From: a virus
Strand: one strand, 5' to 3'
Length of the DNA: 24,232 nucleotides
Virus record (IMG/VR): IMGVR_UViG_3300030406_005059
Location: 1 to 24,232 of that record
Position numbers and translations under genes: made by a program. Shown one piece after another: positions 1 through 24,232 of the stretch; within the stretch, counting starts at the first letter, position 1; every line of letters starts with the position of its first letter. Under the pieces are notes generated by a model. It had not been told where the DNA came from. It saw nothing but the letters and a program-made list of their open reading frames with translations, and made no database searches.

Positions 1-2855
1 GTGAAACACCTTTCCGTGTTGTCGGTGATGACTGGAGCGTAGTTGAAGGCACAACTGAAGTGTCTCGTGGTATATTGGATGACTTCCAGAAACTAGCTGA
101 TGAAATAAACCTAAGTGACGACGCTCGTCAGTTGTTTCTCGATGACCTTGGAGAGATCTCTCAAGGCGGAGCCGTATTGTTACGCAACCCGACCATTAGG
201 GGTAAGGTAGAGCAACTGCTTATTCGTGATATTTCGAGCCTGCCTGTTGAGGACCAGTCACGGTGGCTTGCATCTATCGGTGCTCGCATTGACGATATAG
301 TAAAGTCAAAGGAGCGTGGCGTTCCTGTTCTTAAGTACGGCGAAGACGCTGACATCTTTCTTGATGAGGCGCTGAATCAGGTGATGAAGGATCTCTCACC
401 CGATGAACTGAATCGATTCAAGGGCGAGGTGATACAGGATGTCATGCTCAGGCATGAAACCAACATTCTAGTGAAGGCAAAGCAAAAGGCTTACAACATC
501 GAAGCCCAGCGTGGATTGAGGGACTCCGGCTTGTATGGGCAGTACAAGGAGGCTCTCGATGCTGGAGATACTGCATCCGCCTCGGACCTGTATGCTCTTA
601 TGATGTTGGAAAACAGAATCCTGCGGGGCAGAGCGCCCAACCAAGTTCTACCTTCCTTCGTTTTACCAAACGACCTAGCAAACAGAATCAGGACACTGCA
701 TCGGAACAATAAGGTCGTCGAACACCTAAACGATGTCCGCCGCCAGAAGGGTGAGGGGGTTATTGATGACCCATCCCAACTGGCGCTTGTAGATCGTATT
801 GTTGAGGATTCTGTAGACGACCTGGGGAGGTTTAGAGAGCGAAGCCTGAAGGCGATGTTCGGGGATGGATACGAGGATGCCACTCCGTCGCAAATGGCGG
901 AGCACATGAAGGCTTACAGTGATGAGTTAGCCGCCGGAGGAGCACCGCACCTTAGTCGGGGGCAGATTAAAGACATCGAAACGAGGATGGCGGCTGATAT
1001 TGAGGCACCGGGAGGTGCTGGGCCGTACATTTCGGATAACTTGGCTAATACGGAGTTTTGGCACAGTAACTACCAGCAATCTCGTGACATATGGAACCGC
1101 CTGACCAACATAGGAAAGATGGGACTGACTGTTTTTAACGTCCCTGCTCATGTTAACAACAACATGTCTAACATCAGCCTCCAGTCCACTCGCTTGGGTA
1201 TCGATCCGTACACATATATGCGTACAGCCTTGGCTCAAACCTCCAGGTATAACAAGTGGCGGAATGGAAAGGCAAAGAACGTTAGCCCGTTCGAGCAGCG
1301 AGCATACAAGGCGATTGATGAAATGGGTATTGCGGACACCGACCTGTCCCGTGCTGAACTCGATGCCTATGCTGCAAGCGGTCTTACTCAGGAGTTAAAT
1401 CTCGACACAAAGGCAGGATCTATTTTCGGACGAACAGCCGAGGGTGCCATACAAAAGGGGTCCGAACTTATCGACAAGGCAGCCGAGTCGAGTAAGAGAG
1501 CCTATCGATTTGGCGACGAGGTTGCCAAGGTTGATGAAGCATTCCGTCAGTTCTCTATCCTCGACAAAGCAGTGAACAGGCTTAGGAACGGTAAGTATAT
1601 TGACATTGAGACGAGCCCGACAGCTAGGACACGTATTCGCCGTGGGGATGATGGTGAACTGTATATTGGCAAGCAAAAGCTGACCGAGGGCAGGCGACTC
1701 ACAGAGAAAGGCCAGCGCCGGTTGGATCGAACACTTGGTGCCTCTGCACGCCAAGAGGCGATGGACCTGTTTGTTGATTATGGCCAGGTTCCAGGGTTTA
1801 TTAGGTGGCTTCGGTCTAAAGATATGCTTTCGATCGTAAGTCCGTTCCTTACGTGGAACTGGAAGGCGATGGGTGTCACCGGCCGGGGGTTGCTCGCTAG
1901 GTCGGTGTTTCCGCAGCGTCGATACATCAGCAATGATGCCGGCTTGATGGCGGAGCAGGCTGTAGCCACCGCTGGTGCTAACATTCGCCGCAACATGATG
2001 CTCGGAGGGTTGCGTAACCTGCTCCATGAGGATCGTGACGTACTGAATCAACTTGCGTCATATGACCCAACAATGCCGACGAATCATCTGTTTGCTGCGA
2101 CGGCTGATCCAGAAGTTATGCTGTATGACAACATCGAAAGCATGAACTGGATGGGTCCATCTACTGCCTGGCTTGAGGGAGTTGCCACCATGGCGTCTTA
2201 TCTTCAGAGCGAGGCTTCGCCAGACGTGATGGATGAGAGATCCAGGCTTTTAGCTCTAAGGAACAGTGGGCGCATGATGACTGGCCCGCAAACACTACGA
2301 CTCGTAGGTCTTCAGGGTTCAGCACTGCTTCCTTTGTTTGATCTTATAAGGAATGACTTCAAGACCAAGGGCGGTCGAAAGGTGCCAGCACCAGAGGTGT
2401 TCAGAAGGTTTGTTCTGCCATGGGTTATTGGTGGCACTCCTACATCCGCACTAGACGTAGCGTTTGCTGCATCAGGGGATCTTACAAGCGGGTTTAGTAG
2501 CAGGCTCCAGGCTTTGGATGAGGACGAGCGTTTCGAGGAGGATTTTCTGCGTTGGACGGTGCGGAAGCTAACTGGTGTTGGATTCCAGGCTGCTGCCGTT
2601 GACGAAAAACTGGATAGATACCTGAAGACCGTCGACAGGAACCTCGACTCTTTGATTAAAGACCAAGAGTTCAAGATTCAGCAACTTGAGGATGCCAATA
2701 GAGACGGCCGGTATGACGACCTGATCCAGAGACAGGAACGGTCTCTTGAGAGGATGATCGACATCATTGAGTCCGAAAAGGAGCAAATCGAGAACGAAAT
2801 CGAGTTCCAACTTGACGCTTACAACCTCAATAAGAACGCTGGAGCAAAGCGATGA
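1..2855 (+). CDS. C-terminal part of a very large virion protein (partial, open at left edge)
   Basis: The frame is open from base 3 to the stop, so the GTG at 60 is probably internal and the gene continues upstream of the window. At least 950 residues are visible. The middle contains a FNVPAHVNNNMSN segment (about residues 365-377 from the GTG) and a hydrophobic SPFLTWNWKAMG segment (about 590-605). Such pieces are typical of the C-terminal regions of giant polyvalent or internal virion proteins of podoviruses and marine phages. The last 70 residues are highly charged and predicted to form a coiled coil. It is mostly helical with no catalytic motif that I can see. The stop overlaps the endolysin start (ATGA at 2852), which places it at the distal end of the late operon. 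A role as an ejected or internal virion protein is inference; it could also be part of a tail protein. Confidence 0.75.
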   Translation, partial: ETPFRVVGDDWSVVEGTTEVSRGILDDFQKLADEINLSDDARQLFLDDLGEISQGGAVLLRNPTIRGKVEQLLIRDISSLPVEDQSRWLASIGARIDDIVKSKERGVPVLKYGEDADIFLDEALNQVMKDLSPDELNRFKGEVIQDVMLRHETNILVKAKQKAYNIEAQRGLRDSGLYGQYKEALDAGDTASASDLYALMMLENRILRGRAPNQVLPSFVLPNDLANRIRTLHRNNKVVEHLNDVRRQKGEGVIDDPSQLALVDRIVEDSVDDLGRFRERSLKAMFGDGYEDATPSQMAEHMKAYSDELAAGGAPHLSRGQIKDIETRMAADIEAPGGAGPYISDNLANTEFWHSNYQQSRDIWNRLTNIGKMGLTVFNVPAHVNNNMSNISLQSTRLGIDPYTYMRTALAQTSRYNKWRNGKAKNVSPFEQRAYKAIDEMGIADTDLSRAELDAYAASGLTQELNLDTKAGSIFGRTAEGAIQKGSELIDKAAESSKRAYRFGDEVAKVDEAFRQFSILDKAVNRLRNGKYIDIETSPTARTRIRRGDDGELYIGKQKLTEGRRLTEKGQRRLDRTLGASARQEAMDLFVDYGQVPGFIRWLRSKDMLSIVSPFLTWNWKAMGVTGRGLLARSVFPQRRYISNDAGLMAEQAVATAGANIRRNMMLGGLRNLLHEDRDVLNQLASYDPTMPTNHLFAATADPEVMLYDNIESMNWMGPSTAWLEGVATMASYLQSEASPDVMDERSRLLALRNSGRMMTGPQTLRLVGLQGSALLPLFDLIRNDFKTKGGRKVPAPEVFRRFVLPWVIGGTPTSALDVAFAASGDLTSGFSSRLQALDEDERFEEDFLRWTVRKLTGVGFQAAAVDEKLDRYLKTVDRNLDSLIKDQEFKIQQLEDANRDGRYDDLIQRQERSLERMIDIIESEKEQIENEIEFQLDAYNLNKNAGAKR

Positions 2856-3232
2856 GCGACGGATACCCTAAGAACTTCCGGCCCGAAGAGTTCTACTGCA
2901 AGTGCGGTGAGTGCTCCGGTGTTCCTCCTGACAAGTCTGCTACCCGTCACCTGGCCTGGGTGCTCCAGCAGATTCGTGACCTGGCCAACGTTCCGATCAA
3001 GATCACCAGTGGGTACAGGTGCCCTACTCACAACGAGCGGGTGGGTGGTGCTCCCAAGTCCAAGCACAAGTTGGGCATCGCTGCCGATCTGAAGCCACGG
3101 GGGTTGTCTCCAGACGAACTCCACGAGGCCATCGAGGATCTCGTTCGGTCGAGGCGCATACCCGAGGGTGGTCTTGGATTATACAATACATTCGTGCATT
3201 ATGACATCCGCCCAAAGAAGGCGAGGTGGTGA
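2852..3232 (+). CDS. M15-family peptidase, phage endolysin
   Basis: A 126-aa zinc peptidase of the M15 (VanY / D-Ala-D-Ala carboxypeptidase-like) fold that would cut peptidoglycan cross-links at lysis. The core is visible: SGYRCPTHN (53-61), the metal-binding pattern SKHKLGIAAD (70-79, ligands H72 and D79) and FVHYD (114-118, third ligand H116). The N-terminus has a CxCGxC cluster (C16, C18, C21) after the FRPEEF motif, as in the small single-domain members. The length matches that class. There is no signal peptide, so release would need a holin, consistent with the small membrane proteins at 5090-5527. The ATG overlaps the preceding stop as ATGA, suggesting translational coupling. Family assignment is firm; the exact bond cleaved cannot be read from the sequence. 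Confidence 0.93.
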   Translation: MSDGYPKNFRPEEFYCKCGECSGVPPDKSATRHLAWVLQQIRDLANVPIKITSGYRCPTHNERVGGAPKSKHKLGIAADLKPRGLSPDELHEAIEDLVRSRRIPEGGLGLYNTFVHYDIRPKKARW

Positions 3233-4236
3233 TGCCCAGGCGCAGAAGTTTAAATCGCAAGCGTCCGTTGACTAATGGGGATTTGGGCCTTCGCTTCGAG
3301 CGTGCCTCTGGGGATAGCGCTAACCTCAAATGGTACAACCTTGCTAATCTAACCAATGTCGATGTTGACTACGGCAACATGGTTATGTCTGCCGGTGACT
3401 GGCCAATCTTTGATGGTGCTGGCGACAAGTGCGGAGCCGGCCAGGGCCTCGATGGCGGAAGTCTTACAGGTCTTGCTGGGACTTACTCCAACTTCGCTAC
3501 TAACCCGGTTTGCGCTTACACTGATCTTGGCGGTGGTTTATTCAGGACGGACCGTTGCTTTGAACTGGCTGCCTATTCTGACTTGAGCCAGACGATCCGC
3601 CTTGCTTACTGGAACTATAACCTCGGGGTTTTCTGGGACGCAACCGACGGTCTTCAACTTGCCGGATTTAATGGCGCTGTTACCTGGGCTATTGCCGGCA
3701 GCAAGAATCTATCGGCTAATACCTGGCATCATATTGCTGTTAACTACAGGATAACGAATGTGGCACCGAATGGTTATGCCGATCTTTATCTTGATGGAGA
3801 GTTGGTCGCTACAAGTCAGAACCAGACAAGGACAATCAGTGGTATTACTGCTGCCAGCCCTGGCGTTGTAACCTGCACTACTGACCACGAATTGGCTACG
3901 GGTGACTATGTTACCTTTTCTGGTTTATCAGGAATGCCCTGGTCAGCATTAAACGGACAAACCCTCCAGGTCACAAAGATCAACGCCACCACCTTTAGTA
4001 TTATGGACACTAGTATGATGGGCGGCAACTATTCTGGTAGTGGCACCATTACGTTTAACTTAGGTATTCACCCGATTACTGTTGTTGCAGCGCAGCGTGC
4101 TTATTTCATTGGCACAAACTACTATAACAACAATACGTTTGAGGGTGAGTTGGATACCTTTAGGGTGTGGACGAGGCATCTTGCGACTGACGAGATCGCC
4201 CGCAACGCAGGTATCGTGATTGGTAGGAATGGATGA
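3232..4236 (+). CDS. LamG / concanavalin-like surface protein with an inserted small beta domain
   Basis: A 334-aa protein. I chose the ATG at 3232 (TGATG overlap with the endolysin stop, preceded by a GAGG-type ribosome site) over the GTG six bases earlier. Residues about 110-200 read as a LamG or concanavalin A-like fold, with NTWHHIAVNY, then GYADLYLDGELVA. The end of the fold, FEGELDTFRVWTRHLATDEI, comes about 110 residues later. Between these lies a segment (about 202-274) containing PGVVTC, HELATGDYVTFSGLSGM, LNGQTLQVT and TTFSI. This resembles the FCCH-like beta repeat common in phage tail and fibre proteins. The likely role is a virion surface or glycan-binding protein. It has no transmembrane segment. 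The next gene overlaps as ATGA. Confidence 0.8.
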   Translation: MPRRRSLNRKRPLTNGDLGLRFERASGDSANLKWYNLANLTNVDVDYGNMVMSAGDWPIFDGAGDKCGAGQGLDGGSLTGLAGTYSNFATNPVCAYTDLGGGLFRTDRCFELAAYSDLSQTIRLAYWNYNLGVFWDATDGLQLAGFNGAVTWAIAGSKNLSANTWHHIAVNYRITNVAPNGYADLYLDGELVATSQNQTRTISGITAASPGVVTCTTDHELATGDYVTFSGLSGMPWSALNGQTLQVTKINATTFSIMDTSMMGGNYSGSGTITFNLGIHPITVVAAQRAYFIGTNYYNNNTFEGELDTFRVWTRHLATDEIARNAGIVIGRNG

Positions 4237-4442
4237 GTTATCCTGTTCATTACTATTATCTTGGACCAGAAGGCACTGTTAGGGGTATTACGGAAACCCC
4301 CTGGGTTCGCGTGTCCTCGGATGGCAAAGGTCTCACCAAGCGACTTGATGAACTTGATCCAGTGCCAACTGGATGCACACAGTTAACACATGCTGAAGCA
4401 CTTGAAGAAGTAGCAAAGCCTGAATGGAATGAGGAACCGTAA
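4233..4442 (+). CDS. Hypothetical 69-aa late protein
   Basis: I do not recognise this protein. The ATG overlaps the previous stop as ATGA, and the frame, spacing and strand fit the late operon, so it is probably translated. The N-terminus is aromatic (PVHYYYLGPEG), the middle polar and the C-terminus acidic (EEVAKPEWNEEP). There is no membrane segment, no cysteine pair and no catalytic motif. Its position between a surface protein and a small beta-rich protein suggests a minor virion component, but that is context only. Confidence 0.65.
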   Translation: MSYPVHYYYLGPEGTVRGITETPWVRVSSDGKGLTKRLDELDPVPTGCTQLTHAEALEEVAKPEWNEEP

Positions 4443-4444
4443 AG

Positions 4445-4744
4445 ATGGATATTAACAGCCGAGTCATCCGCAATAATTTTGTTTGGGGTGGCGACACAGT
4501 AACGATCAACGACGATACCACCCCGAACAATACGTTCGAGCAGGTTACGGTGCAGGGGAAATACTGCATCATCAGCAACCTGGGGCCGATCAATATCCGG
4601 GTCGGCAGTGTTGGCTCTGGTACAGCTAAGGGCATCCTTGTTGAGCCCGGTGCCTCCCTGGAGTTCCCGGTAGCAGATGATGCAGAGATTCACGTCTTTG
4701 CTGCTGCTAACACCGGCACCTACAGCGTTGTCTGGTTTAAGTAG
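4445..4744 (+). CDS. Small beta-rich protein, possible virion decoration or fibre component
   Basis: A 99-aa protein that starts two bases after the preceding stop, with a GAGGA ribosome site about 10 bases upstream. It looks like a short all-beta sandwich: alternating hydrophobic residues (TFEQVTVQGKYCIISNL), then a G-rich turn region and a PGASLEF strand, ending in TGTYSVVWFK. This pattern is common for small phage proteins that decorate capsids or trimeric fibres. No enzyme motif is visible. Name and role are inference from composition and position. Confidence 0.7.
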   Translation: MDINSRVIRNNFVWGGDTVTINDDTTPNNTFEQVTVQGKYCIISNLGPINIRVGSVGSGTAKGILVEPGASLEFPVADDAEIHVFAAANTGTYSVVWFK

Positions 4745-4752
4745 GAGGAGCC

Positions 4753-5088
4753 ATGAAGATCTACGGAGTCATTAAGAAGGAATACATGTGGAAGCTGGGC
4801 GGTAAAGGCACCGTCTGTGCTGACGCTGGCACCCACAACGTGGTCGAGGGCGAGTCCTTCAACTTCTTCCTGCGCCAGATCGGCGCTCAGGGCTGGGTCA
4901 TTAGTGCCGAAAGTCCCGCTGCTGCAGCGGCAGAGGCAGGCTTGACGATCGAGGGTGCCGAAGAAGAGGAAGTTGACTACGCCTCCATGCTGGTGCGTGA
5001 ACTCCGTGACCTGTGCCGTGAGCGTGGTATCGAGGGGTACTCTGACATGCGCAAAGCAGAACTCGTCGCAGTTCTGAGTGGAGAATAA
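4753..5088 (+). CDS. Small late protein with a C-terminal SAP/HeH-like helical domain
   Basis: A 111-aa protein with a strong AGGAGG ribosome site just upstream of the ATG. The first 55 residues are mixed alpha/beta (VVEGESFNFFLRQIGAQGW), followed by an Ala/Glu-rich linker with an AEEEE run. Residues about 78-109 (VRELRDLCRERGIEGYSDM, then RKAELVAVL) match the short helix-extended-helix / SAP-like / Rho-N-like fold found at the end of many phage structural proteins. That module usually binds nucleic acid or protein. The partner is not known here. The next gene starts two bases after its stop. Confidence 0.75.
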   Translation: MKIYGVIKKEYMWKLGGKGTVCADAGTHNVVEGESFNFFLRQIGAQGWVISAESPAAAAAEAGLTIEGAEEEEVDYASMLVRELRDLCRERGIEGYSDMRKAELVAVLSGE

Positions 5089-5089
5089 G

Positions 5090-5329
5090 ATGTCTGATAA
5101 GATGAAGAGCCGCAAACTGTGGCTGTCGATCCTAGCTGCCGTGCTGCCGATCCTGGCGAAGCACTTCTTCCCCAGCCTGCCCACCGAGGCAATCATCGCC
5201 TCCTCCCTGGGTGCCGTGGCTGGTGTCATGGGCATCTCTCTTGAGGACGTGGCCAAGCAGAAGCGTGCTGCTGTCGAGGCTGCTTCGGGAAACTCCCCGG
5301 CCCCCTCATCCGACCAGCCCGAATCCTAG
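5090..5329 (+). CDS. Small membrane protein, candidate holin
   Basis: A 79-aa protein. I place the start at the ATG at 5090 (GGAG upstream, one base after the previous stop) rather than at the in-frame GTG at 5078, which lies inside the upstream gene. It has a basic N-terminus (MKSRK), a first hydrophobic stretch (WLSILAAVLPILA, about 10-22) and a second (AIIASSLGAVAGVMGI, about 33-48), then a hydrophilic Pro/Ser-rich tail. Size, two short membrane segments and position downstream of the endolysin fit a holin. Sequence similarity to a named holin family is not obvious to me, so the role is inferred. Confidence 0.65.
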   Translation: MSDKMKSRKLWLSILAAVLPILAKHFFPSLPTEAIIASSLGAVAGVMGISLEDVAKQKRAAVEAASGNSPAPSSDQPES

Positions 5330-5341
5330 AACTGGCTGACG

Positions 5342-5527
5342 ATGAATCCGGGGGGCTTGATCTTTCTCTCGGCGGGAACACTGATAGGTGGAGCGCTTCT
5401 GCTGATCTGCGTCACCGACTTGATAAGGGACTTGATCTTACGGCGGGACTACTGGCGTCAGGTGACTGGGGGAAAGACCCGAACTGGCAGGCGACGGCGG
5501 GACTCAAGTGGAGGTGGTGAGCCATGA
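5342..5527 (+). CDS. Small single-span membrane protein, second lysis candidate
   Basis: A 61-aa protein with one strong transmembrane segment at the N-terminus (GLIFLSAGTLIGGALLLICV, about 5-24), followed by a basic tail with TRTGRRRRD. Its stop overlaps the next start (ATG at 5524, ATGA). The ribosome site is weak. Topology would put the Arg-rich tail in the cytoplasm. It could be a pinholin, a holin modulator or a spanin subunit; none is established by sequence. Its position next to another small membrane protein supports a lysis role. Confidence 0.55.
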   Translation: MNPGGLIFLSAGTLIGGALLLICVTDLIRDLILRRDYWRQVTGGKTRTGRRRRDSSGGGEP

Positions 5528-5865
5528 GAAAAGAGCACAAGAACCCCAAGGGCGGTCTGACTGCTGCGGGTAGGGCTCACTTCAAGCGCACCGAGGGTGC
5601 CAACCTCAAGCCTGGGGTCAAGGGTGCCGCTGATACACCTGAGAAGATGCGCCGCAAGGGAAGCTGGGCAGTCCGTCACTACGGCGGCAAAGCCAAGCCC
5701 CTGAAGGACGACAAGGGCAGACCCACCCGGCACGCCCTCCAGGCAAACGCATGGGGAGAGCCTGTACCGACTACGCAGGCTGCTGCTCGTCGTATTGCAG
5801 AGAAGGGTCGCAACCTATTGAAGAGGGCTAAGAGCATAGCCAAGAAGCGGGTGAAGCGTGGCTAA
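5524..5865 (+). CDS. Basic protein resembling the DUF6321 family
   Basis: A 113-aa, strongly Lys/Arg-rich protein. The order NPKGGLTAAGRAHFKR, GANLKPGVKG, RRKGSWAVRH and GRPTRHALQANAWGEPVP matches, from memory, the DUF6321 phage family, whose function is unknown. It has no cysteines and no membrane segment, and the C-terminus is a basic helix (KRAKSIAKKRVKR). The ATG overlaps the previous stop (ATGA), and the next gene starts inside its last codons. With the following two genes it forms a block of highly basic small proteins. DNA or RNA contact, for example as an internal virion or DNA-condensing protein, is plausible but unproven. Confidence 0.8.
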   Translation: MRKEHKNPKGGLTAAGRAHFKRTEGANLKPGVKGAADTPEKMRRKGSWAVRHYGGKAKPLKDDKGRPTRHALQANAWGEPVPTTQAAARRIAEKGRNLLKRAKSIAKKRVKRG

Positions 5866-6223
5866 GACTGCAACAAAGACCAAGCCCAAACTCTGGGAAG
5901 AAGCGAAGCGGGTAGCCAAGGCTCGAATGGGCGGCAAGCATTCCGCCCGAGCCATGCAACTCGCTACCCAGATCTACAAGAAGCGTGGTGGTGGTTACAG
6001 CGGTGCCAAGGGTAAGACCTCCCTCAGTAAGTGGACCAAGCAGGACTGGGGCTACGCTGGGAAGAAGGGTAAGAGCGTGTACTTGCCCAAGGAGAAGCGT
6101 GAGCGCCTCAAGTCCACCGAGAAGGGGCGACGGAAGTTAGCCAGGGCTTCAGCCGTTAAGAGAGCAGCCACCAGGGCCGGGAAGCAGTACAGCCGCCATG
6201 GCCTAGCCAAGGGGACATCGTGA
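5858..6223 (+). CDS. Basic protein resembling the DUF5872 family
   Basis: A 121-aa protein that starts with a GTG overlapping the end of the preceding gene by 8 bases; no ATG is available nearby. The signature MGGKHSARAMQLATQIYKKR (residues 24-43), followed by SLSKWTKQDWGYAGKKG and YLPKEKRERL, fits the DUF5872 family of phage and environmental proteins as I remember it. It is extremely rich in Lys and Arg. The function is not known. The stop overlaps the next ATG (TGATG), so three basic-protein genes are coupled in a row. Confidence 0.8.
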   Translation: MAKTATKTKPKLWEEAKRVAKARMGGKHSARAMQLATQIYKKRGGGYSGAKGKTSLSKWTKQDWGYAGKKGKSVYLPKEKRERLKSTEKGRRKLARASAVKRAATRAGKQYSRHGLAKGTS

Positions 6224-6378
6224 TGCCTTTGAAAAAGGGGTACTCTCAGAAGACCATCAAGAAGAACATCTCCACCGAGATGAAGGCAGGAAAACCACAA
6301 AAACAGGCAGTCGCTATTGCTATGCGTACTGCTGATGAGGCAAAGAAGGTCGCTCAAAGGAGAGTCGGGGGATACTGA
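6223..6378 (+). CDS. 51-aa basic protein with a PQKQAVAIA motif
   Basis: A short gene easily missed by length cut-offs. The ATG at 6223 overlaps the preceding stop by one base (TGATG), and its own stop overlaps the next ATG at 6378 in the same way, so it is locked into the operon. The product begins MPLKKGYSQKTIKKNIS and has the motif GKPQKQAVAIAM (residues 23-34). I recognise this as a widespread small phage protein pattern (G-x-SQK-x-I-x-x-NI ... PQKQAVAIA) of unknown function, often found beside other Lys-rich proteins. It is predicted to be helical and strongly basic. Confidence 0.8.
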   Translation: MPLKKGYSQKTIKKNISTEMKAGKPQKQAVAIAMRTADEAKKVAQRRVGGY

Positions 6379-6755
6379 TGGACCCCACATGGGTCAGCAT
6401 CATTGAATCGTACGGACCCCTGGGCATCTCTGCTGCCTTCGTGGCATGGCTGTATATCAAGGAAACTCAGAAGCGTGAGATCATGGTCCAAGCATTTCAG
6501 GATCAGATCCGTGAGATGCAGGACCGGTGCGACAAGAAGGAAGAAGACATCCGATCCCGGTATGACGAGGTGGTAAACCGCTACAACCAGGAGCGTGACA
6601 CCTTGCTACAGGGGGTGACAAGTAACCTCGACAACACGATGCAGGGGCTCCACGATGTCAATGAGAAGATCGAGAAGGTTGGCTCGGCAGTGAGCACAGG
6701 TCTCAGTGAGATGCGCCAGCACTACGCTGCCTTGGAAGCCCGGCGAAACCAGTAG
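6378..6755 (+). CDS. Membrane-anchored coiled-coil protein (spanin or BhlA/UviB-like candidate)
   Basis: A 125-aa protein. Residues about 5-27 form one membrane segment (PLGISAAFVAWLYI), followed by a long charged helix (about 30-115) with heptad-like spacing. This is the layout of an inner-membrane spanin or of the BhlA/UviB-like holin group. There is no signal-peptidase II lipobox, and I see no separate o-spanin gene. It is the last + strand gene before the convergent early operon; its stop lies 10 bases from the stop of the - strand methyltransferase gene. A lysis or virion-anchoring role is inferred from architecture. Confidence 0.7.
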   Translation: MDPTWVSIIESYGPLGISAAFVAWLYIKETQKREIMVQAFQDQIREMQDRCDKKEEDIRSRYDEVVNRYNQERDTLLQGVTSNLDNTMQGLHDVNEKIEKVGSAVSTGLSEMRQHYAALEARRNQ

Positions 6756-6765
6756 CACACAGTAA

Positions 6766-7605
6766 TCATATTTTGGCTATGAGTGTATTCCATGCGAGTG
6801 GCACCACTGAAGCCACCTGTCCATTTCCAAGGGCTCTAAGTCGGTCCACCCTATGGGCCAGCCCATCAACCACGCGACCCACGTCGGGTTCAGTTTGCCA
6901 CCAACCACTGCGTTTAGTGGCTTGCTGTTGCGGTTGTGCTGAGACGCTCCGCCGTTGTTTGCAGCGTCCTGAGTTGTCGGTGTAGGGTATGTTACTGTAA
7001 TTGCTTTCCCTTCCCTCGTCAGCCCGTCTAGCCTGCCCCGTCGATGTCCGGTCTCTACCAGTCGCGCCAGTGAGTCTGTTGCTGCTTTCTCGCCATCGCT
7101 CGCCAGCGGGGTAGGCCAAGACCCATAGTCTATCTCTCTGGTGAGGTGCGCCGATGGCTGAAGCTGGAAAGCAGTCCCACACTGCATCGTACCCGAGCGC
7201 GGCCAAGCCTCCGAGTACCTGTCCAAAGTAGCCATGAGACCCGGAAAGCAACCCTGGGACGTTTTCCAGCAGGGCAAACCTTGGTCTGACTTCTCCAAGA
7301 ATGCGAACGGTGGCGGGCCAGCCGTCTCGATCGTCTTCTCCGGCGCTTTGTTTTCCTGCAATAGAGAACGGCTGACAGGGGAATCCCGCAGTGACAACAT
7401 CCACGAGTCCACGCCATGGTCGTCCGTCGAACGTGTTGCAGTCGTCCCAGATTGGGAACAGGGGAAGCATGCCGTCTCGCTGCCTTCGTAAGAGCACCTC
7501 TCGACAGTACGGCTCCTTTTCCACGGCGCAGATGGTTCGCCATCCGAGCAAGTGCCCCCCGAGGATTCCCCCACCAGCGCCTGCAAATAATGCCAACTCA
7601 TCCAC
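6766..7605 (-). CDS. C5-cytosine DNA methyltransferase
   Basis: A 279-aa SAM-dependent enzyme that would methylate cytosine at C5 in phage or host DNA, typically to evade restriction. The ordered motifs are all present: FAGAGG (7-12, SAM binding), PCQPFS (76-81, catalytic C77), ENV (114-116), QRDR (156-159) and a terminal RVDRLRALGNGQV (252-264, motifs IX-X). The segment between 165 and 240, where the target-recognition domain should sit, is short and polar, so the specificity cannot be guessed. The start is GTG at 7605, preceded by GAGG seven bases upstream; the frame is closed by a TGA just before it. It overlaps the upstream 56-aa gene by 8 bases. A second full-length open frame overlays almost the whole gene (7601-6777). 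Confidence 0.93.
   Translation of the reverse strand: MDELALFAGAGGGILGGHLLGWRTICAVEKEPYCREVLLRRQRDGMLPLFPIWDDCNTFDGRPWRGLVDVVTAGFPCQPFSIAGKQSAGEDDRDGWPATVRILGEVRPRFALLENVPGLLSGSHGYFGQVLGGLAALGYDAVWDCFPASAIGAPHQRDRLWVLAYPAGERWRESSNRLTGATGRDRTSTGQARRADEGRESNYSNIPYTDNSGRCKQRRSVSAQPQQQATKRSGWWQTEPDVGRVVDGLAHRVDRLRALGNGQVASVVPLAWNTLIAKI
6777..7601 (-). CDS. Overprinted ORF inside the methyltransferase gene (274 aa)
   Basis: A second frame, shifted +1 relative to the methyltransferase, stays open for 274 codons. Its ATG at 7601 overlaps the stop of the upstream 56-aa gene as ATGA, a standard coupling arrangement. The product does not look random. It has CWKTSQGCF (111-119), EAWPRSGTM (131-139), SWPTPLASD (161-169), YPTPTTQDA (205-213) and LNPTWVAWLMGWPIGWTDL (237-255). 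From memory, this same series (WKTSQ, ETWPRSGTM, WPTP, LNPxWVEWLMGxPxGWT) recurs in phage proteins annotated as hypothetical or as methyltransferase-associated. It may therefore be a conserved overlapping gene or a conserved by-product of the methyltransferase frame. No enzyme motif is visible. Translation is not proven. Confidence 0.5.
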   Translation of the reverse strand: MSWHYLQALVGESSGGTCSDGEPSAPWKRSRTVERCSYEGSETACFPCSQSGTTATRSTDDHGVDSWMLSLRDSPVSRSLLQENKAPEKTIETAGPPPFAFLEKSDQGLPCWKTSQGCFPGLMATLDRYSEAWPRSGTMQCGTAFQLQPSAHLTREIDYGSWPTPLASDGEKAATDSLARLVETGHRRGRLDGLTREGKAITVTYPTPTTQDAANNGGASQHNRNSKPLNAVVGGKLNPTWVAWLMGWPIGWTDLEPLEMDRWLQWCHSHGIHS

Positions 7606-7768
7606 TTTTCATCCTCGGTCTATACTCCCCGGTGCCGTCGCAGTCATCGCAGCCGACACCATCGCATCCCCTGCACCAGTTCTCGGCACTCTCGATCGTT
7701 CCTCGAAAGTTGCAGGCGGGACACCCAGACCCAGTGCAGGTTGGGCAGTTGACGTACTCGGCGATCAC
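7598..7768 (-). CDS. 56-aa DnaJ-type zinc mini-protein
   Basis: A short gene that length filters miss. It starts with GTG at 7768, with GAGG seven bases upstream, and ends with a TGA at 7598. It carries four Cys pairs in the DnaJ central-domain style: CPTCTGSG (8-15), CPAC (16-19), CRGCDGVG (32-39) and CDDCDGTG (40-47). This predicts two bound zinc ions. There is no J domain, so it is not a DnaJ chaperone. Its stop overlaps the ATG of the overprinted ORF (ATGA) and its last codons overlap the methyltransferase GTG, so three reading frames are in use within 8 bases. A nucleic-acid or protein-binding adaptor role is a guess. Confidence 0.8.
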   Translation of the reverse strand: MIAEYVNCPTCTGSGCPACNFRGTIESAENWCRGCDGVGCDDCDGTGEYRPRMKSG

Positions 7769-7821
7769 GGATAAACCTCATTCACGGTGGTTACCTCTCT
7801 CTTTCTGCCGTTAGTTCTTCG

Positions 7822-7854
7822 GGAAGGCGTCGCCATGTGCGGCGCTTTCCTTTT
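7822..7854 (+). terminator. Terminator-like hairpin on the + strand
   Basis: An 11-bp stem (7822-7832 with 7840-7850, including two G-T wobble pairs) closes a 7-base loop and is followed by TTTT at 7851-7854. Read on the + strand it resembles an intrinsic terminator. It lies 1.1 kb past the last late gene, antisense to the early operon, and could stop late read-through. It also sits in the spacer upstream of the 56-aa gene on the - strand, where it has no U-run and could act as an mRNA structure instead. Confidence 0.45.
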
Positions 7855-7978
7855 ATGGGGTCGTTATAAAGCGCTGTCTGAGTTCCCGAAGGCGGGGCAG
7901 AGCCCATGCTCCCTCGTCGCTTTCGATCAGCTTAGTCAGGGCGATGGTGGTGTTGAGCGCCTCATACACCAGATCCAT
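7853..7978 (-). CDS. 41-aa early protein of unknown function
   Basis: The open frame extends up to 8143, but its first 55 codons overlap the 100-aa gene and read like a Ser/Thr-rich shadow frame. I therefore place the start at the ATG at 7978, preceded closely by AGGTGG. The product (MDLVYEALNTTIALTKLIES, then LPRLRELRQRF) is a short helical pair of the kind seen in many small phage early proteins. It overlaps the end of the preceding gene by 17 bases, consistent with coupling. The start is uncertain and the function unknown. Confidence 0.55.
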   Translation of the reverse strand: MDLVYEALNTTIALTKLIESDEGAWALPRLRELRQRFITTP

Positions 7979-8264
7979 CTCCACCTGATTTAGGGCGATG
8001 CACGAGAGATCGGACGTGCTCCCGTAACTGAAGGATTTCAATCTCTCGTTTATCAAGTTCTGCGCGTCGCTGCTTTGCGTGTTTCCGCAGAATCCTGATG
8101 GTATCGTTGAGGTCTTTGACTCGTTCTTTGTGTCTTTGCTCATGTCGGTCCAGTTTCTTTGCTGTTCGTATTAGCTCAGTTTGTATTCGCTTCCGGTCCC
8201 GGCAGGTCTTACAGGGAACGTAGTCGGGATCGTTAAACTTGAGGTGCTTGCTCATGGTCATCAT
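7962..8264 (-). CDS. Helical basic early protein with one CxxC
   Basis: A 100-aa protein. A GAGGAG ribosome site lies 10 bases before the ATG at 8264; ATGs at 8261 and 8255 are also in frame, so the N-terminus may be a few residues shorter. It has a single CKTC (18-21), then about 70 residues of charged helix rich in Arg, Lys and Glu, compatible with a coiled coil, and a Gly-rich end. A lone CxxC could complete a zinc site in a dimer. I cannot assign a function. Confidence 0.65.
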   Translation of the reverse strand: MMTMSKHLKFNDPDYVPCKTCRDRKRIQTELIRTAKKLDRHEQRHKERVKDLNDTIRILRKHAKQRRAELDKREIEILQLREHVRSLVHRPKSGGDGSGV

Positions 8265-8400
8265 TCATAGGGTTCTCCTCCTTGCCCCCGAAGAAGAGGA
8301 GGGGCTCCCCTGGCTCACCGCAGTCAGTACACTTGATGGCTCCAAAGTATATGTTCCCACAGGCTACACAGGCTCTGTGGATAAACTCACTAACTCTCAT
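8233..8400 (-). CDS. 55-aa C4 zinc-ribbon mini-protein
   Basis: The open frame extends to 8478, but the upstream part overlaps the RuvC-like gene. The ATG at 8400 has a GGAGG about 10 bases upstream and overlaps the RuvC stop by 11 bases, the usual spacing in this operon. The core is CVACG (11-15) and CTDCGEPGEP (24-33), a four-cysteine zinc ribbon with a 9-residue spacing. The tail is acidic. It probably binds nucleic acid or a protein partner; no enzymatic motif is present. Confidence 0.65.
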   Translation of the reverse strand: MRVSEFIHRACVACGNIYFGAIKCTDCGEPGEPLLFFGGKEENPMNDDHEQAPQV

Positions 8401-8929
8401 CACGAAGCATCCTCCGAGCCATCTTAAACGAGGTGTGCTCACTGCATGCCAGAGCCACCGCCATAGCGTCAGCCACATGATTCCGCTGCGTTTTGGCTAC
8501 CCGATCGAGCCATTCGCCTGCGCCTGATATGCGGTCTTTGACTCTCTCTTCGACCAGTGCTTTCGATGCCGTCTTCATGCCGCAGAGCCTGTCCTTCACG
8601 TCCACGGGGGAGATCTGGATGATGGGTACCTCCAGCAGAGCGGTGCCGATTGCACCCCATGCCATGGCGACTGCCCGGTCAGCGTTGGCGTGCCTTGTCC
8701 AGGACATCGCCTCGCAGGCCACGAAGGACGGGGCGAACAAGCCCTCGATCTTCTCCAGGCTCTGAGCGATCCTCTGGATTCGGTACAGGTTGTCATCGTG
8801 CTTGGACTGGATGGGGTCTCGCTTGGTTTTGATGAGTCCCGCACTCTTGCAGGCTGGACCATCATCCCCAAAGGAGATGACAGCCCAGCCCATAGAGGCG
8901 AAACCGGGATCGATTCCTAGAACGTGCAT
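8390..8929 (-). CDS. RuvC-like Holliday-junction resolvase
   Basis: A 179-aa RNase H-fold nuclease. The acidic active site is visible: GIDPG (5-9, D7), ACEAMS (71-76, E73) and the terminal NHVADAMAVA (150-159, H151 and D154). The length matches bacterial and phage RuvC proteins. It would resolve branched DNA before packaging or during recombination-dependent replication. The ATG overlaps the SSB stop (TGATG), so the two are translated together. Family assignment is firm; substrate preference is not readable. Confidence 0.92.
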   Translation of the reverse strand: MHVLGIDPGFASMGWAVISFGDDGPACKSAGLIKTKRDPIQSKHDDNLYRIQRIAQSLEKIEGLFAPSFVACEAMSWTRHANADRAVAMAWGAIGTALLEVPIIQISPVDVKDRLCGMKTASKALVEERVKDRISGAGEWLDRVAKTQRNHVADAMAVALACSEHTSFKMARRMLRDES

Positions 8930-9336
8930 CAGAACGGAATCCCTTCTGGAACAGGGGTGTCCGAGCCGAACCGCCCGCTGCTGTAGCCTCCGCCACCGCT
9001 GCCACCAGGGTCATCCCCCTTGATGGTCCGAGCCTTGGCGTGGAAGTCCCGCACCTTGACCTCCATGACCTTGCGGTCGTTGCCGTCCCTGTCGGTATAG
9101 GATCGCTGCACCAAGCGTCCGCCCACCTCGACGAAGGTGCCCTTCTGGCAGATCCGGGCAGCGTATTCGGCATCCCTGCCCCAGAGCACCAGATCGATGA
9201 ACATGGCGTCCTCGTCCTGGCCGTAGCCGTTGTTGGCGATCCGCAGGTTGCAGACTGCCGTGCCTTTGTTGGTGTGACGCACCTCTGGGGTGCTTACGAG
9301 ATTGCCCGATAGGGCGATGATGTTGAGATCAGCCAT
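8929..9336 (-). CDS. ssb: Single-stranded DNA-binding protein
   Basis: A 135-aa OB-fold protein. I take the ATG at 9336, which has a perfect AAGGAGG site six bases upstream; the frame is open further upstream but overlaps the annealing-protein gene. The OB-fold runs from LNIIALSGNL through FIDLVLWGRDAEYAARICQK and GGRLVQRSYTDRDGNDR. A Gly/Ser-rich linker leads to a tip ending in GIPF, which keeps the hydrophobic end used by bacterial SSBs to recruit partners but is less acidic. It sits between the annealing protein and the resolvase, as expected for a recombination module. Confidence 0.95.
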   Translation of the reverse strand: MADLNIIALSGNLVSTPEVRHTNKGTAVCNLRIANNGYGQDEDAMFIDLVLWGRDAEYAARICQKGTFVEVGGRLVQRSYTDRDGNDRKVMEVKVRDFHAKARTIKGDDPGGSGGGGYSSGRFGSDTPVPEGIPF

Positions 9337-9337
9337 C

Positions 9338-10009
9338 TCAGTCCTCCTTTTCCATTGCCTGCTTGTAGGCTTCATCGAGGTTGTTGTCGCTGGTGTTGAG
9401 CATCGCCTTGCGTCCCTGCCAGAGCATCTGGAGCGACTGGCGGTGGACAGGGGAGATCGCCCCGGAGTTGAGAGCCGACTTGATAGCATCTGCCACCATC
9501 ATCAGTTCGTCCACGTCCGAAGCGCCCTCGATGCGAGCCCTGAGGTCATCGACAGCGTTTGCCGTGTCCTCCTGGGCAGGCTTCTCATCGATGCTCCAGA
9601 CTGGCTTGCCGTCCTTGATGTCAGCCACATCTTGGTCGGTGTAGACGTGACCAGCCAGCCCCACTAGCTTGAGGATGACCCGATCCTTGGCCCGCTTCTC
9701 TGCCATGGCGAAGAAGTAGGCGTTCTTGTTATTCGAGGGGGTCGCCTCGCCAAAGGACCAGGCAGAGCGGTCGCCCATGGTGCCCCGAACGAGGATCACC
9801 GCCTCTTTCTTGGGGACATCGCAGTGGATGACCTCGGGCATCTCCAGAGTGACACCAGCAACGTGTCCGATCTCTTCAACCCACCGGCTGTAGATGATCC
9901 AGGTGCCGTGACAATCCCAGAGGATGTCTTGCTTCTTCGGGTCGAGCCCGAACTTGTTGAGAAGGTCCAGCGTGTGCTGGGGGATGTTCGCCTGTCGGTT
10001 TCGTCGCAT
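9338..10009 (-). CDS. Candidate single-strand annealing / recombination protein
   Basis: A 223-aa protein with an AGGA ribosome site and an ATG at 10009. The first 130 residues look like a folded domain ending in NAYFFAMAEKRAKDRVILKL (97-116) and VGLAG. This resembles the A-x-K-RA-x-x-R signature of phage single-strand annealing proteins (Erf/Sak/Rad52-like groups), but I cannot place it in one family. The C-terminal 90 residues are acidic and helical, typical of a partner-binding tail. The strongest support is context: exonuclease upstream, SSB and resolvase downstream, as in Red-type systems. The stop lies two bases from the SSB start. Confidence 0.6.
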   Translation of the reverse strand: MRRNRQANIPQHTLDLLNKFGLDPKKQDILWDCHGTWIIYSRWVEEIGHVAGVTLEMPEVIHCDVPKKEAVILVRGTMGDRSAWSFGEATPSNNKNAYFFAMAEKRAKDRVILKLVGLAGHVYTDQDVADIKDGKPVWSIDEKPAQEDTANAVDDLRARIEGASDVDELMMVADAIKSALNSGAISPVHRQSLQMLWQGRKAMLNTSDNNLDEAYKQAMEKED

Positions 10010-10027
10010 GACTTTCCTTTCTATGTG

Positions 10028-10789
10028 TCAGATGATGACAGGTTCTGGGGAGTAGGACGGAAAAGCGTCCTCTTGCAAAGTATCGTGTAGAACGGCGCAG
10101 CCTTTGAACTCATCGATGGCTCGACGGTACATGTCCCGCCCCTCGCTCATCAGCTTCCCGCTCATCTTGTAGACAGCCACCTCGTGAGTGCCACCGGTTT
10201 CCACGGCGATGATGTAGGCATCCTTTACGCCTGCCCCGTCCCGGTAGAAAGCCATCTGCCCGTGGTAGCCGTAGCGGTAGATGGATCGCCTGAACTGTTC
10301 AGGGCTGGCATCGGCGCAGGTCTTCAGGTCGATCACTGCGCTCTCCGTGATCATATCCATGCGCCCCCGACAGGGTACACCCAGCATATCCCAGACGACT
10401 GTGGTCTCCCGCTGCAGGGTTGGGTCCAGGCTCAACTTGGCGAAGAAGGTGTGATGGCAGACGTTCGCAGCGATCGCCACCGCCTCATCGTAGTCGTCCT
10501 GCTTGATGATCTGGCGCTTGCCTGCCTGCTGGACGAACCGATCCCACTCCTCCCGTCCAGGCTTGGTGCGCCTGTTGATGTCAGGGGCAACCACGTACTC
10601 AGACGAGAACTTGTGAGGCTCCAGGGTTAGCAGGTGGACCAGAGAGCCCCGTCGCATGGCTGGCGTGGGGGCTGGCTGCATCCCCAGCACATAAGCGTTG
10701 TAGGCGTGCCTCCAGGACTTCTGGAGCCCCATCTTGAGGAAGGACCAGTTCGCCCGCTCTAGTGGGCTGATATTATAGTAGCTATCCAA
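10028..10789 (-). CDS. PD-(D/E)XK exonuclease, RecE/Cas4-like (DUF3799-type)
   Basis: A 253-aa nuclease. The active-site order is RGSLVH (47-52), CRGRMDMI (140-147, D145), VIDLKTC (152-158, D154 and K156) and GYHGQMAFY (174-182), the RecB/RecE/Cas4 pattern. It probably degrades one strand of double-stranded DNA to load the annealing protein encoded next. The start is TTG at 10789, with AGGAGG eight bases upstream; no ATG or GTG fits, and the N-terminus (YYNISPLERANWSFLKM) is the expected lead-in to this fold. It overlaps the upstream membrane-protein gene by 8 bases. Confidence 0.88.
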   Translation of the reverse strand: MDSYYNISPLERANWSFLKMGLQKSWRHAYNAYVLGMQPAPTPAMRRGSLVHLLTLEPHKFSSEYVVAPDINRRTKPGREEWDRFVQQAGKRQIIKQDDYDEAVAIAANVCHHTFFAKLSLDPTLQRETTVVWDMLGVPCRGRMDMITESAVIDLKTCADASPEQFRRSIYRYGYHGQMAFYRDGAGVKDAYIIAVETGGTHEVAVYKMSGKLMSEGRDMYRRAIDEFKGCAVLHDTLQEDAFPSYSPEPVII

Positions 10790-11057
10790 GGTCCCGCCCT
10801 CCTAGTTTGGTGATCGCATCGCTCACCCGCTTTGCGGAGAGGAGTTTGTACTCTTCGACCCTGGCTTGGATCTCAGCGTCAGTGCGCTTGCGCCACCTGC
10901 GGTAGCTGATGACCTCATAGCCCCAGAGGTAGGCGAGAGTGCAAAGGATGACGACCAGGCTGATCCAGTGGGGACCCCTAGCACCGACGGCGAGCGCCAG
11001 TGCAGGGTATCCCAGGAACAGAGTGATCGAGACCATTTGAAGTTGTCGCAGGCTCAT
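10782..11057 (-). CDS. Two-span membrane protein of unknown function
   Basis: A 91-aa protein with hydrophobic segments at about 8-24 (MVSITLFLGYPALALAV) and 31-48 (WISLVVILCTLAYLWGY), followed by a charged helix of about 40 residues. The ATG lies inside the end of the preceding gene (4-base overlap) and its stop overlaps the exonuclease TTG, so it is embedded in the early operon. Early phage membrane proteins often alter host membrane processes or block superinfection, but nothing here shows which. Confidence 0.7.
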   Translation of the reverse strand: MSLRQLQMVSITLFLGYPALALAVGARGPHWISLVVILCTLAYLWGYEVISYRRWRKRTDAEIQARVEEYKLLSAKRVSDAITKLGGRDLG

Positions 11058-11461
11058 TGCGTCACCTCCTCAAGTGGTGATCCCAGCAGGCGCATTGCCT
11101 TGGGGAAGTTCTGGCGCTCGTCCTTGATCTTGCGGCACCAGATCATCAGTTTGCTGTTCTTCACCGCAGCGTGTGCAGCATCGAAGAACTCCCTCCCGTC
11201 GATAATGTCATGAAAATAGTTATCGGGTTCTCCATCATCGCACTGCCGATCGAACTGCATCCGGCTGTCAATCTGCCGCTCGCAAAGACCCTCGCTCTTC
11301 AGTCGCGCATATTCGGCGAGTGCATTCTCGATGAACATATTCTCGGACGATCCAAGCACCCTCTTAGTGCAGAGTTCGTAACCGCAAGACTTCAGCGCGT
11401 CCCGCATCTCATCCAGGGGCATGCCACCTTTGGCTGCCTTCAACATTGCATCCCAGAGCAT
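11054..11461 (-). CDS. Hypothetical 135-aa early protein
   Basis: I do not recognise it. The ATG overlaps the preceding stop (TAATG) after GGAGGTGAG, a convincing start. The product is mixed and helical, with a polar middle (MQFDRQCDDGEPDNYFHD) and four scattered cysteines that form no CxxC pair. There is no membrane segment. Operon position between a DNA-binding protein and a membrane protein gives no clear clue. Confidence 0.7.
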   Translation of the reverse strand: MLWDAMLKAAKGGMPLDEMRDALKSCGYELCTKRVLGSSENMFIENALAEYARLKSEGLCERQIDSRMQFDRQCDDGEPDNYFHDIIDGREFFDAAHAAVKNSKLMIWCRKIKDERQNFPKAMRLLGSPLEEVTQ

Positions 11462-12027
11462 TACTCACCTCCTCTTGTGGCGATCCGGTACTCCATCGCC
11501 TCTTTGTATTGATCGAAAGCCTTGGTGGCCTTGGTGATCTGCTCCAGGACTTCAGGCCAAACGAGACCGAGAACCTCCACGCTATCGGCGCAGTGCCCAC
11601 CGGGAACGTCGCCCAGCATCTCCCGACTGATGATCCCGAACTGATTGCCCACGGCGGTGAGCGTGTCAGCCAGCGCCTGAGCGTCGGGGTCGATCACGGG
11701 GCGTGGTGGGGCTACGTCAAACTCGACGGACACATACACGCCAGCCTTGCGCCCGCTGCGGGTCTTGCGCCTCGCCCTGGCACCGGTCTCGGTGTATGCC
11801 TTGACGACCAAGCCCATCTGCTCAAGGCGATGGCGAGCACTGCTCAGAGTCTGATGAGAGATGCCGAGTGCAGCCTCCGCCTCATCATCGGTGCTGCCGT
11901 AGGGTCCAAGCCCTGCGATGTGGTCCAGCACCTTGCTATCGATCTTGTTCGGATCGATCGAAAGCATAGCGTCATGGCTAATCTTGGCTGCGCTATTCGG
12001 TTCTAAGGGTTTCTTCTTCTTGCACAT
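11461..12027 (-). CDS. Winged-helix DNA-binding protein, possible early regulator or origin binder
   Basis: A 188-aa protein with an AGGAGG site nine bases before the ATG at 12027. Residues about 32-100 have the winged helix-turn-helix layout: VLDHIAGLGPYGSTDDEAEA, then LGISHQTLSSARHRLEQMG as the recognition region and a basic wing (RARRKTRSGRKAG). The remainder is helical. Similar phage proteins act as regulators or replication-initiation factors. It overlaps the preceding helix-turn-helix gene by 35 bases. It is one of two candidates for the factor that binds the CTGCCA palindromes. Confidence 0.75.
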   Translation of the reverse strand: MCKKKKPLEPNSAAKISHDAMLSIDPNKIDSKVLDHIAGLGPYGSTDDEAEAALGISHQTLSSARHRLEQMGLVVKAYTETGARARRKTRSGRKAGVYVSVEFDVAPPRPVIDPDAQALADTLTAVGNQFGIISREMLGDVPGGHCADSVEVLGLVWPEVLEQITKATKAFDQYKEAMEYRIATRGGE

Positions 12028-12433
12028 GTGACGATTCCTCCTCGTCGTTGGTGGGCACTTCTTTGTGCCTGTTGAGAGTGTTTGACAGCGCGTCTCTTGC
12101 CTCGGCGCTGGTCATATCCTCGTTTAAAGCGAGCCTGCCCAAGTCCTCAGTCGGGACGGGTGCCAGGTCTCTGATGATCCGGTGAACATAGGAAGCGGTC
12201 TTGCCATACCTTCTGACTAGTTCGCCTGCGCTTGTCCCGGTGCGATGCTCGAAGACGAGCCGACACTTTTCCCTGGGGTCGAGCCTCGGCGTCTTGCTCT
12301 GCCTCTGTGGGTCAGGTGCTCCGACGTAAACCCAAGCCCCGCTCTTGATGCCTTGCGCCACCATGCGAGCCTGTATCTGGGAGACCAGATCGGGGCATAG
12401 CTCACGCGCCTTGTGACGTGGTACGCTCACCAT
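11993..12433 (-). CDS. Helix-turn-helix DNA-binding protein
   Basis: A 146-aa protein. GAGGAGG lies about 10 bases upstream of the ATG at 12433, which overlaps the preceding stop by 7 bases. Residues 66-90 read as a simple helix-turn-helix: GTSAGELVRRYGKTASYVHR. The C-terminus is strongly acidic (NDEEESSHVQEEE). The N-terminal third has no recognisable domain. It could be a transcriptional regulator acting on the palindromes at 15853-15899 and 19528-19544, or a replication protein; this is only inference from fold and operon. Confidence 0.7.
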   Translation of the reverse strand: MVSVPRHKARELCPDLVSQIQARMVAQGIKSGAWVYVGAPDPQRQSKTPRLDPREKCRLVFEHRTGTSAGELVRRYGKTASYVHRIIRDLAPVPTEDLGRLALNEDMTSAEARDALSNTLNRHKEVPTNDEEESSHVQEEETLRTE

Positions 12434-12690
12434 GATGGCTCGTCCTCCTCATAGCCCTTGCCGTCGCAGCTAGGGCAGGTGCATGGGTCGCCCCCGTCCT
12501 CATCGGTCAGCACCTTGGCGCCTTCGCACTCAAAGCAGGGCGACACAGGGACGGAGCCCTCGCCATGACATCGAAGGCAATCGCCTTCTGCTTGGTTCCC
12601 GTTGCGGTCCCATCCGTAGCTGTAAAGAACCGTTCTTGCCCCGTCGCAGTCGGGGCAGATGATGGTCTCCGGTACCTCGATTTTAGCCAT
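12427..12690 (-). CDS. 87-aa DnaJ-type zinc-finger protein without a J domain
   Basis: Four CxxC units in the DnaJ central-domain style are spread over the whole protein: CPDCDGAR (12-19), CLRCHGEG (38-45), CFECEGAK (52-59) and CPSCDGKG (72-79), with one extra Cys at 70. Two zinc ions would be bound. There is no HPD-containing J domain. An AGAGG ribosome site precedes the ATG. Such isolated modules in phages may bind protein or nucleic acid; the target is unknown. It is the second DnaJ-like mini-protein in the operon (the other is at 7598-7768). Confidence 0.85.
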   Translation of the reverse strand: MAKIEVPETIICPDCDGARTVLYSYGWDRNGNQAEGDCLRCHGEGSVPVSPCFECEGAKVLTDEDGGDPCTCPSCDGKGYEEDEPSW

Positions 12691-12784
12691 TGTCTCACCT
12701 CTCTCAGGGCTGCCCTAGCAGGCAAAGGTTCACCCTGTCAAGGGCTCGCCTTGTGCCTTTCAGGGCTCGCCGTTCCTCGTTTGT

Positions 12785-12919
12785 TCACAGTCTGCCGATC
12801 AATGCGCCTGCTACCATGCCAGCCAGGAAACCGGCAGCCACAGCGCGCAAGGTCCAATTGTAAAGATCCCATCGGCACCATCGCCGCCAGGGTGCGAGCC
12901 TTGCCATTCGCCTGCTCAT
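12785..12919 (-). CDS. 44-aa small membrane protein
   Basis: The open frame reaches 13003, but the upstream part overlaps the zinc-ribbon gene. The ATG at 12919 overlaps that gene's stop as ATGA, so I place the start there. The product has an Arg/Trp-rich N-terminus (RRMARLAPWRRWCRW) and one membrane segment (AVAAGFLAGMVAGALIG, about 26-42). The topology would be N-terminus in the cytoplasm. The function is unknown. About 94 bases without a gene follow. Confidence 0.55.
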   Translation of the reverse strand: MSRRMARLAPWRRWCRWDLYNWTLRAVAAGFLAGMVAGALIGRL

Positions 12920-13140
12920 GATGCCTCCCCCTCTTCTTCGTGCCCGCAGTCGGGGCACTTCATGTGATGCCAGTCTCCGTCGGAGCCCGTGGATTTCATG
13001 CAACCGCGATGGCAGCGCGGGCAGGTATAGGACGGCGCTTCGCTCTTTGCCTGCAGGGTTTCAGCCAGGTCAACGGCTCCGGTCCTTGCCTTGTACAGCT
13101 TGCCCATGGCGGCGCGGATGTTTCGTTCGGTGTATCTCAT
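12916..13140 (-). CDS. 74-aa zinc-ribbon protein
   Basis: The frame extends to 13272, but the ATG at 13140 overlaps the preceding stop (TAATG) and a GAAGGG lies upstream, so this is the likely start. The N-terminal 35 residues are a basic helix (RYTERNIRAAMGKLYKARTG). The C-terminal half has CPRC (40-43), an extra C47, and CPDCGHEEE (62-70), a four-cysteine ribbon. It is one of five Cys-rich small proteins in this operon. The function is unknown; nucleic-acid binding is plausible. Confidence 0.72.
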   Translation of the reverse strand: MRYTERNIRAAMGKLYKARTGAVDLAETLQAKSEAPSYTCPRCHRGCMKSTGSDGDWHHMKCPDCGHEEEGEAS

Positions 13141-13304
13141 TAGCTCAACCCTTCCCGGCAGATCGCCTTGCCCACGCGTCGCAGGGCTTTGTTCGCTGCC
13201 TTGCGAGCGTAGCGCGTGGCGCTCCCCGTGTAGCGCCGTTCGATCTTTGCGAATTTGATCTCGCTCTGCCACTTGCTGAATTTGTTAATTGCTTTCGTTT
13301 CCAT
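13140..13304 (-). CDS. 54-aa basic early protein
   Basis: Two ATGs are possible. I prefer 13304, which follows a GAGAGAGACC leader like those of two other early genes; the ATG at 13328 lacks a ribosome site. The product is short and basic, with helices rich in Lys and Arg (SEIKFAKIERRYTGSATRYA, then RKAANKALRRVGK). It is not recognised. A stable hairpin (13335-13368) lies just upstream of it. Confidence 0.6.
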   Translation of the reverse strand: METKAINKFSKWQSEIKFAKIERRYTGSATRYARKAANKALRRVGKAICREGLS

Positions 13305-13334
13305 GGTCTCTCTCTTTTCTCCTGACATCGCGCC

Positions 13335-13368
13335 AGGGTTGAGCGCCGCCGTAACGGCGCTCTGCCCT
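13335..13368. repeat. Inverted repeat / stable hairpin in the early leader
   Basis: GAGCGCCG (13341-13348) pairs perfectly with CGGCGCTC (13355-13362) over a 6-base loop, and AGGG (13335-13338) can pair with CCCT (13365-13368) outside it. There is no T-run on either side, so it is not a simple terminator. It lies between the 396-aa and the 54-aa genes and could set mRNA stability or processing. Confidence 0.6.
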
Positions 13369-13381
13369 GTAGCCTTGCCTG

Positions 13382-14572
13382 TTAGACTGCCCAGCGCTTC
13401 GCAGCGTTGCCCTCATAGGACCGCTTGGCAGTGACGTTACCATGCGCTGGGATGATAACCGCAAGGTTTTTCCCGCCCTGATTGCCTTTGCATCCGATCG
13501 GACAAGCGGCGCAGGTGACCTTCTGTCCGGCTTCTTCGCTTGCGGGGCATAGCGCCACAGGCATGGGACCGAGGGCTCGCAATGCTCGCCCGGTTTCCAC
13601 GTCCGGAGTGACGACGAAGGGTACCCAACCCGTCGATGTGCTTTCTTGGTAGCCTTGCGCATCGTCGACGCTGGCGCGTACTAGGGGCTTGAGGGCTTGC
13701 CGTTGCTCGCTCGAAACGGATTCGTTCTGCCATTGGTGGGTATAGCCGGTCCAGGTTTCCGCCTGGCTTGTGAGAGTAGACCATAGCGCCGCAGGAATAG
13801 CTGCAGGATCTCCATAAGTGCCAAGTCTAACGCGCTCGCCCATCCCTAGCAGTTCAAGCGCTCGCTTTGTGTCGACCCCGCAAAGGCTCGCCACTTCCTG
13901 CAGAGTGAGGTATCGCCCTTCGGTCGCAATGCCCATCCTGATGCCGCTACCAGTGACCGATTGCCAGACCGTGGCGAGGCTTCGCTGGTCAACATAGCAG
14001 GAACGCGTGCCGTCAGCTTGTGGACGGTGGGGGCAGGTGCCACAGATAGACTCCTCTAGTCTGTTCTGTAGCGCTGCCAATGGGGAGCGCTCAGCGCTGA
14101 GGATATAGGTCTGTCGCATGCTGCCCGTTTTACGGTTGCCGCTGCCGAATTGAATCATGGCAAAGACGGGCTCACCGTTGATCTGGCTCGGACCATGCCA
14201 TAGCAAGACGCCCCGATGCTTCGCTTTAATGCGGCGCATCATGACCTCAGGCGATAGCGTGGGCAGGCTTGCCACGTCCACGGATTCAAGGGCTTGAGCA
14301 TAGGACCGGACAACCCTAGTATGCTTCGCCCGTAGTGGGGCGAGCGATTTGGTGATAGCCCGATAGGGTTCACTGCGTCTGGACTTCGGCACGGTGCGCT
14401 TGACTTCGGCGCGTAGGGTTTCCTGGCGAGTCAGCAAGTCAGCGCGAGTAGCCACAAGCCTGGCGCGCAGTTGATCCCGTTGCTTTTTGGGCAGTAGCAA
14501 GGCGGCGCGGACAGCCGACAAGGGGAAGGCTTCGGTCTGCTTGGCTTGATAGGTTTGGGTCAAGGTTTTCAT
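13382..14572 (-). CDS. Cys-rich 396-aa early protein resembling DUF7227
   Basis: The largest early gene. From memory the order matches the phage DUF7227 family, whose function is unknown: SICGTCPHR (175-183), RSCYVDQ (190-196), RVRLGTYGDPAAIP (247-260), TGYTHQW (275-281), ASVDDAQG (300-307) and CPASEEAGQKVTCAACPIGC (342-361), then VIIPAHG. Seven cysteines (177, 180, 192, 342, 354, 357, 361) in two clusters look like metal or Fe-S ligands. The LTLQEVASLCGV segment resembles a helix-turn-helix. The first 110 residues are a helical, basic extension. It is read from an ATG four bases inside the upstream gene. No catalytic class can be assigned. Confidence 0.75.
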   Translation of the reverse strand: MKTLTQTYQAKQTEAFPLSAVRAALLLPKKQRDQLRARLVATRADLLTRQETLRAEVKRTVPKSRRSEPYRAITKSLAPLRAKHTRVVRSYAQALESVDVASLPTLSPEVMMRRIKAKHRGVLLWHGPSQINGEPVFAMIQFGSGNRKTGSMRQTYILSAERSPLAALQNRLEESICGTCPHRPQADGTRSCYVDQRSLATVWQSVTGSGIRMGIATEGRYLTLQEVASLCGVDTKRALELLGMGERVRLGTYGDPAAIPAALWSTLTSQAETWTGYTHQWQNESVSSEQRQALKPLVRASVDDAQGYQESTSTGWVPFVVTPDVETGRALRALGPMPVALCPASEEAGQKVTCAACPIGCKGNQGGKNLAVIIPAHGNVTAKRSYEGNAAKRWAV

Positions 14573-14763
14573 TTCGTGCTCCTTAGTTCAAAAGTCCAGC
14601 CAGGGTTTGCAGCGGTCATGGCTGGCAAGTCTTCTCTGATTTTCGCTGCAGTCTTTGCAGGAAATAGCGTTGCATGGATCCGATTGACCACAACGTCTCC
14701 CGTGTTCCAGTCGAAGGGGTGAAAGCGTTTCTTTCCAGGTTGCTTTGCGTAAAGTATAAACAT
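14569..14763 (-). CDS. 64-aa early protein of unknown function
   Basis: The start is an ATG directly after a GAGAGAGAGAGAG leader. The product has an aromatic, basic N-terminus (YAKQPGKKRFHPFDWNTGD), then two helices with PAKTAAKIREDLPAM and the end PGWTFELRSTK. It resembles many small phage early proteins but I cannot name a family. Its stop overlaps the start of the 396-aa gene by 4 bases. Confidence 0.7.
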   Translation of the reverse strand: MFILYAKQPGKKRFHPFDWNTGDVVVNRIHATLFPAKTAAKIREDLPAMTAANPGWTFELRSTK

Positions 14764-14778
14764 CTCTCTCTCTCTCTC

Positions 14779-14808
14779 CCTCTGGCTTGCGCCGGTTAGT
14801 TCTGGCTT
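14779..14808 (+). repeat. Direct repeat of a 10-mer, period 20
   Basis: TCTGGCTTGC occurs at 14779-14788 and again at 14799-14808, exactly 20 bases apart, in the spacer upstream of the 64-aa gene. A similar pair, AGGGCTCGCC, lies at 12741-12750 and 12762-12771, 21 bases apart, in another spacer. Two helical turns separate the members of each pair, which is typical of paired protein-binding sites. Confidence 0.5.
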
Positions 14809-14829
14809 GCTTAGTGCAAGTCCTCAGGA

Positions 14830-14843
14830 CGCCCCGTAGGGCG
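14830..14843. repeat. Short perfect hairpin with a UACG loop on the - strand
   Basis: A 5-bp stem (14830-14834 with 14839-14843) closes a 4-base loop. On the - strand transcript the loop is UACG closed by C-G, the very stable UNCG type. It lies in the spacer between the first two early genes. No T-run follows, so it is not a terminator; a role in mRNA stability or processing is possible. Confidence 0.45.
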
Positions 14844-14859
14844 CCCTAGGGACCAGCCC

Positions 14860-15138
14860 TTAAGACCAGTCGTTGCAGTCTGCTAGGTTGGCAAGGTTTG
14901 CGATGATGGTTTCCAGCGTTGCCCCAAGGTCTGCAGTTTGGTGCTCACCTTCGCTGTCTTCAAAGTCTGCAAACCAAGCGCCATTAAGAACGAACAGAAC
15001 GCATGGGTGGTAGTGGATGTCGCAGCCTAGTTGCCAACGTCCTAGGATCTCGCTGTTCTCAAAGCACACTGCAGACTTGTGGAGGGCTTGCCCTACTTCC
15101 AAGGCGCTTGGCAGATTCTGGCGGATAAATTCGATCAT
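14860..15138 (-). CDS. First early gene, 92-aa hypothetical protein
   Basis: The frame extends to 15228, but the ATG at 15138 follows a GAGAGAGAGACC leader and starts a sensible protein (MIEFIRQNLPSALEVGQALH). The rest has short strands, an acidic stretch (FADFEDSEGEH) and a helical end (LETIIANLANLADCND). It is the promoter-proximal gene of the early operon, a position where phages often encode host-takeover proteins. It is not recognised by family. Confidence 0.65.
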   Translation of the reverse strand: MIEFIRQNLPSALEVGQALHKSAVCFENSEILGRWQLGCDIHYHPCVLFVLNGAWFADFEDSEGEHQTADLGATLETIIANLANLADCNDWS

Positions 15139-15226
15139 GGTCTCTCTCTCTCTCCCCGTAGGGGAGGGTTCGGGTTGGCGGGATTGCCTTCCCACCAGCA
15201 TGAAGCCATAACCAGAACCCTTGGGC

Positions 15227-15257
15227 AATAGTTCACTGCATTATTTCCCAAACTATT
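15227..15257. promoter_or_regulatory. A+T-rich inverted repeat, possible early operator/promoter zone
   Basis: AATAGTT (15227-15233) is repeated in inverse as AACTATT (15251-15257), 17 bases apart, in the A+T-rich tract about 90 bases upstream of the first early gene. I see no good -35/-10 pair in the - direction, so the early promoter may be non-consensus. Confidence 0.35.
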
Positions 15258-15510
15258 TTACTTTCTGCCGTGTTTACAGGGACTTGCAAGGCGGCCACCC
15301 CTTGTCACCCTTGGCACTATCTGGCGCTGTATCGGTAGGGCTCACGTGTGCGGGCGCATGGGGATCGAATCTGGTCACAAGGTCTCAACCCTAGGGCAAC
15401 GGGGGCACCACTTGCGGGCTGGCTTGGCATGGGGAGACGGGGCATGTGGCATGGGGCTTGCGGTCAGAATGTTGCGCCTGCCCGACCAGCAAGGGCCCGT
15501 GCGTATTTCC

Positions 15511-15548
15511 GGTCGCGACCAGAGAACGTGCGAGCAGAAGAACGTGCG
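15511..15548. repeat. 10-bp palindrome followed by two direct 9-mers
   Basis: GGTCGCGACC (15511-15520) is a perfect palindrome. GAACGTGCG follows at 15524-15532 and 15540-15548, 16 bases apart. The arrangement is iteron-like and sits in the non-coding divergent region. It could be an origin or regulator site; there are too few copies to call it one. Confidence 0.45.
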
Positions 15549-15649
15549 TCATGCGAGGCGATGTTCCTGTCCGGCAGCCTGAATGCGTATATACCACCCG
15601 AAAACTGCGCCACGGGTTTTTACTCAGGGTGACAGCTAGCGTTGGTACT

Positions 15650-15688
15650 GCCCTTGCGGCCCTGGGGGGCCTCGGGCTTTTCTTCTTT
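15650..15688 (+). terminator. GC-rich terminator-like hairpin, + strand
   Basis: GGCCC (15658-15662) pairs with GGGCC (15667-15671) over a TGGG loop. An outer GCCC/GGGC pair (15650-15653 with 15674-15677) extends the stem. A T-rich tract (15678-15688) follows. No + strand gene lies upstream, so the transcript it would end is unknown. Confidence 0.5.
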
Positions 15689-15790
15689 ATGGGGAATGAG
15701 CAGTGGAGGGGTACCGACAGTGCGATGAAGCGGGATCGATTAGTCTACGTTACAACCAGCTACTAAAATTACCATACCGCATGTGCGTTA

Positions 15791-15851
15791 CCTGAGAGGA
15801 AAGGGTGCTGTCAAATGCTCTCAAAGTCCTTTGTTTTCAGGGTTTTTTTTT
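15791..15851 (+). terminator. Terminator-like hairpin with a nine-T run, + strand
   Basis: Bases 15791-15804 can pair with 15828-15841 (13 of 14 positions, including two G-T wobbles), leaving a 23-base loop, and a run of nine T begins two bases later. It directly precedes the late control sites. It would shield the late operon from upstream transcription, or end a short RNA made from the control region. Confidence 0.5.
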
Positions 15852-15852
15852 A

Positions 15853-15871
15853 GACTGCCATTCTGACAGTC
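15853..15871. promoter_or_regulatory. Operator-like palindrome, copy 1
   Basis: GACTGCCATTCTGACAGTC is a palindrome with 8-bp arms (one mismatch) around a 3-base centre. It is the first of three related sites. Its centre is 30 bp from the centre of copy 2, about three helical turns, so both could be bound on the same DNA face. Confidence 0.6.
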
Positions 15872-15884
15872 GGAGTTCTTGTGG

Positions 15885-15899
15885 CTGCCATTTTGGCAG
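15885..15899. promoter_or_regulatory. Operator-like palindrome, copy 2
   Basis: CTGCCATTTTGGCAG is a perfect palindrome with 6-bp arms and a 3-base centre. Its right half overlaps the -35 hexamer of the late promoter candidate at 15893-15922. It shares its sequence with the site inside the 19521-19550 promoter. Confidence 0.65.
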
Positions 15900-15922
15900 G
15901 ATGACATCTTTTGTCCTATGGT
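15893..15922 (+). promoter_or_regulatory. Candidate late promoter upstream of terS
   Basis: TTGGCA (15893-15898; five of six match to -35) is followed after 18 bp by TATGGT (15917-15922; four of six to -10). The transcript would start near 15929, just before the 55-aa ORF. The -35 box is formed by the right half of palindrome copy 2, so a bound factor would directly block or contact polymerase. Confidence 0.4.
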
Positions 15923-15935
15923 GTAGAGGGGGATT

Positions 15936-16103
15936 ATGAGCCGTCCCAACTGGAACCAGCACGAGGCGTTCAAAGAGTGGTTGTTATCGGTGGAGTACGC
16001 TGTGATGCGAGATGGCAAGTTCCACCTCTACCTTTCCGATGGAGTAGCGTGCTACATGTACGAAGCGTGGTGGGCAGGGAAAGAGGATCAAAGTGAGTCG
16101 TAG
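15936..16103 (+). CDS. 55-aa first late gene, hypothetical
   Basis: A short gene starting at ATG 15936, with AGAGGGGG a few bases upstream. The product (MSRPNWNQHEAFKEWLLSVE, then RDGKFHLYLSDGVACYMYEA, then WWAGKEDQ) is compact and Trp/Tyr-rich with an amphipathic helix. Its last 11 bases overlap the TerS start, so the two are probably coupled. It is not recognised. Codon-scale features and spacing make it more likely real than chance. Confidence 0.65.
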   Translation: MSRPNWNQHEAFKEWLLSVEYAVMRDGKFHLYLSDGVACYMYEAWWAGKEDQSES

Positions 16104-16644
16104 ATTAAATGCCGAGCAGTTGCAGGAATGTCGTGCCCAGTGGGAGAGCGGGATTCCTGTGTCCGAGTTGGCCGAGCAGTTCGGAGTATCTCAGAGAACC
16201 ATCAAGCGGTACAGAGCCCGAGGCAAGTGGGACCGTGAGAAAGGCGACCTCGACGAGACCACTCTCCAAAAGGCTAAAGAGCGGGTGAACGAGAGAATCG
16301 AGTTGTACCTGCATCAAGAAGAGACAGCGCTCAAAGCGGCAGTGGCTCAGAGTATGAGCAAAGCCAGAGAGACTGTGACCGAGGTGCTGGAGCGGCACAA
16401 AGACTTCAGCCACAGACTGGCGGGAGTAATGGAGCGGGAGATCGGCAACCTGGAGAACAACCCGGACCCCAACCCCTCGAAGCGGCTCAACCACATCAAG
16501 GTAGCCTCCGAGGTGATCAGCAGCATCCAGCGCATCGAGCGGAAGACCTGGGGCATCGACGACAAAGCAGACGCCAGCGACCTCGACCAGATTCTCATGG
16601 AGATCGAGCAGGAAGAGGAACGGCGCACAGAGGAAGTCAACTGA
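16093..16644 (+). CDS. terS: Terminase small subunit
   Basis: A 183-aa DNA-recognition subunit of the packaging motor. It starts with GTG; AGAGG lies six bases upstream. Residues 20-41 form a helix-turn-helix (IPVSELAEQFGVSQRTIKRY). A long helical region with heptad character follows (about 55-150), as in ring-forming TerS proteins, and then an acidic tail (EIEQEEERRTEE) that usually contacts TerL. No nuclease motif is present, as expected. The large subunit lies 1.3 kb downstream, with three unknown genes between. Confidence 0.82.
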   Translation: MSRRLNAEQLQECRAQWESGIPVSELAEQFGVSQRTIKRYRARGKWDREKGDLDETTLQKAKERVNERIELYLHQEETALKAAVAQSMSKARETVTEVLERHKDFSHRLAGVMEREIGNLENNPDPNPSKRLNHIKVASEVISSIQRIERKTWGIDDKADASDLDQILMEIEQEEERRTEEVN

Positions 16645-16645
16645 C

Positions 16646-17200
16646 ATGGCTAAAAAAGAAGACGTTCGTAAGGCTGCCATCAAAAAAGCTGAGGGCAAAA
16701 GACCCAAGGCGCAGAGAGAGGTGGCGTTCGTAACCCGCACGCTGAAGACTCCTAAGAAACCGGAAGTTTGGGATCTCATGAAAGCCGGCGGTGCTGTCGC
16801 CAAATACCCAGTAGACGAAATGATTGGCAGTTCATATGGACGGTTTGACGAACCTGCATCTCGTTTGGCAAAGGTTAGTAAACCGCAACTTAGCGCCTCT
16901 CGGATTAGAATGTTTCCCGATGCGGAGGAGCACTCCAAACGAAGAGACAGCGCTCACCTAGAAGCAATTATGCAGGGCGACAAGAAAGCGATAGAGCAGG
17001 CGAAGGTCTTGCAGCGTGTTCACCGTTTCGAGTTGGACGAACGGACAAGGCAAAGGAACTATGACCCCGATTTCTTTGAGAAAAACAAAGAAGGCACCGT
17101 TGAAATCCTAAAAGAGCGCATTAAGGCTTATGATGATGCACTAGCTGGCAAGTGGAAAGGAAACACCCCCCGCTCTGGCTATGGTAAAGAGAAAGAGTGA
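16646..17200 (+). CDS. Hypothetical 184-aa protein between the terminase genes
   Basis: It starts one base after the terS stop. The product is charged, with a basic N-terminus (MAKKEDVRKAAIKKAEGKRP), a middle that contains VWDLMKAGGAVAKYP and SYGRFDEPASRLAKV, and a C-terminal helix. I see no known fold, membrane segment or cysteine cluster. Insertion between terS and terL is unusual and suggests a packaging or early-assembly helper, but this is context only. Confidence 0.7.
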   Translation: MAKKEDVRKAAIKKAEGKRPKAQREVAFVTRTLKTPKKPEVWDLMKAGGAVAKYPVDEMIGSSYGRFDEPASRLAKVSKPQLSASRIRMFPDAEEHSKRRDSAHLEAIMQGDKKAIEQAKVLQRVHRFELDERTRQRNYDPDFFEKNKEGTVEILKERIKAYDDALAGKWKGNTPRSGYGKEKE

Positions 17201-17202
17201 TC

Positions 17203-17613
17203 ATGGCCCGACGCAAAAAGATTAAGATGGACCACTTCTCGCTGGAGTTGATGCTCTCCAACATGATCGGGGAGATCGGCGGGTACTGGCACCACAACAT
17301 GCGGGGCAACAGCAGCGTTGACGATATGATGCGCTACCACGTCCTTTATGTTGTCACCCGCACGCACGTCACCAACACGTTCAAGGCCATCAGCAACTTC
17401 GACGAAGACCACATGAACGACCGGCACCGTATGCTCTGGCACAAAACCAAAGAGTTTATGAACTGCCTGGAGACGTTCCCCGCTCACATTCACGAGAAAC
17501 CCAAAGAAGTGGAGCGCTTCTGCGAGAACTTCGTTCCTTGGATCAAGGCTTGCTTGACGCTCATTGATACCCGTACAAGTCAGAAAGAGGCGGAAGCCGT
17601 CGCTAACAGTTAG
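17203..17613 (+). CDS. Hypothetical 136-aa helical protein
   Basis: I place the start at ATG 17203 (GAGAAAGAG upstream), two bases after the preceding stop, rather than at GTG 17197. The product is helical and rich in His, Met and aromatic residues (MLSNMIGEIGGYWHHNM, VTRTHVTNTFKAISNF, ETFPAHIHEKPKEVERFCEN). Several His are spaced so that metal binding is possible but not demonstrated. No family is recognised. Confidence 0.7.
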   Translation: MARRKKIKMDHFSLELMLSNMIGEIGGYWHHNMRGNSSVDDMMRYHVLYVVTRTHVTNTFKAISNFDEDHMNDRHRMLWHKTKEFMNCLETFPAHIHEKPKEVERFCENFVPWIKACLTLIDTRTSQKEAEAVANS

Positions 17614-17621
17614 GACCAATC

Positions 17622-17918
17622 ATGGAATATGGTGAGAAGAAAAAGGGCAACCCCCACGGTAAAGGCAAGGGCATGGCGATCACCATTATGATGGGTATGC
17701 CTATGTCTAAGAAAGGCATGAAGGCTGGCAAGTCCCGTCGGGACGCAGTGAAGAAAGCCAAGGAAGAAGCCGAGCGGGAGAAGTTCGAGCCTCACATCAT
17801 GATCGACCCAGAGTCCGGCAAGAAGGTCAAAGTGAAGACCTACGAAGAGCATCTCAAGCTGAAAGACGAAGGCTACCTCCACGAAGACGAGATGGAAGAG
17901 GAAGAAGAAGAAGAGTAG
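17622..17918 (+). CDS. 98-aa protein with a poly-Glu tail
   Basis: A short linker-like protein. It has a Gly/Lys/Met-rich start (KKKGNPHGKGKGMAITIMMG), a basic helix (KKAKEEAEREKF) and a C-terminal run of acidic residues (about ten Glu). The stop abuts the terL ATG directly. The charge polarity suggests a binding role, for example holding basic partners or mimicking DNA; unproven. It is not recognised. Confidence 0.7.
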   Translation: MEYGEKKKGNPHGKGKGMAITIMMGMPMSKKGMKAGKSRRDAVKKAKEEAEREKFEPHIMIDPESGKKVKVKTYEEHLKLKDEGYLHEDEMEEEEEEE

Positions 17919-19517
17919 ATGATTAACGACAAGGCACTCAGGCTCCGCAAGGAAGTCGAAGCCTGTCGTAACAACTTCTGGTACTTCGCTACCCGCTACG
18001 CCAAACTGTCAGACATCAATGGTAAGATCTGCACCATCGACCCGTTCGATGCCCAGAAAGAAATCATCTCCGGGCTCAACAGCCACAACAACATTATGAT
18101 TCTCAAGGCCCGCAAACTCGGGTCGTCCACCGTTATCGCTCTCTACTTCCTCTGGAAGGTTCTCTTCTGGAGAAATACCAAGTGCGCTGTCGTTGCCCAT
18201 GACGACAAGTCAGCGGAAGAAATCTTTGAAATCTATAAGTTCGCTTATCGCCACCTTCCTAAACAGTTTCAAATCCCAACCATCAAATCCCGTTCCGACG
18301 AAATGCGATTCAAAACAGGCTCGCAGATCAAGGTGGGTACGGCGGACTCTGAGCGATGGCGGTCCCAAACTTACCAGTACATACACGCTTCTGAGTACGC
18401 ATTCTGGAAGGATCCTCAAAAGACCATGAGCGCCCTGTTCGGCACTGCCGGCAAGGAAGCTAAAGTCATCATGGAATCCACAGCCAACGGGCTCAACGCT
18501 GCCCACGAACTGTGGATCAAAGAAAACGGCTGGAATAAGATCTTCCTCAACTGGCTAGCCGATCCTCGCATGACGATGGAGCAACAACCCTACAATAGTT
18601 TCAGTGACGAAGAGGATAAGTTCGCTGAAGACCACGGCCTAACCCCAGGACAGAAGAACTGGATGGCCAAGCAACTGCGAACCAAGTGCGGTAACAACTG
18701 GGATGCCTTCAACCAGGAGCATCCGGTTACTGCTGAACTCTCCTTCATAGTTTCTGGCGCACGCTTTTTCAAGACACCGTTCCCATACACCGATTTACGG
18801 GAAGGATACGAGCAGTGGCACGAACCGTTGGACTACAGAATATACACAATGGGGGTCGATACTGCGTCTGGGTCGCCAGGGGGGGACTACAGCGCTTTTA
18901 TGGTGTTGGATGTTACCAAAAAACACGACATCAAAGTGTGCTCCTCCTTCTACGACCGAGTAGAGCCCGCACTATTCAAGGAAATCGTTGATAAAGAGGC
19001 CCAAAAGTACCACGATCAGAAGGGTTTAACCCACCAATGCTTGATTGTTGTCGAAACAACGGGTGGTTACGGCATCCCAATCATCGAAAAGTTACGATCT
19101 GAGCACCGCAGACTGTATCGACGCATCAAAGAAGACAAAGCAGGTGGCAAATGGACCGAACTTTTGGGGTTTAACACCAATGCGTCCAGCCGGCAGCAGC
19201 TTCTTTCACGCGTATACGAGTATATTACCCGTGGTTGGCTCGATATGACCTGCCCAACCTTCCTCAGAGAGGCAAATGCGCTGATTTACAACAAGCGAGG
19301 GCGGGTTGAGGCGTCACCAGGCAACCATGACGACATGATCTTCGCCTGTGGGCTCGCTCTGATGGGGCTAGACCAGATTCATGGCATCAAAGCCAACGCT
19401 GCCAAGTCGTTCAAGCCAAGGAACATCCGGCAGATGCTAGATTGGGAGCGACGTAACGGCAGAGGGTACGTCCCAACCGAGGAAACCGAACTCCAACCGT
19501 TCCACGAAGTCGGTTGA
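17919..19517 (+). CDS. terL: Terminase large subunit (ATPase and nuclease)
   Basis: A 532-aa packaging motor. ATPase: a Walker A-like KARKLGSST (63-71), the catalytic segment IHASEYAFW (155-163, E159) and the coupling motif ESTANG (186-191). RNase H-like nuclease: MGVDTASG (311-318, D314), VVETTGGYG (377-385, E379) and NHDDMIFA (469-476, D471/D472). All blocks are in order and the length is normal for a headful-type terminase. It would cut concatemers and pump DNA into the prohead through the portal encoded at 22294. The ATG directly follows the preceding stop, with a purine-rich leader inside the acidic coding tail. Confidence 0.95.
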   Translation: MINDKALRLRKEVEACRNNFWYFATRYAKLSDINGKICTIDPFDAQKEIISGLNSHNNIMILKARKLGSSTVIALYFLWKVLFWRNTKCAVVAHDDKSAEEIFEIYKFAYRHLPKQFQIPTIKSRSDEMRFKTGSQIKVGTADSERWRSQTYQYIHASEYAFWKDPQKTMSALFGTAGKEAKVIMESTANGLNAAHELWIKENGWNKIFLNWLADPRMTMEQQPYNSFSDEEDKFAEDHGLTPGQKNWMAKQLRTKCGNNWDAFNQEHPVTAELSFIVSGARFFKTPFPYTDLREGYEQWHEPLDYRIYTMGVDTASGSPGGDYSAFMVLDVTKKHDIKVCSSFYDRVEPALFKEIVDKEAQKYHDQKGLTHQCLIVVETTGGYGIPIIEKLRSEHRRLYRRIKEDKAGGKWTELLGFNTNASSRQQLLSRVYEYITRGWLDMTCPTFLREANALIYNKRGRVEASPGNHDDMIFACGLALMGLDQIHGIKANAAKSFKPRNIRQMLDWERRNGRGYVPTEETELQPFHEVG

Positions 19518-19520
19518 CGT

Positions 19521-19550
19521 TTGACAGACTGCCAAAATGGCAGTTAGATA
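19521..19550 (+). promoter_or_regulatory. Near-consensus sigma70 promoter before the scaffold gene
   Basis: TTGACA (19521-19526) is a perfect -35. TAGATA (19545-19550) is a four-of-six -10, 18 bp downstream. The whole spacer is filled by an operator-like palindrome (19528-19544). Transcription would start near 19557, about 43 bases before the scaffold ATG, which has a GGAGG site. This gives the capsid genes a control independent of terS/terL. Confidence 0.65.
19528..19544. promoter_or_regulatory. Operator-like palindrome, copy 3, in the promoter spacer
   Basis: ACTGCCAAAATGGCAGT has perfect 7-bp arms around AAA. It is the inverse-centre version of copy 2 (CTGCCA-TTT-TGGCAG). Placement between -35 and -10 is a classical position for a repressor, or for a MerR-type activator. 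Confidence 0.7.
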
Positions 19551-19599
19551 CGCCCACTCGTGCGCGTGGCCGTAAAACACGATTACTTGGAGGCGTAAA

Positions 19600-20358
19600 A
19601 TGGGCATCGAAATTACAGATGCAGATATGGATCGACTTTTCGCCGGGTCGAATGAAGCCGAGCCTTCGGGCTCCAACGAGGTCCAGACCGAAGAGGCAAA
19701 TACTGCGGAGGCCGCACCGGAACCCGCACCAGAGCCCCAGGTCGAAACCGCTACGGAGGAAGAGACGGGGCATGCAGTCCCATATTCTCGATTCTCCAAG
19801 GTCATTGCTGCTCGTAACGAGGCTCAAGAGCGAGCCACCAGTTATGAGGAGCGTCTCGCTTCGCTGCAACAGGAGCTAGAGGAAGCCAAGCGCTTCCGGT
19901 CCTATATGGACCAAATGCAACCTCAGCAGACGGCGCAGCCTGCCGTAGAACAGGCCGAAGAGGAGTGGATCGACCCAGCGGTAAGGTCGCAACTCGAATC
20001 AATGCAGCAACGGTTGCAACACTTCGAGTACAACACCCAGGTAGACCGTGAGACTCAGAACGTTCTTAGAGAGGTGTCCTCTGCCCAGCAGATGCACCCC
20101 AGCGTTCCTGAAGAAGCGTTCTATGAGGCGTTGAATCGTGACCCTCATGCGGATCTCAACGCATTTGGCAGTATGTACACACAGCGTATTGCCGAGATTG
20201 AGGAGGCTGCGATCGCTCGTCATGTGGCGAGTCAGAAAACAGCCCCCGACGTTCCCCCGGAAGTCGGTTCTCAAACGGGGAAGAGATCCTCGGGACAGGC
20301 CGACACAAGTAAACAATCATGGCAGGACAGCCTAGATAAGCTGTTCGGCCTAACCTGA
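19600..20358 (+). CDS. Capsid scaffolding protein
   Basis: A 252-aa acidic, helical protein directly before the major capsid gene, with GGAGG seven bases upstream. The N-terminal 60 residues are Glu/Pro/Ala-rich and disordered. Residues about 63-105 (VPYSRFSKVIAARNEAQERA and onward, LASLQQELEEAK) are the usual coiled-coil start of phage scaffolds, and a longer Gln/Glu-rich helical region follows to about 210. The Ser/Gly-rich end has a short helix (WQDSLDKLFGL), which is often the capsid-binding tip. No protease motif is visible, so a separate protease or autolysis is not indicated. Confidence 0.8.
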   Translation: MGIEITDADMDRLFAGSNEAEPSGSNEVQTEEANTAEAAPEPAPEPQVETATEEETGHAVPYSRFSKVIAARNEAQERATSYEERLASLQQELEEAKRFRSYMDQMQPQQTAQPAVEQAEEEWIDPAVRSQLESMQQRLQHFEYNTQVDRETQNVLREVSSAQQMHPSVPEEAFYEALNRDPHADLNAFGSMYTQRIAEIEEAAIARHVASQKTAPDVPPEVGSQTGKRSSGQADTSKQSWQDSLDKLFGLT

Positions 20359-20373
20359 TAAGGATTTAAGAAA

Positions 20374-21693
20374 ATGGCTGTCACCTCTGGTGCTGTTACA
20401 ATTGCTGAGATTCGTAACTGGATGAACGACACGTTCGTCTCGAAAGTCGAAGATCAGTTGAATCGCGAGATCCTTGCCGTCGAGTTGTTTAAGCAGCACA
20501 ACACTGGCTTTACCGACGGGCAAGCGATCGTTCCTATTAACTATGCTCGGAATACCTCGGCTTCGTACCGTAGTGAAAACTCTGCGCTTCCCGATTCGGG
20601 AGAACTTGGCCGTGCTCGCCTGAGCGTTGACGCTAAGTATCTCTATAGTCGTATGTCCCTGAGCGGCCCTGCCATCGAGTCTGGACGCAACAACCCTAAC
20701 GGCTTGAAGGCTACCCTTCAGGAAGAAATTGATGGTGCTTTGGAGTCCCTCTCCAACCGTGCCAACAACTACTTCTTCTCCGGCGGTGGCGTCATCGGCT
20801 ACGTTTGCTCCAGCACTGACTTGAATGCAGCGCCTGTAGACTTCTTCGGAAACGTAGAGCACTTGGACACAAGCAACCCAGGGGGTGGTGCTAGTATCAG
20901 AGTAGATTTGGTTCGGATGGACACCTACGCTGTTGAGGTTTCAAACGCTCAGTTGCGTGTTGCCACCTCTGCGGGGACTTCGGAAGCAGCTTTCCAAGTT
21001 GAAACTTTAGCTGCTGCTGACTTGGCCGCCGTGCCGCAGGGAGTTCCTACTGCAATCCGCGTGCGTGCAGATCAGACGTATGCTGACACCTCCACGGAAA
21101 CGGTTGCGGACCAGACTGTTGGTATTATGAGCAACTTGTCGCTCAAGGATCACTTCGGTTTGGATCGCAGCACAGCTACGGGGACGTACGCATCGCTTCA
21201 GTCTAACTTCATTACGAAGTGCCTAAAGACAAACGGCAATGGCGTCGACTTTACGTCTAGCATGTTGCAGGAGTTGTTCACGAAGATTCAGCGTCAGAGC
21301 GACAAGCGCCCTGAAGTTCTATTCGTCGAGCACGGGTTCATGGATCAATACGTTTCGATCCTGACCACCACCGCATCGAGCGGTAACTTCCGCATCACTA
21401 ACAATCAGGCAGGCAAAGGCGCTGACGCTGGCTTCAACACCCAGCAGATGAGTTACGGATCGGTTCCGTTCCGTGCCAGCCGTCACGCTCCCAAGGGCTG
21501 CGTGATTGCTCTTGCTCCCAGCACCTGGGCGCATGTGACTCTCAAGGGTCCGGGCATGGCTGATCTGGACGGTAACGTTCTTAGTCGTATCACCGACAAG
21601 GATGCGTACGAAGCGTATGCTCGTTACTACCACAACCTGGCTGCTAAGCGTCCGAATGCCAACGGCATCCTGACGGGAATCAAGCACTCCTAG
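20374..21693 (+). CDS. Major capsid protein
   Basis: A 439-aa protein that follows the scaffold by 15 bases, with a purine-rich ribosome site (AAGGA). The N-terminal half starts with a helix (TIAEIRNWMNDTFVSKVEDQ). A central Ala/Thr/Val-rich region (about 180-250) could be an inserted beta domain. The C-terminal region has FRASRHAPKGCVIALAPSTW and a short end. This fits an HK97-fold capsid subunit of podovirus-like phages. I assign it from position after the scaffold, length and composition; the fold cannot be confirmed by eye. Confidence 0.85.
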   Translation: MAVTSGAVTIAEIRNWMNDTFVSKVEDQLNREILAVELFKQHNTGFTDGQAIVPINYARNTSASYRSENSALPDSGELGRARLSVDAKYLYSRMSLSGPAIESGRNNPNGLKATLQEEIDGALESLSNRANNYFFSGGGVIGYVCSSTDLNAAPVDFFGNVEHLDTSNPGGGASIRVDLVRMDTYAVEVSNAQLRVATSAGTSEAAFQVETLAAADLAAVPQGVPTAIRVRADQTYADTSTETVADQTVGIMSNLSLKDHFGLDRSTATGTYASLQSNFITKCLKTNGNGVDFTSSMLQELFTKIQRQSDKRPEVLFVEHGFMDQYVSILTTTASSGNFRITNNQAGKGADAGFNTQQMSYGSVPFRASRHAPKGCVIALAPSTWAHVTLKGPGMADLDGNVLSRITDKDAYEAYARYYHNLAAKRPNANGILTGIKHS

Positions 21694-21884
21694 TGTTGTG
21701 GCTCGAAGCACTCCTCCTGATCGTCAGCCTTGGCCAGTTATGGTTCTTGGCTGCGATCTGGTGGGGTCTTCGGCGGCTTCGTCAACGGTCCCTTGACCTC
21801 CCCGTGTTCAGCGGGGGGGCTGGGGACAACGACGACATTGATGATGCCTACTACGGCATCAACTATCTGCGGGGGGACATCTGA
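21693..21884 (+). CDS. 63-aa membrane protein with an acidic tail
   Basis: It starts with GTG overlapping the capsid stop (TAGTG) and ends with TGATG overlap to the next gene. One membrane segment (ALLLIVSLGQLWFLAAIWWG, about 6-25) is followed by RRLRQR and an acidic, Gly-rich tail (GAGDNDDIDDAYYG). The topology would place the tail in the cytoplasm. The ribosome site is poor, so it may depend on coupling to the capsid gene. The role is unknown; a virion membrane-penetration factor is one possibility. Confidence 0.55.
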   Translation: MLWLEALLLIVSLGQLWFLAAIWWGLRRLRQRSLDLPVFSGGAGDNDDIDDAYYGINYLRGDI

Positions 21885-22285
21885 TGGCATTCGGCAGAGA
21901 TGAAGAGATGCAGGCACGTCGTATCGCAGAGATGCGGCAGATGGCTCAGGCATCACGCCAACGACAAGGTGCGAAGGCTGATAAGGGTAGAGGTGTCGGC
22001 CAGATGATTGGTACTGGTGTTGGAATGGCTACCAGTCTGATTCCGGGCATCGGTCCTGCGGTATCGGCTGTCGCAACTCCAGCCCTGGCTAAGTTGGGCG
22101 GGGTGGCTGGTCAGTACGCTGCCGGTGGCAAGCCAAGAGGTGAGCAGGTAGCCATTGACGCTGCTGAGGGAGTTGTCGGCGGACTCGCTGGCGCTGCTGC
22201 CAGAGACAAGCAAGGGCAAACGAATCTAGCCAAGCTGATTGAGGCTTATCAAAACTCAGCCGCTTCCGGCACAAGCGCAGGCTAG
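21884..22285 (+). CDS. Glycine-zipper protein, possible virion or ejection protein
   Basis: A 133-aa protein. After a charged N-terminal helix (about 7-30) comes GVGQMIGTGVGMATSLIPGI (37-56) and more Gly/Ala-rich helix, and later EGVVGGLAGAAA (95-106). This small-residue pattern allows tight helix packing in membranes and recurs in ejected podovirus internal proteins and membrane channels. It lies between the capsid and portal genes. The function is inferred from composition and context. Confidence 0.65.
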   Translation: MAFGRDEEMQARRIAEMRQMAQASRQRQGAKADKGRGVGQMIGTGVGMATSLIPGIGPAVSAVATPALAKLGGVAGQYAAGGKPRGEQVAIDAAEGVVGGLAGAAARDKQGQTNLAKLIEAYQNSAASGTSAG

Positions 22286-22293
22286 GGGTCAAA

Positions 22294-24213
22294 GTGGAAG
22301 AGGATAAGAAGGCGAAGAAGATCAACGCTCTCATCCAAGAGTGCGATACTGATAAAGACCGTTACAAGCGCATTTGGGATATGTGCGCCCTCTTCCTGAA
22401 CAATCAGCAGCACCTGCGTTATGACGATGCTCGTCGTCGTTTTGTGGCACGTCGTGCTCGCAATACATTTACAGCCAATAAGATCGTAAACCCGTTCCGA
22501 AACTTGCAGGCTAAACTTATCGCCACCTACCCATCGGTAGCGGTAGCGCCATCTTCTGACAGCGTAGAAGATATTCTCAAGGCAGAGTCCAGCGAAGCTG
22601 CTTTGTCGTACTACTGGTACACCAGCAAGATGAAGAACCTGGTCGGCAAGATGGTTCGCTGGATTCTGATGACGGGTAACGTTGGCGTGCTGACTCGATA
22701 CAGCAAGCAGAAGGACCAGGTTGTTACAGAGGTTATTGCGCCTTACGACTTGTTCTTTGAGCCCGGTGCTACAGAGATTGAAGAATCCTCATTTGTAGCT
22801 ATTCGCAAGATCGTGAAGAAGAAAGATCTCGAAGAGGCTTACCCGGATCACAAGGAGCAAATCAAAGACCAAGCAGAGGCTGGTCCTCCTCATGGCCTGC
22901 GGAGTTACTTCGGTTCCCAGATGCAGCAGCAGAAGCCTATTAAGGACACGGTTGATATTCACCATGTCTATTACAAAGATGGACGACACTGCGTCATCAT
23001 GGGCCCGCATATGCTCTTCGAGACCAAGTGGCCAGGAACTGTTTTCCCCATACAGTTCATCCGCCATACGGTGACTGAGGGAGTCTTGTGGGGTATGGGC
23101 TGCATCGAGCCTGTTGTCGATGTCCAGATTCATTACAACCGCTCTCGCCAGCAGGTGATTGAGAATACGCTACTCACCGCAAACCCTCCATGGATGATCC
23201 CGAACTCATCTGGGGTGCAGGCCGGCATGATTACCGGCAAGCCTGGCAATGAGATTTTCTACGACGACACGGGTGGCAGAGCCCCTAACCCGGTGCAGAT
23301 GCCGGGACTGCCTGCTTACGTACCTCAGAACATTGCCCAGTTAGAGTCTGAGATCGGCGATATTATGGGCATCCATTCGACTACGCTTGGTAAGCGTGCG
23401 ATTGGTATCCACTCTGGTGCGGCTATTCAGAACCTTTCGGCCATGGATATGACGCAACTTCAGGTGACGCAGGATGACATCGAGGACGCCTTTGTTGATT
23501 TATGCAAAGTCGTCTTAGCCTTGATGAAGGCTCATTATACGGAAGCCCGCATGATCCGTATGATGGATGAGACTGGCGTAATGGTATATAAGCAGTTGAA
23601 GGACACAGACATTGCGGATGACCCAGAGATTCGTGTCGAGGTTGGGTCGCTCTTCCGTGATGAAATCCAAGATCGCGAGAAGCGTACCCTTGACCTGCTA
23701 CAAGCCGGGTTGATCTCCAAGGAGGACGCTGCTCGTGAAATCGATTTCCGTACGGGTAGCAGTTACGTTACCAAGCGGATGCGGGCTATGAGCCATGCTC
23801 AAGAACTTCTGATTGCAGCAACCCGTGGCAGCACAATCGAGATATTCGCTACGGATGACCTTGAGGCATTCAAGCATGTCTTCGGTGACTTTATTCAGAG
23901 CGAAACGTACTACAGTCTTCCCTCCGAGATTCAAGACTACATCCGAGATGTGTTCGTTTCGGTTGAAACTTTCGGCATGCAAGACGAGCAGGCTCGCAGT
24001 CAAATGCTTGAGCGCACCGTGTTCCCACGCCAAGAACGATCCCCAGAGGATGCCAGCAAACTCATGGCATCTTACGGAGCACCTGCGGCGGCAGCGCAAG
24101 CGGCTCAAGAGCATGATGCGTACAGTGCCAGGAAGGCGTTCCGTCAGCAGATGGACGGGGAGGCAAACCCTGAACGTGGCATTGCCATGACCAACATGGG
24201 CGGTGGCGGATGA
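22294..24213 (+). CDS. Portal protein
   Basis: A 639-aa protein that starts with GTG, with AGGGG a few bases upstream. The N-terminus has the helical, charged start typical of large phage portals (TDKDRYKRIWDMCALFLNNQ), then ANKIVNPFRNLQAKLIATYP and a transition with ILMTGNVGVLTRYS and VIAPYDLFFEP. The middle includes TEGVLWGMGCIEPVVDVQ and SRQQVIENTLLT, and the end has a Pro/Ala-rich tail. These blocks match P22- and podovirus-type portals. It forms the 12-subunit ring for packaging and ejection, working with TerL. The location after the capsid gene, not before it, is unusual. Confidence 0.88.
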   Translation: MEEDKKAKKINALIQECDTDKDRYKRIWDMCALFLNNQQHLRYDDARRRFVARRARNTFTANKIVNPFRNLQAKLIATYPSVAVAPSSDSVEDILKAESSEAALSYYWYTSKMKNLVGKMVRWILMTGNVGVLTRYSKQKDQVVTEVIAPYDLFFEPGATEIEESSFVAIRKIVKKKDLEEAYPDHKEQIKDQAEAGPPHGLRSYFGSQMQQQKPIKDTVDIHHVYYKDGRHCVIMGPHMLFETKWPGTVFPIQFIRHTVTEGVLWGMGCIEPVVDVQIHYNRSRQQVIENTLLTANPPWMIPNSSGVQAGMITGKPGNEIFYDDTGGRAPNPVQMPGLPAYVPQNIAQLESEIGDIMGIHSTTLGKRAIGIHSGAAIQNLSAMDMTQLQVTQDDIEDAFVDLCKVVLALMKAHYTEARMIRMMDETGVMVYKQLKDTDIADDPEIRVEVGSLFRDEIQDREKRTLDLLQAGLISKEDAAREIDFRTGSSYVTKRMRAMSHAQELLIAATRGSTIEIFATDDLEAFKHVFGDFIQSETYYSLPSEIQDYIRDVFVSVETFGMQDEQARSQMLERTVFPRQERSPEDASKLMASYGAPAAAAQAAQEHDAYSARKAFRQQMDGEANPERGIAMTNMGGGG

Positions 24214-24232
24214 ATACTACAGAGGTCTACAA
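24210..24232 (+). CDS. Start of next late gene (truncated by the window end)
   Basis: An ATG at 24210 overlaps the portal stop as ATGA and begins MNTTEVY before the sequence ends. The overlap matches the style of this operon, so a real gene is likely, but nothing can be said about its product. Confidence 0.5.

Follow-up and report, generated by a model that had tools for sequence, protein, structure and literature searches.

Genome organisation and related contigs

The DNA analysed here (the window) is a linear 24.2-kb virus contig (24,232 nt) with divergent early and late genes. The early genes run leftward from nt 15228 and include those for SSB, RuvC, an exonuclease VIII-like protein and a C5 methylase, among others. 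The late genes run rightward from nt 15936. The first of these is a small ORF (55 aa, nt 15936-16103, + strand) with no match in the related contig L027, and it is followed by genes for a terminase small subunit-like protein (TerS) with an N-terminal helix-turn-helix (nt 16093-16644, +; PHROG terminase small subunit families, HTH_7), the terminase large subunit (TerL, nt 17919-19517, +; phrog_2, 3.5e-30), a scaffold-position protein, named by its position alone and without a family match (nt 19600-20358, +), the major capsid protein (nt 20374-21693, +; phrog_14242, 1.1e-25) and the portal protein.

There is no close cultured relative, the best-ranked TerL matches showing about 25% identity, and nt 15200-19700 gave no match to cultured phages by DNA similarity. 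TerL found no relative in bacterial genomes. The early protein encoded at nt 13382-14572, used as bait, brought up no relatives. Near kin were sought via TerL, TerS, an early protein and DNA patterns, and all of them are metagenome contigs. One, G001, matches the window at 99.9% identity along 8.1 kb and hence is not independent of it.

A palindrome repeated at late-gene starts

A scan of the window for CTGYCA-N3-TGRCAG, allowing up to one mismatch, found sites at nt 15855, 15885 and 19529 only, the same three copies that had been noticed by eye in a first-pass annotation. Site 1 is an imperfect palindrome of 19 bp (GACTGCCATTCTGACAGTC, nt 15853-15871, core nt 15855-15869), site 2 is a perfect palindrome (CTGCCATTTTGGCAG, nt 15885-15899) and site 3 is a perfect palindrome of 17 bp (ACTGCCAAAATGGCAGT, nt 19528-19544). 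The core first given for all three, CTGCCA-N3-TGGCAG, is correct for sites 2 and 3; the arms of site 1 differ at one pair, its right arm being TGACAG. The centre is 3 bp in every copy, and the centres of sites 1 and 2 (nt 15862 and 15892) are indeed 30 bp apart.

Only 0.009 such sites are expected per shuffle, against the three observed in 24.2 kb. When two mismatches were allowed, five further sites appeared, which is near the chance level (all eight versus 4.75 expected). Perfect 6-3-6 palindromes by themselves are common (7 in the window versus 6.7 per shuffle), so one lone copy says little. A pair of them with the same arms arose in 12 of 1500 shuffles, and such a pair plus a third copy within one mismatch in none of 1500; the rarity is in the shared arm word, not in palindromy. 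The half-site TGRCAG occurs at 8.5 per kb in the intergenic region nt 15229-15935 versus 1.5 per kb elsewhere, an excess that consists mostly of the sites themselves. Window and kin DNA together, about 116 kb, contain nine exact sites, and all nine are intergenic, either upstream of terS or at the terL/scaffold junction. The sites are thus not scattered in coding DNA; frequent copies there had been named in the first-pass annotation as an observation that would count against it.

Sites 1 and 2, upstream of terS

A terminator-like hairpin with a T9 run (nt 15791-15850, +) ends 2 bp before site 1, and a similar fold is present in L014 (z -1.9 and -1.6). A + strand terminator placed where the late region begins would point to a short leader RNA or to control by read-through. 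Overlapping this segment on the other strand is TTGACA-N18-TAACGC (nt 15785-15814, -), a consensus match that has a counterpart at the matching place in L027 (TTGACA-N18-TATCGC, nt 18474, -; shared form TTGACA-N18-TAWCGC) and is possibly an early leftward promoter. Further upstream is a degenerate copy of the palindrome (TACTCAGGGTGACAG, nt 15621-15635), the right half-site of which is conserved (TAGTCAGGGTGACAG in L027). A search of the intergenic region against Rfam returned a sub-threshold match only.

The right arm of site 2 overlaps the -35-like hexamer of a promoter-like TTGGCA-N18-TATGGT (nt 15893-15922, +). This pair matches the consensus at 9 of 12 positions, a score expected 0.3 times per shuffle of the region and weak evidence alone.

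Only one relative, G006 (L014/L027), covers this region. Site 1 is identical there and lies within a block in which 52 of 55 positions are the same, while the remainder of the intergenic region has diverged. Site 2 is absent from this sole spanning relative, and so is the promoter-like pair. G006 carries an extra perfect copy 396 bp upstream (CTGCCAGATTGGCAG), the right arm of which is again TTGGCA with a -10-like hexamer behind it, as at site 2. The overlap of copy 2 with a plausible -35, which had been pointed out before, is therefore real in the window and not conserved in L014/L027. It had also been said that each copy precedes a late block. The sites do lie only at late-gene starts; site 1 is in addition conserved next to the possible leftward promoter and the terminator-like hairpin, so that a place ahead of a late block is only one way to read it.

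Sites 1 and 2 could alternatively be packaging-initiation sites (pac/cos-type) bound by TerS, the gene for which begins about 200 bp downstream. In favour are their position shortly before terS, the N-terminal helix-turn-helix of TerS, and the conservation in L027 of both this protein (93%) and site 1. On the other hand, the same sequence recurs 3.6 kb away as site 3, at a promoter-like element, and the contig ends give no sign that packaging starts at the sites, which makes this reading very unlikely.

Site 3 and its flipping centre

Site 3 occupies the 18-bp spacer of a promoter-like TTGACA-N18-TAGATA (nt 19521-19550, +; hexamers at nt 19521-19526 and 19545-19550) upstream of the scaffold-position and capsid genes. 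The promoters named here are matches to a sigma-70-like consensus with weak -10s, and that consensus may not be the host's. Each of the four near kin that span the junction carries site 3; three of the four are independent. An alignment of five contigs (the window, L004, L005, L006 and L008) showed TTGACA, both CTGCCA arms and a 32-bp leader to be invariant, with variation at two bases before the palindrome and one base after it. The leader, directly downstream of the promoter (nt 19553-19584, +), is identical in 4/4 relatives, the more distant of which differ from the window by about 10-20% in nearby coding DNA, and it is likely to be a constrained 5' untranslated leader. The earlier expectation that the copies would be kept in close relatives thus holds for sites 1 and 3 and fails for site 2. 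At about nt 1-500, upstream of terL, L005 and L006 also appear to specify a protein in which LysM-like stretches recur and which is absent from the window.

Over the 107-bp junction, L005 and L006 differ solely by a change from AAA to TTT at the centre of the palindrome. The window and L008 differ at the same three centre letters and at one other letter. When all pairwise alignments were scanned for short inversions flanked by arms of at least 4 bp, the centre of site 3 was the only case. The simplest cause of the AAA/TTT swap would be an inversion of the centre between the two arms. Such a flip leaves the symmetric site intact, as either a dimer operator or an RNA hairpin would allow. Small flips at hairpin loops are known in plastid genomes (PMC6824564); there, as here, a loop between short inverted repeats is found in both orientations among near relatives, whereas the present case concerns a phage, a centre of 3 bp and a likely operator.

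The palindromes might instead work at the RNA level, as hairpins with a role in the processing, stability or attenuation of late messages; this would apply at least to site 3, which follows directly on the stop codon of terL. The folding energy of site 3 is -10.1 kcal/mol, a flipped centre preserves the hairpin, and more distant relatives also have an inverted repeat near the end of terL (GACGAAA-N6-TTTCGTC in L036, CGCCGC-N5-GCGGCG in L038). Folded as + strand RNA, however, site 1 reaches only -4.5 kcal/mol, against -8.5 and -10.1 kcal/mol for the other two, and on the transcribed strand it carries a C-A mismatch that is conserved. Because of this mismatch, and because the same arm word recurs at separate places, the shared feature is the sequence and not RNA pairing. 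The invariant TTGACA lies outside any hairpin, and a test for intrinsic terminators (a G+C-rich hairpin followed by a T run) found no T run behind site 2 or site 3; the T9 run comes before site 1 and is part of the hairpin upstream of it. A role as RNA hairpins is quite improbable.

L036, with a TerL 72% identical to that of the window, lacks the motif and keeps TTGACG-N18-TAAATG at the matching place, its own perfect dyad lying across the same spot as site 3. This one contig looks like a case of a retained promoter with a changed operator, a pattern to be expected if a promoter persists as the specificity of its operator shifts. Beyond it, the TerL relatives scanned at 31-44% identity are without the motif, and the distant relative G012 has no palindrome common to the two places.

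Similar dyads in other DNA

Four exact CTGTCA-N3-TGACAG dyads are found in each of two unrelated phage contigs, L024 (nt 4192, 7401, 7759 and 8467) and L025 (nt 1042, 1666, 2025 and 5234), several of them just ahead of genes and often with TTGACA in the right arm. L020 has three CTGYCR-N3-YGRCAG dyads within 66 bp (nt 57-122), near a contig end. Given these near-identical dyads, the site class may extend beyond the present phage. Pattern matches in L018/L023 were rejected as sites of the same kind, being repeats inside a large hairpin (CATGACAGGCTG...CAGCCTGTCATG).

The dyads of L024 and L025, and the cluster in L020, would also fit sites of a host regulator that the phage has borrowed. Against this, literature searches with exact and degenerate site words gave no named regulator with such a site, and the exact site 3-type sequence occurred only twice in 257 Gb of bacterial genomes, which is about chance; borrowing from the host has a slim probability. 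The genome matches L116 and L117 were rejected, as no homologue of a window protein is nearby and their number is near chance.

Candidate regulator

An early helix-turn-helix protein of 146 aa (nt 11993-12433, -) is a fair candidate for the regulator of the sites. It has weak family matches and a relative in L027 (nt 13155-13505, -), and this homologue alone weakly matches late transcriptional activators (phrog_836, 9.8e-5). When both proteins were compared with the Mor family (Pfam Mor, 0.036-0.043), the values were below the cut-off and the match covered only the generic helix-turn-helix. A structure model of the candidate has a confident helix-turn-helix core; its best Foldseek E-value was 0.34 (with TrpR, Spo0J and KorB among the rows), and VIA-align Z-scores of at most 6.3 indicate a generic arrangement. 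The structure model of another early protein (nt 11461-12027, weak MarR_2 match) was unusable (pLDDT 38).

Such a protein could be an activator, that is, an early Mor/C-like protein that binds the dyads and recruits RNA polymerase to the late promoters, as in phage Mu. The weak matches of the L027 relative to late-activator families (phrog_836; Pfam Mor 0.036, below the cut-off) point this way, as do the weak -10s of the late promoters, the overlap of site 2 with a -35, and the dyad at -43.5 (its centre) to which Mor binds in Mu Pm (PMC4390567). Site 3, however, would lie near -20, between the -35 and -10 of a promoter that has a consensus -35, whereas Mu Pm is without one (PMC4390567). The family matches span the generic helix-turn-helix only, and the dyad is CTGYCA-N3 rather than a pair of 5-bp arms around a 6-bp spacer. 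Such activation, the chief alternative to repression, is rather unlikely.

Proposed mechanism

The reading preferred here, to which we give about an even chance, is that a single dimeric helix-turn-helix protein regulates late transcription in this phage group and has the three palindromes as its operators. A dimer would read two CTGYCA half-sites, one per strand, around the 3-bp centre. Bound at site 3, the dimer would occupy the -35/-10 spacer of the putative promoter that serves the scaffold-position and capsid genes. Upstream of terS, a pair of dimers on sites 1 and 2, separated by about three turns, would lie over the beginning of the packaging operon. The simplest meaning of this placement is that the bound protein keeps RNA polymerase blocked up to the late phase, since site 3 fills a spacer, site 2 overlaps a -35-like hexamer and site 1 lies 30 bp upstream. 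We infer that blocking RNA polymerase is more likely than recruiting it.

The distances of the sites from the promoter-like elements differ, which counts against the operator model, as do the loss of site 2 and its promoter-like pair in G006 and the lack of the motif in relatives with TerL identities of 31-44%. The first-pass annotation proposed a single phage-specific regulator. That there is one regulator is a fair deduction from one set of sites at late-gene starts, with site 3 kept in 4/4 relatives and site 1 in 1/1, and site 2 absent from the one relative that covers it. That it is phage-specific is a conjecture, as the similar dyads in unrelated phage contigs may mean a more widely shared class of site.

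A more elaborate version, which we consider unlikely, is that the palindrome serves as an operator and at the same time as a place of recurrent inversion, the centre at site 3 flipping repeatedly between sister phages. As the phage replicates, this late-promoter operator would be extruded as a hairpin or copied in that form, and the regulator would belong to an undescribed family that changes specificity between close phages.

The sites are most likely operators, an ordinary kind of switch; it is the flipping of the centre between sister phages that is unusual. The three sites give a testable map of late-gene regulation for an uncultivated phage group. Site 3 shows a probable symmetric operator tolerating inversion of its centre, and L036 appears to show an operator changing while the promoter spacing stays.

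Comparison with known systems

The E. coli LexA box is CTGT-N8-ACAG, with a 16-bp spacing (CTG-N10-CAG), and was ruled out because the present sites are CTG-N9-CAG (15 bp). The LuxR/las-type box is an even-length dyad with a 4-bp centre, CTGCCA-N4-TGGCAG in lasB, and was likewise ruled out, the centre being 3 bp in all copies here. MerR-type operators sit within long promoter spacers of 19-20 bp. The dyad of site 3 also lies between a -35 and a -10 in a longer-than-usual spacer, but this is 18 bp, sites 1 and 2 are outside spacers, and no MerR-like early protein was found in the window. The operators of temperate phages of the lambda OR type are repeated palindromes over and beside promoters. 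The resemblance extends to repeated palindromes at promoters and to two close copies between divergent early and late genes; here, however, the sites are only at late-gene starts and differ in sequence and spacing, and no repressor or integrase gene was recognised among the window proteins scanned. The Mor element of phage Mu, centred at -43.5, spans 16 bp, with 5-bp arms on either side of a 6-bp spacer, and takes the place of the -35 (PMC4390567). The geometry here departs from this, with 6-bp arms, a 3-bp spacer and, at site 3, a dyad placed between a consensus -35 and a -10. The likeness to the Mor/C sites of Mu would be in the overall plan, in which a small phage protein binds as a dimer to a short dyad at several middle and late promoters, and related sites recur in several late promoters (PMC4287176, PMC4390567).
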